From: Mogibacterium sp.
GTDB taxonomy: Bacteria > Bacillota > Clostridia > Peptostreptococcales > Anaerovoracaceae
Reading direction: 5' to 3'
Assembly: GCA_017405845.1 (NCBI GenBank)
Contig: JAFQZQ010000041.1
Span: 62,001 to 126,000, forward strand
DNA: 64,000 nucleotides
Positions 1 through 64,000 of the stretch are shown here, piece by piece. The first letter of the stretch is position 1, and each line of letters opens with the position of its first letter. The position numbers were made by a program, and so were the translations under genes. The notes under the pieces were generated by a model, which worked only from the letters and a program-made list of their open reading frames with translations, had not been told where the DNA came from and ran no database searches.

Positions 1-689
1 GCTCCGGTCTCCTCGGAGACCACGATTACGAAAGCGTCTGAAACCTCGCTGAGGCCCAGTGCGGCTCTGTGTCTTGTCCCTAGATTCTTACCAATATTCT
101 GTCTTTCTGTAAGCGGCAGTACACAGCTTGCCGCGTGAACCCTGTCACCCCTGATAATTACAGCTCCGTCGTGAAGCGGGGATCCCTCGTAAAACAGATT
201 GCCGAGGAGTCTTACAGAAATCTCAGCATCGACAATAACTCCGGTCTCACTTATATCGGTAAGCATTGTTTCGCGCTCAATAGCCATAAGCGCGCCCGTC
301 TGTGTAGACGAGAAATCATCTACCGCATCTACGATCTTATGTACAGTCGCGTACATTTCTTCTTTGCCCATGTCGCGGAACTGCCTGCTCAGTACGCCTC
401 TGCGGCCTATCTGCTCGAGAGCCCTTCTTATCTCAGGCTGGAACAATATGACGACCGCGATAAGACCGACTGTGATGAGCTTCGTGAAGAGCCAGTTAAG
501 CAGACTCAGGTTTAAGACCTCTGAAACAAGGAAAAAAGCGATAATCAAAAGGATACCCCTGAACAGCTGCTGAGCGCGAGTCTCTTTGATAAACCCGAGC
601 AGCCTGTAAAGCAGGTAAGCAACAATAACGATGTCTATGACATCGGTTACCTTTATGCTCATTAGGATTCCCATTAAATTATCAATCAT
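1..689 (-). CDS. cdaA: Diadenylate cyclase CdaA (C-terminal part cut by window edge)
   Basis: Membrane-bound enzyme that condenses two ATP into c-di-AMP, the second messenger for potassium and cell-wall homeostasis. The visible 229 codons start MIDNLMGILMSIKVTDVIDI, with two or three membrane segments in the first ~90 residues followed by the DAC domain. The catalytic DGA (in SPLHDGAVII) and the GTRHRAALG motif are both present. The reading frame is still open at base 1, so the C-terminus lies outside. The ATG at 689 has AAAGGA seven bases upstream. It follows the LCP gene on the same strand by 43 bp. Often cdaA is paired with cdaR/ybbR and glmM, which would be off-window here. The identity is certain from the motifs. 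Confidence 0.93.
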   Translation of the reverse strand, partial: MIDNLMGILMSIKVTDVIDIVIVAYLLYRLLGFIKETRAQQLFRGILLIIAFFLVSEVLNLSLLNWLFTKLITVGLIAVVILFQPEIRRALEQIGRRGVLSRQFRDMGKEEMYATVHKIVDAVDDFSSTQTGALMAIERETMLTDISETGVIVDAEISVRLLGNLFYEGSPLHDGAVIIRGDRVHAASCVLPLTERQNIGKNLGTRHRAALGLSEVSDAFVIVVSEETG

Positions 690-732
690 TTATTGTCCTT
701 TTGTTTTTTGAGATTATTTGCAGTTACTTGTC

Positions 733-2286
733 CTATTCGCCGGAAGCCACCGTCACCATACCGTCTTCATCAGTCTGAAGATCCTGTCCTTCAAGCACGG
801 CATTTATAAGTGTCTTGGCGTTTTCTATGCTTGCAGAGTCCTGCGTCATTACATACGCATATTCCCCGCCTGTTGAATATGTAGGCAGCATGCCGTCTCC
901 GCCCACTACTGAATTCTTGAATATCTTCCACTCCGGATCCTTGGCCAGCTGGAACTTGACAAGTTTTCTGATTTCGCGCGAGCTGAAGCTCATTTCGAAG
1001 TAGTTGCGCAGGCTCGAGAGCACCTTGTTATAACTGAGGATCATGGTGCGGCTGCTTGTTGCCTTCTTGATAAGAGCCTCAAACACCAGTTGCTGGTTTT
1101 TGATTCTCTGGTGGTCTCCTGTCGGGAACGCCTTACGCTCTCTGGCAAATGCCAGCGCCTGTTTTCCGTTCATGTGGTTGACGCCTTCTTTTACAGTCCA
1201 GTCCTTCATCTTGACAGGATTGAATTCGTATTCGGATTCGACATCAACTCCGCCTATCGCATCTATGAACCTTTCGACAGTCGTGAAATTGACCTTTACG
1301 TAATAGTTGACTTCCGTTTCGAACAGCTGCTCCTCGGCTGCGATTGTGGTAGGCACACCGTAGAACCCGGTGTGAGTAAGCTTGTCCATGGCATTGTCGA
1401 ATTCAGCCATGTAGATCTCATAGTCACGCGGGATAGAGGTCATCAGAATCTGCTGTGTCTTAGGGTTGACCGTCACCACCATGTTTACATCGCTTCTGCC
1501 TTCTTCATCGATGGTGCCATCGACGTCTATACCCGTAATGATAAAGTTGAACGGATGCTTGGTGACATCGGCGACCGCGCTCTCATTCTTAACAGAGCTG
1601 CCGCTGAGGAACGATAGCGTGCCCAGCGCATAGGCGGTACCCACTCCGTAGAATACTATGAGCACCATCGCGGCAAGTGTCGCAAGCACCTTACCCCAAT
1701 TCTTGCTCTTCCTGCTGCGGGTCTGTATCAGTATGACCAGACTGAGCAGCAACAGAACTCCGAAGAGTGCTGCACTCACGTCGATAGGAAGCACGTTCAT
1801 GAATATCATCGAAGCCGCAAATACGCCAAATGCGATTATGTATATCGTAGTAAGCACTCTGTGGAAGCCGTTGACCCTTTTACGGCCCTGGCTTTTCTTC
1901 TCTATTTTGTTTTTGTTTTTTGTGTAGTTGCTTCTGTATCTGTCGTAGGCTTCCTGCGATGCCTGCTTGATCGCCTCTATCTCCTTGACATTGTGATGAG
2001 GATGTTCATCGACTTCCTCTACAGGAGCTTTATCGGGCATACGCGAGAAAGCATGCTCTCTGTCATACTGCTCGAATATGTCATTGTCTTCGCCGATCCA
2101 CTTATGATTGCTCAGAGGTTCAGGCACATCAAAAGCAGGAGCACTGTTTCCCTTGCTCTGCCTTCTTAGCTCCTCGTAGAGCCTCCTATCATCATCTATG
2201 TTGACCTTGTTATTATTTGTTTCCGGGACCTCGCGGTCAAACTTAAAATCCAGAAGATCGTCGAGGTCCCAGTCTTTATTTGCCAT
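733..2286 (-). CDS. LytR-CpsA-Psr (LCP) family cell-envelope protein
   Basis: LCP enzymes transfer undecaprenyl-linked glycopolymers such as teichoic acid or capsule to peptidoglycan on the outer face of the membrane. Of the 517 residues, the first ~140 are hydrophilic, charged and predicted cytoplasmic. Three membrane segments follow at about 145-165, 168-188 and 199-222. The LCP domain covers about 245-430, with the typical NFIITGID start, SIPRDYEI and the ALAFARERK segment carrying conserved arginines. The cytoplasmic leader is longer than in most LCP proteins. The gene is 12 bp downstream of hpf and 43 bp upstream of cdaA on the same strand, so co-transcription is likely. The RBS is weak (AGGA, ten bases before ATG). 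The exact polymer substrate cannot be read from the sequence. Confidence 0.9.
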   Translation of the reverse strand: MANKDWDLDDLLDFKFDREVPETNNNKVNIDDDRRLYEELRRQSKGNSAPAFDVPEPLSNHKWIGEDNDIFEQYDREHAFSRMPDKAPVEEVDEHPHHNVKEIEAIKQASQEAYDRYRSNYTKNKNKIEKKSQGRKRVNGFHRVLTTIYIIAFGVFAASMIFMNVLPIDVSAALFGVLLLLSLVILIQTRSRKSKNWGKVLATLAAMVLIVFYGVGTAYALGTLSFLSGSSVKNESAVADVTKHPFNFIITGIDVDGTIDEEGRSDVNMVVTVNPKTQQILMTSIPRDYEIYMAEFDNAMDKLTHTGFYGVPTTIAAEEQLFETEVNYYVKVNFTTVERFIDAIGGVDVESEYEFNPVKMKDWTVKEGVNHMNGKQALAFARERKAFPTGDHQRIKNQQLVFEALIKKATSSRTMILSYNKVLSSLRNYFEMSFSSREIRKLVKFQLAKDPEWKIFKNSVVGGDGMLPTYSTGGEYAYVMTQDSASIENAKTLINAVLEGQDLQTDEDGMVTVASGE

Positions 2287-2298
2287 ACTTTATCTATC

Positions 2299-2832
2299 CT
2301 ATCTCTTTGTTTCAATCAGTCCGTAAGCATTGCCCTTGCGCTTATATACTACGCTGACCTCATTTGTATCCATATCAAGGAATACGAAGAAATCGTGTCC
2401 GAGCATCTCCATCTGGAGAATAGCTTCCTCTGCTACCATAGGGGTAAGCTCGACCTGCTTTCTTCTGACGATGGTCATCTCTTCTTCAAAATCCTCGTCC
2501 TCCGGCTCCGGAACGAACTCGAGCTTGAGGGCTTTGTTTTCTTTATATCTCGACTCAAGTTTTCCCTTGAGTTTGCTCATCTGGTATTCAAGTTTATCTG
2601 TGACCAAATCAACTGCATCATAAATGCTGTCATTTGCCATCTCGGCTCTGAGTACTGCCTGCTTGGCATTGATTGTGGCCTCAAACTTAGGTGTTTCTCT
2701 GAGTTTTGATACAACGATGTTTGCTGTTGTGTCCTCATCGAAGAACTTGCCGATTTTTGTCAGCTTCTTCTCGATGTAGTCGCTGAGCTTCTCGCTCATT
2801 GGATAATTCTTTGATGAAATGTTGATCTTCAT
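2299..2832 (-). CDS. hpf: Ribosome hibernation promoting factor, long form (HPF/RaiA)
   Basis: Binds the 30S decoding region in slow growth and drives 100S ribosome dimer formation. The 177 residues comprise the N-terminal S30AE/RaiA fold (about 1-100, starting MKINISSKNYPMSEKLSDYI) and the C-terminal dimerisation domain (about 120-177, with VVRRKQVELTPMVAEEAILQ) that defines the long form. I place the start at the ATG at 2832 because GGAGG lies eight bases upstream and homologues start here. An in-frame start 29 codons further upstream would cross the promoter. A terminator at 2888-2923 and a TG-extended -10 (TACAAT, 2869-2874) suggest its own promoter. A raiA-like RNA lies 400 bp upstream on the same strand. 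Confidence 0.95.
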   Translation of the reverse strand: MKINISSKNYPMSEKLSDYIEKKLTKIGKFFDEDTTANIVVSKLRETPKFEATINAKQAVLRAEMANDSIYDAVDLVTDKLEYQMSKLKGKLESRYKENKALKLEFVPEPEDEDFEEEMTIVRRKQVELTPMVAEEAILQMEMLGHDFFVFLDMDTNEVSVVYKRKGNAYGLIETKR

Positions 2833-2868
2833 AACACTTATCCTCCTGATGTCATAGTTTCCTAACTT

Positions 2869-2877
2869 ATTGTAACA
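2869..2877 (-). promoter_or_regulatory. Candidate extended -10 promoter of hpf
   Basis: On the minus strand TGTTACAAT (extended -10 with TACAAT) lies 37 bp before the hpf start codon and just after a terminator. No good -35 is visible, which is common for extended -10 promoters. Inferred from sequence only. Confidence 0.4.
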
Positions 2878-2887
2878 CAAGATAGAC

Positions 2888-2923
2888 AAAAAATGTGTGC
2901 TCCTTCTGTGAAGAAGCACACAA
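2888..2923 (-). terminator. Rho-independent terminator between the 78-aa gene and hpf
   Basis: On the minus strand, arms GTGTGCTTCTT and AAGGAGCACAC close a short loop and are followed by a run of six T. It would end transcripts carrying the raiA-like RNA and the 78-aa gene before hpf. Confidence 0.75.
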
Positions 2924-2964
2924 TATGTTGTTTTTTTGATGAATGCCCCGGCCTTTGATCCGGA

Positions 2965-3201
2965 TCAATCAGCATACCACAGCTTGCCAACAGCTTCTGC
3001 AAGTTTTTTGCCCTCAACAGGACCAATCTTGCATCTGAACTGTCTCTTTACCTCCAGCAAAGGAAGACCCATAGCCTTTCCCTTTTCAATGCCGGCGAGA
3101 ATAGCCTTCTCTGCGTCCTTGCTGATCGTTCCGTCGTCGGAGATTCCGCTGACGATACTCATAGCATCTTCAAACGTAATGTTCATTGTAGGATCGATCA
3201 T
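2965..3201 (-). CDS. Small hypothetical protein, 78 aa
   Basis: A 78-residue soluble protein starting MIDPTMNITFEDAMSIVSGI, with no signal peptide, membrane segment or cysteine pair that I recognise. A perfect AAGGAGG sits seven bases before the ATG, so it is very probably translated. It lies between the raiA-like RNA, which ends about 40 bp upstream, and a terminator about 40 bp downstream. It may therefore be the only protein encoded on the RNA transcript. I do not recognise the family and assign no function. It is predicted largely alpha-helical, with alternating charged and hydrophobic residues. Confidence 0.75.
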   Translation of the reverse strand: MIDPTMNITFEDAMSIVSGISDDGTISKDAEKAILAGIEKGKAMGLPLLEVKRQFRCKIGPVEGKKLAEAVGKLWYAD

Positions 3202-3239
3202 TACTTTTCCTCCTTGGAATAATTCCGATTATTGATTAG

Positions 3240-3410
3240 CCCCGCGGTCATTCGACCTGGTCTTTGACCCCACACTTGCCTTTACCCGCTTTGCGGAGGA
3301 CTTACTTCTAAGATACGCCATGATCACAGCCGCCTCTTGCCTGCTGCTTACGTGGGTCCCTTTGCCCGTATCTGGCATGGACTTTCAACCACGAACATGA
3401 CCGCGGACTT
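3240..3410 (-). ncRNA. Structured RNA, probable raiA-motif RNA
   Basis: No coding frame covers this ~170-nt stretch, yet its minus-strand sequence is densely paired. A closing stem of nine Watson-Crick pairs (CCGCGGTCA at 3398-3406 with TGACCGCGG at 3242-3250) encloses several hairpins. One pairs CGTGG with CCACG around an inner GTCC/GGAC and GCC/GGC stem. Others are CAGC/GCTG, CCGC-AAA-GCGG and GGTC-AAA-GACC. Length, closed-ring architecture and position upstream of hpf (=raiA) fit the raiA RNA motif known from Clostridia. The motif assignment is inference, since I could not run a covariance search. I see no clear promoter directly upstream, so it may start inside or be processed from the hypA operon transcript. 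It is followed by the 78-aa gene and a terminator. Confidence 0.68.
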
Positions 3411-3450
3411 ATCACATTTTTAAATGGAGCACAGTTGCTCCGGGGAGCAT

Positions 3451-3651
3451 TTATTTCTTCTTGCTCGCCTTGACTTCCTTCTCGAGCATATTCTCAAGTC
3501 TGTCTCTTGCCTTTGGATCATATGCGAATGCATTGTCATCTCCGGCAAGGAAAGCTTCGAGATTCGGAAGACGGACGCCGGCCTTGTAGTTCATCTTGAA
3601 CAGCTCGACGTTGAGCGCTTTTACGACATCGCGCATTTCCTGATTGGTCAT
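3451..3651 (-). CDS. Small hypothetical protein, 66 aa
   Basis: A 66-residue basic, soluble protein starting MTNQEMRDVVKALNVELFKM and ending in a lysine-rich tail (KASKKK). The ATG at 3651 is chosen because AAGGAGG lies seven bases upstream. A longer frame from 3750 would overlap hypA by 71 bp with no ribosome binding site. The gene is 28 bp downstream of hypA on the same strand and is the last coding unit before the raiA-like RNA. I do not recognise the family. The absence of cysteines argues against a metal-cluster protein. Confidence 0.7.
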   Translation of the reverse strand: MTNQEMRDVVKALNVELFKMNYKAGVRLPNLEAFLAGDDNAFAYDPKARDRLENMLEKEVKASKKK

Positions 3652-3679
3652 TATAGCCTCCTTAATAAACAGGTAGTGA

Positions 3680-4090
3680 TCACTGAGGTTTATACTCGCC
3701 TGTTGCCTCGAGTTCTCCGGTGTTCTCTTCATCTGCCGCATCGTTATCATAGACCTCTACCGACTTTATTCTCATCTCATTACCGCGGAGCAGCCATGTT
3801 TTTCCGCTTCCGCAGTGCGGGCATGTCTTGCCGTAAGTAACAGTAGAGTATGTGATCTTGCAGTTGTCACACCATGTCACAGCAGGTATCTCTTCACAGT
3901 ACAGTCTGGAGCCTTCAAACATAGGGTATTTCTTTGAATACCAGTTCCAGTAGTCGTAAAGATACGCTGTAACGATTCCCGAAACCTCACCGAATTCCAG
4001 CGTCACGGATTTGACCTTCTTGACGTTGTTAGCCTCGGCGATCTTACTAACCTCTTTAACAGTATAATTTACAAGTCCTAGTTCGTGCAT
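3680..4090 (-). CDS. hypA: HypA-family nickel metallochaperone
   Basis: HypA delivers nickel to [NiFe] hydrogenase, with HypB. The 136 residues begin MHELGLVNYTV, giving the N-terminal nickel ligand His2 and Glu3. The zinc site is present as CDNC and CPHC about 20 residues apart, near residues 73-97. An acidic extension of about 25 residues follows the usual C-terminus (DNDAADEENTGELEATGEYK). It lies 18 bp downstream of the large Fe-S oxidoreductase gene and no hypB-F or hydrogenase gene is in the window. It may therefore serve a nickel enzyme elsewhere, or may have been recruited to the neighbouring oxidoreductase. The family assignment is secure; the partner is not known. Confidence 0.88.
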   Translation of the reverse strand: MHELGLVNYTVKEVSKIAEANNVKKVKSVTLEFGEVSGIVTAYLYDYWNWYSKKYPMFEGSRLYCEEIPAVTWCDNCKITYSTVTYGKTCPHCGSGKTWLLRGNEMRIKSVEVYDNDAADEENTGELEATGEYKPQ

Positions 4091-4108
4091 TGATACCTAA
4101 ATCGTCCT

Positions 4109-6901
4109 TTATCTTCCTACGACTTTCTTCTTAATGATACCTGCAACTCTGGACGGCATGTGCTTTCCGATTCCAACGAACTTCTTCTCTGCAGGAATCA
4201 TGTTGGAGAACTTGTCTCCATCCGGCAGACGGAACAGGTGGATAGCGTCGAACTTGCACTGTACTGTGCACATTCCGCAGCCGATGCACTTGTTGGTGTC
4301 TACTACGCTGCGTCCGCACTTGAGGCATCTCTCTGCTTCCTTCTTGATCTGCTCTTCGCTGAACTGCTTGATCTCGTAGTCCATTGTGAGCTTCTTGCTC
4401 TCGTCGATCTCTCTGATCTGGCGAGGAGGCTTTCTGAAGTCTGCTGCAGGGATAACGACATCGTCCTTGTTGAGCATCTCAAAGTGACGTGTATTTCTGT
4501 GGATCATCAGGTGCTGTCCTTCGTTGACGAATCTGTGCAGCGATACAGCTCCTTCACGTCCCATTGCGAGAGCGTCAACTACGAACTTCTGTCCGCTTAC
4601 GGAGTCTCCGCCTGCGAAGATGTCAGGCTCGCCTGTCTGAAGTGTTACAGGGTCTGCGATGATCATTCCGCGTGGGCTGAGCTCTACCTTTGTGCCCTCG
4701 AACAGTTTGCCGTAATCAGGCTTCTGGCCGATGCTGAAGAGAACTGTGGAGCAAGCCTGCTCTGTTGTCTGAGCATCGTCGAATGTAGGTGCGAATCTGC
4801 CCTCTGCGTTCTTTACGCTGAGGCACTTTCTGAATTTGATTCCTGCAACCTTGCCGCCCTTTGTAACGACTTCTGTCTGGCCCCAACCATCGTGGATAAT
4901 GATACCTTCGTTCTTGAGGAATTCCTGATCCTCAGCACCCATAGGCATCTCGTCATAGGACTCGAGACAGTACAGATGTACGCTCTTAGCTCCCTGACGG
5001 ATAGCTGTACGTGCTACGTCAGCTCCGATGTTTCCGCCGCCGATGACTACTACGTCGCCGCTGAGCTTCTTAGCCTTGCCGAGTGTAACAGTCTTGACGT
5101 AATCTACGCCGCCGATGACTCCCTCAGCATCATCGCCAGGGATTCCCAGCTTGCCGCAGCTCTGGAGACCTGTTCCTACGAAGAAGCCCTTGAAGCCTTC
5201 TTCACGGAGCTGCTGGAATGTAACGTCCTTACCAACTTCAACTCCGCATCTGATCTCAACGCCCATCTCCTTGAGGATATCGATTTCAGCGTTTACTACC
5301 TTCTTGTCGAGTCTGAAGTTAGGAATTCCGAGTACCATCATTCCGCCGGCCATCTCCTGTTTTTCGAATACTACAGGCTTGTAGCCTTCGATAGCCAGGA
5401 AGTAAGCGCAGGACAGTCCTGCAGGGCCGGATCCTACGATACCGATCTTCTGGTCAAAGTGCTCTCTGGTTGTGGAAACCATTGGCGGGATGTATTTGTG
5501 CTCATCCTCGAGGTCCTTTGCAGCGATGAATGCCTTGATATCATCGATAGCAAGAGCTTCGTCAACTGTTCCTCTGGTGCACTCGAGCTCGCAGTACTTG
5601 TGGCAGATAGCGCCGCATACTGCAGGGAACGGGTTATCTCTCTTGATGAGTTCGAGAGCTGCTCTGTAGTCGCCTCTCGAAGCCATGTCAATGTAACCCT
5701 GAATAGCGATATGGAGCGGGCATGCAGACTTGCAAGGTGCTGTACCTGTAGGCCATGTCTGGATGACGCCGTTCTCGTTCTTGTAGTTCCAGTTCCACTT
5801 GGATTCCGGCCAGAAGTTGCTGTCAGGCAGCTCCTGCTTCGGATATTCGATTTCGCCATGCTTTGTGCAGAGCTTCTGTCCGAGTCTGACAGCGCCTGCA
5901 GGGCAGACCTCTACGCACTTGCCGCAAGCTACGCACTTCTCAGGATCAACTTCTGAGCGGTAAGGCGATGCGGAAAGGTTAGGTGTATTGAAGAGCTGTG
6001 ATGTACGGAGAGCATTGCAGACTCCGACAGCGCAGTTGCAGATAGCGAAGATCTTGTTCTCGCCGTCGATGTTTGTTACCTGATGTACATAGCCCTTTTC
6101 TTCAGCCTTCTTGAGGATCTCAATAGCTTCATCATAAGTGATGTCATAGCCCATGCCTGTCTCTTTGCAGTAGTCAGCAAAGTCGCCGAGTCCCATGCAC
6201 CAATACTGCATGATGTCTCCGGAGCCCTCGCCTCTCATTGTCTGCTGCTTACGGCAGGAGCACATACCAACGCCGATCTGTCCTTCGTATTTCTTGAGCC
6301 AGTATGAGATGTGCTCGATGTCGAGTGACTCGCACTCTGCAGGGATAGCTTCCTCTACAGGGATAACGTGCATTCCGATGCCCGATCCGCCAGGAGCAAC
6401 CATCTGAGTGATGCCTGCCAGCGGCAGGTAAGTCATTCTCTCGAAGAAGTCAGCGATCTGAGGTGTCTCAGCCATGATCTGGTCTCTCATTACCATGATC
6501 TCTGCACTGCCCGGTACGAACTGGTCGAGGACGTAACGTCTCTCGTGCTGAGGATTCTTGCCATCCTCATTCTCGTTGTTCCACTCTACCAGACCGAACT
6601 GTCCAAGAGCCTCGAGTACCTTCTTGAGGTGCTCATCATCGTATCCCGTAAGTTCTTTCATCTTAGCGAAAGTTCTCGGTTTACGCTTTCCCATAACAAG
6701 AGCAGTGTCCAGGCACTCCTCAGCGATCTCTTTGCCGTATCTTCTAACGACATACTGATAACCGCAGTCGAATCCCCAGTATTCAGGAGAATCCTTCGAA
6801 GGTTTCTCGAGTCCGAGCAAGATCTCTTTACGGTCAGTGATGATCTTAGTAAGCTTAAAGATCTTCTCGTCGTGGCTCAGCTGTTTAGCCTTTTTTGCCA
6901 T
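4109..6901 (-). CDS. Large multi-domain Fe-S/flavin NAD(P)-linked oxidoreductase, 930 aa
   Basis: Predicted cytoplasmic electron-transfer enzyme of the glutamate synthase small subunit (GltD/NfnB) superfamily with extra domains. Order: an N-terminal ~300-residue region of unclear function with cysteines in MCSCRKQQ and YWCMG (about 213-240) and a CNCAVGVC segment; a 4Fe-4S motif CVACGKCVEVC (about 322-333); a GltD-type N-terminal cluster domain with CKSAC and CGAICHKYCELEC (about 387-445); an FAD Rossmann motif GSGPAGLSCAY (about 488); an NAD(P) motif GGGNIGADVA (about 617); and a C-terminal ferredoxin with CLKC and CIGCGMCTVQC (about 858-885). The start ATG at 6901 has GAGGGA upstream. It is flanked by a TetR gene and hypA on the same strand. 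The natural substrate is unknown; it could be a bifurcating or NAD(P)H:ferredoxin-type enzyme. Confidence 0.85.
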   Translation of the reverse strand: MAKKAKQLSHDEKIFKLTKIITDRKEILLGLEKPSKDSPEYWGFDCGYQYVVRRYGKEIAEECLDTALVMGKRKPRTFAKMKELTGYDDEHLKKVLEALGQFGLVEWNNENEDGKNPQHERRYVLDQFVPGSAEIMVMRDQIMAETPQIADFFERMTYLPLAGITQMVAPGGSGIGMHVIPVEEAIPAECESLDIEHISYWLKKYEGQIGVGMCSCRKQQTMRGEGSGDIMQYWCMGLGDFADYCKETGMGYDITYDEAIEILKKAEEKGYVHQVTNIDGENKIFAICNCAVGVCNALRTSQLFNTPNLSASPYRSEVDPEKCVACGKCVEVCPAGAVRLGQKLCTKHGEIEYPKQELPDSNFWPESKWNWNYKNENGVIQTWPTGTAPCKSACPLHIAIQGYIDMASRGDYRAALELIKRDNPFPAVCGAICHKYCELECTRGTVDEALAIDDIKAFIAAKDLEDEHKYIPPMVSTTREHFDQKIGIVGSGPAGLSCAYFLAIEGYKPVVFEKQEMAGGMMVLGIPNFRLDKKVVNAEIDILKEMGVEIRCGVEVGKDVTFQQLREEGFKGFFVGTGLQSCGKLGIPGDDAEGVIGGVDYVKTVTLGKAKKLSGDVVVIGGGNIGADVARTAIRQGAKSVHLYCLESYDEMPMGAEDQEFLKNEGIIIHDGWGQTEVVTKGGKVAGIKFRKCLSVKNAEGRFAPTFDDAQTTEQACSTVLFSIGQKPDYGKLFEGTKVELSPRGMIIADPVTLQTGEPDIFAGGDSVSGQKFVVDALAMGREGAVSLHRFVNEGQHLMIHRNTRHFEMLNKDDVVIPAADFRKPPRQIREIDESKKLTMDYEIKQFSEEQIKKEAERCLKCGRSVVDTNKCIGCGMCTVQCKFDAIHLFRLPDGDKFSNMIPAEKKFVGIGKHMPSRVAGIIKKKVVGR

Positions 6902-6996
6902 ACTTTTCCCTCTCTTTCTCTTACAGTAACTATTTTATTTTTTATAAAATGCCTTGATAAAGGCTTCTTATCAGATTTAACAAAACACGGATGCAG

Positions 6997-7575
6997 CTAC
7001 TTCGAGATGATTCCGTTTACGAGTATGTCCGCAACCTCAGAAAGCGCATCCCTGTACGAAATGTGGTTCTTTACGAGCACGTCTTTCTGGAAAAACTGCT
7101 CTACAGTCGCCTGGAACATCGTCTTCAGAATCGGCAGCGATATCGGTCTGATGGCGCCTTCATTTATGCCTTTTTCAAGCAGCAAGGCAACGCCCTCCCA
7201 GTAGTTCTCACGGCAGAACTTCCAGTGTCTGTATACTGAAGGATATTTCTCCCTGAGAACGTAGAGCTGAGTCAGATCGTTCTGTGTATAGCGATCAGGC
7301 ACGCGGCCGATTATCTGCTTCAGCTGCTCCGGGATGGTGAGGGTATCGTCGTTGAGAATCATTTCTTCCTCGATCAGAGCTTCATCAAAGAAGCGATCGA
7401 TCGTCTCAGTCATGATGGAGCGTTTGTCCTCAAAAACGGTATAGATGGTCTTTTTACTCATGCCAAGCGCGTGAGCAAGATCATCCATCGTGAACTTTAT
7501 GCCTTTTTTGTCAAACTGTTTTGCTGCTTCGTCAAGAATGCGTATTCGAAGCTCATTTGATGTGTCTGTTTTCAT
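6997..7575 (-). CDS. TetR/AcrR family transcriptional regulator
   Basis: A 192-residue regulator with the TetR DNA-binding domain at about 8-55 (FTMDDLAHALGMSKKTIYTVF is the helix-turn-helix region) and a ligand-binding C-terminal domain. I choose the ATG at 7575 because GAGGGA lies about seven bases upstream. A GTG five codons further upstream would lie within that ribosome binding site. The gene is 95 bp upstream of the 930-residue oxidoreductase on the same strand, so it probably controls that operon and itself. The ligand cannot be predicted. Confidence 0.88.
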   Translation of the reverse strand: MKTDTSNELRIRILDEAAKQFDKKGIKFTMDDLAHALGMSKKTIYTVFEDKRSIMTETIDRFFDEALIEEEMILNDDTLTIPEQLKQIIGRVPDRYTQNDLTQLYVLREKYPSVYRHWKFCRENYWEGVALLLEKGINEGAIRPISLPILKTMFQATVEQFFQKDVLVKNHISYRDALSEVADILVNGIISK

Positions 7576-7599
7576 GTCGTAGTCCCTCACTTGAGAAGA

Positions 7600-7667
7600 G
7601 GAAACTTGAGAATAGAATTCCGTTTCCCATTCAGAAAGATTTTACCATTGAAGTAATTGAGCCGCAA
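7600..7667 (-). promoter_or_regulatory. Candidate promoter and operator of the TetR-oxidoreductase operon
   Basis: On the minus strand TTGCGG (7662-7667) and TAAAAT (7639-7644) are separated by exactly 17 bp. Downstream, GGAAAC (7622-7627) and GTTTCC (7600-7605) form an inverted repeat between the -10 and the TetR start, a plausible autoregulatory site. Both are read from sequence; the operator role is inference. Confidence 0.4.
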
Positions 7668-7748
7668 TAAAAAGAGGTTCTTTTTATATGCTTTTCTATG
7701 TATTTTTGTTATCCCCCGGGGAGGGTAACCTTCAGATGCGTTAACCGG

Positions 7749-8696
7749 CTATTCTTTTTTGACTTCCAGGCCGAATTCAGCAGGAAGGAATCTCGGACAG
7801 ACGTTCTCGTCAGTAACTATTACCGAGTTTGCCAGCCTTGTTCCGACCGCGCACGATTCGCCCATATTCTTGCCGTATGTGAGACCGATCGTTACTCCGG
7901 CAAAGAACGCGTCGCCGGCGCCTGTTGTGTCTCTGACTTCTGTCTTTGGAGCCGGACAGTGTCCGGATTCGCCGTCAAGCGATGCATAGACCGCTCCTTC
8001 CCCACCCATTGTGACTATCATGGAAGGGATCTGTGCCTGATTGATCTTTGTCTGCAGGATCCCGCTCATCTCTTCTGCAGTCTTGCCTTCATATTCCTCC
8101 GAGAACAGCAGGCCGGCCTCTTCGAGATTGCATACGAGACAGCTTATGTGCTTCAGAAGGTCTCTGCGTTCCATAGCGATAGACATGTTGGAGACCGGCG
8201 CGTATATCCTTTTGCCGTACTTCTCTGCCAGCGCTATTACCCGCTTAAGAATAGGCACTTCAACATCGAACTCCACCGCTATGCTGTCAGCATATTTGAA
8301 TATCTCGTCGCCCTTTTCGTCAAGGATGTCAGCAATGCGCGACAAATCAGGGCGTTTTGAGATAGATGCAACCACGTCCCCGCTGTTGTCAAATACAGCG
8401 AGCCAGGTGCCGAGACCGCCTTCAGAGCGTTTTATGTAGTCAGTATTGACTTTATGTTTGGCAAGCTTGTCCGCTACATCGTTGCTTATGCCCTTAGGAT
8501 CGAGCACGGTTACGAAAGTAGGTCTGAGCTCTACATTTGCGATGTCTTCAACTATGTTGCGCGCAACGCCCCCGTGCACCTCTACTACCTTGCCGGAATT
8601 CCTTCCTCCGGGTATATATTGTGCATACGGATATCCCTTGACATCCACGAACGCAGCGCCTATTACGACTATTCCGTTGTCTCTCTTTTTTGCCAT
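7749..8696 (-). CDS. PfkB-family carbohydrate/nucleoside kinase
   Basis: A 315-residue sugar or nucleoside kinase of the ribokinase fold. The N-terminal signature region GGVARNIVEDIA (about 42-53) and the C-terminal ATP/anion-hole signature DTTGAGDAFFAG (256-267) with catalytic Asp262 are intact. The GGxxRN pattern resembles pseudouridine kinases (PsuK) more than fructokinases, but the substrate call is tentative. It lies downstream of thiT on the same strand but behind a strong terminator at 8747-8771, so it may be transcribed separately. No pseudouridine glycosidase (psuG) gene is adjacent. Confidence 0.82.
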   Translation of the reverse strand: MAKKRDNGIVVIGAAFVDVKGYPYAQYIPGGRNSGKVVEVHGGVARNIVEDIANVELRPTFVTVLDPKGISNDVADKLAKHKVNTDYIKRSEGGLGTWLAVFDNSGDVVASISKRPDLSRIADILDEKGDEIFKYADSIAVEFDVEVPILKRVIALAEKYGKRIYAPVSNMSIAMERRDLLKHISCLVCNLEEAGLLFSEEYEGKTAEEMSGILQTKINQAQIPSMIVTMGGEGAVYASLDGESGHCPAPKTEVRDTTGAGDAFFAGVTIGLTYGKNMGESCAVGTRLANSVIVTDENVCPRFLPAEFGLEVKKE

Positions 8697-8746
8697 TATG
8701 GATCCTCCGATATATGCTTTGATTTTACTATAAATCCCGTGAACTT

Positions 8747-8771
8747 AAAAGAGCGGCGGAGCCGCTCTTTT
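8747..8771. terminator. Bidirectional hairpin terminator between thiT and the PfkB gene
   Basis: AAAAGAGCGGC pairs perfectly with GCCGCTCTTTT across a three-base loop, giving an A-tract and T-tract on both strands. It most likely ends the riboswitch-controlled thiT transcript. Confidence 0.85.
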
Positions 8772-8803
8772 GTTGCATTTGCATAGATTTCTGATTTGCA
8801 CGA

Positions 8804-9352
8804 TTATACAGAAAGCTGAGTCTTGAGCTTCTCGAACATCTTCCTTACAGCCGGGATGTTGATGACGATGATGGTCATAATTCCTTCGACAGCGAGATAA
8901 GTGATGTTGTACCACAGCGACCATGTGAGGGCATTGAAGTTCTCAGGTGCATATTCACCAAAGAAGATGACTCCACTGAGCACAGCACAGATGTATCTGC
9001 TGAATGTTCCGAGCAGATATCCCTTTGTAAGACCGTTCTTCTTGTTTCTGACAAGTCCCGACAGTCCCATTACTGCGAAAGCGATAATGTAGTCGAGTAT
9101 CATCTGTACAGGATGGATGACATATCCTCCGAAGATGAGGTTAAGAAGTCCCGTGACAGCTCCGCCGAGAATGCCCCATCTGGTTCCGAGCAGGTATCCG
9201 AGCGCGATGATAGGCAGCGTTCCGAAGAGCGTTACCGAGCCGCCCTGAGGCATTGAGAACAGCTTGATCTGATCGAGTATCATCGCCAGAGCTACAAGAA
9301 GCGCTGTTGTCGTGAGTTTTACCGTGTAATTTCTTCCCTTGTTCTTTTCCAT
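8804..9352 (-). CDS. thiT: Thiamine-specific ECF transporter S component ThiT
   Basis: Membrane substrate-binding subunit that captures thiamine for a shared ECF ATPase/T module encoded elsewhere. The 182 residues contain about six hydrophobic segments. The family-typical motifs are FGG near residue 75 and HPVQMILDYIIAFAVMG following it. The TPP riboswitch upstream gives independent support for thiamine as substrate. The ATG at 9352 follows a GGAGG embedded in a hairpin (9362-9384). A strong terminator follows at 8747-8771. Confidence 0.93.
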   Translation of the reverse strand: MEKNKGRNYTVKLTTTALLVALAMILDQIKLFSMPQGGSVTLFGTLPIIALGYLLGTRWGILGGAVTGLLNLIFGGYVIHPVQMILDYIIAFAVMGLSGLVRNKKNGLTKGYLLGTFSRYICAVLSGVIFFGEYAPENFNALTWSLWYNITYLAVEGIMTIIVINIPAVRKMFEKLKTQLSV

Positions 9353-9353
9353 A

Positions 9354-9384
9354 AAAAAATCCTCCTTAATGCATCATTAAGGAG
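9354..9384 (-). promoter_or_regulatory. thiT expression platform: hairpin carrying the Shine-Dalgarno sequence
   Basis: On the minus strand CTCCTTAATG (9375-9384) pairs perfectly with CATTAAGGAG (9362-9371) over a three-base loop. The 3' arm contains the AAGGAG ribosome binding site of thiT. The stem is followed by GATTTTTTT before the ATG. The hairpin can therefore block ribosome binding and also has the form of an intrinsic terminator. It lies about 45 nt after the TPP aptamer, as expected of its expression platform. Confidence 0.75.
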
Positions 9385-9426
9385 CGCGCTGAATGCAGAA
9401 GCACATAATAAGTTCTGATAACGATT

Positions 9427-9513
9427 ATACCTTCCTACGCCGGCATTACCCGGATCAGGTGTAAGGGTCATCCCTTGCGGGACCTCTCAGCAATTGCTCC
9501 CCCGGTGTTTTGC
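9427..9513 (-). ncRNA. TPP riboswitch (THI element)
   Basis: The minus strand carries the conserved thiamine pyrophosphate aptamer blocks: CCGGGGGAGC, then GCTGAGAGG, then ACCCTTACACCTGATCCGGG, then TAATGCCGGCGTAGGAA. Stems P1-P3 are all recognisable. It lies about 75 bp upstream of thiT on the same strand. When TPP is bound it should lower thiT expression through the hairpin at 9354-9384. Confidence 0.97.
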
Positions 9514-9646
9514 TCCACAGATTATAAATCTGCACCGGTAACTTTTCAACAGCAAGCGCGTATTTTCTTCGGTTTTCTTTGCATACACCCACAGACAGCT
9601 CCTGTGATAGAATAAAGGTGTAAATCACAAGCGAAAAGGAGCCGCC

Positions 9647-10354
9647 ATGAGACTTGACAAATTTCTGTCCGACATGGGCGCCGGAACAAGAAGCGAACTT
9701 AAAAAAGATATACGCAAGGGAAATGCGAGTGTAGACGGGGTGACAGTGAAGGATCCCGGCTTCAGCGTCAGCCCTTCTTCGCGTGTCATCTATAAGGGAT
9801 CTGTTATCGGATACGATGAATTTGAGTATTACATGCTCAACAAGCCGGCCGGAGTTATAAGCGCCAGCGAGGATGACCGCGAGCCTACCGTTGTGGATCT
9901 TATAACAGGACTGAAGCGGAAAGATCTTTTCCCTGTAGGCCGCCTCGACCGCGATACCGAAGGTCTCCTTCTTATAACAAACGACGGCGCGCTTGCGCAC
10001 CGCCTTCTCTCGCCTAAGCATCATGTCGATAAAGTCTACTACGTGAAAGTGTCGGGTATCCTGACGGGCAGCGACGTTGAGCTTTTCGGAGAGGGTCTCG
10101 TTCTTACGGATGGCCTCGAGTGTCTGCCGGCAGATCTCAGAATAATATCTACAAGCGATGAGGATTATGAATCAGAAGCTGAGATAACCATACGCGAGGG
10201 CAAGTTCCACCAGGTGAAGCGCATGTTCAGCTCTGTCGGAGCTGAAGTCATCTACCTCAAAAGGTTATCGATGGGATCCCTGTCACTCGATCCCGCTCTG
10301 GTCCCGGGTGAATACCGGCCACTGACTCCGGAGGAATTGTCATCACTCAAATAA
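9647..10354 (+). CDS. rsuA: 16S rRNA pseudouridine synthase RsuA family
   Basis: Isomerises a uridine (U516 in E. coli numbering) of 16S rRNA to pseudouridine. The 235 residues comprise an S4 RNA-binding domain (about 1-55, MRLDKFLSDMGAGTRSEL) and the RsuA/RluB/E/F catalytic domain with GRLDRDTEGLLL, catalytic Asp101. The start has AAAGGAG seven bases upstream. The 3' end overlaps that of comF by 8 bp in convergent orientation. Confidence 0.9.
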   Translation: MRLDKFLSDMGAGTRSELKKDIRKGNASVDGVTVKDPGFSVSPSSRVIYKGSVIGYDEFEYYMLNKPAGVISASEDDREPTVVDLITGLKRKDLFPVGRLDRDTEGLLLITNDGALAHRLLSPKHHVDKVYYVKVSGILTGSDVELFGEGLVLTDGLECLPADLRIISTSDEDYESEAEITIREGKFHQVKRMFSSVGAEVIYLKRLSMGSLSLDPALVPGEYRPLTPEELSSLK

Positions 10355-11135
10355 TCATGTCCCCTGCAGCGGCAAAGGTGAGAAAGTCTACGGTCTCCGC
10401 CCCGCTGCTTTTCAGCAGCTTCGCTATCTCATCTATCGTTGAACCGGTCGTGAAAATGTCATCTATCAGCAGGATCCTTGCACCTTCTATCCGCGGGAGC
10501 CTGCTGTTTCTTATTGCGAAAGCCCCGCTTATGTTTGCTCTTCTTTCTTCTGGTCCAAGGCCTTTCATCGGCTGAGTCTCACGTGTTCTGATAAGAGCTC
10601 CGGGGTCAGACCTGAGACCGGTCCTTTTCACAAAGCCTCTGCTTATCAGTTCAGCATGATTGAACCCCCTTCTTTTGAGCTTCTCAATGTGTATAGGCAC
10701 GGGTATCACGATGTCGTACATCCCCGCAAGCTCATCAGCTTCGTACTCAGAAAGCATGTAATCGCTGAGCATTTCTCCGAGCGTATCACCTATATCCGCA
10801 CGCCCGCCGTACTTAAGTGCAAATATGACGGACTGTGCACAGGCACCGTAAGATGTGCAGGCATGACCCCTGTCAAAGAAGTGCTCATGGCCGGCAGTCT
10901 CCTCTCTGGCACAGCCAAAACACAGCTCTCCTGGGTCGGTATCAGCCAGAGGCCGTCCGCACTTGCTGCAGTGCCGCCCTGTATTCCAGTTCATCGCCTT
11001 CATACAGTCGTTGCAGAGCCGGTAGGTGCGCGTATCATCTATGATTTTCCCGCAGCAAATGCAATAAAGACCCGGAGGATACACCAGGTCAAGCAATTCA
11101 TTTCCTATTCTTTTTATCCACGAATTCTCTTTCAC
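10347..11135 (-). CDS. comF: ComF family protein (competence/phosphoribosyltransferase-like)
   Basis: ComF proteins support DNA uptake in transformation and carry a phosphoribosyltransferase fold. The 262 residues start with a zinc-ribbon region containing CICCG, CNDC, CSKCG and CFGC. A type I PRTase motif follows near the C-terminus (ILLIDDIFTTGST). I place the start at the GTG at 11135, 3 bp after the recD2 stop, because it starts at the usual position before the zinc ribbon. An in-frame ATG at 11183 would overlap recD2 by 46 bp and cannot be excluded. Neither has a strong ribosome binding site, consistent with translational coupling. Confidence 0.85.
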   Translation of the reverse strand: MKENSWIKRIGNELLDLVYPPGLYCICCGKIIDDTRTYRLCNDCMKAMNWNTGRHCSKCGRPLADTDPGELCFGCAREETAGHEHFFDRGHACTSYGACAQSVIFALKYGGRADIGDTLGEMLSDYMLSEYEADELAGMYDIVIPVPIHIEKLKRRGFNHAELISRGFVKRTGLRSDPGALIRTRETQPMKGLGPEERRANISGAFAIRNSRLPRIEGARILLIDDIFTTGSTIDEIAKLLKSSGAETVDFLTFAAAGDMII

Positions 11136-11137
11136 AG

Positions 11138-13372
11138 TCAAAATCGTCCGAACGGATCCGAGTCGAGTGCCAGCAGGCGCCATTTGAGGCCCGTGTACCT
11201 GCCGTCAGCGCGGTTGTTGTCTATCATGGAGCGCACGCGCGCAGGGTCTCCCACTATAACAACGAGCTTTTTTCCTCTTGTTACCGCAGTGTAAAGAAGA
11301 TTGCGCGTCATCAGCATAGGCGGGAAGCTCCACACAGGTATAACCACTGCAGGGAACTCAGAACCCTGGCTTTTGTGCACAGTAACAGCATACGCGAGGT
11401 CTATCTCCTCAAGCATGTCTCCCATATATTCTATGATGCGGTCGTCCATCCTGACCGTCATCGTCTTGTCATCGCTGTCTATCTCCTCAACTGTGCCCAT
11501 GTCGCCGTTGAACACACCCTCGCCTTCTGTCGAGAAGTAATCGGTGCGCCACTCGGCTCCATAATTGTTGCGCAGCTGCATCACCTTGTCTCCTTCGCGG
11601 AAGGTGACATTTCCGATCTTAAGCTCCGCCTTGTCTTCTGACGGAGGATTGATTACCTCCTGGAGCATAGCATTGAGGCTCGGTGCTCCGAGCATGCCCC
11701 TCTTTGTAGGTGTCAGTATCTGTATATCGTCAGCCGAATGCACAAAGTCAAATCCGGCTTCGATGCGGCCGCCCACCAGCTCTCTGATGGTGTCGCTGAT
11801 GGAAGTCTCGCTGTTTTTACTGATGATATAAAAATCGTTGCCGCTCTGCTGTTCCGGATATTCTCCGCTGTTTATGAGGTGCGAGTTGGTTACTATGCCG
11901 CTTCCCTCAGCCTGTCTGAAGATCTCCACTAACCTTATGACCGGGATGCACTCGCTGGCTATCATGTCGCGGAGCACATTGCCGGCTCCTACAGGAGGCA
12001 GCTGATCGGCATCACCCGTGAAGATGAGGCGCGTTCCCTCCTTCACAGCATTAAGTAATCCGTCCATCAGCATCAGGTCTATCATCGATGCTTCGTCAAC
12101 TATTATCACATCCTCCTCGAGCGGGTTTTCTTCATTCCTGCCGAAGTTGAGCATGTCTTCCTCTTCAGACCACACGTATTCGAGCATGCGGTGGATAGTC
12201 ATGGCCGGTTTGCCCGAGGCTTCCTCCATTCGCTTGGCTGCCCTTCCGGTAGGTGCCGCAAGAGCAACTGAAAGCCCCGCAAAGTCAAAGAGCTTTACGA
12301 GCGTGTTTATGATCGTGGTCTTACCCGTGCCCGGACCGCCGGTGATTATCGTTACGTTGTTGGTGAGGCACTCGAGTATAGCGCGCTTCTGTTCAACCGA
12401 AAGCTCGACCCCCTCTCCCAGAGGATCGTCAGAGCTCATTCTGACAGCGTCGAGGAAGTTGTCCGCCTGCACCGGGATGGTCTTAAGAGCTGCGTTCCTT
12501 ATCTTGATAAGCTCATGCGCAACCCGCTGCTCTGCGTGGTAGTAGCCGTAAAGATATATGACTGGCTGTTCATCAATGCGGTCCTCTTCGAGTTCTCCCG
12601 CAAACACCATGTTCTTGAGCGAATCTCTCACGTCGTCCATCATGACATCGAGAAACTCCGCTGTCTTCTCTATCAGATAATTCTCCGGCATGAGCGTGCT
12701 GCCGCTCGCCGCCCATGATTTGAGCATGTAGCGTATGCCGCTCTCGATCCTGACGCTGCTCTCCGGCTCCACTCCGAGTCTGGCTGCAATCGCATCCGCC
12801 CTGTTGAAATTGATTCCGCGGATGTCTTCAACGAGTATGTACGGATTCTCGCTTACAACTCTTACGGAATCCTTTCCGTACATTTTATAGACCCTGACCG
12901 CCTCGTTCATCTCAATGCCGAGTTCGCGAAGTTCTATCGCTGTATTTGCGAACTCCCTCGATTCGCCGAAGGACTCGCTTATCTTTGCCAGCGTCTTCGC
13001 CCCTATGCCGCTCACCATGAGCAGCTTCTCAGGGGTATCCTCTATCACCGTCAGGGATTCGTCGCCGAACATATCCACTATCAGCCGTGCAGTCTTTGGG
13101 CCGATGCCGCGGATGTTGCCCGCAGAAAGGAACTCGAGTATCGCGTCGGCTCCCTCAGGCATCATCTCTTCATATGACGACACGCTGAACTGCTCACCAT
13201 ACCTCGGGTGTATGGTGAACCTTCCCTCCAGCCTGTACTTTGCGCCGGTTTTGGGTTCAGCAAAAGAACCGGCTATACGGATCGCGCCTGCTTCGGTGTC
13301 GAAGACCGCTACGGTATAGCCGTTCTCGGGATTGTTGAATATTATCTTTCCGAGTTTACCTTCTTGCTGCAT
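11138..13372 (-). CDS. recD2: RecD2-type ATP-dependent DNA helicase
   Basis: SF1B 5'-3' helicase acting in DNA repair and replication-fork processing, without RecBC. The 744 residues match the family length. An N-terminal OB-like domain and tandem helix-hairpin-helix region (about 80-200, with IRGIGPKTA and VSGIGAKTL) precede the helicase core. The core has Walker A GGPGTGKTT (345-353), Walker B DEAS and the C-terminal TVHKSQGSEF motif. It is 3 bp downstream of yhaM and is followed directly by comF; all three are probably one transcript. Confidence 0.94.
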   Translation of the reverse strand: MQQEGKLGKIIFNNPENGYTVAVFDTEAGAIRIAGSFAEPKTGAKYRLEGRFTIHPRYGEQFSVSSYEEMMPEGADAILEFLSAGNIRGIGPKTARLIVDMFGDESLTVIEDTPEKLLMVSGIGAKTLAKISESFGESREFANTAIELRELGIEMNEAVRVYKMYGKDSVRVVSENPYILVEDIRGINFNRADAIAARLGVEPESSVRIESGIRYMLKSWAASGSTLMPENYLIEKTAEFLDVMMDDVRDSLKNMVFAGELEEDRIDEQPVIYLYGYYHAEQRVAHELIKIRNAALKTIPVQADNFLDAVRMSSDDPLGEGVELSVEQKRAILECLTNNVTIITGGPGTGKTTIINTLVKLFDFAGLSVALAAPTGRAAKRMEEASGKPAMTIHRMLEYVWSEEEDMLNFGRNEENPLEEDVIIVDEASMIDLMLMDGLLNAVKEGTRLIFTGDADQLPPVGAGNVLRDMIASECIPVIRLVEIFRQAEGSGIVTNSHLINSGEYPEQQSGNDFYIISKNSETSISDTIRELVGGRIEAGFDFVHSADDIQILTPTKRGMLGAPSLNAMLQEVINPPSEDKAELKIGNVTFREGDKVMQLRNNYGAEWRTDYFSTEGEGVFNGDMGTVEEIDSDDKTMTVRMDDRIIEYMGDMLEEIDLAYAVTVHKSQGSEFPAVVIPVWSFPPMLMTRNLLYTAVTRGKKLVVIVGDPARVRSMIDNNRADGRYTGLKWRLLALDSDPFGRF

Positions 13373-13375
13373 TTA

Positions 13376-14341
13376 TCAGAATGTGCGCTTGTAAAGCTTT
13401 CTGTTGTCGAGCGTGAATACTCTTTCACTGAATCCGCCCGGTTCAACATTGCCGAGGGCATCCTCCATGTCGAACATCTTGGCGTCTGTCATATCGAGAT
13501 AGTGGAGCATCTCCGCCTCAGGGAACAGCGGCTTTTTTGGGCTGCCGAACTCCGGCTCGTAGTGATGCGTAAGCGACATGTGCTGCATCATAAGGCATTT
13601 TTCGTGATCGATGCCAAGCTCCTTGCAGCGTTCGCCAATCGCTTCAACGCCCATAACAAGATGGCCAAGCATCTTGCCCTCGAGAGTGTATTCAGGGACC
13701 ACGCCGTTCTCGTCCGACGCGAGCTCATTCAGCTTTTCTATATCATGGAGCGCGACACCCGCCAGCAGGAGATCCTTATTGAGGTAAGTGTATACCTCAC
13801 AGGCGCGCTCACCCATCATCATCATTCTCTTCACGTGGTACAGCAAGCCGGCGTACTCCGCATGGTGATTGCTCATTGCCGCCGGGAAGTACATGATGCG
13901 CTCTCTGTCGCCCTCGTAAAAGCTGAGGCAAAGGCGCTTAAGATCTTCATCTTCGAAAGCATTTATTCTGCCCACGATATAGTCGTACATATCCTCAGGC
14001 TTCTCAGGAGCAGCCTTAAAGAGGTCAGCCCTCTCATATGTGCCCTCTTTTGCTTCACCCTTGATGGCATCAAGTATGAGCTGATTCTGGCCCTTGTAGT
14101 CACGGCATCTTCCGCTCACGCTAATGACCATTCCGGACTTTATCCTTGCAAACGCCCTGACCTCATCAGGTGTGAGATTCCACTTTACGGACTGGATGTC
14201 TCCCGTAGCATCGGCGAGGCTCAGATAGAGGTGCCTCTTTCCGTTGTTACCGTCGCGGATATCAGCGGTCTTCACAAGATATCTGTCATCTATGCGGTGC
14301 CCTTCATCAGGCCTTAAGTCTTTGATGTAATATGGTTTCAT
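13376..14341 (-). CDS. yhaM: 3'-5' exoribonuclease YhaM family (OB fold + HD domain)
   Basis: Metal-dependent 3'-5' exonuclease of RNA and single-stranded DNA. The 321 residues consist of an N-terminal OB-fold (about 20-100, DIRDGNNGKRHLYLSLAD) and an HD domain with His160, His169 and the HD pair His199-Asp200 (VALHDIEKL). Further histidines lie near 255-265 (HMSLTHHYEPEFG). It is the first gene of the yhaM-recD2-comF run on the minus strand. Confidence 0.9.
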   Translation of the reverse strand: MKPYYIKDLRPDEGHRIDDRYLVKTADIRDGNNGKRHLYLSLADATGDIQSVKWNLTPDEVRAFARIKSGMVISVSGRCRDYKGQNQLILDAIKGEAKEGTYERADLFKAAPEKPEDMYDYIVGRINAFEDEDLKRLCLSFYEGDRERIMYFPAAMSNHHAEYAGLLYHVKRMMMMGERACEVYTYLNKDLLLAGVALHDIEKLNELASDENGVVPEYTLEGKMLGHLVMGVEAIGERCKELGIDHEKCLMMQHMSLTHHYEPEFGSPKKPLFPEAEMLHYLDMTDAKMFDMEDALGNVEPGGFSERVFTLDNRKLYKRTF

Positions 14342-14404
14342 ACGATTGATCGTCTCCGTTCAATTATTTGTTATAGTATAACACATGGCTTGAGTATGTT
14401 ATAA

Positions 14405-14556
14405 TGCTTTCAACAATCATAATAGCGCATGAATGCGCCGCAAACGGCTTTGCCGCAAGGTTGAAAGCATTGATCTCCGGAGGCTGAGCTCCTGCGATAG
14501 ATTGCTTTCAACAGTCATAATAGCGCATGAATGCGCCGCAAACGGCTTTGCCGCAA
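14405..14556. repeat. Two 54-bp direct repeats with internal hairpins, framing an inverted repeat
   Basis: Bases 14405-14458 and 14503-14556 are identical at 53 of 54 positions (one A/G change). Each copy contains two potential stems: GCGCAT/ATGCGC and a GGCAAAGCC-type stem. The spacer starts with GTTGAAAGCA, the exact inverse of the TGCTTTCAAC that opens each repeat, so repeat and spacer can also fold together. There is no coding potential. It lies between the divergent yhaM and nadE genes. Confidence 0.85.
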
Positions 14557-14588
14557 TATTTATGCATGTATAAAAGAAGGAGAATAGT

Positions 14589-15347
14589 ATGGGATTTGAT
14601 GCTGCAAAAGCTGTCGAAGCTACAGCCAAATGGATCAGGGACTGGTTCGAGTTAAACGGACCGGGATGCAATGCGATAATCGGAATCAGCGGAGGTAAGG
14701 ACAGCTCGATCGCTGCCGCGCTCTGCTGCGAGGCTCTCGGCAAGGACAGGGTGATTGGTGTGCTGATGCCTAATGGCGATCAGGCTGACATCGACATGGC
14801 TAAGCTGCTGGTTAACCACCTTGGAATCGAGCATTATATCATCAACATAAAAGGCGCATTCGACTCGCTGACGGAGCAGGTCGGACTTGCAGGAATCGAG
14901 ATAAGCAAGGACTCGATCATAAACCTCCCTCCGCGTCTGCGCATGTCCACTCTCTATGCTGTATGTCAGAGCAAGAACGGCAGAGTCGTCAACACCTGCA
15001 ATCTTTCTGAGGACTGGGTCGGATATTCAACGAGATACGGTGACTCAGTAGGAGATTTCAGCCCTATGTCGTGCTTCACCACTGCTGAGATCAGAGCCAT
15101 GGGCAGAGTGCTGGGACTTCCTGCGGTGCTCATCGACAAGGTTCCTAGCGACGGACTCTCGGGCATGAGCGACGAAGACAAGCTCGGCTTCACCTACGAA
15201 GTGCTCGACCGCTACATCCGCACCGGTGAGATAGATGACCCGGCAACAAAAGAACGCATAGACTACCTGCACAAAAAGAACCTCTTTAAGCTGAGGTTCA
15301 TGGACTGCTTCAAATATGATGGAGTCGAAGTAAAAGCGGAGTTTTAA
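14589..15347 (+). CDS. nadE: NAD+ synthase (ammonia-dependent type)
   Basis: Amidates nicotinate adenine dinucleotide to NAD+, the last step of NAD biosynthesis. The 252 residues include the PP-loop SGGKDSS (34-40) and the STRYGDSVGDFSPM segment. There is no N-terminal glutaminase domain, so it is the NH3-dependent form. GAAGGAG precedes the ATG by seven bases. The gene has its own terminator at 15358-15382. Confidence 0.95.
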   Translation: MGFDAAKAVEATAKWIRDWFELNGPGCNAIIGISGGKDSSIAAALCCEALGKDRVIGVLMPNGDQADIDMAKLLVNHLGIEHYIINIKGAFDSLTEQVGLAGIEISKDSIINLPPRLRMSTLYAVCQSKNGRVVNTCNLSEDWVGYSTRYGDSVGDFSPMSCFTTAEIRAMGRVLGLPAVLIDKVPSDGLSGMSDEDKLGFTYEVLDRYIRTGEIDDPATKERIDYLHKKNLFKLRFMDCFKYDGVEVKAEF

Positions 15348-15357
15348 AGCAAATGAT

Positions 15358-15382
15358 AATGCCCCGTTAAGGGGCATTTTTT
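15358..15382. terminator. Terminator after nadE, usable from both strands
   Basis: AATGCCCC and GGGGCATT pair over a five-base loop, followed by TTTTTT on the plus strand. An A-rich flank gives a weaker T-tract on the minus strand after yerC. Confidence 0.85.
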
Positions 15383-15671
15383 ATTTCTCACTAATGCGGT
15401 CAATGACGGTTTTGTAACCGCCTTCGCCGTAGGTCAGACACTTGTTGACCCGACTGATAGTAGCCGAACTCGCACCGGTCTCTCTGCTGATCTCGCTGAA
15501 TACAGCACCGGTGTCAAGCATACGTGCCACCTCAAGCCTGGCGGAAAGATCTATCAATTCCTTTATGGTCGCCACGTCATCGAAGAATTTGCGGCACTCC
15601 TCTTCATCCCGGAGTGACAGGACCGCCCTGTAAAACTGGATCATGTTATTTTTCTCTTTATCAGTGATCAT
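15381..15671 (-). CDS. TrpR-like protein, YerC/YecD family
   Basis: A 96-residue DNA-binding protein of the TrpR-related YerC/YecD family. The helix-turn-helix is at about 55-80 (FSEISRETGASSATISRVNK). I use the ATG at 15671, with an AAGG-type ribosome binding site upstream. A longer frame to 15731 adds a non-conserved 20 residues. The real effector and targets are not known; a direct role in tryptophan repression is not implied. Confidence 0.85.
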   Translation of the reverse strand: MITDKEKNNMIQFYRAVLSLRDEEECRKFFDDVATIKELIDLSARLEVARMLDTGAVFSEISRETGASSATISRVNKCLTYGEGGYKTVIDRISEK

Positions 15672-15821
15672 AGTTACCGCCTTCCCCACGGCCGACAGGC
15701 CGCAACGACCAATATTTTGTTTCTGATGCATGTAGTATACACCTTTCGCACTTTAAAGTGGTAAAGCGGGCTGTTTTAGTTTGTACTTTTTGAGCAACAC
15801 CGTGGTATTATAGGTATTGAT

Positions 15822-16547
15822 ATGAAAAAGATTTACGATTCAAAAACAACACATAATATCGTGGCATTCATCTGCGGGCTCTGCCTGCTCCTTATATTGC
15901 TCATCACCGCGACCCAGGCTGTATGCTTCTGGATACCTAACTGGTGGCGCAATGAATATGCCAAATACGACACCCCTTCTAACGTCAACGGCGAGATGTC
16001 ACTCGATGACGCTGTACACGTCACTGAGGACATGCTCGACTACTGCATCGGACGCATTGACACTCTCGATGATACAGAAGCGACCATTGACGGCGTGACC
16101 GCTCCGTTCTTTACTGAGCGCGAGAAGTCCCACCTGTATGACTGCAGGGTGCTCTTCCTCAAAGGAATCAAGGTGCGCGCGATCGCATGCCTTTTTCTTG
16201 CTGCCTTTGCAGTATTCTTATACGTTCACAACGGAAAGCAAAAGACCTCAGTCCTTCTCGCGAAAGGCTATCTGAGGTCTCTCGGTTTCATCGCTTTACT
16301 TGCTGTCATTGTGGCCGTGCTTTGCGTAATAGACTTCACGCATGTTTTCACGGTCTTCCATCATATTTTCTTCGATAACGATCTTTGGATACTCGATCCT
16401 CGCAAAGACAACCTCATCAACATCATGCAGGAGGATGTTTTTGCCGACGCCGCAATGTGGATCGCAGGCATCTGGCTCGCTGCCTCTGCATTATTTGCTG
16501 CAGCGGGTGTATTTACCATAAAGAACAGCCGCAGGATCACTCAGTAA
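15822..16547 (+). CDS. DUF1461 / TIGR01906 integral membrane protein
   Basis: A 241-residue protein with about four membrane segments (about 13-35, 118-135, 152-172 and 212-233). The family hallmark [14 protein letters not shown] lies at about 180-193. Function is unknown; the family occurs in Firmicutes. A -10 like TGGTATTAT ends only about 10 bp before the ATG, and no clear Shine-Dalgarno is present, so the message may be nearly leaderless. The 3' end overlaps cysK by 11 bp in convergent orientation. Confidence 0.85.
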
Positions 16548-17469
16548 AGAGAGCTGTCGAATAATACCTGTCTCCGCTGTCAGGAAGCAGCGCTACTATG
16601 GTCTTGCCCTTGTTTTCAGGCTTCTTTGCATACTCGATTGCCGCGTACAGAGCTGCTCCCGACGATATGCCTACCGAGATGCCTTCTTTTTTTGCAAGAA
16701 GCTTAGCTGCCTCAAAAGCTTTTTCTCCATCAGCCTTATACACTTCGTCATAAATCTCTGTGTTGAGAACCTTAGGCACAAAGCCTGCGCCAATGCCCTG
16801 AATCTTATGAGCTCCGGCCTTACCTTCCGAGAGCACAGGAGAGTCTGCCGGCTCAAGGGCAACTATCTTCACTTCCGGCTTCTGCTCCTTCAGATATTCT
16901 CCCGTTCCGGTCAGAGTTCCGCCCGTTCCGACGCCTGCGATAAAGATGTCGACCGCACCGTCAGTGTCTCTCCAGATCTCAGGTCCTGTCGTCGCTCTGT
17001 GAACTGCCGGGTTTGAAGGGTTTACGAACTGACCCGGTATGAATCCGCCTTCTATCTCCTGGGCGAGCTGCTCTGCCTTTTCGATAGCTCCTTTCATTCC
17101 CTTTGCTCCTTCAGTCAGTACTATCTCTGCGCCGTAAGCCTTCAGGATGTTCCTTCTCTCAACACTCATGGTCTCAGGCATGGTCAGTATGGCTCTGTAT
17201 CCCTTTGCTGCCGCTATCGACGCGAGTCCGATTCCCGTGTTGCCGGAGGTAGGTTCAATTATGACCGAGCCCTCTTTGAGAACGCCCTTTTCTTCTGCAT
17301 CTTCTATCATCGCTTTGGCGATTCTGTCCTTTACGCTCCCTGCCGGGTTGAAGTACTCGAGCTTTACAAGCACCGTAGCCTCAAGTCCGAGCTCTTTTTC
17401 TATATTTGTTACCTCTACGAGAGGTGTATTTCCGATAAGTCCAAGTGTACCTTTATAGATATTAGCCAT
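16537..17469 (-). CDS. cysK: Cysteine synthase A (O-acetylserine sulfhydrylase)
   Basis: PLP enzyme that makes L-cysteine from O-acetylserine and sulfide. The 310 residues contain the PLP lysine in NPAGSVKDR, the [10 protein letters not shown] asparagine loop and the [12 protein letters not shown] phosphate loop. I choose the ATG at 17469, with GAGGA ten bases upstream, at the position where CysK proteins start; an in-frame ATG 11 codons upstream lacks support. It has a long structured 5' leader and a promoter with a palindromic operator at 17732-17765. No serine acetyltransferase gene is nearby. Confidence 0.95.
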
Positions 17470-17509
17470 TTTTATATCCTCACTTTCTATCACTATTTGC
17501 AAACAAAAT

Positions 17510-17626
17510 GCCCGGGGCTTTCATGCTCCCGGGCGTTTCACTCGATTTCAGGGATCAGAGTCAGCTGTCTGACGGGGTGCGTGTCATCCTAAGACAAGAC
17601 CCCGGTCATACATCGTGCCCGGGAGC
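17510..17626 (-). promoter_or_regulatory. Attenuator-like structured leader of cysK
   Basis: On the minus strand GCCCGGG (17528-17534) and CCCGGGC (17510-17516) form a terminator-like stem followed by ATTTTG. An earlier segment GCTCCCGGGC (17617-17626) is the perfect complement of GCCCGGGAGC (17525-17534), so it can capture the same strand and prevent the terminator. Between them lie further complementary blocks (CGGGGT with ACCCCG). Mutually exclusive stems of this sort are typical of riboswitches and attenuators. No T-box, SAM-I or other class I know matches. Confidence 0.55.
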
Positions 17627-17658
17627 TTTGCATCAGACAACAACACATCCAGTTGTTT

Positions 17659-17733
17659 TTATTCATTAGAGAGGGAAATTGCTTTTTCATCGTCTGTCCC
17701 AATTCCAAGTGTATCAATAATGATTGTCGTCAT
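17659..17733 (-). other. Possible 24-codon open frame upstream of cysK, probably not translated
   Basis: ATG at 17733 with AGGAG six bases upstream opens 24 codons (MTTIIIDTLGIGTDDEKAIS and four more). However, its ATG lies inside the -10 hexamer of a near-perfect promoter, so the message should start downstream of it. The peptide has no cysteine codons, which argues against a cysteine leader peptide. It is listed only because the ribosome binding site looks good. Confidence 0.2.
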
Positions 17734-17765
17734 TGTAACTCCTAATTCCTACCTAGTCAATAGGT
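17732..17765 (-). promoter_or_regulatory. cysK promoter with palindromic operator over the -35 box
   Basis: On the minus strand TTGACT (17755-17760) and TACAAT (17732-17737) are spaced by exactly 17 bp. The -35 lies inside a palindrome of form CCTA-N9-TAGG (arms at 17760-17763 and 17747-17750, with outer AA pairs), and also inside ACCTA-TTGAC-TAGGT. The same arrangement occurs at 19102-19122. The pattern resembles sites of Rrf2-family regulators such as CymR, the cysteine regulator; that link is inference. Confidence 0.65.
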
Positions 17766-17787
17766 TTTTGTTTCCCGTTCATGTTTA

Positions 17788-18864
17788 TTATTTTGTACCA
17801 AGGGAAACATGATCTCCTCTGTCGACTACTGCCTCATATCCAACTGAAGCAATTCTTTTCGTCATATCCCTTACAGCCTCTGCTGCTTCATCTCCGGCAG
17901 TGATCTTGTTATCGTAGAGCAGATACTTTTTTCTGACATCAGCAGGTGAGAGATTAGGCATTATAACGTTGGCGCTGGCCAGGAGTCCCTTCTCCCGGCC
18001 TATTGGATCGATGGTCCCCAGCGCCGTCGTAGCCGGAAGCAGAACATCCGGCAGCAGCAGGCGTATTATGGAAAGCAGCCTGACTGTCATGCCGACCGTT
18101 CCTGCCTTGCGGTCGGCAAACTGAGTATCGTGATGAGGAATAAAAGGTCCGATCCCCACCATCTCAGGCTCAAACTCCCGCAGGAACCTGAGGTCCTTCA
18201 CAAGATGCTCCACAGTCTGATATGGCGAGCCCACCATCATCCCGCAGCCCACCTGATAGCCTATCTCCTTCAGATAGCGCAGGCACTGCATCCTGTGGTC
18301 AAATGACAGCTCCGCCGGATGCAGCATCTCATAATGCTCCTTATCTGCAGTCTCGTGTCTCAGGAGATAGCGGTCAGCACCTGCGTCAAAGAACTTCTGA
18401 TAGCTCTCCTTCTCACGCTCACCTATCGACAGTGTGACAGCACAATCCGGATGTCTTTCCTTTATGGAACTCACAATAGAGGCTACCAGGTCATCTGTGT
18501 AGTACGGATCCTCACCGCCCTGCAGCACAAAAGTGCGGAATCCGAGCTCATATCCCGCAGCGCAGCATGTGAGTATCTGTTCCTCATTCAGACGGTAACG
18601 CTCAGCGTTTGGATTGTCCCTGCGTATACCGCAGTAGTAGCAGTTGTTCTTACAAATGTTAGTGAATTCGATAAGCCCGCGCAGGTATACTTTTTTTCCG
18701 TAATACTTCTCGCGAACAGCTCTGGCCTTTTCCGCCAGATATTCATCAAAGCCCGGATAATCACAAAGAATTACCGACTCAAACTCCTTATCTGTCAGAT
18801 TCCTTTCCGCTTCGAGCTTATCTGCCAGCTCAAAAGGATATGCTCTTTCAAAAGGTACTTCCAT
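17788..18864 (-). CDS. hydE: [FeFe]-hydrogenase H-cluster radical SAM maturase HydE
   Basis: Radical SAM enzyme needed for assembly of the di-iron subcluster of [FeFe] hydrogenase. The 358 residues fit the family. The radical SAM cysteines are Cys71, Cys75 and Cys78 in CKNNCYYCGIRRDN, followed by the HydE-typical ERYRLNEEQIL and GFRTFVLQGGEDPYYTDD. GGAGG lies eight bases before the ATG. HydF, HydG and the hydrogenase are not in the window. A candidate small RNA or leader with a terminator lies 110 bp upstream. Confidence 0.92.
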   Translation of the reverse strand: MEVPFERAYPFELADKLEAERNLTDKEFESVILCDYPGFDEYLAEKARAVREKYYGKKVYLRGLIEFTNICKNNCYYCGIRRDNPNAERYRLNEEQILTCCAAGYELGFRTFVLQGGEDPYYTDDLVASIVSSIKERHPDCAVTLSIGEREKESYQKFFDAGADRYLLRHETADKEHYEMLHPAELSFDHRMQCLRYLKEIGYQVGCGMMVGSPYQTVEHLVKDLRFLREFEPEMVGIGPFIPHHDTQFADRKAGTVGMTVRLLSIIRLLLPDVLLPATTALGTIDPIGREKGLLASANVIMPNLSPADVRKKYLLYDNKITAGDEAAEAVRDMTKRIASVGYEAVVDRGDHVSLGTK

Positions 18865-18975
18865 TCAGGAACCTCCTGTTGCTCTTAACTCTGTTCCGGT
18901 CCCATTTGTCTACCGATAACTGTAAACAGAATAGCACAATTAAGAATCGAAAGGAATGCAGGCACATGGAAGCAA

Positions 18976-19079
18976 ACAAAAAAGCTGCCGTCCGGCAGCA
19001 ATTTTGTAATTAGATGTAGATATTGTAAGAGGGATGAAAGTATTATGGATTAAGTTAGTTATCTTTAACTCTTCCTTTC
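18976..19079 (-). ncRNA. Candidate small RNA or hydE leader, about 100 nt
   Basis: A strong promoter on the minus strand (19086-19114) is followed by about 100 nt without a usable reading frame. It ends in a perfect intrinsic terminator: GCTGCCG and CGGCAGC (18984-18999) with a two-base loop and then TTTTTT. The 5' part has GAAAGGAAGAG, which can pair with the later CTCTT and CTTTC blocks. It may be an independent small RNA, or the prematurely terminated leader of hydE, whose ATG is 110 bp further on. A separate extended -10 (TGCTATTCT) between the terminator and hydE favours the former. Confidence 0.5.
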
Positions 19080-19085
19080 ACGCAC

Positions 19086-19122
19086 ATATTAGCACTCACA
19101 TTTCCTATTGTCAAGGTAGGAA
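19086..19122 (-). promoter_or_regulatory. Strong promoter with CCTA-N9-TAGG palindrome upstream of the candidate small RNA
   Basis: TTGACA (19109-19114) and TAATAT (19086-19091) are spaced by 17 bp on the minus strand. The -35 sits at the centre of the perfect palindrome TTCCTA-N9-TAGGAA (19102-19122). The same palindrome core and -35 placement occur at the cysK promoter, implying a shared repressor, most likely of the Rrf2 family. Confidence 0.65.
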
Positions 19123-19151
19123 TTGTAAAAATTTTAAATACTTTTTTATAA

Positions 19152-19186
19152 AGCAAAACAGTTGCCGTATCGGCAGCCGTTTTGCT
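19152..19186 (-). terminator. Terminator downstream of the 56-aa membrane protein gene
   Basis: AGCAAAAC and GTTTTGCT form the outer stem and GTTGCCG/CGGCAGC (with one G-U pair) the inner stem, followed on the minus strand by TTTATAAA. It closes the 2-hydroxyacyl-CoA dehydratase operon. Confidence 0.7.
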
Positions 19187-19211
19187 TGTAGGTTATAGAT
19201 AATTCTGGTTT

Positions 19212-19382
19212 TTACAGATGCTGATTTCTTGGAATTCTGTCATACCACTTGAGCAGGAACGGCTCGATCATCGAGGTCAGCTTCATGTCAAGGTTGAAGA
19301 AGTATACAGTAAATGTGACAACGAAGAACGCAAGGCCTCCGGTCATCAGATAAAGAAGTGCTTTTGCCAGTTTCTTTTTCAT
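19212..19382 (-). CDS. Small membrane protein, 56 aa
   Basis: A 56-residue protein starting MKKKLAKALLYLMTGGLAFF with one clear membrane segment (about 6-28), a basic N-terminus and a short exposed tail ending DRIPRNQHL. The ATG at 19382 has GGAGGT eight bases upstream, which outweighs a frame start nine codons earlier. It begins 20 bp after the dehydratase subunit and is followed by a terminator, so it is the third gene of that operon. I do not recognise it; it could anchor or assist the dehydratase, or be a small transporter subunit. Confidence 0.65.
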   Translation of the reverse strand: MKKKLAKALLYLMTGGLAFFVVTFTVYFFNLDMKLTSMIEPFLLKWYDRIPRNQHL

Positions 19383-19402
19383 TTTTATTACCTCCGTTTG
19401 TT

Positions 19403-21001
19403 TTACCAAGCATTCTCGTCATCGAGGATCTCGAGCGATGGATCGAGCGGCTCTTCCTGCATTACTGTTCTCATGTACTGGTTGACCTGGTCACGTACGC
19501 CCTGTCTCGAAATGACACGAGGGTCGAAGAGCTGGTGATCTACCCAGATCAGAGGAATGCCGCGTTCTCTTGCCTTATCTTCGAAGAGTCCGTGCATGCC
19601 ATCCAGAGCCTTGCAGGTGATATGCTCCCAGAGAATGATCATATCTGCATTGAATTCCTCAACGAATTCGAAGAGGTCGTCGAGCAGCACCTTGTAACCG
19701 CCGTGTGTACGGTTACGCATGATCATCTCCTCTGTCAGCATGGCCATATCGTAGTAAGCCTGTTCTCTGTTTTCAGGAGTATCCTCTTCTGCGATCATCT
19801 CCGTGTTGATGCATGAGAGCATGTCTGTCAGAGGCACGATGCCCCAGCAGTTAAGCAGCCATACGAGGAAGTCCATGTAGTAGTGTGACTGAACTCCCCA
19901 GACGATCGCTCTGTGGCGATACTCAGGAGCAGCCATCTTTCTCTTCTTGTATGCCTTCTCAGCCAGCTTCATGAGGCGTCTGTCAGCGACTTCGAATTCA
20001 GGCACCTTGCCGCAGATAGCCATGTATGTGGTCTCTGTGTAAAGAGCAAGGTTTCCGCCGAAGATCTGCGGATAGTCTGTCTTGTTCATGTCGAGCCATT
20101 CGTTACGGCACTTGGTCGCATAGTTGACTCTCTTAGCACATTCGAAGTAGTAATCCCAGTCCCACTTGTGGCCTGTATGCTCTTCGATAAACTTTATAGC
20201 TCTTCTGACTTCTTCAGCAGCGTAGTCCTGAACGTCGTCTTCCTTGTGACGGAGCGGAGCCGGCAACTGGAATACAGGAATGCCGTCTTCCTTCTCGAGT
20301 CTCTCGGAGATTACACCGTTTCCGAGCAGCGAACCGTCACATGTGGTGTTGCACTGTACTGCGCAGGCACCGAGGATAGGTGCGTCGTCGTCGATGGAAA
20401 CGCCTGCTTCTGCCTCAGGCATCGGGCAGACATCGCCAGGGAGTCCGTACTCCTGAGCTACGTCGATGTAGTGCTCCATAGCGTGCTGGTTGAGCAGTAC
20501 GGAGACGTATGTCGAAGGAGTCTCACGGGATGTGCACTTCAGGTTAGGGAAGCCCATCATTACCGCTGTCATCTCGTTCTCGTCTACGAGTACGTTTCTC
20601 TTGGAGAACTCTTCGTCATTTCCGGTTCTGCGGTCACCGCGTGCCAGTGTGTTGAGCAGCTTGGCAACGTCGATGATGATGAGGTCCTGCTCCTCGTGAG
20701 CCATACGGAGGTACTCGCCTCTGAGGCCCTGTGTGAAGCGGTCTACCATCATAGGTACTGCCAGATAGTTAGCCATCCAGCGGTATCTGAAGAAGAACTT
20801 GATATTGCGCGGAACTGCCACGAACTTGCCGAGCGTGAACATGATTCCGAGCCATCTGGAATAATCGTAGAGAGTGTCGCCGAGGCCTCTCCACTCACGG
20901 CGCTTTCTTACCTTGCCATGCGGAATGTAAAGGTCGCCGTATCTTGTGTCGCCCTTTATCTTTTCAGGGTTGACCATGGTCTTGAATTTTCTTACTGCCA
21001 T
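19403..21001 (-). CDS. 2-hydroxyacyl-CoA dehydratase-type subunit (HgdA/B family), 532 aa
   Basis: Subunit of an oxygen-sensitive Fe-S enzyme family that removes water from (R)-2-hydroxyacyl-CoA, or reduces aromatic acyl-CoA, in amino-acid fermentation. The 532 residues exceed the usual 370-480 because of a ~90-residue N-terminal basic region. Family features include CAVQCNTTCDGSLLGNG (about 212-228, cluster cysteines) and the C-terminal region ILWEHITCKALDGMHGLFED. The ATG at 21001 is used because AGGAGGG lies six bases upstream; a GTG one codon earlier is too close. It follows its partner subunit by 2 bp. The substrate is unknown. Confidence 0.82.
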   Translation of the reverse strand: MAVRKFKTMVNPEKIKGDTRYGDLYIPHGKVRKRREWRGLGDTLYDYSRWLGIMFTLGKFVAVPRNIKFFFRYRWMANYLAVPMMVDRFTQGLRGEYLRMAHEEQDLIIIDVAKLLNTLARGDRRTGNDEEFSKRNVLVDENEMTAVMMGFPNLKCTSRETPSTYVSVLLNQHAMEHYIDVAQEYGLPGDVCPMPEAEAGVSIDDDAPILGACAVQCNTTCDGSLLGNGVISERLEKEDGIPVFQLPAPLRHKEDDVQDYAAEEVRRAIKFIEEHTGHKWDWDYYFECAKRVNYATKCRNEWLDMNKTDYPQIFGGNLALYTETTYMAICGKVPEFEVADRRLMKLAEKAYKKRKMAAPEYRHRAIVWGVQSHYYMDFLVWLLNCWGIVPLTDMLSCINTEMIAEEDTPENREQAYYDMAMLTEEMIMRNRTHGGYKVLLDDLFEFVEEFNADMIILWEHITCKALDGMHGLFEDKARERGIPLIWVDHQLFDPRVISRQGVRDQVNQYMRTVMQEEPLDPSLEILDDENAW

Positions 21002-21003
21002 CA

Positions 21004-22197
21004 CTAACCCTCCTTCTGTATCTTCTTGATGTCAATACTTTCAAGGAATGCCTGTACACGGGTACGCATCTGTCCCGACGAACCGATAGTATACGGTCTG
21101 TCTACTGCGAGCACCGGCCAGTCATACCTGTTTCTGAGGATATGTGATCCCATCATTCTTTCATAAGCCCATGGATCGCAGAACTTCATCTGCTGATAGA
21201 TGATACCATCTGCCTTGTACTCCTTAGCGAGTTCATCGACATACTCACGGCGGTGATCCATTTTCTCTGTGTTCATGTAGCGTGGGCACTCGCCTCTGTT
21301 CATGTATGCTCTGCATACCTGAGTGAGCGCGTCCTCTTCATCGTTCAGTTCGATAGGATCTCTGCCAGGAAGCGAACCGTAGCAGTATCTGTCGGCACAA
21401 ACGAAAGCGCCGCTTTCTTCGACCAGTTTGATGAAGTCTGTATCGTCTACCTCAGAACCAACGACTTCAACTCTTGCCTTGAACCAAGGCTTAGCATCAG
21501 GCTCTCTCGTCTTGAGCTCTTCGAGAGTCTCTTCGAGCTTGTCGATGATGAGATGCTTTGGAGCTACATAAGATGCCAGGCAGAATACATTGAATTCGTA
21601 TCCTGTGATAGTCGGCTTGTCGAGCTTGCGGAAGTCTCCGATGGCTCTGATAAGCTCGCAGACCCTATTGTGCTCGGCTACTGCTTTGCGGATCGCAGCG
21701 TCGGAAACGTCGATTCCGTAGTTTTCAGCCAGAGGCTTCAGAATGTGGTTTTTGCACTGCACTACGTAAAGGTCGAGACCATTGTAGTCCGCCTTCATAG
21801 GGATCTCCATGTAGTCAAAGAAGAAACCCTTCTTGTCCTTGCCCATTGCCTGCAGAACATCCATGTTTTCTACGCAGCGGTTGAGCATTGTGCAGCCGTC
21901 AGGTGTGATTACAGCATCAAGGAAGTTGTAACCTCCTTCAAGAGCTCTCTCAAGGATAGCCCTTGAATACTCACACAGAAAGCTGGTGAGATAATATGTA
22001 CCTACATCGATCGAGCCTGTGCGCGGAGCGCGGAGTCTTGCCGAAAAGCAGCCAGGCAGATTGATAAGAGGCTCAGGCACGTTCTCGCACATATATCCTA
22101 TGCACTTCATGCCCTCTTTCTGGGCCTGTGCAACCAGCTCATTGTTTGCTTCCTGCAGCAGGTCCTCGAAATAAATCAGGTGCTTTAAGTCTTTCAC
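21004..22197 (-). CDS. 2-hydroxyacyl-CoA dehydratase-type subunit (HgdA/B family), 397 aa
   Basis: Partner subunit of the gene just downstream. The 397 residues match the smaller subunit of the family. The likely cluster-binding segments are CENVPEPLINLPGC (about 38-51) and TPDGCTMLNRCVENMD (about 100-115). A C-terminal QMKFCDPWAYERMMG segment also fits the fold. It starts with GTG at 22197, with GGGAG about seven bases upstream. The ATP-dependent activator (HgdC/FldI type) and a CoA-transferase, usually next to such genes, are missing here. It is divergent from csoR. Confidence 0.82.
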   Translation of the reverse strand: MKDLKHLIYFEDLLQEANNELVAQAQKEGMKCIGYMCENVPEPLINLPGCFSARLRAPRTGSIDVGTYYLTSFLCEYSRAILERALEGGYNFLDAVITPDGCTMLNRCVENMDVLQAMGKDKKGFFFDYMEIPMKADYNGLDLYVVQCKNHILKPLAENYGIDVSDAAIRKAVAEHNRVCELIRAIGDFRKLDKPTITGYEFNVFCLASYVAPKHLIIDKLEETLEELKTREPDAKPWFKARVEVVGSEVDDTDFIKLVEESGAFVCADRYCYGSLPGRDPIELNDEEDALTQVCRAYMNRGECPRYMNTEKMDHRREYVDELAKEYKADGIIYQQMKFCDPWAYERMMGSHILRNRYDWPVLAVDRPYTIGSSGQMRTRVQAFLESIDIKKIQKEG

Positions 22198-22362
22198 GTC
22201 TCTCCCTCTCTAATTTTCTCTCTAACACGGCCAATCCGGCCGCAGGGCACCGGAGAACATGATGCCCCATACTATTGTGGTTATTTTATCACGCGAAACT
22301 ATTTTGGCACAATTAGTTTCATGAATATGAGCAACTCTGAACACAAAAAAACATCTCCTTCT

Positions 22363-22419
22363 TGACGCATACCCTCACAGGGTATATATTACACACTAAG
22401 AGATACCCCCACTGGGTAT
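22363..22419 (+). promoter_or_regulatory. csoR-copA promoter with two CsoR-type palindromes
   Basis: Two 17-bp palindromes, ATACCCTCACAGGGTAT (22369-22385) and ATACCCCCACTGGGTAT (22403-22419), share the arms ATACCC and GGGTAT and are 34 bp apart. The first fills the spacer between TTGACG (22363-22368) and TATATT (22385-22390). The arms match the GTATACCCC-like sites of CsoR proteins, so copper-free CsoR bound here should block the promoter. Confidence 0.85.
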
Positions 22420-22445
22420 ATATGATCATAGCAACGAGGTTACAC

Positions 22446-22784
22446 ATGGCAGATAACAACAACAGCTGCAAAGGCAGTGAAACAAAGGACTGCTGCGCGT
22501 GCAGTGAAAAGCACAAGGAGCGCAGCCCTGAAGAATATAAAGATCTGATCAACAGGCTCAGCCGTATTGAGGGACAGGTGCGCGGCATCAAGGCGATGGT
22601 GGAACGCGGGGCGTATTGCCCGGATATCCTTATCCAGGCTTCCGCTGTCAATTCAGCTCTTAACAGTTTCAGCAAAGTATTGCTGTCAAACCACATTCGC
22701 ACATGCGTAAGGAACGACATAAGAGATGGCAATGATGAAGTAGTTGAAGAGCTCGTCGCCACCCTTCAGAAAATGATGAAATGA
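22446..22784 (+). CDS. csoR: CsoR-family copper-sensing repressor
   Basis: A 112-residue repressor that releases DNA when it binds Cu(I). The DUF156 core contains the C-H-C copper site: Cys in GAYCPDIL, then His and Cys in NHIRTC. The N-terminus is unusually cysteine-rich (SCKGSETKDCCACSEKH), which could add a metal site. I use the ATG at 22446 (GAGG upstream). An in-frame start at 22362 would lie upstream of both operators. copA follows 14 bp downstream, so autoregulation together with copA is expected. Confidence 0.93.
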   Translation: MADNNNSCKGSETKDCCACSEKHKERSPEEYKDLINRLSRIEGQVRGIKAMVERGAYCPDILIQASAVNSALNSFSKVLLSNHIRTCVRNDIRDGNDEVVEELVATLQKMMK

Positions 22785-22798
22785 TCGGAAGGTAAATA

Positions 22799-25384
22799 AT
22801 GGAACAATATATAGTTACAGGAATGAGCTGTGCCGCATGTCAGGCACGGATCGAAAAGGCCGTGTCAAAGGTCGAGGGTGTCGACTCGTGCTCGGTCAGC
22901 CTTCTTACGAATTCAATGGGAGTTGAAGGAAGCGCTTCTCCGGAAGATATTATCCGCGCAGTGACCGACGCGGGCTACGGAGCCCGTCTCAAGGCAGAGG
23001 ATGCTGTGAACAACTCAGCGGGCAGAAGTTTTGCCGCCGACGAAGCCGCTCTCGAAGACAGAGAGACTCCCGTCCTTAAAAAGAGACTAATCACATCGAT
23101 CGGATTCCTGATAGTTCTCATGTACTTTTCCATGGGGCATATGATGTGGAACTGGCCGCTTCCTGCTTTCTTCGAAGGCAATCACATCGCGATGGGTCTC
23201 ATGCAGATGATCCTTGCGGCAATCGTAATGGTCATAAACCAGAAGTTCTTCATCAACGGGTTCAAAGGACTGATCCATGGTGCTCCGAATATGGACACAC
23301 TGGTTGCCATGGGCAGCGCCGCCTCATTCTGCTGGAGCACATACGTGCTGTTCGCAATGACAGGCGCTCAGCTCGCGGGAAATGCTGAAGCGGTAATGGC
23401 CTACATGCACGACTTCTACTTTGAATCTGCGGCCATGATACTTACGCTCATAACCGTAGGCAAGATGCTCGAGGCGAGGTCTAAGGGCAAAACTACAGAC
23501 GCTCTCAAAAGTCTCATGAAGCTTGCTCCTCAGACAGCTGTTGTCGAAAGAGGTGGTATCGAAACAGAGCTCCCTGTATCGCAGGTGCGTGTAGGTGATG
23601 TATTTCTGGTTAATCCGGGAGAAAACATTCCTGTTGACGGAGTAATCATAGAAGGCAACTCGGCTGTGAACGAGGCTGCACTCACCGGCGAATCCATACC
23701 GGTCGATAAAAAGCCGGGCGACAGCGTATCGGCGGCCACAACCAACCAGTCCGGATTCATACGCTGCAAGGCGACCCGGGTCGGTGAAGATACGACTCTC
23801 GCCCAGATAATACGCATGGTCAGCGATGCCGCGGCTACAAAGGCACCTATCGCAAAGATCGCCGACCGAGTATCGGGAGTATTTGTCCCGGTGGTCATAG
23901 GAATCGCGCTTGTAACACTTATTATCTGGCTGGCAGTCGGTAAGGATACCGGTTTTGCCCTTGCCAGAGCCATATCTGTACTCGTAATAAGCTGCCCTTG
24001 CGCGCTTGGCCTTGCAACACCTGTTGCAATTATGGTCGGCAGTGGCGTTGGTGCCAGAAACGGCATACTTTTCAAGACAGCCGCAGCCCTCGAGGAGACA
24101 GGCCGCATAGAAATAGTCGCTCTTGATAAAACCGGCACTATCACAGGCGGGGATCCGAAGGTAACTGATGTATTCACCTGCCGCGGAGTGCCAAAGGACG
24201 AGCTTCTTACTGTAGCCGCTGCGGTGGAATCAAGATCCACCCACCCTCTTGCCAAAGCGATTTCTGAACACATCGGAGGCACCACTCTCAGGATCAGCGA
24301 CTACATCGAAGTGCCGGGGGGCGGAGTCAAAGCATTCACTTGGGATGGCTCAAAGGCAGTCAGCATAGCCGGCGGAAATGCCGGATTTATGACCGCAAAT
24401 GGGGTCGATGCCGCTGATGTTGACCGTCTCATGAAAGAGACAGCAGAATATGCCAACGCCGGCAAAACGTCGGTCCTCTTCCAGAAGGGTGGCAAACTGC
24501 TCGGTCTGATCGCACTGGCCGACTCAGTCAGAGAGGACAGCGTTGATGCCATCAGACAGTTCAGGGAAATGGGAATCAGAACAGTAATGCTGACGGGTGA
24601 CAGAAAAAAGACCGCTGACGCCATTGCATCAGAGGTAGGTGTTGATGAAGTCGTAGCTGAAGTGCTGCCTGACGGCAAGGAAGAGGTCGTACGCAGGCTT
24701 ATGGAGCAGGGCCGCACCGCAATGATTGGCGACGGTATAAATGACGCTCCTGCTCTCACCAGAGCCAATGTGGGAATAGCAATCGGAGCCGGCACGGATG
24801 TCGCTCTCGATGCGGCAGATGTAGTACTGGTAAACAGCAATCTCTCAGACGCAGTCAAAGCCGTAAAGCTCGGACGCAAGACCCTGAAGAACATACACGA
24901 GAACCTTTTCTGGGCATTCTTTTATAACGCGATATGCATACCGGTGGCAGCCGGAGCCTATATAAAGCTGTTCGGCTGGGCTCTGAATCCTATGCTCGGT
25001 GCAGCAGCAATGAGTCTCTCAAGCTTCTGCGTTGTCACCAATGCACTGAGGCTCAATCTGTTTGATGCCGGAGAGAAGAACGCCACAGACAGAAAATCAA
25101 GTTCATCACAGGCCGCAGCCATTGAAACTGACGGTCATGACAACAATATAAACAATGAAAGTGAGGAAAAACTGATGCAGAAGACAATGAAAATCGAAGG
25201 AATGATGTGCCCGCACTGCGAGGCTGCAGTTAAGAAGGCTCTTGAAGCTCTTGACGGAGTAGATGCCGCAGAGGTCAGCCATGAGGCAGGTACTGCTGTA
25301 GTATCCATGACAGCTGAGGTAGCAGATGCTGTACTCAAGGAAGCGGTAGAGGCTAAAGAATACAAGGTTCTGGGAATCGAATAA
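22799..25384 (+). CDS. copA: Cu(I)-exporting P1B-type ATPase CopA with C-terminal CopZ-like domain
   Basis: Membrane pump that exports Cu(I) at the cost of ATP. The 861 residues contain an N-terminal metal-binding domain (GMSCAAC, residues 8-14), eight membrane segments, the actuator TGES, the ion-binding CPC (399-401), the phosphorylation motif DKTGT (Asp443), the SxHP-type STHPLAKAI and the hinge GDGINDAPAL. A ~45-residue hydrophilic linker rich in serine and asparagine then leads to a second HMA domain with MMCPHC (Cys804, Cys807) at the extreme C-terminus. That C-terminal placement is unusual and looks like a fused copZ. The gene follows csoR by 14 bp and ends in a strong terminator. Confidence 0.95.
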   Translation: MEQYIVTGMSCAACQARIEKAVSKVEGVDSCSVSLLTNSMGVEGSASPEDIIRAVTDAGYGARLKAEDAVNNSAGRSFAADEAALEDRETPVLKKRLITSIGFLIVLMYFSMGHMMWNWPLPAFFEGNHIAMGLMQMILAAIVMVINQKFFINGFKGLIHGAPNMDTLVAMGSAASFCWSTYVLFAMTGAQLAGNAEAVMAYMHDFYFESAAMILTLITVGKMLEARSKGKTTDALKSLMKLAPQTAVVERGGIETELPVSQVRVGDVFLVNPGENIPVDGVIIEGNSAVNEAALTGESIPVDKKPGDSVSAATTNQSGFIRCKATRVGEDTTLAQIIRMVSDAAATKAPIAKIADRVSGVFVPVVIGIALVTLIIWLAVGKDTGFALARAISVLVISCPCALGLATPVAIMVGSGVGARNGILFKTAAALEETGRIEIVALDKTGTITGGDPKVTDVFTCRGVPKDELLTVAAAVESRSTHPLAKAISEHIGGTTLRISDYIEVPGGGVKAFTWDGSKAVSIAGGNAGFMTANGVDAADVDRLMKETAEYANAGKTSVLFQKGGKLLGLIALADSVREDSVDAIRQFREMGIRTVMLTGDRKKTADAIASEVGVDEVVAEVLPDGKEEVVRRLMEQGRTAMIGDGINDAPALTRANVGIAIGAGTDVALDAADVVLVNSNLSDAVKAVKLGRKTLKNIHENLFWAFFYNAICIPVAAGAYIKLFGWALNPMLGAAAMSLSSFCVVTNALRLNLFDAGEKNATDRKSSSSQAAAIETDGHDNNINNESEEKLMQKTMKIEGMMCPHCEAAVKKALEALDGVDAAEVSHEAGTAVVSMTAEVADAVLKEAVEAKEYKVLGIE
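25175..25384 (+). other. Possible internal copZ start within copA
   Basis: ATG at 25175, in frame with copA, is preceded by GTGAGG eight bases upstream. It would give a 69-residue protein starting MQKTMKIEGMMCPHC, exactly the size of a free CopZ copper chaperone. Translation from this internal site is inference. The alternative is a simple fusion in which the old start region persists. Confidence 0.4.
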
Positions 25385-25387
25385 TAA

Positions 25388-25442
25388 AAAAGAGCGCAAG
25401 CTGATGCCGAAAGTGTATCCCGCCGGTATCAGGCGCTCTTTG
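25388..25442 (+). terminator. Terminator after copA
   Basis: GAGCGC and GCGCTC, with an inner CTGATGCCG/CGGTATCAG stem (one G-U pair), are followed by TTTGTTTTG. Confidence 0.8.
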
Positions 25443-25560
25443 TTTTGCGGTAATTTTTGTTAGGGCTATAGGCAGTTACGTTGGCGTATGCAGATATATT
25501 TGCATAGATATGACACCCCGCTCGACTCGGCCGGGATGCACTTTCGGCCGCTTGCGCGTG

Positions 25561-26583
25561 TTATATGCCAGCCAGTACCTCTATATCCTCTTCTGTCGTT
25601 GACCAGCTTGTCGCCAGCCTCACTATGGTGTGCATATCGTCGTATATTCCCCAGCGGTCAAATACGACAGTCTTTCCAAGCTCCGTCATCTCCTCTTCAG
25701 TCATGAGAATGAGCTGCTGATTTGTCGGTGAATCCATGTACACCTTCCAGCCCTTTTCTTTTATGATTTTCTTCACGCGTTCAGCCATATCGATCGCGTG
25801 ACGGCTGATCTTAAAGTAGAGATCGTCGGTAAAGAGAGTGTCGAACTGTATGCCAAGAAGTCTGCCTTTTGCAAGGAGTGCTCCTCTCTTTTTGATCGAT
25901 GTCATGAAGTGAGCAGGCTTATTGTTTTTCGTAAATACAACGGCTTCACCGCAGAGAGCTCCCACCTTTGTGCCTCCGATATAGAACACATCCGTGAGCC
26001 TTGCGATATCCTGCAGGGTAAGGTCAGTCTCGTTGCTCATAAGGCCGTAACCCAGTCTTGCTCCGTCAAGGAAAAGAGGCATCTCATACTCATGGCAAAG
26101 TGCCGAGAGCTCCTCAAGCTCAGCCTTGCTGTACAATGTACCCATCTCCGTCGGGTGTGATATATACACCATTCCCGGGAACACCATGTGATCATGCGTA
26201 ACATCGCTGTAGAACTTCTTCAGGAACTGTCTTACAGATTCTGCTTCGAGCTTTCCGTTTTTCCCCGGGATCATCAGCACCTTGTGACCACTGTATTCTA
26301 CTGCACCGGATTCGTGCACGAAAATGTGCCCGTTATCCGCAGATATTACACCCTCCCAGTCTCTCAGCATGGTGGAGATTATCACAGAGTTCGTCTGTGT
26401 TCCTCCGACCAGAAATACTACATCTGCTTCAGGGCAGCCACATGCAGCCTTAATCTTTTCCTTGGCGGAAGCGGTGTAATGGTCCATGCCATATCCCGGC
26501 AGCGATTCCATATTGGTCTCAGCCAGTCTCTTCAGTATCTCAGGATGCGCACCCGCAATGTAATCACATTCGAACGAAACCAT
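25561..26583 (-). CDS. Low-specificity threonine aldolase / beta-eliminating lyase family
   Basis: PLP enzyme predicted to cleave threonine into glycine and acetaldehyde. The 340 residues have the fold-type I pattern. VFLVGGTQTNSV lies at the phosphate site (about 55-66), LFLDGARLGYG carries the PLP-pairing Asp (about 170-180), and FYIGGTKVGALCGEA carries the PLP lysine (about 205). AAAGGAGG precedes the ATG. It is downstream of the YhiN flavoprotein and PTS IIC-like gene on the same strand, with a 22-bp gap to the former. Side activity on other beta-hydroxy amino acids is possible. Confidence 0.87.
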   Translation of the reverse strand: MVSFECDYIAGAHPEILKRLAETNMESLPGYGMDHYTASAKEKIKAACGCPEADVVFLVGGTQTNSVIISTMLRDWEGVISADNGHIFVHESGAVEYSGHKVLMIPGKNGKLEAESVRQFLKKFYSDVTHDHMVFPGMVYISHPTEMGTLYSKAELEELSALCHEYEMPLFLDGARLGYGLMSNETDLTLQDIARLTDVFYIGGTKVGALCGEAVVFTKNNKPAHFMTSIKKRGALLAKGRLLGIQFDTLFTDDLYFKISRHAIDMAERVKKIIKEKGWKVYMDSPTNQQLILMTEEEMTELGKTVVFDRWGIYDDMHTIVRLATSWSTTEEDIEVLAGI

Positions 26584-26605
26584 CTTCTATCCTCCTTTTA
26601 AGTCC

Positions 26606-27796
26606 CTAAAAGTCCTTTTTCAGATCATCTGCTGCAGTACGCGCTGTAGACCAGCAGAGCTGCAGATTATATCCTCCTGTTATGCCGTCAGCGGAAAGCG
26701 CCTCACCTATCACATACAGCCCTTCAAAGCGCTTTGCTTTCATCGTCTGCATATCGATCTCATCGAGTGCAACTCCGCCCGTGGTGACCATTCCGCGCTC
26801 ATCTACCCTGCTGACTATGAAGTCGTCCTGGTTCAGGAATCCTGCTAGCACGTTGGTTCTCACATCGCCAAGCAAGCCTCTTGAACGCTCGCGGAGTATG
26901 CGCTGCATGCGCTTCGGCAGCTCATAAAGCTCCTTATTATAGCACAGCCTGATCAGCTCACCCGGTTCCACGTATTTTGAAATGTTGAGTATGACCGGGC
27001 CTGACAGTCCCTCGTGAGTAAACAGCAGATCGCCCTTCATCTTAGCAGCCTTGCCTTTGCATGTGTGGGCTGCATCGCTGCTGAATGCGATCACGGTTAC
27101 GTCGGGGATCGAGATTCCCGACAGTTCAGCATAAGGATAGTTTTCAACATATATCGGAGCGAGAGCCGGTCTCGGCTCATCGATGTCCATACCGAGGTCT
27201 TCCAGAATTTCGAGCATCGATCCGTCAGAGCCGGTTTCAGGGTATGTTATCCCACCGGCAGCGATTACTACGATCTCTGATCTCAGCTCATACCCATTAT
27301 GAAGCGTGATCTCCCAAAGATCGTCTTCTCTTCTGAGGCCACTCACCTTGACATCTGTCTCAATCTGCCAGAGATTGGAAGCCGCCTCTCCTATAAGAGC
27401 ATCCAGTACATCGCGCGACTTCATGGACGCGGGAAAAATGCGCCCGGTGTTGTCTATACCGTTCGATCCGTACGACGCATCAACAGGGTCACCGTTTTCA
27501 TCTGCAAGTTCTATTCCCAGCCCGTTGAGCCACCTTGCAAGCTCGAGGTTGCTGTGCCTGTACAGGCAGCGTCTCAGCGCCGGCCCCTCATCGCCATAAG
27601 CGTATACGAATTCCTTTATGGATCCGCCGTGAGTTATGTTGCAGTGTCCCCCGCCGCTCATCAGGAGCTTACTTCCAATGCAAGATGAGCCCTCGAGAAT
27701 GATTCCTCGAGAGCCCTCAATATCAAGATTTGCGGCCAGCATCAATCCTGATGCGCCTGCTCCTATTATTGCAATTTTGTATTGATTATTATTCAT
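26606..27796 (-). CDS. HI0933/YhiN-family flavoprotein
   Basis: Predicted FAD-dependent oxidoreductase of unknown physiological role. The 396 residues include the dinucleotide-binding motif GAGASGLMLAANL (about 11-23), the HI0933 signature KLLMSGGGHCNITH (about 43-56) and the C-terminal GEALSADGITGGYNLQLCW typical of the family. It begins 4 bp after the PTS IIC-like gene stop and has no clear ribosome binding site, so translational coupling is likely. Confidence 0.87.
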   Translation of the reverse strand: MNNNQYKIAIIGAGASGLMLAANLDIEGSRGIILEGSSCIGSKLLMSGGGHCNITHGGSIKEFVYAYGDEGPALRRCLYRHSNLELARWLNGLGIELADENGDPVDASYGSNGIDNTGRIFPASMKSRDVLDALIGEAASNLWQIETDVKVSGLRREDDLWEITLHNGYELRSEIVVIAAGGITYPETGSDGSMLEILEDLGMDIDEPRPALAPIYVENYPYAELSGISIPDVTVIAFSSDAAHTCKGKAAKMKGDLLFTHEGLSGPVILNISKYVEPGELIRLCYNKELYELPKRMQRILRERSRGLLGDVRTNVLAGFLNQDDFIVSRVDERGMVTTGGVALDEIDMQTMKAKRFEGLYVIGEALSADGITGGYNLQLCWSTARTAADDLKKDF

Positions 27797-27800
27797 TTTA

Positions 27801-28907
27801 TTAAATAGTCAGGTCTCCGTCTTTGACCCATCCGAGCTTACGGCATCCCATGTTGATCAGCGGTGCCAGCACAGCCGGAAGCACGAAGCAGATAAGGATG
27901 AGTCCGAGCCAGTCCATGCCGGTGATAGCAGCCTTGGCGCCTGATGCCACGTCATTTACCCAGCCTGAGTAAACGCCAATCTGTCCGACGAATCCACATG
28001 TTCCCATACCGCTCGATACCGGAGCTCCGTTCATCTGGAGTTTAAAAATGCATGTTGCGATAGGTCCTGTAATTGCCGATGTGAGTGTCGGAGCTATCCA
28101 GATTCGCGGATTCTTTACGATGTTGCCCATCTGCAGCATCGATGTTCCGATACCCTGGCTGATAAGGCCGCCCCACTTGTTCTCAGGGAACGACATTACG
28201 GCAAAGCCTATCATCTGAGCACAGCATCCCGCAACGGCCGCTCCGCCGGCAAGGCCTACAAGTCCGAAAGCCGCGCATATCGCTGCAGAAGATATAGGCA
28301 GTGTAAGCGCCATTCCCACGATAACGGAAACGAGTATTCCCATCATGAACGGCCTGAGCTCTGTAGCCCACATTATAAGGTTTCCGACCTTCATGGCCGC
28401 GGCTCCGAGTCCCGGTGCCCACCATGCAGAGAGCGCTACTCCGACGCCTATCGTCACAAGAGGCACTATGAGAATGTCGATCTTAGTCTCACCTGCTACC
28501 GCCTTACCGAATTCAGCTGCAATGATAGCTATTATAAGAACTGCCAGCGGTCCTCCTGCTCCTCCGAGTCCGTTTGCAGCAAAGCCGACTGCCGCAAGCG
28601 AGAAGAGAACCAGATTAGGACTCTTGAGCGCATATCCTATTGCGATCGCCATCGCAGGGCCGGTCATTGCTACCGCGAGTCCGCCCACTGTATATGGGAT
28701 TGCATTTTCTCCCGATTTCATTATCCATACCGGATCAGTCAGGAATCCGATATGGAACTGAGTACCTATCGTGTTGATGATAGTACCGATGAGCAGCGAG
28801 CAGAACAGTCCCTGAGCCATTGCCGACAGCGCATCGATGCCGTAACGCCTTGCGCTTATCTCTATGTTCTTACGTTCAAGGAACGCCTTAACAGAACCCT
28901 TTGTCAT
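27801..28907 (-). CDS. PTS EIIC-like membrane protein (PTS_EIIC_2 family)
   Basis: A 368-residue polytopic membrane protein with about nine or ten glycine- and alanine-rich segments. It resembles the PTS_EIIC_2 family found in Clostridia and Bacilli, which lacks partner EIIA/EIIB domains. The segments GAGGYS-like GLGGAGGPLAV (about 110-120) and NKWGGLISQGIGTSMLQMG (about 235-253) fit the family. A transport role and substrate are not established. It is divergent from mltG and has an extended -10 promoter at 28985-28990. Confidence 0.75.
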   Translation of the reverse strand: MTKGSVKAFLERKNIEISARRYGIDALSAMAQGLFCSLLIGTIINTIGTQFHIGFLTDPVWIMKSGENAIPYTVGGLAVAMTGPAMAIAIGYALKSPNLVLFSLAAVGFAANGLGGAGGPLAVLIIAIIAAEFGKAVAGETKIDILIVPLVTIGVGVALSAWWAPGLGAAAMKVGNLIMWATELRPFMMGILVSVIVGMALTLPISSAAICAAFGLVGLAGGAAVAGCCAQMIGFAVMSFPENKWGGLISQGIGTSMLQMGNIVKNPRIWIAPTLTSAITGPIATCIFKLQMNGAPVSSGMGTCGFVGQIGVYSGWVNDVASGAKAAITGMDWLGLILICFVLPAVLAPLINMGCRKLGWVKDGDLTI

Positions 28908-28984
28908 TTTTCATCCCATCCTTTATAATGAATAGTCAGAGTGAGCATATCCGAAATACAGATATGTTCTTTTCCGCGAAAAGC

Positions 28985-28992
28985 ATTATACC
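28985..28992 (-). promoter_or_regulatory. Promoter of the PTS EIIC-like gene
   Basis: The minus strand has TGGTATAAT, an extended -10 with a perfect TATAAT (28985-28990), with TTAATA 16 bp upstream. It lies 78 bp before the start codon. Between them CATATC and GATATG form a short inverted repeat that might bind a regulator. Confidence 0.5.
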
Positions 28993-29029
28993 ACATCTTA
29001 TAAAGATATTAAATGAAAGGGGCCTGCTA

Positions 29030-30172
29030 ATGAGTCGTGTAGAACGGGCAGAAGCAAGACAAGATAACAGACAGGAGGTCGAAGCCGCAAAGGCCGGAAG
29101 ACCAAAAAAGAAGAAAAAAGGCTGCGGGTGTTTGGTGCTGCTTATACTGGTACTGGCTGTACTGGTAGGAGCCGGTGGCTATTATACCCTGGGGCTTCGT
29201 CCGGTGGATCCCGGCAGCGAGGAGAAAGTAACTGTTGAGATCCCGAGCGGCAGCGGAGCGTCCGCTATAGTAGACATTCTCGATGACGCGGGACTCGTCA
29301 AGAACAGATTCTGCGCTAAGGTCAACAGCAGAATAGGCGGATATGACAGCCTCCAGGCAAACACATATGTCCTGAGCCCATCCATGTCTTTCAACGAGAT
29401 GATGAATATCATAAACGAGGGCACCTTCGAATACATCTCAAAGGAATCCATCGAGGTCAAGGATGGCGCAAGGCTTCAGCAGGTCGCAGAGGCAGTTGCA
29501 GAGCAGCTTCCGTATACTGCTGATGAGATACTTGCGAAATGGTCCGACAAGGAGTACCTGAACCAGCTGATCGATAAATACTGGTTCCTCACTGACGAGA
29601 TACTGGACAAAGACATCATGTACCCTCTCGAGGGATACCTGTATGCTGACACATACTTCGTAACAGACGGCAACGAGGATATCGAAAGTTTCACTGAAAT
29701 GTGTCTCGACAGCATGGATGCAGCTCTGACAGAGCGCAAGGATGCTATCGATGCTTCGGGCTTCACAGTACATCAGCTTCTGACTCTGACCTCCATAGTC
29801 ACCAAGGAAGCTACAGCTGATGATCAGGCCGGAGTCGCAGGAGTATTCATGAACAGACTCGACCAGGGAATGTCGCTCGGTTCGGACGTTACTGTATGCT
29901 ACATCTTCCAGGAAGACAGAGTCGACCTCAAAGTGAGCCAGCTTGAGAGCACCAATCCGTTCAACACCCGCAAGTTTGCAGGACTCCCTCCGGGGCCTAT
30001 CTGCCAGGTTGTAGGCTCTGCAATCGACGCTACCCTCAACTATGAGCATCACGACTACCTGTTCTTCATTGCCGATGAGCAGGGAATCGTCCGCTACAGC
30101 ACAGATGAGGCCGGCCACGAGAGCAACATCGATGAGCATGGCCTTGTAAAAGACGAAGACGAGGAAGGCTAA
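29030..30172 (+). CDS. mltG: Endolytic murein transglycosylase MltG
   Basis: Membrane-anchored enzyme that cuts nascent peptidoglycan strands and ends their growth. The 380 residues comprise a basic cytoplasmic tail, one membrane segment (about 34-55, GCLVLLILVLAVLVG) and the extracellular YceG domain. Catalytic Glu260 lies in TSIVTKEA. The substrate loop NPFNTRKFAGLPPGPI is conserved near 310-325. I choose the ATG at 29030 (AAGGGG upstream) over a frame start 43 codons earlier that crosses the divergent gene's promoter. An acidic tail (EDEEG) closes the protein. Confidence 0.93.
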   Translation: MSRVERAEARQDNRQEVEAAKAGRPKKKKKGCGCLVLLILVLAVLVGAGGYYTLGLRPVDPGSEEKVTVEIPSGSGASAIVDILDDAGLVKNRFCAKVNSRIGGYDSLQANTYVLSPSMSFNEMMNIINEGTFEYISKESIEVKDGARLQQVAEAVAEQLPYTADEILAKWSDKEYLNQLIDKYWFLTDEILDKDIMYPLEGYLYADTYFVTDGNEDIESFTEMCLDSMDAALTERKDAIDASGFTVHQLLTLTSIVTKEATADDQAGVAGVFMNRLDQGMSLGSDVTVCYIFQEDRVDLKVSQLESTNPFNTRKFAGLPPGPICQVVGSAIDATLNYEHHDYLFFIADEQGIVRYSTDEAGHESNIDEHGLVKDEDEEG

Positions 30173-30188
30173 AATAATCACATAAAAA

Positions 30189-30233
30189 AGCGGCTGTAAA
30201 AGTCGTGCTCCGCAGCATGACTTTTCAGCCGCT
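30189..30233. terminator. Shared terminator between mltG and the NUDIX gene
   Basis: AGCGGCTG pairs with CAGCCGCT around an inner AAAAGTC-type stem. On the minus strand it is followed by a run of six T, on the plus strand by a weaker T-rich stretch. Confidence 0.8.
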
Positions 30234-30236
30234 ATT

Positions 30237-30734
30237 CTATTTTTTGATAATTGTGCAGTGTTCGTCCGCGTCGTAATGCAGCGTCATGTTTATCTCTTTC
30301 GTTCCTTTGAGGACCTCGGTTAGAAACGCTCTGTCTCCCTCCCAGGTCGGAAGATCGAGCATTTTTTCATGCGGCACCCAGAATAGCTCTCCCTCGCTGC
30401 ATTCCGGCGGTTTGTATTTTCCGGTCTCAGCAAAGATGCGGGCAGCCTCTTCATCCGCAGGCACAAAGTCCGAGGATGAATACAGATACATGTCTTCAGC
30501 TTCGTATACGTCTGATCTGAACTCTATTATGCCGTGGAACACCCACGATCTCAGCATGAGCCCTGTCTCCTCCAGCACCTCGCGCACAACACATTCGTCG
30601 GGAGTCTCGCCGGCTTCCACCTTGCCTCCTACGCTGATCCACTTGCCCTCGTTCATGTCGCCCTGCTTGCGGTCGCGGAAGAGCATCAGCCAGCTGCCGT
30701 TATTCTCAATGTAACATATAGTAGTTTTCTTCAT
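30237..30734 (-). CDS. NUDIX hydrolase, MutT/8-oxo-dGTP diphosphatase-like
   Basis: A 165-residue NUDIX enzyme that hydrolyses a nucleoside diphosphate linked to another moiety. The NUDIX box spans residues 37-59 with Gly37, Glu43, Arg51-Glu52, Glu55-Glu56 and Gly58 in place. The N-terminus (MKKTTICYIENNGSWLMLFR) and the WISVGGKVEAGE context resemble 8-oxo-dGTP diphosphatases of Firmicutes. Substrate is inferred from resemblance only. It lies downstream of the K+ channel gene by 21 bp on the same strand. Confidence 0.85.
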   Translation of the reverse strand: MKKTTICYIENNGSWLMLFRDRKQGDMNEGKWISVGGKVEAGETPDECVVREVLEETGLMLRSWVFHGIIEFRSDVYEAEDMYLYSSSDFVPADEEAARIFAETGKYKPPECSEGELFWVPHEKMLDLPTWEGDRAFLTEVLKGTKEINMTLHYDADEHCTIIKK

Positions 30735-30755
30735 TGTTATAATAATGCGAGCCGC

Positions 30756-31967
30756 CTAGAACAGCGGCTCACGAGTGTATTTGCTTATATTTTCTTTCGT
30801 GTAGACCAGGAGCTTGTCGTTCTCCTCGAGCACCAGCTCACCATGCGGCTTGAGCATCTTGCCGTCCCTGTCGACCAGCACTATGAATGTCTGACGGGAT
30901 ATATCGAGGTCCTTGATTTTCTGTCCGTTCCATGAGTGATTTTTGCGCAGGATTATCTCCTTAACATCCTCAAGCATGCCTTCCGTTGCGGATTCCGCAC
31001 AGATTATGAGCTTGTCGCCCAGGAGTATCTCGACATCGCCGTTTGGAACTATGGTTTCTCCGTCACGGATCACCAGCGCGATAATGGAACCGCTCGGAAC
31101 CGCGACCTCGCTGATAGTCTTTCCTATCCACGCGTCGCCCGGGTCGATCGAGGCCTTGATGAAGCGGACATCCTGCTCCTGCTCAATATCCGCAAACCTT
31201 GTTGCCAGCTGATACTCCTCAACGAATCCTGCGGATATGATGCCCGTAGGGATAGCCACCAGTCCGACGCCTAGGAAGGTTATCACTATGCCGAGTATCT
31301 GGCCCATCACTGTGATCGGATATATGTCGCCGTAGCCGACAGTGAGCAGTGTCGAAGTTGCCCACCAGATGGCCGAGAAGGCGTTCTTGAACACGTCAGG
31401 CTGCGCCTCGTGCTCCACGCTGTACATGCACAGACTGGACGCCAGTATGAGCATGACTATGACGAATACCGATGCCAGAAGCTGCGTCTTCTTTTTGGAA
31501 AGTACGTTCCCGATAAGCGACAGCGAATCCGAGTACGCATTGATCCTGAAGAGCCTGAATATCCTCACGACCCTGAGCATGCGGAACACGGTAGCTCCCG
31601 CAGGGAAGAATGTCGGCAGATAATGCGGCAGGAACGACAGCAGGTCGATGATTCCGTAGCCCGAAGTCACATATCTTGCTATCGCCTTTCCGGCCGGGTA
31701 TCCTCTGTACTGCTGCTCAGCAGTGATGACTCTGAGCACATAGTCTATAGCGAAGAAGAGCACAGTGATCGAATCAACATAGTCAAAAATGAGGCCGTAC
31801 TTTGCGTCGAGGTTGTCAAAGGTCGAAGCAAAAGCACACACAAGGTTGGCTACCAGCGCCAGCGTGCTGATTATGTCGTAAAACTGGTTCAGCCCGCTGT
31901 CGACTACACCGGTAGAAACCATCGCGTACAGTTTCTTTTGAGTTTTTTCCCAGCTGCTGTCTTTCAT
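30756..31967 (-). CDS. Voltage-gated-like potassium channel with two RCK C-type (TrkA_C) domains
   Basis: Six-segment ion channel of 403 residues. S1-S6 lie between about 28 and 245, with an arginine-rich S4 (LRVVRIFRLFR, 131-141), the pore filter TVGYGD (209-214) and two cytoplasmic TrkA_C domains (about 260-330 and 338-400). TrkA_C domains often bind c-di-AMP in Firmicutes, and the window also has cdaA; regulation by c-di-AMP is inference. It starts immediately after the cyclophilin stop codon (no gap), so the two genes are translationally coupled. Confidence 0.9.
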   Translation of the reverse strand: MKDSSWEKTQKKLYAMVSTGVVDSGLNQFYDIISTLALVANLVCAFASTFDNLDAKYGLIFDYVDSITVLFFAIDYVLRVITAEQQYRGYPAGKAIARYVTSGYGIIDLLSFLPHYLPTFFPAGATVFRMLRVVRIFRLFRINAYSDSLSLIGNVLSKKKTQLLASVFVIVMLILASSLCMYSVEHEAQPDVFKNAFSAIWWATSTLLTVGYGDIYPITVMGQILGIVITFLGVGLVAIPTGIISAGFVEEYQLATRFADIEQEQDVRFIKASIDPGDAWIGKTISEVAVPSGSIIALVIRDGETIVPNGDVEILLGDKLIICAESATEGMLEDVKEIILRKNHSWNGQKIKDLDISRQTFIVLVDRDGKMLKPHGELVLEENDKLLVYTKENISKYTREPLF

Positions 31968-32447
31968 TTATGCTTCTACACGTATGCTCTTGATCTTCTG
32001 TGGGAGAAGCGGCTTGTCTCTGAAGTCGCGTCTTGCGTTTACGATCTTATCTGCAACTGCCATGCCCTCGGTCACCTTGCCGAACGCTGCATACTGACCG
32101 TCGAGGTGAGGCGATGTTGTTGTCATGATGAAGAACTGTGAGCCGGCTGAGTTAGGGTCCATGGCTCTTGCCATCGAGAGTACGCCTCTCTCGTGCTTAA
32201 GATCATTTTTGAATCCGTTGGCAGTGAACTCTCCCTTGATGGTGTATCCCGGGCCACCCATGCCGTTTCCGTTCGGGCAGCCGCCCTGGATCATGAATCC
32301 CGGAATGACTCTGTGGAAGATGAGTCCATCATAGAACTCCTCATTTGCAAGCTTCTCAAAATTAGCAACAGTCTCAGGTGCGATGTCTTCGTAGAGCTCA
32401 CCCTTCATGATGCCACCGTCTTCCATTTCAATAACGAATGTCTTCAT
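31968..32447 (-). CDS. Peptidyl-prolyl cis-trans isomerase, cyclophilin type
   Basis: A 159-residue cytoplasmic cyclophilin that speeds proline isomerisation in folding. The core contains FHRVIPGFMIQGGCPNG (catalytic Arg near residue 46), SAGSQFFIMT and DGQYAAFGKV. There is no signal peptide. The ATG at 32447 is followed by MKTFVIEMEDGG; the upstream sequence carries GGAGG. It shares its transcript with the K+ channel. Confidence 0.93.
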   Translation of the reverse strand: MKTFVIEMEDGGIMKGELYEDIAPETVANFEKLANEEFYDGLIFHRVIPGFMIQGGCPNGNGMGGPGYTIKGEFTANGFKNDLKHERGVLSMARAMDPNSAGSQFFIMTTTSPHLDGQYAAFGKVTEGMAVADKIVNARRDFRDKPLLPQKIKSIRVEA

Positions 32448-32580
32448 AGTGTATTATCCTCCGTTTACTCCGGCACAAGGCTTTTGGATCTGCCTGTGCT
32501 CCTATTCGTTTTCAATTATACATTTTTCAATCAGATTCGTCTATTTCCGATGCAGTGTCACTGACATTACCCAAATTAAA

Positions 32581-32763
32581 GATATATATAATACCGAAGC
32601 GAGCGTTGCGAAGGAGACGCCAGGAATGCCCGAGAGAGACCGCAGGTGAGCGGTTGGAACGTGTCTCGCAAGCGAAGCGTCAGAGCCGTTCCCCGCGAAG
32701 CAAGGTCGAGCGAGATGGCATTCCCGTCGACGAAGCACAGCGAGCAGAGGTATTATATATATC
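32581..32763. repeat. 183-bp imperfect palindromic element with 15-bp terminal inverted repeats
   Basis: GATATATATAATACC at 32581-32595 is the exact inverse of GGTATTATATATATC at 32749-32763. Inside, GGAATGCC (32613-32620) pairs with GGCATTCC (32716-32723), and GGAACG pairs with CGTTCC closer to the centre. Short motifs with GCGAAGC and GAAGCGAGC recur. The 153-bp interior is GC-rich while the tips are pure A/T plus one C pair. No reading frame or ribosome binding site is convincing. It ends on the first base of the TAG stop codon (complement) of the FtsX-type permease. It may be a MITE-like insertion or a structured RNA. Bases 32448-32580 hold only the cyclophilin promoter region. Confidence 0.75.
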
Positions 32764-35700
32764 TATTCTACAGATTTTAGCGACTCTGTCATAGATACAT
32801 CGCGCAGGCGTTTCTGCATAGCTAAATTAACCAGGAACGCAAACACGAACGTCAGAGCCACCGCTATCGGTATGTCATACGGGCCGTGCCGCGGTTCAAA
32901 ATAGATCATGCTCAGTACTATATTGTCTATTACGAATTTGAGGAGCCAGTCTCCCATCGGGATACCGACAATGGCCGCAACAGCCGTCAGGAACAGGTTC
33001 TCACGGAACACGTACTGCGAGACCTCTAACTGGTAGAATCCCAGCACCTTTATGGTGGCTATCTCGCGGATGCGCTCTGTGATGTTTATGTTTGTGAGGT
33101 TGTAAAGCACTATGAACGCAAGCAGCGCTGCCGACAGAATGACCACATAGACTATTGCGTTGAGGCTCTTCATCATCTTGCTGACATTCTCTCTGACATC
33201 AATATTGGTCTGTACCGCAGCGGTGTTCTCATAGCCCGCGGCATCTGCAGATGCATTCCTTATGCTTTCCTCTTCTGCACCGTCTTCAAAGTTTATGAAT
33301 GCAGCCTTTACATCCGGTTCCTTGCCGAAACCTTCACGGTAGGTATCAGTCGTCATGTATATGCTGTCATAGACGTAGTTATCCGCAACGCCGACTATCT
33401 TAACGTTCATCTCGCGATAGCCATCGCGCAGCTTTATCTCATCGCCTACGCCGATCCCATAATCGTGGTTCGTCTTCCTGACTATTACCACCTCCCCCGG
33501 TCCCGGGTAATCAATATGCTGATCCCCGTTATGGAGATCGATAAAATCACCGAATCCTTCAGCCTCAGTGGCAACACATGTGATATCCGCAGTCTTGTCA
33601 CCTATCACCGCAGTCACTTCCCCGCGGTGCAGGAACCTGACATTTTCGTCTGAGATGTTGCTGCCGGCCTTCATCTCTTCCATGAAATCCTTCTGCCTGT
33701 CATCTGTCATATTCTTGCTGAAAATGACAGTTATATCGTACAGTGATATCTCATCGAACTGGTAATCCGCCACCTTGGAGATCGTCGCCCTGATACCTAT
33801 GCCTGCGATCAGCAGCGCAGTGCAGCCGCTGACTCCTATAACCATCATCAGGAATCTTTTCTTGTCTCTGAAAATGTTGCGGATAGATACCTTATACAGG
33901 AAGCTTATGCGGTTCCACAGCGGTCTGATCCTCTCAAGGAGGATGCGTTTGCCTGCAGGCGGGGTCTTAGGTCTGATCAGCTCTGCCGGCGGCACCTTGA
34001 AGTCTGCCGCGATAGAGACCCATGTCGCTCCCATGGAGCAAAGAAGCGCTACTGCCAGGCATACAAGTCCCAGTTTATAGTTGATTATGTAATCGACCTT
34101 ATCGCTGAAATCGTACATCATCGTATACGCATCCCAGATTACAGCCGGGAACACCTTGCATCCTACGAAAAATCCCAGCAGAGTCCCGAGGAATGCAGCA
34201 CTGCCCGAATAGAACATGTACTTACCGACTATCTGTGAATTGCTGTAGCCGAGAGCCTTGAGTACGCCTATCTGCGTGCGCTGCTCATCCACCATTCTTG
34301 TCATGGTGGTCATGCATACCAGCGCTGCGATAAGGAAGAAGAACAGCGGGAATATTTTGGCGATATTGCTGACTATGCTTGAATTGCTGTCGAATGATGA
34401 ATATCCGGCGTTCTCCTTGCGCGAGAGCGCGTAGGAGTTGCCGATCTCCATGGTGTCGATCTTTTCCTGAGCTTCGTCGAGCTTATCCTTGGCGTCATCG
34501 AGCTCTTTCTTTGCCTTTCTGAACTCCTCGTTGGCCTTCTGCTCCTCATCCCTCAGCTGCTTTTCGCTGCTGTCGAGCTTTTTCTGCTGCTTATCGAGTT
34601 CCTTAAGGCCGGAGTTCGCCTGCGATACGCCCTTTTTCGCCTTGCTTATGCCATCCTCGAGCTGTTCCTTACCGGCTTTGGCCTCTTTCAGCTTCGAGTC
34701 AATAGTCGCAATGCCGGCATTGATCTCATTGATCTGGGCATCTATGCCCGCTATCTGCTGATTGACCCCTTCAAGCTGCTTGCTGAGCTCTGCGATCTGC
34801 ACGTTATAAGCATCGGCATTATCCGGATCGGCCTGAGCTGCATTTTTCAGGTCTGCGATGGACGACTCGAGCTGCGCTTTGCCTGCCTCTGCCTGAGCCT
34901 TTCCGTTCTTTGCCTGCGCGAGCCCTGCTGTCGCTTTTTCTCTTTCGCTGTTCAGCGTTTTTATGCCTGCTTTTACCTCTTTGAGCTTCGCCTCAAGGTC
35001 TTTGCGTGCAGAAGATGCCTGGCTTTTGCCTTTTTCCGCTTTTTTGCGGTTCGAATCGATCAGCTTTTCGCCCTTCGCGATCTTGTTCTTGGCATCTCTG
35101 ATTTCCTTCTCCGCGTTTGCCTTTTCTTCCTCGTATTTTGCGAGGTTATCTTCGTACTCCTGCTTTTTTTCGTCCAGCTCATCCTGCGCTTCTTTCCTTG
35201 CGGACTCGCGGCGGCCGTCTCTCACTGCCTCTGCCAGCGCTTCCATATTGTCTTCCTGCGCCTTGAGCTTGTCCTCCTGCTCATCTGTCAGAGAATCTTC
35301 GTCTCCGGTCAGCTTTACATAGAGGTTGGTATAGTAATCGACATCAAACGCGTCCCTGTCTATATAGAAGAAGGTATCGAGACTTCCGTTTCCGATGTCG
35401 GTCGACCCTCTCTGATAGTCAAGATATATCGGCGTATTGACCAGGCCGACTATCTCGAAGTCTTTTACATTGAAATCCTTGAGCTTGTCTTTATCGTTTT
35501 CATCTGTTATCTCGATATGGTCGCCGACTTTGAAGCCTTCGTCAGTAATGCTGTAGGCATCTATGACGCATTCATTCACGTTCTGCGGCAATCTTCCTTC
35601 GGTAACGTTAAGCGTGTTGATGCTGTCAGGTAAAGAGATAGCTTTAAGAGCTCTCGAATCACCGCTTCCGGAACGCGCTATCACATCTATCTGTATTGAA

Positions 35701-35951
35701 CCTTCGGCATCGCTCACGCCGTCCCAGGCTTTTGCCTCTTCAACGCTGTCATCATCAGCACCGTACGAGGAAAGTATCTGATAATCATAGAAGTTATGCG
35801 TGTCAAGGTAACGGCGGGCTGTGCTCACCATCGATTCCTTGCAGTCCTTCAGTCCACTGAAAAACCCCACTCCAAGCGCCACGATCGCAAAGATCGCGAG
35901 ATATCTTGCAAGTGAGGTTCTTATCTCTCTGAAGGTCGACTTTCTGAGCAT
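32763..35951 (-). CDS. FtsX/MacB-type ABC transporter permease with long coiled coil, 1062 aa
   Basis: Large permease of the FtsX family. Order: first membrane segment (about 15-35), an extracytoplasmic MacB-like region (about 40-230), a charged coiled coil of alternating Lys/Glu/Ala (about 235-515), three membrane segments (about 530-555, 585-605 and 635-660), a second extracytoplasmic domain (about 715-935), and three final segments (about 950-1045). It is paired with the ATPase just upstream (1-bp gap). Such permeases act in mechanotransmission or peptide and lipoprotein export rather than simple transport; substrate unknown. The palindromic element begins at its stop codon. Confidence 0.88.
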   Translation of the reverse strand: MLRKSTFREIRTSLARYLAIFAIVALGVGFFSGLKDCKESMVSTARRYLDTHNFYDYQILSSYGADDDSVEEAKAWDGVSDAEGSIQIDVIARSGSGDSRALKAISLPDSINTLNVTEGRLPQNVNECVIDAYSITDEGFKVGDHIEITDENDKDKLKDFNVKDFEIVGLVNTPIYLDYQRGSTDIGNGSLDTFFYIDRDAFDVDYYTNLYVKLTGDEDSLTDEQEDKLKAQEDNMEALAEAVRDGRRESARKEAQDELDEKKQEYEDNLAKYEEEKANAEKEIRDAKNKIAKGEKLIDSNRKKAEKGKSQASSARKDLEAKLKEVKAGIKTLNSEREKATAGLAQAKNGKAQAEAGKAQLESSIADLKNAAQADPDNADAYNVQIAELSKQLEGVNQQIAGIDAQINEINAGIATIDSKLKEAKAGKEQLEDGISKAKKGVSQANSGLKELDKQQKKLDSSEKQLRDEEQKANEEFRKAKKELDDAKDKLDEAQEKIDTMEIGNSYALSRKENAGYSSFDSNSSIVSNIAKIFPLFFFLIAALVCMTTMTRMVDEQRTQIGVLKALGYSNSQIVGKYMFYSGSAAFLGTLLGFFVGCKVFPAVIWDAYTMMYDFSDKVDYIINYKLGLVCLAVALLCSMGATWVSIAADFKVPPAELIRPKTPPAGKRILLERIRPLWNRISFLYKVSIRNIFRDKKRFLMMVIGVSGCTALLIAGIGIRATISKVADYQFDEISLYDITVIFSKNMTDDRQKDFMEEMKAGSNISDENVRFLHRGEVTAVIGDKTADITCVATEAEGFGDFIDLHNGDQHIDYPGPGEVVIVRKTNHDYGIGVGDEIKLRDGYREMNVKIVGVADNYVYDSIYMTTDTYREGFGKEPDVKAAFINFEDGAEEESIRNASADAAGYENTAAVQTNIDVRENVSKMMKSLNAIVYVVILSAALLAFIVLYNLTNINITERIREIATIKVLGFYQLEVSQYVFRENLFLTAVAAIVGIPMGDWLLKFVIDNIVLSMIYFEPRHGPYDIPIAVALTFVFAFLVNLAMQKRLRDVSMTESLKSVE

Positions 35952-35952
35952 G

Positions 35953-36666
35953 CTACCACTCTATCTCGGACACCGGTACCGGATCAGTGTTGATCGTCAC
36001 ATCCTGTACCCTTCCGCTCCTGACACTGATGACGCGGTCGCCCATCGGAGTGATCGCCTTATTGTGAGTAATGATAATAACCGTGGCGCCGGAGTTGTGC
36101 GCCTGGTCCTGCAGAAGCTGCAGTATCTGCTTGCCCGTGTTGTAATCTAGTGCACCTGTAGGCTCGTCGCAGAGCAGAAGCTTAGGGTTCTTTGCCAGTG
36201 CCCTTGCGATCGCAACTCTCTGCTGCTCTCCTCCCGAAAGTTGCCCCGGGAAGTTATACATTCTTTCGCCAAGGCCGACCGCTTTGAGGGTCTCTGCCGG
36301 ATCGAGAGGATCCCTGCAAATCTGAGTTGCAAGAGAAACGTTCTCAAGCGCAGTAAGATTCTGCACCAGATTATAAAACTGGAACACAAAGCCTATGTCG
36401 TATCTGCGGTACTTTGTGAGCTCTCTCATGCTGAGGCTGCTTATCTCCCTGCCATCGAGCAGCACCTTGCCGCTCGTAAGGGTATCCATGCCGCCGAGTA
36501 TGTTGAGGAGAGTCGTCTTGCCCGCACCGGACTCACCGACTACAATAGCAAGCTCGCCCTTCGCTACGCTGAAAGTAGCGTCGACCAGAGCTTCTATGTC
36601 GACTTCGCCCACGTGATACACCTTGCGGACATGTTCAAACACTACATAATCGTTTTTGTCGTACAT
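35953..36666 (-). CDS. ABC transporter ATPase, LolD/MacB type
   Basis: A 237-residue cytoplasmic ATPase. Walker A is GESGAGKTT (about 39-47), the signature [19 protein letters not shown] is at about 139-157, Walker B is [12 protein letters not shown] and the H-loop is THNKA. The LFVFQFYNL-like [19 protein letters not shown]-loop is typical of the LolD/MacB/FtsE group that drives FtsX-type permeases. It is directly upstream of the 1062-residue permease. Confidence 0.93.
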
Positions 36667-36679
36667 TATGCTAACCCCG

Positions 36680-37576
36680 TTAAATGAATATATTTATGCT
36701 GCCTATCACAAGGCCAATGAGTGCTCCGAGATCGACTATGAGCTTGAGCTCGGACTTCATAACGGTCAGCACTCCCTTTTCAAGCTCCTCCACAGACATG
36801 GAGTTGATCTTGTCTTCTACCACCTTCGCAACGTCTATCCTGCGAAGTGCCGAATTGACAGCGTTCACCACCGACTCCCTGTATGCTGCGGTTATCTTGT
36901 TTCTTACAAACTCCGGATCATAACCGGCCTGGTCGAGCACATACAGAGGCGTTCTCTCACCGAGGTCATGTATCCTCGTTGTTGTGATCTCGCTCACCAT
37001 CTCAGGCCCTTTGGCATCGATGAATTCCTCCATCTTGTTGCTTACCGCATCCATCACCCTGTCGATCATCTTGTCTGTGACCACCATTGACAGGAACCTC
37101 GAGTTCAGAACATGCTCAAGCATCATAGACTTACCCTCGCGGTGTATGGTATCCGGGATGTCCATTCTCTTTATGGCGTCAGTTATCTTTTGTGACAGAA
37201 GCTCGGTGAAGTTGTTCTCGAGCATGTCGTACTTCTCAGGACTGCCTGTCAGTATGGAGCCGGTGTCCTTGATATTTGAGTCAAGGATGCTCATCACCTT
37301 GTCGATGAGCGGCTTTTCCACTTCTTCTGTCAGCAGCCTGCCCGAGATATCCTCGCGCGTAAAGAGCTCATTCTGCACTATCTTGCCGGCTGACTTTGCC
37401 AGCCTCGCCTTGCCCTTCGGAATCGCCCCCGGAGTAAAAGGAAGCTGATGTCCGAACAGATAGACCGCCTTGCGCGGGCGGAAGAGCATCTTTACCGCTA
37501 TGTAATTAGTGAAGTATCCTATCACTGCTCCTACCAGCGGCGGGAGCAGATAAGTTGTGAATAAGTCCCAGTTCAT
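36680..37576 (-). CDS. DUF445 family membrane protein (YheB-like)
   Basis: A 298-residue protein anchored at both ends: an N-terminal hydrophobic segment (about 9-28, LLPPLVGAVIGYFTNYIAVK) and a C-terminal segment (about 278-297). The soluble middle is helical. The motif GAIPKGKARLAKSAGKIV at about 51-68 marks the DUF445 family, which has no assigned function. It lies 2 bp after the CPA2 antiporter stop and 13 bp before the ABC ATPase start, within the same cluster. Confidence 0.87.
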   Translation of the reverse strand: MNWDLFTTYLLPPLVGAVIGYFTNYIAVKMLFRPRKAVYLFGHQLPFTPGAIPKGKARLAKSAGKIVQNELFTREDISGRLLTEEVEKPLIDKVMSILDSNIKDTGSILTGSPEKYDMLENNFTELLSQKITDAIKRMDIPDTIHREGKSMMLEHVLNSRFLSMVVTDKMIDRVMDAVSNKMEEFIDAKGPEMVSEITTTRIHDLGERTPLYVLDQAGYDPEFVRNKITAAYRESVVNAVNSALRRIDVAKVVEDKINSMSVEELEKGVLTVMKSELKLIVDLGALIGLVIGSINIFI

Positions 37577-37578
37577 TT

Positions 37579-39897
37579 TCAGTCACCCTCCTTTGGCAGT
37601 TCTTCACCGGCAGACGATGATTCTGAACCCGTCTTACCGATCGAATGCGCAGCTATGCTGCTCAGGTTAGTTCCTGTACCGATGATCCAAAGTATATCCC
37701 CTTTTTCTATAAGCATGTTTGAATCCGGCATCGTTGTCGCATATCCTTCGCGCTCAAGACCCAGTATCATGCAGTGATTACGTGCGGTTATGCGGCTCCT
37801 TTTGATCGGTTTCCCTACATAAGGTTCGGTTCCTCTCACCTGTATGGCTGCACATGAGAGCGCATTGCCGCCGGTATAGTCCTCATTGAGGAACTCCTTG
37901 AGGGTTCGCATGTTCACATTCTGATCTATACCGAGTGTCTTGTAGAATGTCTCAAGCGATAATCTGTCTCCTATGACATGCACATGGTCTCCTGCGTGCA
38001 GAACAGTCTTTGCAGAAGGCATAGGCATTTTTTTATCACCGTGTCTTACCTTGACCACATACACAGCGTCTTTTCTTCCCCAATCGAGCTCCTGTATGGA
38101 CTTCCCTTCATATGCAGCACCTGCCGGTACGTCCCAGCCAAAGATGCTGTAGTCCTCGTCGAGCCAATGCTGTCTCTGCCTTGCGCCGCCACGTGCCTCC
38201 ATAGTCTTCTGATTCAGATTCGCGAAGAATCTGGTCTCGAGCTGCAGATAGTAAGTCGCAATGAATTCCGACCTCGCTATCAGGAAAACGCTGAGCGGTA
38301 TCAGCAGCACTATGATCAGATTATTTATGTTGAAGAGTGTCTCCACCGGGATCAGCGCTATGAGCTCTAATATAACCACCTTGATAAGTGTCATCACGAG
38401 CAGCGGAGGTCTGTTTGCCAGTCTGTCCATCCAGAGCTGTGTGAAAGCGACGCTTCTGTTTCCCATGAAAGGCACCGCGAATACTGCCAGCACAAGATAG
38501 TTCAAACCAATAGTAATGACTTTTGCCGCAGTAGCTCCCGTAATTGCCGCAAGTGCTGGATAGAGCGCCTGCACGCACACCAGAGTCAGCACCAGCATGA
38601 TGCTCCCGTAGATAGCGACCTTAAGCAAGTAATCCTTAAGGACTATCTTCCATTCAGAGACATGCTCCTCATCGTTACGGTTTTCCGAGGTGTAATTAAG
38701 TACCGTTCTTTTTACCTTTTCAGGGATAGGTTTGGATAACATTCTTATTATCTTATCCTGATTCCTGATCAGCACCGGTGTCATAATAATAGTCAGTATG
38801 GACGCAGCGACTATGACCGGATAAAGATAGCCGTCCATTACTCCCAGGGATATGCCCAGGCTGGCGATGATGAATGAGAATTCACCGATAGGGGCCAGCG
38901 AGATGCCGCCTCTCAGAGCAGTCACAGGTTCCTGACCGGACAGTATCATTCCGATGGTAGCGAATATGAGCTTTGCGACCACGGCAAGTATCGCTATAGG
39001 GACTATCGAAGTCCATCGCTCGGCGATGATGGCCGGGTCTACCATCATTCCTACAGAAAGAAAGAACACCGCCCCGAACATGTCCTTTATGCCTGCTGTC
39101 ACCCTTTCAACATTGTGGACATGCCGCGTGCCCGCGAAGAGCGATCCCGCAATGAAGGCTCCCAGCTCCATCGAGAAACCAAGCCAGTGCGCCAGCATTC
39201 CCATAAGGAAGCAGAAGCCCAGGCTGAGCAGTGTAAGCGTCTCATCGCTCATGAGGCCCATCGTTCTGTCGAGTATTGTCGGCAGAAAGAATATGCCGAG
39301 CACCAGCCAGAGCACAAGGTATGTGATCATGAGGAACATACGCAGCGCCATGCTGCTTCCGTCAGACGCCTGACTCGCGGATATGGTTGTAAGAACCACC
39401 ATCATGAAAACAGCTATAACGTCTTCCATCACGAGTGAGCCCATTACAAGGCCTGTGTACTTTTCACCCTCCAGGCCCATCTCGCTGAAGCATTTCTGTA
39501 TTACGACCGTAGAGCTGATGGACAGCATCGCTCCGAGGAAAACTGCGTTCATGGTGCTCATTCCGGCAAGTATTCCGAAACCGTATCCAACCAGCATTAC
39601 GCCGCCCATCTTGACAGCCGCCGATACTATGGCCGTACTGCCTATTTCAGACAGCTTGTGGAAATCAAATTCAAGTCCTATATGGAACAGTATTATGACA
39701 ACACCGATCTCACTCCAAGTCTCCACCGAAGCAGCACTCTCGATGTTCATGAAGAACGGGAAGTTCGGTCCGATAAGGAAGCCCGCGACAATATAGCCCA
39801 GTATTGTAGGGATCCTGAGTTTTTTAAATACTATCGTGACCACCGCTGCGGTGGTCAGCATTATTGCGAGGTCAACTATTAACTGTGGTACTTCCAT
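37579..39897 (-). CDS. CPA2-family cation:proton antiporter with C-terminal TrkA_C domains
   Basis: A 772-residue monovalent cation/proton antiporter. The Na_H_Exchanger domain (about 10-385, with about eleven membrane segments including GLEFDFHKLSEIG and GAFIAGSLFAGT) is followed by four further membrane segments (about 410-545) and two TrkA_C domains (about 590-670 and 685-755). There is no intervening TrkA_N nucleotide domain. This layout resembles KefB/RosB-like antiporters of anaerobes. TrkA_C domains may sense c-di-AMP; that is inference. It begins 6 bp after the metallopeptidase stop. Confidence 0.87.
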   Translation of the reverse strand: MEVPQLIVDLAIMLTTAAVVTIVFKKLRIPTILGYIVAGFLIGPNFPFFMNIESAASVETWSEIGVVIILFHIGLEFDFHKLSEIGSTAIVSAAVKMGGVMLVGYGFGILAGMSTMNAVFLGAMLSISSTVVIQKCFSEMGLEGEKYTGLVMGSLVMEDVIAVFMMVVLTTISASQASDGSSMALRMFLMITYLVLWLVLGIFFLPTILDRTMGLMSDETLTLLSLGFCFLMGMLAHWLGFSMELGAFIAGSLFAGTRHVHNVERVTAGIKDMFGAVFFLSVGMMVDPAIIAERWTSIVPIAILAVVAKLIFATIGMILSGQEPVTALRGGISLAPIGEFSFIIASLGISLGVMDGYLYPVIVAASILTIIMTPVLIRNQDKIIRMLSKPIPEKVKRTVLNYTSENRNDEEHVSEWKIVLKDYLLKVAIYGSIMLVLTLVCVQALYPALAAITGATAAKVITIGLNYLVLAVFAVPFMGNRSVAFTQLWMDRLANRPPLLVMTLIKVVILELIALIPVETLFNINNLIIVLLIPLSVFLIARSEFIATYYLQLETRFFANLNQKTMEARGGARQRQHWLDEDYSIFGWDVPAGAAYEGKSIQELDWGRKDAVYVVKVRHGDKKMPMPSAKTVLHAGDHVHVIGDRLSLETFYKTLGIDQNVNMRTLKEFLNEDYTGGNALSCAAIQVRGTEPYVGKPIKRSRITARNHCMILGLEREGYATTMPDSNMLIEKGDILWIIGTGTNLSSIAAHSIGKTGSESSSAGEELPKEGD

Positions 39898-39903
39898 GCT
39901 TTC

Positions 39904-40455
39904 CTAACCATAATTAAGCGCCTTACGGATCTTTTTCCATCCCGGCATGTATCTGTCCATCATGGCGTAAAATTTCGGGCCGTGGTCGGGCACAACTGTA
40001 TGCACCAGCTCGTGCAAAATGACGTAATCGAGTTCAGCGTCACTTCTTGTAGCGAGCATGAGGCTCAGGTTGATGTGATGTGTTGTGGTGTTGCAGCTGC
40101 CCCAGCGGGTATGCATATCCCTGACGGTCCAGCCATTGCAGTACAGGCCTGTTGCCTCTTCTATGACCGGGAGTCTGGTCTCAATGCGCCTTTTCAGCGC
40201 CCGTCTGCGCGCTTCTTTCTCAGCTTTGTCCGCAGGCTCCGGATGTGCGGCAGCCTTTGCGCGAACCTGTCTGACAGCTCTGTCTATCCAGTCGCGCTTG
40301 CTTCTGACAAATGTGATGACATCTCTTTCGGGCACAAAATACGGGGCGCTTATGACGATCCTGCCATCAGGCGCCTTAACGCGCATATTCATTTTTTTGA
40401 CGCGCTTTCTGGTCAGCTCGACCTCGAGCCCATCGATATAAATCAATTTAGTCAT
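39904..40455 (-). CDS. YgjP/DUF45-type zinc metallopeptidase
   Basis: A 183-residue protein of the YgjP-like (M48-related) family. The metal motif HELVH is at residues 148-152 with a further ligand His158 in DHGPKFYAMMDRYMPGW. The segment RWGSCNTTTHHINLSLML at about 117-134 is diagnostic. There is no membrane segment. Some homologues hydrolyse UTP, but peptidase activity has not been shown for most. It is the first gene of the minus-strand cluster running to 32763. Confidence 0.85.
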   Translation of the reverse strand: MTKLIYIDGLEVELTRKRVKKMNMRVKAPDGRIVISAPYFVPERDVITFVRSKRDWIDRAVRQVRAKAAAHPEPADKAEKEARRRALKRRIETRLPVIEEATGLYCNGWTVRDMHTRWGSCNTTTHHINLSLMLATRSDAELDYVILHELVHTVVPDHGPKFYAMMDRYMPGWKKIRKALNYG

Positions 40456-40551
40456 ACATAATTATTTTAGCACAAAACCCGTGTTTATATGTTGCACTTG
40501 TAAATGCTATACTGAAATACATAAGACAACGGCTGAGATAAGGAGGTACTT

Positions 40552-40908
40552 ATGGTTCTGGCAGTATGCTATCCGAGATGCAGCACATGCAAAAAAGCCG
40601 TGAAATGGCTCGAAGATAACAGCATTGATTACACATACAGAGATATTAAGCTCGATAACCCAAGCGAGGAGGAACTCAGAAAGTGGCATGCGGCAAGCGG
40701 TCTTCCACTGAAGAGATTCTTTAATACGAGCGGCATGCTTTATAAGGAGATGAAGCTGAAGGATAAGCTTCCGGATATGAGCGAGGATGAGATGTTTGCC
40801 CTGCTGGCAAGTGACGGCCTGCTCGTAAAAAGGCCTATAGCCGTTGCAGACAGCACGGTCCTTGTCGGATTCAAAGAAGCTGAATGGAATGCTGCATTTC
40901 TCAGATAA
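40552..40908 (+). CDS. Spx/ArsC-family thioredoxin-fold protein
   Basis: A 118-residue protein of the ArsC/Spx/YffB family. The redox CxxC is Cys10-Cys13 in CYPRCSTCKKAV, and the C-terminal part holds the LLVKRPIAV segment with the conserved RPI motif. It could be a Spx-type transcription factor adaptor or a reductase; the CxxC favours Spx-like function, but the RPI motif occurs in both. AAGGAGG lies upstream. ansA follows 25 bp downstream. Confidence 0.85.
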   Translation: MVLAVCYPRCSTCKKAVKWLEDNSIDYTYRDIKLDNPSEEELRKWHAASGLPLKRFFNTSGMLYKEMKLKDKLPDMSEDEMFALLASDGLLVKRPIAVADSTVLVGFKEAEWNAAFLR

Positions 40909-40933
40909 TTCTGACATGAAGGGAGAAAAAGAT

Positions 40934-41926
40934 ATGAAAAACATTCTGATCCTAAATACAGGAGGAACCTTCTCGTCACAGGCTTCAGAAAACGGACTTG
41001 CCCCATCGATAACCGGCGACGAGATCCTTAAAAAGCTGGGGATTGTACAGGAAGATATCAATCTGACTGTTGAAGACTATTGCTCTCTTGACAGTGCCAA
41101 CATCATGCCGGAAGACTGGGTCAGCATTGCGCGCAAGATCGCAGGCAGTCTGGCAGATTATGACGGATTCATTGTGATACACGGCACTGATACTCTGGCT
41201 TACACATCATCAATGCTGTCATTCATGCTGCAGAACATCCAGGTACCTGTAGTTGTGACAGGAAGTCAGATGCCGCTCAACACTCCGCTGTCTGACGCGC
41301 TTATGAATCTGCAATGTGCAGTCTGGATGGCTACGAGCGGAGTGCCGGGAGTCTTCGTTGCTTTCGACAGAAAGATAATGCTCGGATGCCGCACCAGCAA
41401 GGTAAGAACGATCAGCTTCAACGCTTTTGAAAGTATCAATCATCCTTATGTAGGTGAAGTAAACGCTTTCGGTCTGCAGCTTTATACTGACAGAAAGCCG
41501 AAGATGGTCAGGATCAACCTGCAGACGGATTATTCAGAAAAGATCGCAGTGCTTAAAGTGTTCCCGGGCATGAATCTGGAAATCTTCTCTTTTCTGCAGG
41601 ACCGCGGTTATGAAGGTGTATACATAGAGGGGTTCGGTCTTGGTGGACTGCCGTTCCTGAGGAACGACATCACAGCCGAAATAAAGAAGGCTTCTGACAA
41701 CGGCCTGCCTATACTGGTCGGCAGCCAGTGCAGATACGAGGGAAGCGATCTGAATGTATACGAAACAGGTCAGCGCATTCTTGACTGCGGTGGTATCCCG
41801 GTCTATGACATGACACAGGAAGCTGTAGTGACCAAGCTGATGTGGGTGCTGGGGCAGACGAAAAAATACGATCAGGTCAGATGGCTGTTCGGATCGAATC
41901 TGGTCGGAGAAGTAACTCTGAACTAA
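40934..41926 (+). CDS. ansA: Type I L-asparaginase
   Basis: Hydrolyses asparagine to aspartate and ammonia in the cytoplasm. The 330 residues have the catalytic threonines in LNTGGTFSS (Thr12 of TGGT) and HGTDTLAYT (about 88-96). The C-terminal half contains VYIEGFGLGGLPF. No signal peptide is present. I use the ATG at 40934, where GGGAG lies eight bases upstream; an in-frame ATG six codons earlier overlaps that site. Together with the alanine symporter and threonine enzymes it fits an amino-acid-fermenting lifestyle. Confidence 0.92.
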   Translation: MKNILILNTGGTFSSQASENGLAPSITGDEILKKLGIVQEDINLTVEDYCSLDSANIMPEDWVSIARKIAGSLADYDGFIVIHGTDTLAYTSSMLSFMLQNIQVPVVVTGSQMPLNTPLSDALMNLQCAVWMATSGVPGVFVAFDRKIMLGCRTSKVRTISFNAFESINHPYVGEVNAFGLQLYTDRKPKMVRINLQTDYSEKIAVLKVFPGMNLEIFSFLQDRGYEGVYIEGFGLGGLPFLRNDITAEIKKASDNGLPILVGSQCRYEGSDLNVYETGQRILDCGGIPVYDMTQEAVVTKLMWVLGQTKKYDQVRWLFGSNLVGEVTLN

Positions 41927-41942
41927 ACTGAAGAAAAGAAAA

Positions 41943-41977
41943 AGGGCTGTCGCATTTTTTCAAATGCGACAGTCCCT
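41943..41977. terminator. Terminator between ansA and the alanine symporter gene
   Basis: AGGGCTGTCGCATTT and AAATGCGACAGTCCCT pair with one G-U. The minus strand then has CTTTTTCTTTTC, so it suits the minus-strand symporter gene best, while plus-strand transcripts get a weaker tail. Confidence 0.8.
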
Positions 41978-42004
41978 CTTAATTTGCTTACGGTAATGCC
42001 GTAC

Positions 42005-43432
42005 TTATTTCCAGCAGTCTACCTTGTCATCAGACAGGCCGATGCTTGCTGCCTTGAAGTGAGGTGCCTTGCCCTCTTTCTTCTGCTTTGTGTAGTCGTC
42101 AAGAGCCTTGACAGCAACTCCACCGAGGATAGCGATGGTTGGGATGTTGCAGACTACCATGAGTCCCTGGAACATATCAGCTGTATCCCATACGAGACCT
42201 GCGCTTGAGATAGCTCCGAGGAATACGAGGAAGATAGCGATGATTCTGAAGATCGTTACCTCTGTCTTTGTCATGTCTCTCTTGAGAATGAATGCGAAGC
42301 AGCCTTCGCAGTATGAATAGTTACCGATCAGTGTTGTGAACGCGAACAGTGTCATCGAAATAGCGATGAAGACAGGTCCGAAACCACCGAGCGATGTGTG
42401 GAGGCATGTCTGTACATATCCAGCCGCGTTAGCTCCGCCGTCCTCAAGTACGAAGTCAGCAGGATTTACCGACATTGTGGACAGGCACATGAAAGCTGTT
42501 GCAGAGCAGATCAGCAGTGTGTCGATGAATACGGACAGTGTCTGAACGAGACCCTGCTTAACCGGGTGAACTACGTCAGCCTTAGCTGCAGCGTTCGGAG
42601 CAGAACCCATACCAGCTTCGTTGGAGTAAAGACCTCTCTTGAGACCCCACATGATAACGGATCCTGTGAAACCTCCGAAGATTGCCTGGAAGTCAAATGC
42701 TGTGCTGAAAATCAGCCCGAACATTGCTCCGAAGTTCTTTGCGTTGAGAACGAGAACTACGAGAGAAATAGCAACGTAGAGAACTCCCATTACAGGTACG
42801 AGGAATCCTGTTACGTCTGTCAGTTTCTTTGCTCCTCCGAGGATAGTAGCGGCAAAGAATACAGCCAGGATAACTCCGATTACCATAGGAGTCGACTTTT
42901 CATTGTAGAAGCTGAAAGTTGCGAATGTCGACTGGAGGTTGAATGCAGCGAGCATGTTGTAACCTACGGCATATGTGAAGATGATCAGTATCGAGAAAAT
43001 GACACCGAGCCATCTCTGGCCGAGGGCGTTCTGCATGTAGTACGAAGGTCCTCCATAATATGTGCCGTCATCAGCTTTCTTCTTATAGATCTGTGCAAGT
43101 GTGGACTCGATGAATGCGTTGGCGCCGCCGAAGATGGCTGTGATCCACATCCAGAAGATGGCTCCAGGGCCACCGAGAATGATAGCTGTACAAACACCGA
43201 TGATGTTTCCTGTACCTACACGGGAAGCTGTCGAAACCATCAGAGCTCCGAATGACGAAATGCCCTTTTCATCAGCAGGCTTTTCGCTGACTACCTTGAA
43301 CATCTCACCGAACATACGGATCTGTACACCCTTTGTTCTGATCGTGAAATAGATGCCTACAGCGATCAGGAACAGAGGTACTACGTATGGCTGGTACAGC
43401 CAGTTGTTCATGAAACCTACAAAACCACTCAT
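42005..43432 (-). CDS. Sodium:alanine/glycine symporter (AGCS family)
   Basis: A 475-residue membrane transporter that imports alanine or glycine with sodium. About eleven hydrophobic segments are present. Family motifs include STASRVGTGNIIGVCTAI (about 49-66), the GGPGAIFWMW stretch and NEAGMGSAPNAAA (about 272-284). The upstream promoter is TAGACA-N18-TAGAAT at 43514-43543. The 80-nt leader before ATG has AAAGGAG. Confidence 0.93.
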   Translation of the reverse strand: MSGFVGFMNNWLYQPYVVPLFLIAVGIYFTIRTKGVQIRMFGEMFKVVSEKPADEKGISSFGALMVSTASRVGTGNIIGVCTAIILGGPGAIFWMWITAIFGGANAFIESTLAQIYKKKADDGTYYGGPSYYMQNALGQRWLGVIFSILIIFTYAVGYNMLAAFNLQSTFATFSFYNEKSTPMVIGVILAVFFAATILGGAKKLTDVTGFLVPVMGVLYVAISLVVLVLNAKNFGAMFGLIFSTAFDFQAIFGGFTGSVIMWGLKRGLYSNEAGMGSAPNAAAKADVVHPVKQGLVQTLSVFIDTLLICSATAFMCLSTMSVNPADFVLEDGGANAAGYVQTCLHTSLGGFGPVFIAISMTLFAFTTLIGNYSYCEGCFAFILKRDMTKTEVTIFRIIAIFLVFLGAISSAGLVWDTADMFQGLMVVCNIPTIAILGGVAVKALDDYTKQKKEGKAPHFKAASIGLSDDKVDCWK

Positions 43433-43513
43433 ATGAATCTCCTTTAGCCTAATACTTTAAAAATCTTTACAGGGAATGCCGTTTGCATGACAATCCGCCT
43501 AATTATTGTGTGT

Positions 43514-43543
43514 ATTCTATCAAAAAAGCTCGTAGTTTGTCTA
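43514..43543 (-). promoter_or_regulatory. Promoter of the alanine symporter gene
   Basis: TAGACA (43538-43543) and TAGAAT (43514-43519) on the minus strand, spacer 18 bp, about 80 bp before the start codon. Confidence 0.5.
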
Positions 43544-43590
43544 TAATGTGAACAAATTGTGATGAAAAATGTATAATTGTATACAATAAA

Positions 43591-43619
43591 GCGAGCGTCT
43601 GCACATTGCAGACGCCCGC
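43591..43619 (-). terminator. Terminator after the YbaK gene
   Basis: GCGTCTGCA and TGCAGACGC form a perfect nine-pair stem with a three-base loop, extended by GCG/CGC, followed on the minus strand by TTTATTGT. Confidence 0.8.
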
Positions 43620-43633
43620 GCAATTAATTATTT

Positions 43634-44122
43634 CTATAATTTGACAAAGTGCAGCTCATTGCCGTGCTTTTTAATAAGCTTTACAACATCGCGGGTGTTT
43701 ATGAAAACAGTGGCGGTGTTGTCACAAGGATGAATGCCCATTAGTTTGTTTTCAAAGTCCTTATCCATGAATACGACAACGTCCTTATCCTCGTTGGCCA
43801 ATACTCCGAAAGGAGTAACAGCCCCGCGGATGAGTCCCATCTTTTCCATCAGATCTTCTTCTGATGCAAACGTGAGCGGACGTGTATCCTGCGCTTTGCG
43901 GAACTCCTTGAGGTTAACCTTCTTATCTTCAAGACAGGTGATGAGATAGTACTTGCGCTTTTTATCATCGCGGACAAAGAGGTTCTTTGCGATCTGTTCA
44001 GGATGAGGCAGATTGCACTCAAGCATCTCGTCGATCGTGTAAACAGCCTTATGTTCTACTATTTCGTACTTGATCTTATTGTCATCAAGCAGTTTTACAA
44101 TGTCTTCCTTTGTAAGTGTCAT
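43634..44122 (-). CDS. YbaK/ProX-type aminoacyl-tRNA deacylase
   Basis: A 162-residue editing protein that hydrolyses mischarged tRNA, probably Cys- or Ala-tRNA(Pro). The catalytic-lysine region is HPEQIAKNLFVRDDKKRKYYLI (about 41-62) and GAVTPFGVLANEDKDVVVFMD follows the family pattern. It is 15 bp downstream of the HerA-like ATPase gene. The specific amino acid cannot be assigned from sequence alone. Confidence 0.88.
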   Translation of the reverse strand: MTLTKEDIVKLLDDNKIKYEIVEHKAVYTIDEMLECNLPHPEQIAKNLFVRDDKKRKYYLITCLEDKKVNLKEFRKAQDTRPLTFASEEDLMEKMGLIRGAVTPFGVLANEDKDVVVFMDKDFENKLMGIHPCDNTATVFINTRDVVKLIKKHGNELHFVKL

Positions 44123-44137
44123 AATGCTGCCCTTTCC

Positions 44138-45838
44138 TTATTTTCTGCCTGTAAGTGTTCCGAGAAGGTTGCGGCCGATGGCGGATCCGATGTTTCCTCC
44201 AATGGTGCGGCCTTTCTTTCCGAGTACGGCTTCACCGATGGTTTTTCCGATCTCTCTGCCAATGGTGCTGCCGGTCGATCTTATGACCTGACGGGTACCG
44301 GATTTACCGAGGTAGTTATCTGCTATCTCGCCGATCCCCCTGCCGCCGTCGTCGTCTGCCTTTGCGGCAGGTTTTACCTTAGGCTGCTGCACAGGCTGAG
44401 GATCCTCGTATTCAATGGTAATGCCTTCGTCGGCCGCGGGCTGCGCCTGCGGCGCAGCGGCAGGTATACCCGAAGTGTTGCCGTATACCTGCCCGTCAGG
44501 CGCGGTATAGGCCCCGGCGCCTGACGCCGCGGCACCCGGTACACGTCCCGTGATGACCTCATAAGCCGAAACGTTGTCCACCATTACCAGATATTTACTA
44601 TTAAGCGGCGAATAGTCCACCGCATTTCTTCTCTCCTCTTCTGTCAGGGCACCCATGCGGCTCTCCGGCGGAAGCACGAAAGCGTACTCAGCCATGGATG
44701 GCGCACCTTTCTCATCGAGCATTGATACCACGGCCTCGCCCGTACCGAGATTCTGCATCAGCTCCTTTGTATCAAACTCAGGATTCTCCCTGAAAGCATC
44801 CGCTGCTGCATTCAGCGCCTTCTGCTCGGCCGGCGTATAAGCATGCAGACCGTGCTCTATCTTGTTACCAAGCTGCGACATTACCGATCCCGGAATGTCT
44901 CCCGGACTCTGCGTAACGAAGAATACCGATACTCCCTTCGACCTGATCAGCTTTACTACCTGTTCTATCTTCTCAAGTAAGCTCTTTGACGCGTTCTTGA
45001 AGAGCAGATGTGCCTCATCAAAGAAGAACACGATTTTTGGCTTTTCCGGATCTCCTACCTCCGGCAGCACCTCAAACAGCTCTGACAGCAGATACAGCAT
45101 GAATGCCGAATACAGTCTCGGCTTGTTGATGAGCGTCTCGGCGTCAAGGATGTTGATGATGCCCCTTCCATCCGGTGCTGTCAGGAAGAGATCCCTTATA
45201 TCTATAGCCGGCTCACCGAAGAAGATATCTGCCCCCTCGGACTCGAGCGCAACTATCGCTCTTATTATTGCGGATGCCGACTGCTGCGGTATAAGGCCGT
45301 AATCCATCTTGAACTCGCTCGAATGGTCGGCGCAGTACTGCAGAGTGGCCTTCATGTCTTTTGTATCCGTGAGAATAAGGCCCAGATCGTCAGCTATCTT
45401 GAAAATGACCTGCATCAGCTCGGTCTGAGTGTCGTTAAGGTCGAGTACCTGGCTGAAGAGCAGCGGTCCCATCTCCGACACGGTGGTGCGGAGCGGTGTG
45501 CCATTCTGTGCATATATGTCGAAAACAGATACCGGGAAGCCGCGATAGCTGAAGCTGTCCCTTATCTCAAACCGGTCGAGTCTTTTCTGCATGCCCTCGC
45601 TGTCAGTGCCCGGCACCGCAATACCGGCCATATCGCCCTTTACATCGGACATGAACACCGGAACTCCTATCTCCGAAAAGCTCTCAGCAAGCACCTTGAG
45701 CGTTACGGATTTACCCGTACCTGTCGCGCCGCAGATAAAGCCGTGTCTGTTGGCCTTGTCCGGTCTCATGCATATCTTGTCGCTGAGTGTTTCGCCGTCA
45801 CCCTTTCTGGCGAAATAAATCAAACCGTTGTCTACCAT
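44138..45838 (-). CDS. HerA-like ATPase (DUF853 family)
   Basis: A 566-residue P-loop ATPase of the HerA/FtsK superfamily. Walker A is GATGTGKS (37-44), Walker B lies in KIVFFFDEAHLLF (about 270-282), and FVTQSPGDIPGSVMSQLGNK follows. The C-terminal ~110 residues are low in complexity, rich in Ala, Pro and Gln, and end in a repeated glycine-rich GxxIG pattern. DUF853 ATPases have no established biological role. I start at the ATG at 45838 (GAGGAG upstream). Confidence 0.87.
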   Translation of the reverse strand: MVDNGLIYFARKGDGETLSDKICMRPDKANRHGFICGATGTGKSVTLKVLAESFSEIGVPVFMSDVKGDMAGIAVPGTDSEGMQKRLDRFEIRDSFSYRGFPVSVFDIYAQNGTPLRTTVSEMGPLLFSQVLDLNDTQTELMQVIFKIADDLGLILTDTKDMKATLQYCADHSSEFKMDYGLIPQQSASAIIRAIVALESEGADIFFGEPAIDIRDLFLTAPDGRGIINILDAETLINKPRLYSAFMLYLLSELFEVLPEVGDPEKPKIVFFFDEAHLLFKNASKSLLEKIEQVVKLIRSKGVSVFFVTQSPGDIPGSVMSQLGNKIEHGLHAYTPAEQKALNAAADAFRENPEFDTKELMQNLGTGEAVVSMLDEKGAPSMAEYAFVLPPESRMGALTEEERRNAVDYSPLNSKYLVMVDNVSAYEVITGRVPGAAASGAGAYTAPDGQVYGNTSGIPAAAPQAQPAADEGITIEYEDPQPVQQPKVKPAAKADDDGGRGIGEIADNYLGKSGTRQVIRSTGSTIGREIGKTIGEAVLGKKGRTIGGNIGSAIGRNLLGTLTGRK

Positions 45839-45998
45839 TTGTTTACTCTCCTCTCGAGGTAAGCCCCTTTTCCGGCGGCAAAGCCGTTGCAATTAACGCA
45901 AATATTATACCATATGGCAGTGCCTTCAGTCTTTCAATGTTTACCTCGATGATATATTATTGTATGGTCAATCAATATAACGAAAGGCAACTGAAAAA

Positions 45999-48896
45999 AT
46001 GGAAATCAAGGACAATCTTCACGGTTTTACCGTGACTGATATACGCGAAATCAAGGAGATCGGCGGCAGACTCGTTGAGATGGTTCACGACTCTACGGGA
46101 GCAAAGCTCGTATGGGCCGACAACGGCGACGAGAACAAACTCTTCTCTGTCGGATTCAAAACTCTACCGGAAGACAGCACAGGTGTTTTCCACATCCTCG
46201 AGCATTCAGTACTTTGCGGTTCGGAAAAATATCCGGTCAAGGAACCGTTCGTTGAGCTGCTCAAGACATCGATGAACACCTTCCTTAACGCAATGACATT
46301 CCCGGACAAAACTCTCTATCCGGTCTCGAGCCGCATAGAGCAGGATTACCTCAATCTGTCCGAAGTGTATCTCGATGCTGTGTTCAGACCAAACATCCTG
46401 AAAGATCCTAACATTTTCTACCAAGAGGGCTGGCACATCGATACGAATGACGACGAGCCTGCATACAAAGGCGTAGTGTTCAACGAGATGAAGGGTGCTA
46501 TGTCTGAGGTCGATTCGATCGCAGACGAGGAAATGACAGGCATACTCTTCCCTGACAGCTGCTACGGCTTCAACTCGGGCGGAGACCCAAAGCACATCCC
46601 CGACCTCACATACGATTCATTTATCAGGCAGTACAAGCGCTACTATCACCCGTCAAATTCATACTTCTATCTTGATGGTGATGTTCCTCTTGACGCAACG
46701 CTTCAAATGATCGATGAATACATATCAGGTTACGACAGGCTCGATGACATTCCGCAGTTCGTTGAGCAGGTTCCGGTAAGAGGCGACAAGGTCGTAACTT
46801 TTGCGGCAAACAGTGAGGACGATAAGCCACTCATCTGTTTCGGAAAAATCATCGGAAGCTGGGCAGACAGAGACACGATGCTCGCGCTCAGCGTGATTCT
46901 CGAGCAGATATCAGACTCCAACGAGTCACCGCTAAAGCGTGCGGTGCTCTCGTCAGGACTCGCTGAAGACATGGAGATTTATGTAGCAGACGGCATAGGC
47001 CAGCCTTATCTCATGATGCTCTTCCGTGGAATTACCGATGGAGACAATAAAAAGCCGGATGTCGATGCGCTGAAAGCAATAGCTTCGCGCCTGCTGTCCA
47101 TAGTAGAAGAAACTATCAGAAAGATTACAGATGAGGGCTTCTCAAAGAGAGACCTCGAGGCGTCCGTAAATCAGACGGATTTCAGATTCAGGCAGTATCC
47201 TGAGCCGCAGGCACTTTACAGAATGATAGCAGCATATTCGTCATGGCTCTATGGCGGAGACCCTGCAACGTATCTCACCACAGATTCTGCAATCGAGAAG
47301 GTGCGCGCCGCGATAGATAACGGTGAAATGGAGAAGATCACAGCTGAGATTCTCGGCGACATATCCATGCTCTCGTCAGTGATACTTGTTCCTGACAATA
47401 CATATGCGGAGAAGACAGCTGCAGAAGAAGCTGCACGCGTCAAAGCTGCAGTAGATGCCCTCGATGAGACAGGCCAAGCAGCTCTACAAGAGCTAAACCG
47501 TTGCCTGCTCGAGTGGCAGCAAACGGAAGACAGCGATGAAGCCCTGGCTACCATACCACAGCTCAATTTAGCGGACATCGATCCTATGCCTCAGCTTATA
47601 CCTACCGAGGTGCAGGATGTATGCGGAGCAAAAGTGCTCTACCATCATGTTCCGTCAAACGGAATAGTGCATATCAACGCATACTTCCCGGTTACACAGC
47701 TTGAGCTGGCTGATCTCCCGGCAGCAGCGCTCATCACTGAGTTCTTCAAGGATCTTCCAACTGAGAACTATGATGTGCTCTCGCTTCAGAACGAGATCCG
47801 CATGTATATAGGTGCCATCTCCTTTGGGCTTGACATACTTGCCAAAGACAGTGACATGGAGGAATGCACCCCATGCATCAGAGTGAGGGCCTCGGTGCTG
47901 CAGGACAAGCTGCCGGAGGCCGAAGACCTCATAATTGAAATACTTACACGCACGCAATTTGGCGAAAAGTCGATGATCCGCGAGCTTATAACCCAGATAG
48001 ACGAGGATTCAAAACGCACCGCGATGGCCAACGGTCACCGTTTCGGCCTGCTCGAAGCCAGATCACACTGGTCAGCCAGGGATGCAGCCGCAGAAGCAGT
48101 CAACGGACACAGCTTCCTGCAGTACATGCATGGCATGAGCAAGGCTTCGGATGATGAGCTGGACGCATTTGCATCATTCGCAGAAGAAGTAATCAGAAAC
48201 AGCATCCGCAGGCAGAATGCCATCATAGGCGTAACTGCAGACGAATGTCCTGATATGACGAAACTCATGGAGATGCTTCCGGACGGAGCTGCAATGCCGG
48301 AGAAAGCGCACTACGAATCCTCACTGCCTCGCAGAATGGGAATCGAGATACCTGCCGCAGTCTCATACGCTGCCGAAGCATACGACCTGAAGCGCGACGG
48401 TCACAAGATGAGCGGAAACTTCCAGGTAGCTGCCAACATCATCTCGCTCTCACACCTTTGGAACAGCATCAGAGTACAGGGCGGTGCATACGGAGCCTCG
48501 ATGTCAGCAGGCAGAACCGGCGGTCTGCTGTGCTACACATACAGAGACCCTAGCCCGGGCCGTTCACTTGGAATATTCGGTACCATGGCAGACTTCCTGA
48601 CTTCATTTGCATCAGGCGAAACCGACATCGACGGTTTCATCATCTCGACCATCGCATCAACAGAGCCGCTGCTCTCACCTGCCGCAAAAGGCAGATCCGC
48701 AGATGACTTCTGGCTTTCGGGATTCACCGATGAAGACAGGATCAGGATCCGAAAAGAGATACTTGAAACAAAAACCGGTGATCTTACCGGCCTGAGCGAA
48801 GTCTTTAAAGATATGGCAGACAACTGCACAGTCTGCGTTGTCGGACCAAAGTCAGCCCTCGATGCCTGCGAGGACCTCGAGATACACGCACTGTAA
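45999..48896 (+). CDS. M16C zinc metalloprotease (PreP/presequence protease-like)
   Basis: A 965-residue peptidase of the M16C family, which degrades unfolded peptides in a closed chamber. The inverted zinc motif is HILEH (His65, Glu68, His69) with the distal ligand Glu163 in VVFNEMKGAMSE. Four homologous domains are expected; the C-terminal half has the RVQGGAYGASM segment. The length fits PreP/Cym1-type proteins. No signal peptide is seen, so it is probably cytoplasmic. GAAAGG lies upstream of the ATG. It has its own terminator. Confidence 0.92.
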   Translation: MEIKDNLHGFTVTDIREIKEIGGRLVEMVHDSTGAKLVWADNGDENKLFSVGFKTLPEDSTGVFHILEHSVLCGSEKYPVKEPFVELLKTSMNTFLNAMTFPDKTLYPVSSRIEQDYLNLSEVYLDAVFRPNILKDPNIFYQEGWHIDTNDDEPAYKGVVFNEMKGAMSEVDSIADEEMTGILFPDSCYGFNSGGDPKHIPDLTYDSFIRQYKRYYHPSNSYFYLDGDVPLDATLQMIDEYISGYDRLDDIPQFVEQVPVRGDKVVTFAANSEDDKPLICFGKIIGSWADRDTMLALSVILEQISDSNESPLKRAVLSSGLAEDMEIYVADGIGQPYLMMLFRGITDGDNKKPDVDALKAIASRLLSIVEETIRKITDEGFSKRDLEASVNQTDFRFRQYPEPQALYRMIAAYSSWLYGGDPATYLTTDSAIEKVRAAIDNGEMEKITAEILGDISMLSSVILVPDNTYAEKTAAEEAARVKAAVDALDETGQAALQELNRCLLEWQQTEDSDEALATIPQLNLADIDPMPQLIPTEVQDVCGAKVLYHHVPSNGIVHINAYFPVTQLELADLPAAALITEFFKDLPTENYDVLSLQNEIRMYIGAISFGLDILAKDSDMEECTPCIRVRASVLQDKLPEAEDLIIEILTRTQFGEKSMIRELITQIDEDSKRTAMANGHRFGLLEARSHWSARDAAAEAVNGHSFLQYMHGMSKASDDELDAFASFAEEVIRNSIRRQNAIIGVTADECPDMTKLMEMLPDGAAMPEKAHYESSLPRRMGIEIPAAVSYAAEAYDLKRDGHKMSGNFQVAANIISLSHLWNSIRVQGGAYGASMSAGRTGGLLCYTYRDPSPGRSLGIFGTMADFLTSFASGETDIDGFIISTIASTEPLLSPAAKGRSADDFWLSGFTDEDRIRIRKEILETKTGDLTGLSEVFKDMADNCTVCVVGPKSALDACEDLEIHAL

Positions 48897-48917
48897 ATCA
48901 TCTGTATTCAACACAAA

Positions 48918-48947
48918 AGGCGGTAACCACCAACGTGGTTACCGCCT
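48918..48947. terminator. Terminator after the M16 protease gene
   Basis: AGGCGGTAACCAC and GTGGTTACCGCCT form a perfect 13-pair stem with a four-base loop, followed by CTTCAATT. Confidence 0.7.
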
Positions 48948-48985
48948 CTTCAATTACCAGGTTTTCAAGCATCTTATTCGATCAG

Positions 48986-50623
48986 CTAGCATCCGCAGCC
49001 AAGCGGGTCATCTTCTTCAAACGAATACTGATATTTGAAGTTTTTACTGTTCTGACATGGAATATACTCGCCGTCGAATTCACCGTATGGGAACATAAAA
49101 AGATTAATAGATCCATCGGGATTCAGTACTTCTTTATATTCTCCCCCTGTATCTACACTCTGCGGAGGGTCAAGCCAGATATCTCTTCCCATATTGACAC
49201 AGATCCAGTTTTCCTCTGCATTGCCCCAGTATTTATCTTTGATACCTTCCCAGGTGATATCATGATCGGTCTTTGGGGGAGCGTCCAATCCACGCCCCTG
49301 CTTTATAGCTAAAGCCGGATCCACAGGGACCCATCCGTATCCAGGCAAATAAAACTCTGCTCTGCAGTTTGGTCCGAGGGTAGTAAACCTGAAGCCGTAA
49401 AGAGTTCTTGCAGGAATATCCTCTGCACGGCACAATGCAACAAACACCGAGTTCATATCCATGCAGGAACCTGCATTTCTTCCGCCTTCTTCTCCCTTGA
49501 AGCCTTTCAGAATACTAACGACATCACCAAAGATAACTGTCTTGTCATCAGTACGTATCATATTGTCACACATGAAGTCATAAATTGCGTGCGCCTGCTC
49601 ATAGACAGTCTCTGCACCTGCAGCAGAGACGATATCATCAGCTGTATTCTTGACAATGCCAGATTTCAGGTCACCGCTCCAATATGTTTCTTTTAGATAC
49701 TCTGCAAATCTCGTCCTATCGACAACTCCCTTTTCCATCGATGCTATTGAGTCTTTGCGCACAACCGCCTTTCTATATAAATCGTAGGATAAAGTTGCAT
49801 GGCGGTCCTTCGGATCAACATTCTCACTCCACTCAATGTACGCTTGTTTTCCTCCTGCGGAGTCTGTCACAAAGGCAGCTTTAGTATTTTCATCGTCGGA
49901 ATCATATTCAATTTTTTCTCTGGTGATTTTTTGGTTGCTGTCATCCTTAGGTACAGGCAACCATACTCTTGCCACCTTTCCTGCAGGATAGCGTTCTTCG
50001 TCTGTCAGATATACATCTAATGTAATTTTACCGGCTTTAGCTGGCACAACCTTGATTTTGACCTGCGCCTTAGTGGTCTTGTTTACCTTTGATGTTGCTG
50101 TAATAGTAACACTGCCCTTGCTGATTCCGGTAACAAGCCCTGAGTCCTCTACTATCGCAACACTCTCATCACTTGATTTAAAAGTTACGCTGTGACTGGC
50201 AGCGGATGGCACAACCGAATTGACAAATACGGTACAGTATTCGCCCACGCCAATTTCATCGCGAGTAGCAAGAAGGTTTATTTTCTGAGGTCCCTTCTTA
50301 ATGACTATCTTGATTTTTCTGATTGTTTTACCGTACTTAGCCTTAACATAGACAGTTCCGGCTTTAAGGCCCTTAACTGTAACTGTTCTTTTTTTGATGT
50401 TAGTAAGTTTTGCAATCTTTCGGTTTGATACAGACCACTTCACATTCTTATTAGCTTTGAGCTTTGAGGTCTGGGTGACAAATATTGTTTTTTTGCTCGC
50501 CGTGACCTTCAGTCTGGTGGCTGCGCTGACACACTCTGTACTTGCAATTATCGATACAAACACCATCATTGCAGTTATTGCAATTGATAATGCACGCATT
50601 GCATTTGACTTATGCTGCAGCAT
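48986..50623 (-). CDS. Secreted protein with Ig-like (BIG) and transglutaminase-like domains
   Basis: A 545-residue exported protein. The signal peptide (about 1-34, ending VSAATR) follows the ATG at 50623, chosen for AAGGAG eight bases upstream. Two bacterial Ig-like regions (about 35-200) have the pattern VTITATSKVNKTTKAQVKIK. The transglutaminase-like domain has Cys387 in GSCMDMNSV, followed by the C-terminal His/Asp region with GYGWVPVDPAL. The protein ends in DPLGCGC, an unusual cysteine-containing tail with no sortase motif. Activity as a protein crosslinker or peptidase is not established. It follows the rhodanese gene on the same strand. Confidence 0.85.
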   Translation of the reverse strand: MLQHKSNAMRALSIAITAMMVFVSIIASTECVSAATRLKVTASKKTIFVTQTSKLKANKNVKWSVSNRKIAKLTNIKKRTVTVKGLKAGTVYVKAKYGKTIRKIKIVIKKGPQKINLLATRDEIGVGEYCTVFVNSVVPSAASHSVTFKSSDESVAIVEDSGLVTGISKGSVTITATSKVNKTTKAQVKIKVVPAKAGKITLDVYLTDEERYPAGKVARVWLPVPKDDSNQKITREKIEYDSDDENTKAAFVTDSAGGKQAYIEWSENVDPKDRHATLSYDLYRKAVVRKDSIASMEKGVVDRTRFAEYLKETYWSGDLKSGIVKNTADDIVSAAGAETVYEQAHAIYDFMCDNMIRTDDKTVIFGDVVSILKGFKGEEGGRNAGSCMDMNSVFVALCRAEDIPARTLYGFRFTTLGPNCRAEFYLPGYGWVPVDPALAIKQGRGLDAPPKTDHDITWEGIKDKYWGNAEENWICVNMGRDIWLDPPQSVDTGGEYKEVLNPDGSINLFMFPYGEFDGEYIPCQNSKNFKYQYSFEEDDPLGCGC

Positions 50624-50667
50624 CTTTTCACTCCTTACCACCCCTTTCAGGGCTGACATCTTAGTCA

Positions 50668-50709
50668 AAAGGTGATGATCACACTACCTTTTATGCGATC
50701 ATCACCTTT
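50668..50709 (-). terminator. Hairpin between the rhodanese and transglutaminase genes
   Basis: AAAGGTGATGATC and GATCATCACCTTT form a perfect 13-pair stem. On the minus strand only three T follow it, so it is a weak terminator at best and may instead partly stop or stabilise transcripts. Confidence 0.45.
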
Positions 50710-50782
50710 CATTTATTTTCTAAATAATACTATCTAAACTTTAGAAAGTCTGGCTTTCTCTGTTCAGCAGATTCAGAATATG

Positions 50783-52462
50783 TTACTCTGCGAGAGTATA
50801 TTCAACTGTTATAGGTGTATCCTTTGCAGGTACTGCAGCTCTGTTAACGAGAGCCTCGCCACCGCCATATCCGTATGCTGTGTTTGATACTGTTCCAATC
50901 CAGCAGCTGAATGTGCATGTGATGCATCCCGTAGGGTTACCCATTGAGTCTTCATTCCATGTATCCTTGCATCCGCCGAATACCATCTGAGCGTCATATG
51001 GCTCAACATTTTCCTCATCGCTGTTCTTTCCAGCCTCCTTGATGTGGCTGAAGAAGTCTGACATTCCTGCAGTCTTTGCCTCTCCATTTTCATCCCACAC
51101 GAATGTTACATTAACAGGTGTTCCGTGGATGAATGCTCCGGATGGGTGATCTGTAGCGTTGAGTCCTTCTGTTGTACCATCTCCGTCTCCGGCTGTTGCT
51201 CCGATTGCTTCAAGTCCTCTATATACCTGTGCTGGAAGAGCCTTAGTATTGAGGAGTGCAACAGGTGCGTTCTTACCTGTTTCATTTACGAGCACGTGAT
51301 GTGTCTGATCAGGGAATTCATTCATATGGATCTCATCACTTGCAACCCATGCAGGTACAGACAGCTTAGTTCTGTCTTCTGACAGAGTCGGAAGTTCTTT
51401 GCTCCATGTATTTGTGAATCCGCCCTTCAGATATGTAACCTTTGACATATCTGCTCCTGCCATCTGGAGAGCATCCATAGCGTTCTTAGCAAGCATGTTA
51501 CCGCTTACGCATACAAGAACAACACGCTTTCCTTCTGCTTTGTCATACTCTGCCTTGAGTGCAGCCTGCTGCTCAGGAGTATACGGATTGCTTACTCCGC
51601 ACTCAGCAGCGCCAGGAACAAATCCGCCGGAAGCCTTATCGCCTCTTACGTCGATGATATAGTCGCTTGTTCTGAGGTCAGCAGTTTCAATTCCCAGCTT
51701 ATCCCAGTCTTCCTTATCCATGTTTACACAGTCAAGCGGCTCATCGCTTCCTTCGATATCATAGCCTGCATCAACCCAAGCAGAGATTCCACCGGCATAA
51801 CGGTATACAGTCTTGAAGCCCTGCTTCTTAAGGAACATAGCAGCCTGATGCGAGCGCTGGCACTTAACAAATCCGCAGTAAACTACGACAGGAACATCCT
51901 TTCTGATAACCTGTACTGAGTAGCTCTTCTTGCCTTTGTGCTTATCACCCTTCTTAGTGCACTTCTTCCAATATTTAGCTGCAGGCTTCTTTGTGACCCA
52001 CTTTTTGGTCTTTGCATTCCAATAATAAGTAACTTTCTTTGTTCCGACCTTGCTCTTAACAGCAGCCAGGAGCGGAGCTTTTTCTTCATCAAGAATCTTA
52101 AATTCAGGTTTATTATTTGCACCTACTACCGCGCATACAGCTCCAGGAATGTGACGGCAATTAAACCAGCCCTGTGGCATTACATCTACAACGGCCATCT
52201 TAGTGCCACTATCGAGGTTTTTCTTAAGTGTAGCAGTGTCCATGAGCTCATATTTGCCTAGCTTTGTCTGATCATAGAGTGCCTTTGCGAAAGTCTCTGC
52301 ATCCACTTCGTTTTTGATTGTCGGTGCAGACTGCACTTCAGCTTCCTCGATAGCCTTTCTTGTAACATCTGTTGGAGGAGCTGCAGCGAATACGCTTGAG
52401 ATGGAAGTTAAAACCATCGCAAGTGAAAGCACCAGCGTTAATAATATGGTTCTTTTCTTCAT
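50783..52462 (-). CDS. Exported protein with two rhodanese domains and a cysteine-containing C-terminal domain
   Basis: A 559-residue protein with a signal peptide (about 1-27, ending SSVFAAA). The first rhodanese domain (about 60-240) has the active loop VVVYCGFVKCQRSHQAA, two residues longer than the usual one and with two cysteines. The second (about 260-370) has VLVCVSGNMLAKNAM. The C-terminal part (about 395-559) resembles YdjY-type domains and has GGCKDTWNEDSMGNPTGCIT and FSCWIG. Sulfur transfer or a redox role at the cell surface is inferred. A 17-pair hairpin lies upstream. Start ATG at 52462, AAGGAG upstream. Confidence 0.82.
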   Translation of the reverse strand: MKKRTILLTLVLSLAMVLTSISSVFAAAPPTDVTRKAIEEAEVQSAPTIKNEVDAETFAKALYDQTKLGKYELMDTATLKKNLDSGTKMAVVDVMPQGWFNCRHIPGAVCAVVGANNKPEFKILDEEKAPLLAAVKSKVGTKKVTYYWNAKTKKWVTKKPAAKYWKKCTKKGDKHKGKKSYSVQVIRKDVPVVVYCGFVKCQRSHQAAMFLKKQGFKTVYRYAGGISAWVDAGYDIEGSDEPLDCVNMDKEDWDKLGIETADLRTSDYIIDVRGDKASGGFVPGAAECGVSNPYTPEQQAALKAEYDKAEGKRVVLVCVSGNMLAKNAMDALQMAGADMSKVTYLKGGFTNTWSKELPTLSEDRTKLSVPAWVASDEIHMNEFPDQTHHVLVNETGKNAPVALLNTKALPAQVYRGLEAIGATAGDGDGTTEGLNATDHPSGAFIHGTPVNVTFVWDENGEAKTAGMSDFFSHIKEAGKNSDEENVEPYDAQMVFGGCKDTWNEDSMGNPTGCITCTFSCWIGTVSNTAYGYGGGEALVNRAAVPAKDTPITVEYTLAE

Positions 52463-52526
52463 AATTGTTCTCCTTTTGCAAAACAACAATATTAATACCT
52501 GTTAAGGTGATTTTAGCATGAAATAA

Positions 52527-52565
52527 ACAAGTGCTTATATCGATACTTTCGATATAAGCACTTGT
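52527..52565 (-). terminator. 17-bp perfect hairpin after the PAP2 gene
   Basis: ACAAGTGCTTATATCGA and TCGATATAAGCACTTGT form 17 contiguous pairs with a five-base loop, followed on the minus strand by TTATTT. It lies 36 bp past the PAP2 stop and 65 bp upstream of the rhodanese gene, so it may also work as an operator-like palindrome. Confidence 0.6.
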
Positions 52566-52600
52566 CGAAATTCAAAAATGCTATCTTAAATTAGTGTGTC

Positions 52601-53347
52601 TTAATGCTTTGGTTTGTAGCCTATGACAGGATCTTTGCTCCCGCTGCTTCTGCGCTTTCCCGTCTGTCTGTTGTCGTAGGCAAACTCAAGAGCCGAATCC
52701 ACCTTTACTCCCCTGCCGCCCGAAATAACAGCCGCAAACAGCAGCAGCAGCGTTGCGCTGAGCAGAATGCCTCCGATGATATCGGTAAGCCAGTGGACTC
52801 CGCAATACAGTCTTCCCGCGATCGTTCCGAGCGCAGTCAGGAAGCAGAGTATCCTTACAAGCGGTCCGAAGAGATCCCCGAAGTATTTGTCGGAAACTAT
52901 CATAACAGCGATCATTACCGTAACGACCAGCATGGTGTGCGACGACGGGAACGAGGCTTCCGGAGCCGTCTCTCCCGGCATGATGATAGGTCTGTAGTTG
53001 ATGATGAACTTCTCAAATAGTACATAGCATGCTATTACGGCCGCAAACAGTCCGCCAAGTGCAAGTATCTCCCGGTCGACTTTCAGGAGGCTCCTGCGCT
53101 TGATCATCTGGATGAATCCTGCCAGCGCGAAAAGTGCGCATATCAGTATAGCTCCGTAGCCTATGTAATCCGTAATATCGTACCAAAGCATATTTACTCC
53201 GGTAAGATCGTGCACCGTCTGGTTGATATGTGAGAAGCCGATTTCGGTTCCCTGTGGGCCGATTGGTGCTACATCGTATTTTCCGAGCATCACTATCAGC
53301 CCTGCAAACAGTGCACCGGTGATGATTGCTCCAATAACTTTTTTCAT
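52601..53347 (-). CDS. PAP2-superfamily membrane phosphatase
   Basis: A 248-residue integral membrane phosphatase of the phosphatidic acid phosphatase type 2 family. The three motifs are present: KFIINYRP (C1), PSSH (C2, in FPSSHTML) and GRLYCGVHWLTDI (C3). About six hydrophobic segments occur. It may dephosphorylate undecaprenyl diphosphate or a lipid phosphate; the substrate cannot be assigned. It lies 21 bp after the MscS gene on the same strand. Confidence 0.87.
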   Translation of the reverse strand: MKKVIGAIITGALFAGLIVMLGKYDVAPIGPQGTEIGFSHINQTVHDLTGVNMLWYDITDYIGYGAILICALFALAGFIQMIKRRSLLKVDREILALGGLFAAVIACYVLFEKFIINYRPIIMPGETAPEASFPSSHTMLVVTVMIAVMIVSDKYFGDLFGPLVRILCFLTALGTIAGRLYCGVHWLTDIIGGILLSATLLLLFAAVISGGRGVKVDSALEFAYDNRQTGKRRSSGSKDPVIGYKPKH

Positions 53348-53368
53348 CCTTTTTTCCTTTCTCAGGCT

Positions 53369-54187
53369 CTATTTGCTCACACTGATCGGAGTCGACGGTC
53401 TTGCAACGCCTGCTGCATTGAGTGCCGCCGGGATTTCCTTCATAAGTACACCGAACTCATCCCAGTAGTTTGAAGTCTTTACCCATACTCTGACAGTGTA
53501 TGTCAATCCACCCGGTACGCCTGCGGTGATGAGCACCTGCGGCGCAGGTTTGTCGAGTCTCCACTCTGTCTTCTCAATAACGTCCGCAAGGATTTTGTAG
53601 ACCTTGTCGGAATCTTCAGAGCCTGCGATGTCGAAGTTAAGGTCGACTCTTCTGAGCTCCTCCACTGTGGCGTTGCAGATATTTGAATTCATCAGGCTGC
53701 CGTTCGGGATCGAGATTCTGCGGTTGTCGAGCGTAGTAAGCACTGTATAGACAAGCGAGATACTCCTGACTGTACCCTCTTCACCGCCGGCAACGATATA
53801 GTCACCCACGTTGAAAGGACGGAAGATGAGGAGCATTATGCCGCCTGCTATGTTGCTGAGGGCTCCCTGCAGTGCGAGTCCAATAGCCACGCCTACAGAA
53901 GCGATTGCTGCGATAACCGAAGACATTGGTACGCCAAGGTATGCTATTATCGAAACAACAAGCACCACATAAAGAGCTGCTTTAACAAATGTAATAATAA
54001 AACCGGCTGCAGTCTGATCGATCGACTTCAGGGATTTCATTTTTCCAAGGCCTTTTATCAGTTTTCTGATAATAAAGCTGCCTACAATATAGATGACTAT
54101 CGCCACCACTATTTTCAGTCCTACGTCCATAGCTCCATCGCTGACTTTCTCAAGGAGCCTTTGTGCATTATTGATACTTGCTTCCAT
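53369..54187 (-). CDS. Small-conductance mechanosensitive channel, MscS family
   Basis: A 272-residue channel that opens on membrane tension. The membrane part has three segments (about 19-40, 60-80 and 85-110); TM3 is the glycine/alanine-rich GVAIGLALQGALSNIAGGIML. The cytoplasmic beta domain (about 113-180, IRPFNVGDYIV-like FRPFNVGDYIVAGG) follows. GAGGA lies upstream of the ATG. The protein matches the typical small MscS length. Confidence 0.92.
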   Translation of the reverse strand: MEASINNAQRLLEKVSDGAMDVGLKIVVAIVIYIVGSFIIRKLIKGLGKMKSLKSIDQTAAGFIITFVKAALYVVLVVSIIAYLGVPMSSVIAAIASVGVAIGLALQGALSNIAGGIMLLIFRPFNVGDYIVAGGEEGTVRSISLVYTVLTTLDNRRISIPNGSLMNSNICNATVEELRRVDLNFDIAGSEDSDKVYKILADVIEKTEWRLDKPAPQVLITAGVPGGLTYTVRVWVKTSNYWDEFGVLMKEIPAALNAAGVARPSTPISVSK

Positions 54188-54374
54188 AGATTTCCTCTCT
54201 TTTGAATACTGTTGAATACTGTGATCTTTAACTGTTTAATAATATCACTCAGCGTGTGATGTGTCCATTGAAGCTGCCTTCTAAAACAGTTACCTGCGTG
54301 AATTGCCTTACACCCGCTCACAATGATACAATATGAGCGTATAACAGAAAGCTGATAAGCGAACGGAGCACATA

Positions 54375-54830
54375 ATGAAAAGAGTAATCACATACGGCAC
54401 ATACGATCTGCTGCACTACGGTCACATCAACCTGCTCAAGAGAGCAAAGGCTCTTGGCGACTATCTGATCGTTGCGATCTCAACTGACGAGTTCAACTGG
54501 AACTCCAAACGGAAGAAATGCTACTTCTCATATGAGCAGCGCAAGGCGCTTGTTGAGGCGGTCAGATATGTAGACCTGGTCATCCCGGAAGAGAACTGGG
54601 AGCAGAAGAAGAGCGACATGCACGAATACCACATCGACACCTTTGTCATCGGCGATGACTGGAAAGGCAAGTTCGACTTCCTCAGAGAAGAAGGTGTTGA
54701 AGTAGTTTACCTGCCTCGCACACCTGAAATCAGCAGCAGCCAGATAAAGAAAGATCTCTATGACGCGAATGCCGTAGACGGTGAGTCAAAGACCTCACAC
54801 GATGAGATAGACACAAATCCTGAAAAATAG
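54375..54830 (+). CDS. tagD: Glycerol-3-phosphate cytidylyltransferase TagD
   Basis: Makes CDP-glycerol for teichoic acid synthesis from CTP and glycerol-3-phosphate. The 151 residues have the nucleotidyltransferase motif HYGH (residues 14-17, in LLHYGHINLLK) and the C-terminal RTPEISSSQIKKDL. An acidic, non-conserved tail of about 20 residues follows (ending EIDTNPEK). No other tag gene is in the window, though an LCP protein is encoded at 733-2286. Its own terminator follows. Confidence 0.92.
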   Translation: MKRVITYGTYDLLHYGHINLLKRAKALGDYLIVAISTDEFNWNSKRKKCYFSYEQRKALVEAVRYVDLVIPEENWEQKKSDMHEYHIDTFVIGDDWKGKFDFLREEGVEVVYLPRTPEISSSQIKKDLYDANAVDGESKTSHDEIDTNPEK

Positions 54831-54840
54831 AGCAACTTAA

Positions 54841-54870
54841 ATCCGCCGGCATTAGGCCGGCGGATCTTTT
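54841..54870 (+). terminator. Terminator after tagD
   Basis: ATCCGCCGGC and GCCGGCGGAT form ten pairs with a five-base loop, then CTTTTATT. Confidence 0.85.
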
Positions 54871-54879
54871 ATTGCATTT

Positions 54880-55659
54880 TTAGAACGAGATGATCTCCTG
54901 ATTCAGATCGTCTACTGTGATATTCACATTGTGATAACGCTCTCTCTTCTCGGTGATCTTTCCGAAGTTGATCGCCTCCTGCGGGCAGTATTGTACGCAT
55001 GCACAGCACGAGATGCACTTGTCACCGAATACTACCGCCTTGCCGGCATATCTGATGTTGTCCATCGGGCAGACCTTTGCGCAGGTGCCGCACATTACGC
55101 ACTTGTCGTTAGCCTTGAGAGTCAGGCCCTGCTTGCGTGCGATCTGTGGCCATGCGGCGTGCTCCGCCTTGTTTACGAGTGCCTTGCCGAGTTTTTTCTT
55201 TGACTTGACGCCCGCTTTGATGTCACGTGCAAACTTTTCTGCGAAGTGCTCAGATCTGGCCTGGGATTCAACAGCTCCCATCTTTGGCATTGTGAGATCG
55301 TGCGGGAAGAGCCAGATGCATGTGCACTGATGTGAAACTGCAGCCCAGTAGTCGAGAGGAATCAGCTGATTGAGCTTATACAGTCCCTCGCCCTTGTATG
55401 CAGCGCACTGAGCGATTCCAAATGTGTAAGCGTCAGGGCTTACCTTAATGTCGTGCAGGTATCTCTCAACATGTCCCGGAAGTCCGCCGCCGTAGCAAGG
55501 GAAAATGAATCCAACCCTCTTAGCCTCTCTTACGTCGGTAACAGCCGGATACTTTCTCATCATGATGATATCAGTATCGCCAAGACTCTTAGCGATGTTC
55601 TTTGCCATATCGAGGCAGTTGCCCGTACCCGAATAGCAGAAAATTACGTTTTCTTTCAT
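54880..55659 (-). CDS. EFR1-type flavodoxin/ferredoxin fusion protein
   Basis: A 259-residue protein joining an N-terminal flavodoxin-like domain (about 1-160, with FMN loop YSGTGNCLDMA at 9-19) and two 4Fe-4S clusters at the C-terminus: CVMCGTCAKVCP (about 191-202) and CISCCACVQYCPQEAI (about 218-233). A role as electron carrier is likely. The start has AAAGGAG seven bases upstream. The gene is convergent with tagD. Confidence 0.87.
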   Translation of the reverse strand: MKENVIFCYSGTGNCLDMAKNIAKSLGDTDIIMMRKYPAVTDVREAKRVGFIFPCYGGGLPGHVERYLHDIKVSPDAYTFGIAQCAAYKGEGLYKLNQLIPLDYWAAVSHQCTCIWLFPHDLTMPKMGAVESQARSEHFAEKFARDIKAGVKSKKKLGKALVNKAEHAAWPQIARKQGLTLKANDKCVMCGTCAKVCPMDNIRYAGKAVVFGDKCISCCACVQYCPQEAINFGKITEKRERYHNVNITVDDLNQEIISF

Positions 55660-55878
55660 CCTTGGTCTCCTTTTTTATACAGCAGTTCGATTTTGCCGAT
55701 GTACGCATATTATCTACGGCGTTATTATACACCAGATAAAAATCAGAAAAAAGGAACAGGAAACTAAAAATGTGCCATTAAGTTTCCTTTGTTCCATGCC
55801 TCTTGGTGCTTGTGTTTGCAAAAGAGAAGCCGTCAGATTATGCTTTGTCTGTAATCAGATTTAAGAAGTATTCAATAA

Positions 55879-55995
55879 TATTGGGATAGATTTTATCGGA
55901 GATCCGGCAAATGGCTCCCGGACAACTATCGCGACCTCATGAAGCAAAGACGTGCACAGCGTGCTGTGACTTCCGGAGATATGACAAAAAAATAA
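55879..55995 (+). pseudogene. Possible 3' remnant of a lost gene
   Basis: A 38-codon stretch (YWDRFYRRSGKWLPDN and onward, ending SGDMTKK and TAA) has a protein-like composition but lacks a start codon and is preceded by stop codons. It may be the tail of a decayed gene; I do not recognise the parent. The rest of 55660-56023 holds the EFR1 promoter area and no convincing gene. Confidence 0.3.
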
Positions 55996-55999
55996 AAAA

Positions 56000-56017
56000 C
56001 CGGGTTTTGATTCCCGG
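56000..56017 (-). terminator. Terminator after the glycyl radical enzyme activase
   Basis: CCGGG and CCCGG stem with an eight-base loop, followed on the minus strand by TTTTTTATTTTTTT. Confidence 0.65.
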
Positions 56018-56023
56018 CTTGGG

Positions 56024-56941
56024 TTATCTGTAATCTGCGATAACTACACCCTGCGCGGCAGCAATGCTGCGCAGTTTTTTCATTTCAGCTTTGTCAGGAG
56101 TGTAAAAATCCTCCTGATCAAAAGGCAGTCCTATGGCCTCGTATTTTATCCGGCCCAACGAGTGATATGGCAGCAGCTCCATTCTTGCCTCCGGAAGCAC
56201 TTCATGTACATAAGCCGCTGAAGCTGCTATGTTTTCCTCACTGTTGTTGACGCCTCCGATGACCGGTATCCTTATTACGATCTCAGGCGATTTCCCATTT
56301 CCGCTGTCAGAGCCTTCATCCGGATGGCGGAGAGTCCCAAGCCTGGCTATGTTCTCAAGTATGAGCTCGTTGCTCACGCCTGTATACTTCCTGTGCAATT
56401 CAGGATCCATGTGTTTGAGATCCATGAAGATAAGATCCATACGCTCCAGTGACGGCCTGACCCGTTCGAAGTCGAAGTATCCGCAGCTCTCCAGGTCGAT
56501 GCTGTAGCCCGAATCATAAAGCTCACGGGAGAGGCAATCCAGAAATTCCGGCTGCGACGTCGCTTCGCCTCCCGAAAATGTTACCCCGCCTCCGCTGTAT
56601 GAGTAAAACAGTCTGTGCCTGTGCACCTCTTTTATCACATCGTCTGCGTCCATCAGGCTTGCCATGCGCGTACGGGCTTCTTCAGGGCATGCAGATACGC
56701 AGGCACCGCAAGCGATGCAGCTCTCATGGCCATCTGCATTCATATCGACGCTTATCCCCTGCGGGCATACGGCAGCGCAGGCTCCGCATCCGATGCATCT
56801 GCGCTCATACCATCCGACGAGTTCTCTTTGTTCGAAGCCCTCCGGATTTGAGCACCATCTGCAGCGCAGCGGGCAGCCTGCCATAAAAATATTGGTCCTT
56901 ATCCCTTCCCCGTCATTTACGGAGAACGGCTGTATCTGCAT
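56024..56941 (-). CDS. Glycyl radical enzyme activase (PflA-like radical SAM)
   Basis: A 305-residue activase that abstracts hydrogen from the partner enzyme's glycine. The radical SAM motif is CPLRCRWC (Cys23, Cys27, Cys30). Two extra 4Fe-4S clusters follow, as in activases of non-PFL enzymes: CIGCGACAAVCP (about 50-61) and CIACGACVSACP (about 75-86). I prefer the ATG at 56941, with AAAGGGA about seven bases upstream. An ATG seven codons earlier at 56962 lacks one. It is separated from the glycyl radical enzyme gene by a stable hairpin. Confidence 0.9.
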   Translation of the reverse strand: MQIQPFSVNDGEGIRTNIFMAGCPLRCRWCSNPEGFEQRELVGWYERRCIGCGACAAVCPQGISVDMNADGHESCIACGACVSACPEEARTRMASLMDADDVIKEVHRHRLFYSYSGGGVTFSGGEATSQPEFLDCLSRELYDSGYSIDLESCGYFDFERVRPSLERMDLIFMDLKHMDPELHRKYTGVSNELILENIARLGTLRHPDEGSDSGNGKSPEIVIRIPVIGGVNNSEENIAASAAYVHEVLPEARMELLPYHSLGRIKYEAIGLPFDQEDFYTPDKAEMKKLRSIAAAQGVVIADYR

Positions 56942-56974
56942 TATGTATCCCTTTACACCCATACTTACAATTAT

Positions 56975-56995
56975 GCCCGGCTTCAGAAGCCGGGC
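56975..56995 (-). promoter_or_regulatory. Intergenic hairpin between the glycyl radical enzyme and activase genes
   Basis: GCCCGGCTT and AAGCCGGGC form nine pairs over a three-base loop, just past the GRE stop codon. No T-run follows on the minus strand, so it is more likely an mRNA stabiliser or partial terminator that lowers activase expression. Confidence 0.45.
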
Positions 56996-57006
56996 CCTTT
57001 GCTATA

Positions 57007-59379
57007 TCAGAATGCTTCGTGAGCGTTCCTCGCCATTATCGAATCCTGCATCTCTTTTGAGAGATTGGTGAACTGCGCGCTGTAGCCGGCTACCCTTACC
57101 AGCAGACTGCGGTATTTGTCCGGGTTAGCCTGAGCGTCGGCGAGCACCTCGTTGGATATCGTGTTGAACTGTACGTGGAATCCTCCGAGAGCAAAGTAGC
57201 TCTGAAGCATCGCTCCGAGATTTGCCCTTCCGCGCTTTGTAGCGACGAGATCGTGATTGAGGCGCAGATTCAGCAGAGTTCCGCCGCTGTGGATGTCGTG
57301 CTTCACCTTCGCAGCGCTCCTGAGTGCCGCAAGGCAGGTCGACTTATCGCTTCCCGTATAAGGTGAAACTCCCTCATTTATCGGGTCCATTGCGTGTCTG
57401 CCTTCCGGAGTTGCTCCAAGAACCTTACCGGTAGGCAGATAGTTTGATATTCCCATGAATGCCGTCACGAAGTGGTTGCCGTAAATATCATCGTATTTAG
57501 TGACTTCATCATAGAAGAAGTCTGCGAGATCGCGCGCGATGAAATCGACATAGTCAATATCATTGCCGTACTTAGGGCATGCAAGTGCGAGCTCCCTGAG
57601 ATGCTCATAGCCTTCCCAGTTGTTGTCGAGAGCGTCTATGAGTTCAGGCATTGTAGTCACACCGTCCTCAAAGACCAGCTTTCTGATTACAGCCAGTGAA
57701 TTCGCCGTAACTGAAAGACCTACGCCCGTAAAGACCGGTCCTATATTGTATTTGGCTCCGCCATCAACAAGGTCGCGGCCGTTCTTCATGCAGTACTCAT
57801 TGCAGGCTGACATGAACGGCCTGTGGCCGATCTCTCTGTGTATCTCCTGTGCGGTAACAAGGCTTATTACGCCATGACGCACAAGATATCTGAACTGCTT
57901 CTTCCAGGCTTCGATGATCTCATCCATTGACGCGAAGGTCTTAGGATCCTTCTCTTCGAGAGCTACCTGTTCACCTGTCAGACGGCTTCTGCCCTGATTG
58001 AGTGCAAACTCAAGCGCAGCAGCGAAGCTGATGCTGGCAGCCGATGTCCACTCAAAAGTCTTGCGGGAGTGAGGTACTACGCAGCCGCAGTTGTTCCAGT
58101 CTCTCGCGTCTTCCGGTTTGTATCCGAGATTTGAGAGCATCTGGTAACCTGTTCTGTCCCCATGGATGGCCGGGAATCCGCATCCCGTGGATACCAGCTC
58201 TGTAACCGCTTCCATGAATTCAGGCGGGCAGTCAGGATGTATCCTGCAGCTCAGTGTAGGCTGATGTGTCATGCACTCCCTTGTAGCCTGAATCGCCATG
58301 TATGAGATGGTATTGGTGGCATCTGATCCGTCCACCTTGGTGCCGCCCACAGTGAGATTCTCAAAGTTAGTATAGCCTGCAAAGAAGCTGGTCGTATTCT
58401 TAGATATCGTCCACGCCCACTCGCTGTACTTGAGCCAGAGGCATTCAACAAGTTCGAGTGCGGTGTCGTAATCAATAATGCCGGCTTCTTCATCAGCCTT
58501 GTAGTAAGGATACATGTACTGGTCGAATCTGCCCGGATTCCATGCCAGCGGGTTCTCAGCTATTATGCCGCCCAGCTGCACAAACCACACAAACTGTATA
58601 GCCTCTCTGAACGTCTTCGGCGGCTGCTCCGGTATGCGCGAACATACGTCAGCGATTTCCTCGAGCTCCTTCTTTCTGACCGGATCGCTCTCCGCCTTGG
58701 CCATTTCCGCAGCCTTTTCGCTATAGCGCCTGCCCAGAGTGATCATTCCGTCTGCGATCAGTATCATCGATTTGTAGAAAATGATCTTAGACTTCTGCTC
58801 AGGAATGGTCTCGTCCAGGCTCTTCAGGTACTCCTCAGCCTCGGCGCGAATTCCGCCGTAGCCCTTCGGGAGCAGCACATCTATGTAGTCTGCAGAGATC
58901 TCCCCTATGCCGTTGCGCCATTTGGAATCTGTATCGAGGAAGCCTGTGTCTACACCGATCTTCTTTGTCGCCTCGGATGTCCTCGCAAGGAATGCCTCCT
59001 CTACTGACTTTCCTTTCCAGTACGGGAAGATGTTCTCCCTTATGAATTCAGTCTGCTCAGGAGTTACATCGTAAGGATCCTGCGCTCTCTCAGGGAAGGT
59101 GTCTATCTCGTCGTTGATCCAGAGCCATCCGAATTCAGGCGTCAGTATGGCGCATTTTCTGAACTCACCACTTGTGCCGACAACCAGCTCTCCTTCCCAG
59201 ATGTTTACGGAGAGCTCACAGCAGGTGTCGTGAAAGGCCTGTGCTGTGCGTAAAAGGTGTGGCTGTCCCTCCGTGCGCTGAAAGGACTTGGTCCAGCTCC
59301 ATGCGCGCTCGTAAGAGATATGCGGCTTGGTGTTTACGTAGTTTTCCCTTATTTTTTCTACTCTTTTTGTTATCGCCAT
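57007..59379 (-). CDS. Glycyl radical enzyme of unknown substrate, 790 aa
   Basis: A 790-residue enzyme of the PFL/glycyl radical superfamily, activated by the radical SAM enzyme downstream. The glycyl loop RVAGYSAQF contains Gly765. The thiyl-radical cysteine is Cys433 in NNCGCVVPHSRKTF. In dehydratase, TMA-lyase and related branches the active Cys is followed by x-Glu (a base); here the residue is Val435. It is not PFL, which uses Cys-Cys-Val-Ser-Pro. It starts 25 bp after ilvE, so it belongs to that run of genes. Candidate reactions are C-C cleavage, decarboxylation or dehydration; I do not assign one. Confidence 0.87.
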   Translation of the reverse strand: MAITKRVEKIRENYVNTKPHISYERAWSWTKSFQRTEGQPHLLRTAQAFHDTCCELSVNIWEGELVVGTSGEFRKCAILTPEFGWLWINDEIDTFPERAQDPYDVTPEQTEFIRENIFPYWKGKSVEEAFLARTSEATKKIGVDTGFLDTDSKWRNGIGEISADYIDVLLPKGYGGIRAEAEEYLKSLDETIPEQKSKIIFYKSMILIADGMITLGRRYSEKAAEMAKAESDPVRKKELEEIADVCSRIPEQPPKTFREAIQFVWFVQLGGIIAENPLAWNPGRFDQYMYPYYKADEEAGIIDYDTALELVECLWLKYSEWAWTISKNTTSFFAGYTNFENLTVGGTKVDGSDATNTISYMAIQATRECMTHQPTLSCRIHPDCPPEFMEAVTELVSTGCGFPAIHGDRTGYQMLSNLGYKPEDARDWNNCGCVVPHSRKTFEWTSAASISFAAALEFALNQGRSRLTGEQVALEEKDPKTFASMDEIIEAWKKQFRYLVRHGVISLVTAQEIHREIGHRPFMSACNEYCMKNGRDLVDGGAKYNIGPVFTGVGLSVTANSLAVIRKLVFEDGVTTMPELIDALDNNWEGYEHLRELALACPKYGNDIDYVDFIARDLADFFYDEVTKYDDIYGNHFVTAFMGISNYLPTGKVLGATPEGRHAMDPINEGVSPYTGSDKSTCLAALRSAAKVKHDIHSGGTLLNLRLNHDLVATKRGRANLGAMLQSYFALGGFHVQFNTISNEVLADAQANPDKYRSLLVRVAGYSAQFTNLSKEMQDSIMARNAHEAF

Positions 59380-59404
59380 GTTCCTGTCCCAATTATTGAA
59401 CTGC

Positions 59405-60484
59405 TTACAGAGTAACTACCCAGTCTCCCATAACGTCAGGAGCGGTTCCTGTCTGCATTCCGTAAAGTGTATCGTAGAGCTTCTGGCTGAGATCGCCGAC
59501 CTTTTCACCGTTGATCGGGAAGTTGGTGCCTCTGTATCTCAGAAGACCGATAGGAGATACTACGCAGGCTGTTCCGGTAGCCCATGCTTCAGTCAGGGAT
59601 CCGTCCCCAGCTGCCTTGAGCAGATCTTCAATCTCGAGACGCTTCTCAACTACTTCTACGCCCCACTTTTTCATCAGTCTGATTGCGCTGTCGCGGGTAA
59701 CGCCCGGCAGGATGGATCCTGTCAGCGATGATGTGTAAACTACTCCGTCGATCTTGAAGAAGGCGTTGGATGTGCCGACTTCCTCAACGTATTTATGCTC
59801 CTTAGCATCGAGCCAGAGCACTTCCTCGCAGCCCTGCTTCTTTGCCTCGGTAGCTGCGATCATTCCGCATGAATAGTTGCCGCCGCATTTAGCGAAGCCT
59901 GTACCTCCGACTGCAGCGCGGATGTACTCCTCCTCTACCCAGATGCGGCTTCCGTGAAGTTCCTTGTCGTTGCCCTCGTAATAAGCGGCAACAGGGCTCA
60001 GGATTATGATGAACCAGTACTTCGAAGCCGGGTGAACTGCCATCGATGGCTCCGGAGAGATGATGAACGGCCTGATATAAAGCGATGTACCCTGTGCATC
60101 AGGCACCCAGTCTCTGTCAACATCAACGATAGCCTTAACAGCCTCGATGTAGAGATCTTCGTCTATCCTCGGAATGCAGAGACGGTCGTTGCTGTTCTGC
60201 AGACGCTTTGCGTTCATGTCAGGACGGAACAGATTGATGCCGCCTTCCGGATTCTTGTATGCCTTCATGCCCTCGAATGTCATCTGAGCGTAGTGCAGTG
60301 TGCATGCAGCCGGGTCGATTGAAAGCGGTCCGTAAGGAACGATGCGTCCGTCGTGCCAGCCCTGCCCCTCATCATAGTCCATGAGGAACATATGGTCTGT
60401 ATAGTACTTACCGAATCCCAGCGCGCTCTGATCCGGTTTCTCTTTAGGTGAAGTTGTTCTGGTTACTTTGAAATCATATCCCAT
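59405..60484 (-). CDS. ilvE: Branched-chain amino acid aminotransferase
   Basis: PLP transaminase that forms valine, leucine and isoleucine from the 2-keto acids. The 359 residues contain the fold-type IV features, with the PLP lysine expected in YVEEVGTSNAFFK-adjacent DAKEHKYVE region (about 226-240) and GVTRDSAIRLMKKWGVEVVE. It has AGGAGG upstream. The length and N-terminal region (FKVTRTTSPKEKPDQSALGF) match the eukaryote-like BCAT II group in Firmicutes. It lies 31 bp after ilvA. Confidence 0.92.
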   Translation of the reverse strand: MGYDFKVTRTTSPKEKPDQSALGFGKYYTDHMFLMDYDEGQGWHDGRIVPYGPLSIDPAACTLHYAQMTFEGMKAYKNPEGGINLFRPDMNAKRLQNSNDRLCIPRIDEDLYIEAVKAIVDVDRDWVPDAQGTSLYIRPFIISPEPSMAVHPASKYWFIIILSPVAAYYEGNDKELHGSRIWVEEEYIRAAVGGTGFAKCGGNYSCGMIAATEAKKQGCEEVLWLDAKEHKYVEEVGTSNAFFKIDGVVYTSSLTGSILPGVTRDSAIRLMKKWGVEVVEKRLEIEDLLKAAGDGSLTEAWATGTACVVSPIGLLRYRGTNFPINGEKVGDLSQKLYDTLYGMQTGTAPDVMGDWVVTL

Positions 60485-60515
60485 CTCTATATCCTCCTAT
60501 ATGTAATGAATCGTT

Positions 60516-61724
60516 TTATATCAGATGAAAGCCTTTGTCCGTAAGAGTCCTGCGGACTTCCTCAAGCTGTTCAAAGTCTCTGGTCTCAATTTCGAGCGTC
60601 AGCACGCAGCTGGTCACGGCCGTATCCGGGTCGGAATGTCCATAGTGGACTCCCGTTACGTTTGCTCCGCAGCCGGCTATTATTGTTGCTACATCAACAA
60701 GCTGACCGGGCTTGTCCTCGAGCGCTATCTGCAGTGTAGCATTACGGCCGCTCGTAACAAGTCCTCTGGTTATGACTCTCGAAAGGATATTCACATCTAT
60801 ATTGCCTCCCGACACAAGGCAAACCACCTTTTTGCCTTCTACCGGGATCTTTCCGAACATCATCGCTGCAACGGAAACAGCGCCTGCTCCCTCTGCGATG
60901 AGCTTCTGCTTCTCTATGAGCGAAAGTATGGCCGCCGCGATCTCGTCTTCCGTAACAGTGACTACGTCGTCTACATACTTCTTGATAAGCGAGAATGTAA
61001 GGTCGCCCGGATGCTTTACAGCGATACCGTCAGCAAATGTGCTTACCGTGCTCAGTGTCACCTGTTCGTCGTACTTAAGGCTGTCTGCCATGCTTGCGGC
61101 TTCTCTTGCCTGCACGCCATATATCTTTACATTCGGTTTGAGTTTTTTTACTGCATAAGCAACGCCCGAGATGAGTCCGCCACCTCCGACAGGCACTACG
61201 ATTGCGTCAACGTCAGGCAGCTGGTCGAGAATCTCGAGTCCTATTGTTCCCTGACCGGCGATGACATCCGGATCATCGAAAGGATGAATGAATGTTGCTC
61301 CTGTCTCATCGCGAAGCTGGCATGCGTAGGTATAAGCATCATCATAAGTGCCCTTTACAAGACGCACCTCTGCACCGAGAGCCTTTGTGGCTTCCACCTT
61401 GCTGATAGGAGCTCCGTCAGGCATGCAGATGATGCTCTTTGCTCCTCTGTGTGTCGATGCCAGCGCTACGCCCTGAGCGTGGTTGCCCGCGCTGCACGCA
61501 ATGATGCCTGCAGCCTTTTCTTCTTCGCTGAGTCTGCTTATCTTGAAATATGCACCTCTCAGCTTGAAGCTTCCGGTCACCTGAAGATTCTCTGTCTTCA
61601 GATACACCTCGTTGCCGTTGCTGAAGTGAGGCGAGTATATGAGGTCTGTCTTTCTTGCCACGTCCTTGAGTGCAAATGATGCCTGATATACCCTGTCAAG
61701 TGATAGTTTGTTTTTTGTTCCCAT
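60516..61724 (-). CDS. ilvA: Threonine ammonia-lyase (threonine deaminase)
   Basis: Deaminates threonine to 2-oxobutyrate for isoleucine synthesis or fermentation. The 402 residues have the PLP lysine in GSFKLRGA (about 51-58), SAGNHAQGVA (about 79-88) and GGGGLISG. The C-terminal ACT domain (about 328-402) suggests allosteric control. The single ACT domain and length are typical of Gram-positive IlvA/TdcB enzymes. It lies 19 bp after DUF815 and 31 bp before ilvE. Confidence 0.93.
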   Translation of the reverse strand: MGTKNKLSLDRVYQASFALKDVARKTDLIYSPHFSNGNEVYLKTENLQVTGSFKLRGAYFKISRLSEEEKAAGIIACSAGNHAQGVALASTHRGAKSIICMPDGAPISKVEATKALGAEVRLVKGTYDDAYTYACQLRDETGATFIHPFDDPDVIAGQGTIGLEILDQLPDVDAIVVPVGGGGLISGVAYAVKKLKPNVKIYGVQAREAASMADSLKYDEQVTLSTVSTFADGIAVKHPGDLTFSLIKKYVDDVVTVTEDEIAAAILSLIEKQKLIAEGAGAVSVAAMMFGKIPVEGKKVVCLVSGGNIDVNILSRVITRGLVTSGRNATLQIALEDKPGQLVDVATIIAGCGANVTGVHYGHSDPDTAVTSCVLTLEIETRDFEQLEEVRRTLTDKGFHLI

Positions 61725-61743
61725 GGTTTCCCCTAATGACTAT

Positions 61744-62988
61744 TTATTCGTTCTCCGTACCGCCAAGCCATGTGATAAGCTGACTTGCGGTTCTTCCCGA
61801 CATGCCGCCGTGGCGTATCTCCCACTTGCGCGCGGCATCTTCGAGTTCTTTTCCTTTAAGTTCTATGCCGTGTCTGCCCGCCAGCGACCTCACTATCTCG
61901 AGATATTCTTTCTGACCCGGCTTTGGATAGTAGATCATCACACCGAACCTGCTTGCCAGCGACAGCTTTTCTTCCATGGTATCCGATCTGTGTACGTCCT
62001 CGTTGTATTCCATGTCGCTGCGGTCGCCCCATGTCTCTCGGATAAGATGGCGGCGGTTCGATGTGGCGTATATGACCACTTTGTCGGAGCGTGTCTCGAG
62101 CGCGCCTTCAAGCATCGCCTTGAGCTCCTTGTAATCGCTCTCATCCTCCTCAAACGACAGATCGTCGAGGAAGAGAATGAATCTGTAGTTGCGTTTTTTG
62201 ATCTCAGACAGTATCTGCGGGAGTCTGGCTCTGTCAGGCTTCGAAACCTCTATCAGCCTCAGTCCGCGCTCAGCATACTCGTGCATAAGAGCGTGTACGC
62301 TGGTTGATTTACCTGTCCCGCTGTCTCCGTAGAGCAGCACGTTGTTTGCGTAATGACCGCTCACAAACGCTTCAGTGTTGTCTCTCAGAGTCTTCTTCTG
62401 AGCTTCGTATCCGATCAGGTCGTCGAAGGTGATATCTGCGCTGTCTGTGACAGGTACCAGCTTCAGCTTTCCGCTTGCCTCAGTCTCAGGGCTCACCCTG
62501 AAAGCCCTGTACAGTCCGTAAATGCCGCAGCCGAATCTGTAGTAATGCTCCGTGAGTATGCGGGCAAAGGACTCTGCGCTGCCGGCATATGCCAGCCTTA
62601 CGCTCAGCTCTTCTATGAGACGTCCTGCACCTGTGCTGTTGTCTCCGGTATACGGAGCCTTGTAATCGAGCATCATGGACAGCAGCTTCTCGTCCTCGTC
62701 GAAGTCATCAGCTTCGAATCTGAAGAGCTCCATAAAGATACTCAGATCATGCTCAGCAAGCTTCATCAGAGTTGAGTCAGGCACGATCCTGCGGCGTTCG
62801 CAGGCCATGGTGAATGCGTTGTCGTGCATCATCAGGTTGTATGTAAGCCAGTGCTGCCATACGTTGCCCACGAGTCCGAACTCTGTCGCAAATGCTGCCA
62901 GCCTGCCGGCAAGCAAAGTGGCTGAGCCTGTTATACACTCATCCCAGTCTGTATAAAATAAGAATTCGTTATTCTTGGTATCCATCAT
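61744..62988 (-). CDS. DUF815 family AAA-type ATPase
   Basis: A 414-residue predicted ATPase with Walker A GDSGTGKSTS (about 218-227) and Walker B FILFLDDLSFEE (about 268-279). An N-terminal ~190-residue helical region of unknown role precedes it. DUF815 is poorly characterised. Its ATG at 62988 overlaps the leuB stop by one base (TAATG), so translation is coupled to leuB, which is an unexpected neighbour for it. Confidence 0.87.
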   Translation of the reverse strand: MMDTKNNEFLFYTDWDECITGSATLLAGRLAAFATEFGLVGNVWQHWLTYNLMMHDNAFTMACERRRIVPDSTLMKLAEHDLSIFMELFRFEADDFDEDEKLLSMMLDYKAPYTGDNSTGAGRLIEELSVRLAYAGSAESFARILTEHYYRFGCGIYGLYRAFRVSPETEASGKLKLVPVTDSADITFDDLIGYEAQKKTLRDNTEAFVSGHYANNVLLYGDSGTGKSTSVHALMHEYAERGLRLIEVSKPDRARLPQILSEIKKRNYRFILFLDDLSFEEDESDYKELKAMLEGALETRSDKVVIYATSNRRHLIRETWGDRSDMEYNEDVHRSDTMEEKLSLASRFGVMIYYPKPGQKEYLEIVRSLAGRHGIELKGKELEDAARKWEIRHGGMSGRTASQLITWLGGTENE

Positions 62989-64000
62989 TACCTGCCCAAT
63001 CTGTCGAGAATTGCTGCCTTCATTTCGCTGCCTTTTAGCCAGTCTTCCTGTCCCGGAGCTTTTATGTCTGCGGTGCGCAGTCCGTCAGTCAGTACATCGG
63101 CTACGGCTTTTTCTATGGCGTCGGCTTCCTCCGAAAGATCGAAAGAATACCTCAGCATCATCGCTGCAGACAGTATCGTCGCAATTGGGTTTGCTATGTC
63201 TTTGCCGGCAATATCCGGAGCCGAGCCGTGGATAGGCTCATACAGGCCTCGTGATGAGTCGCCGAGTGACGCCGATGCAAGCAGCCCTATCGATCCTGTG
63301 ACCTGTGACGCTTCGTCCGACAGGATATCGCCGAACATATTGGATGTCACCAGAACATCAAAGAACGACGGATCGCGTATTATCTGCATGGCAGCGTTGT
63401 CTACGTACATATCATCGAGCCTTACATCCGGATATTCCGATTCTCCGAGTCTGTGTACAGTTTCACGCCACAGTCGGGATGTCTCGAGAACATTCGCCTT
63501 ATCAACGCTGGTCACATGTCCTCTGCGCTTTCTTGCGGTCTCAAAGGCACGCCTCGCGACTCTTTCTATCTCCATGACGCTGTACGCTTCTGTATCGTAA
63601 GCAGCATCGTCCGCCTCATTCCTGCCGCGGTCTCCAAAATATATGCCGCCTGTAAGCTCACGGACTATCATGAGGTCAAATCCTTTTGCAGCAATGTCGG
63701 GTCTCAGCACGCAGGCCTCCGCAAGCGCAGGCTGTATCGAAGCAGGCCTCAGGTTTGTATAGAGGCCGAGCTCCTTGCGCAGACCGAGCAGCGCCTTCTC
63801 AGGTCTCATGTGATTAGGTACAGCATCCCACTTCGGTCCGCCAACCGCTCCAAGCAGCACGCTGTCCGAAGCCAGGCATCCGTCTATGGTCTCCTGCGGC
63901 AGCGGTACTCCGTATTCATCAAGAGCGCAGCCACCTGCCAGATATTCAGTAAACTCGAATTCGCAGCCGAACCGTTTTTCTATTGTCTTCAGGACTTCAA
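62988..64000 (-). CDS. leuB: 3-isopropylmalate dehydrogenase LeuB (N-terminus cut by window edge)
   Basis: Oxidatively decarboxylates 3-isopropylmalate in leucine synthesis. The visible 337 codons are open to base 64000, so about 20 N-terminal residues (including the GDGIGPE motif) lie outside. Conserved parts include [33 protein letters not shown] and [16 protein letters not shown]. The stop overlaps the start of the DUF815 gene by one base. Together with ilvA and ilvE it marks a branched-chain amino acid cluster; leuC/leuD are probably upstream. Confidence 0.93.

Follow-up and report, generated by a model that had tools for sequence, protein, structure and literature searches.

At positions 3243-3405 on the minus strand, the window (the whole stretch of 64,000 nucleotides that was analysed) holds a true copy of the published raiA (ModT) RNA family. 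On balance, this copy is best understood as a functional, trans-acting raiA RNA with a short P6, which is carried within an operon, apparently has no promoter of its own, and is probably produced by read-through from a promoter ahead of tetR and trimmed out of the transcript. Membership of the family had been proposed in a first-pass annotation and is borne out by the covariance model RF03072, which matches over its full length (model positions 1-209) with 136 bits and an E value of 2.2e-33, above the gathering cut-off of 101.3 bits. When the whole window was searched with cmscan, two matches reached the gathering level, this RNA and a TPP riboswitch, and the genome as a whole (2.34 Mb in 52 contigs, 94.9% complete) gave a single raiA match.

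Structure and occurrence of the RNA

The RNA and the structural elements recognised in it are these:

3243-3405, minus strand: raiA / ModT RNA (RF03072), variant 1 (short P6), 163 nt, by cmscan
3397-3405, minus strand: P1a 5' arm, perfect 9 bp with 3243-3251; both-side changes at 9/9 pairs in 57 sequences
3243-3251, minus strand: P1a 3' arm, by the same pairing in the alignment of 57
3367-3373, minus strand: P3 loop AGAUACG, the 5' half of pk-1 (7 bp with 3311-3317), by pairing and covariation
3311-3317, minus strand: CGUAUCU, the 3' half of pk-1, by pairing and covariation
3319-3320, minus strand: UG, the 5' half of pk-2, partner CA at 3265-3266, in agreement with a cryo-EM contact (PMC11751092)
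3279-3299, minus strand: short P6 stem-loop (variant 1), by alignment; variant definition from PMC11751092
3406-3414, minus strand: 5' flank UGAUAAGUC, an imperfect P1 extension with 3233-3242, by pairing; like the flanks in stand-alone relatives

Structures of raiA/ModT RNAs obtained by cryo-EM have been published (PMC11751092; PMC12286853), and the window RNA maps onto the C. acetobutylicum numbering (PMC11751092) to about A58. It belongs to variant 1, to which 32% of raiA RNAs have been assigned (PMC11751092). The nine-pair perfect closing stem described earlier is present, the first nine bases of the RNA (5' nonamer CGCGGUCAU) being fully complementary to the last nine (3' nonamer AUGACCGCG) when the element is read from 3405 to 3243. 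The helices found are P1a, P1b and P1c, P3a (GUCC/GGAC), P3b (GCC/GGC), P4 (CCAC/GUGG), P5 and P6 (CCGC AAA GCGG), with P3, P5 and P6 forming hairpins inside the RNA. The pseudoknot pk-1, which has been reported previously (PMC11751092), is paired at 7/7 positions in the window; across 57 family sequences 99.5% of its cells are paired, with double changes at 5/7 pairs. The bases of pk-2 (2 bp) are present and invariant in the same 57 sequences, and hence give no covariation signal.

In the alignment of these 57 family sequences, 96.5% of the cells at the proposed pairs are paired, compared to 83.7% in shuffled and 31-44% in slid controls. The compensatory changes in homologues that had been named as a check were found at 31 of the 48 pairs, and 385 double-change cells were observed vs 101 in shuffles; no variation was seen in P4, in pk-2 or at the base of P6, which are thus uninformative on covariation. 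In the window's lineage P1b has changed from CUG/CAG to UCG/CGA. The minimum-energy fold is moderately better than that of shuffled sequences (z = -2.5, with 5/200 shuffles equally good), and energy folding was rejected as sole proof of structure, being a weak test here. The proof of structure consequently lies in the covariance model and the covariation, and it is the score of 136 bits together with the excess of double changes that rules out chance.

Of the 198 genomes sampled from the family, most of them metagenome assemblies, 176 have one copy of the raiA RNA, as do 43/47 within the genus, which makes the window RNA a routine member of the published RNA family. In relatives it lies mostly 5' of hpf on the same strand, and in some on the opposite strand. 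At six loci from members of the genus (L118, L125, L131, L132, L135 and L136), about 3.7-3.9 kb of other sequence separates a stand-alone raiA RNA from hpf, and the raiA-hpf locus seems, from these, to be prone to insertion.

Gene neighbourhood of the RNA

The genes and signals around the RNA are listed below in the order of their coordinates:

2299-2832, minus strand: hpf, long-form ribosome hibernation factor (= raiA gene), by PF02482 and PF16321
2869-2877, minus strand: candidate hpf promoter, extended -10 TGTTACAAT, by motif
2894-2922, minus strand: predicted intrinsic terminator 3' of p78, -20.6 kcal/mol, z = -6.1
2965-3201, minus strand: p78, 78-aa protein, 41 nt 3' of the RNA, by ORF, dN/dS and its p66 neighbour in relatives
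3451-3651, minus strand: p66, 66-aa protein, 5' of the RNA, by ORF and dN/dS
3680-4090, minus strand: hypA, by Pfam PF01155 (E 1.2e-29)
4109-6901, minus strand: GltD-like FAD/NAD(P) iron-sulphur oxidoreductase, 930 aa, by profile matches
6997-7590, minus strand: TetR-family regulator opening the presumed operon, by PF00440
7639-7647, minus strand: candidate operon promoter, extended -10 TGGTAAAAT, by motif
10347-11183, minus strand: comF-like gene about 7 kb from the RNA, by TIGR00201 (E 1.5e-26, below cut-off)

The RNA and hpf, whose product matches Pfam Ribosomal_S30AE, share a strand, and the terminator and 78-aa ORF that had been placed between them are indeed there, so that the order 3' of the RNA is p78, terminator, extended -10 and hpf. 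The earlier view that the RNA and hpf may be transcribed independently fits the candidate extended -10 that hpf has just past the terminator. Two features go beyond that account, namely the 66-aa ORF that separates hypA from the RNA and the apparent position of the RNA inside an operon with no promoter of its own. On the 5' side the order is p66, hypA, the oxidoreductase and tetR, with comF beyond; comF is the gene that usually lies upstream of raiA RNA, and the comF and hpf neighbourhood is found in the window with other genes between comF and the RNA. The TPP riboswitch (RF00059, 66.1 bits) lies at 9415-9513 on the minus strand, just 5' of an integral-membrane ORF at 8804-9352, which resembles a ThiT-type thiamine transporter component.

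Neither p66 nor p78 has a match in Pfam or NCBIfam, and judged by a median dN/dS of about 0.11 both are genuine genes. In the window's subclade the RNA stands between them at every one of 20 deduplicated loci, here called embedded. The order hypA-p66-p78-hgdC, with a p66-p78 gap of 16-110 bp and no RNA, was observed at L034 (from another genus), L040 and L205-L208, and p66 also adjoins p78 in L196-L198 and L200. Since the two genes are adjacent in relatives that lack the RNA between them, the RNA gene and the operon appear to have merged, with the RNA lodged between p66 and p78. A role for p78 as the partner protein of the RNA was considered and rejected, as other genomes have p78 beside p66 at sites distant from raiA. 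The hgdC homologues directly after hypA-p66-p78 in L034 and L040 indicate a break-up of this operon in the lineage of the window, where the hgdC-type dehydratase genes, a pair resembling 2-hydroxyacyl-CoA dehydratase / benzoyl-CoA reductase, are located at 19403-22197 on the minus strand. TATACCC...GGGTAT repeats occur at about 22360-22420 on the minus strand, 5' of a plus-strand ORF that resembles a CsoR-type metal sensor.

One locus (L122:62-216) has the RNA after an apparent p66 end, the contig starting 62 nt before the RNA, followed immediately by the terminator and no p78; this may be an intermediate state or an assembly join at the contig end. In the hpf protein tree, the stand-alone loci L119, L122, L124 and L130 are found near the embedded L115-L117.

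Transcription signals and expression of the RNA

Promoters were called from a consensus motif, with a matrix trained on stand-alone loci, which makes exact-match counts the cleaner comparison. Among the nearest stand-alone relatives, an exact TGNTANAAT occurs 20-26 nt 5' of the RNA in 18/21 and the -10 score exceeds the shuffled 95% level in 20/21, whereas this extended -10 precedes the RNA at 0/20 embedded loci; at one of these (L100) the -10 score merely equals its shuffled 95% level. An exact TGNTANAAT is present 54-106 nt 5' of tetR in all embedded loci where tetR was located. No terminator was detected in the gap between the RNA and p78 (0/20 embedded loci), and one follows p78 in 19/20. 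In most, the stem of this terminator (TGTGTGCTTCT...) is the one that L037 and L119 carry immediately after the RNA, which suggests that the ancestral RNA terminator has been displaced and would now close the operon behind p78. Hairpins in the p66-RNA spacer were dismissed as terminators, having no U-tracts on the RNA strand and varying between genomes. A small hairpin with an AU-rich stretch after it, shared by most embedded loci, was also noted in the tetR-oxidoreductase gap (6951-6964, minus strand); this weak hairpin is possibly an attenuator, which could dampen read-through, or a processing site.

The simplest reading of this arrangement is probably a single transcript from tetR to the terminator, out of which the RNA is excised. 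In a Mogibacterium-like rumen/gut subclade, the RNA gene would have joined the operon tetR-oxidoreductase-hypA-p66-[RNA]-p78. Since no promoter could be recognised for the RNA itself, its transcription probably starts at the one ahead of tetR, about 4.2 kb away, and ribonucleases may then set it free by trimming at the extended P1 helix. The flanks extending P1 were discarded as a dedicated processing signal, those of stand-alone copies being alike (-6.4 vs -6.5 kcal/mol). Should the RNA be needed at an abundance similar to that in C. difficile, a site 4 kb downstream of the operon promoter would be ill suited to its production.

The most serious competitor to transcription from the tetR promoter, though we consider it clearly the less likely, is a stand-alone raiA gene whose promoter, either atypical or divergent, would lie in the spacer after p66 or within the last part of that gene. 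A SigA promoter belonging to the RNA itself is known from C. difficile (PMC11706538), the nearest stand-alone relatives have one by motif, and AT-rich sequence lies directly 5' of the window RNA; a promoter of the RNA may be of another type or lie within p66. However, no -10-like match beats shuffles at the 20 embedded loci, in the face of near-perfect extended -10 elements in the nearest relatives, and p66 ends about 30 nt 5' of the RNA in some loci. The loss of the promoter motif from embedded copies could alternatively mark a decaying remnant, whose promoter was lost after operon formation and whose function is gone, and we give this hardly any credence. The embedded RNA, with a conservation of 94% across 21 loci, exceeds the p78 and p66 proteins in this respect, shows compensatory changes in the P1 stem and almost no indels, and retains scores above the gathering cut-off; to judge from these sequences, it is not decaying.

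A cis-acting, riboswitch-like leader controlling p78 or hpf would agree with the Rfam type label of RF03072 ('Cis-reg; riboswitch'), with the start of p78 41 nt 3' of the RNA on the same strand and with the position of hpf after the RNA on the same strand in most relatives. This explanation is nevertheless very improbable, considering that p66-p78 pairs free of the RNA exist in relatives, that hpf is preceded by a terminator and a separate candidate promoter, and that trans complementation has been reported in C. difficile and C. acetobutylicum (PMC11706538). Nor is the fixed leader position expected of a cis riboswitch observed, as the downstream gene, the distance and the strand vary among relatives, with RNA and hpf even on opposite strands in some. 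For the read-through RNA of the tetR operon, trans action as found in studies of other species would be the expected mode.

Function and comparison with known systems

The raiA/ModT phenotypes described so far have been connected with sporulation, aggregation and c-di-GMP, the original genetic study of raiA reportedly being that of Soares et al. in 2024. In the sampled family, the RNA is retained in 42/44 genomes without SpoIVA and GGDEF matches (among them 31 with a completeness of at least 90%) and in 41/44 genomes with both. This equal frequency indicates that neither sporulation nor c-di-GMP alone accounts for its core role, and constitutes a natural test of the RNA's real purpose. In C. 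difficile the trans-acting RNA ranks with the most abundant RNAs and is transcribed from a SigA promoter, and its loss leads to later entry into stationary phase, with effects on sporulation via c-di-GMP (PMC11706538). Unlike in that species, the window's genome (94.9% complete) has no match for SpoIVA or GGDEF, and its Spo0A-C match is weak, at 55.6 bits vs about 150-160 in most SpoIVA-bearing relatives. The published link to sporulation and c-di-GMP is probably one downstream branch of the RNA's role. The mechanism to which we commit would be that of an abundant, folded RNA acting in trans, most likely with a conserved protein or other macromolecular partner, and tuning the exit from fast growth.

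The apparent rewiring of expression into a metabolic operon in one subclade would indicate which expression features are dispensable. There is perhaps an even chance that the promoterless raiA RNA is made only by processing of the TetR-controlled redox operon's transcript, which would link an RNA otherwise kept at housekeeping level to metabolism; its core function, in a genome that lacks both sporulation and c-di-GMP synthesis, would then be more basic. The RNA family itself is already known; the operon-embedded, promoterless state would be new if transcripts confirm it.

When compared to raiA RF03072 and C. difficile ModT, the window RNA has the same P1, P3-P6 and pk-1 as well as the bases of pk-2, and as is typical of raiA it precedes hpf on a shared strand, with comF on that strand further upstream. 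It differs from the usual raiA RNA in being contained in an operon, with p66 and p78 at its sides, and from C. difficile ModT in having no extended -10 of its own and a terminator only behind p78. A SigA-type promoter of its own with a nearby terminator, an expression trait and not an Rfam criterion, was not detected in the embedded clade. An analogy, for expression only, is offered by OLE RNA, unrelated to raiA RNA in sequence and fold, which is a large structured RNA that resides in a protein operon and is presumably processed out of it.
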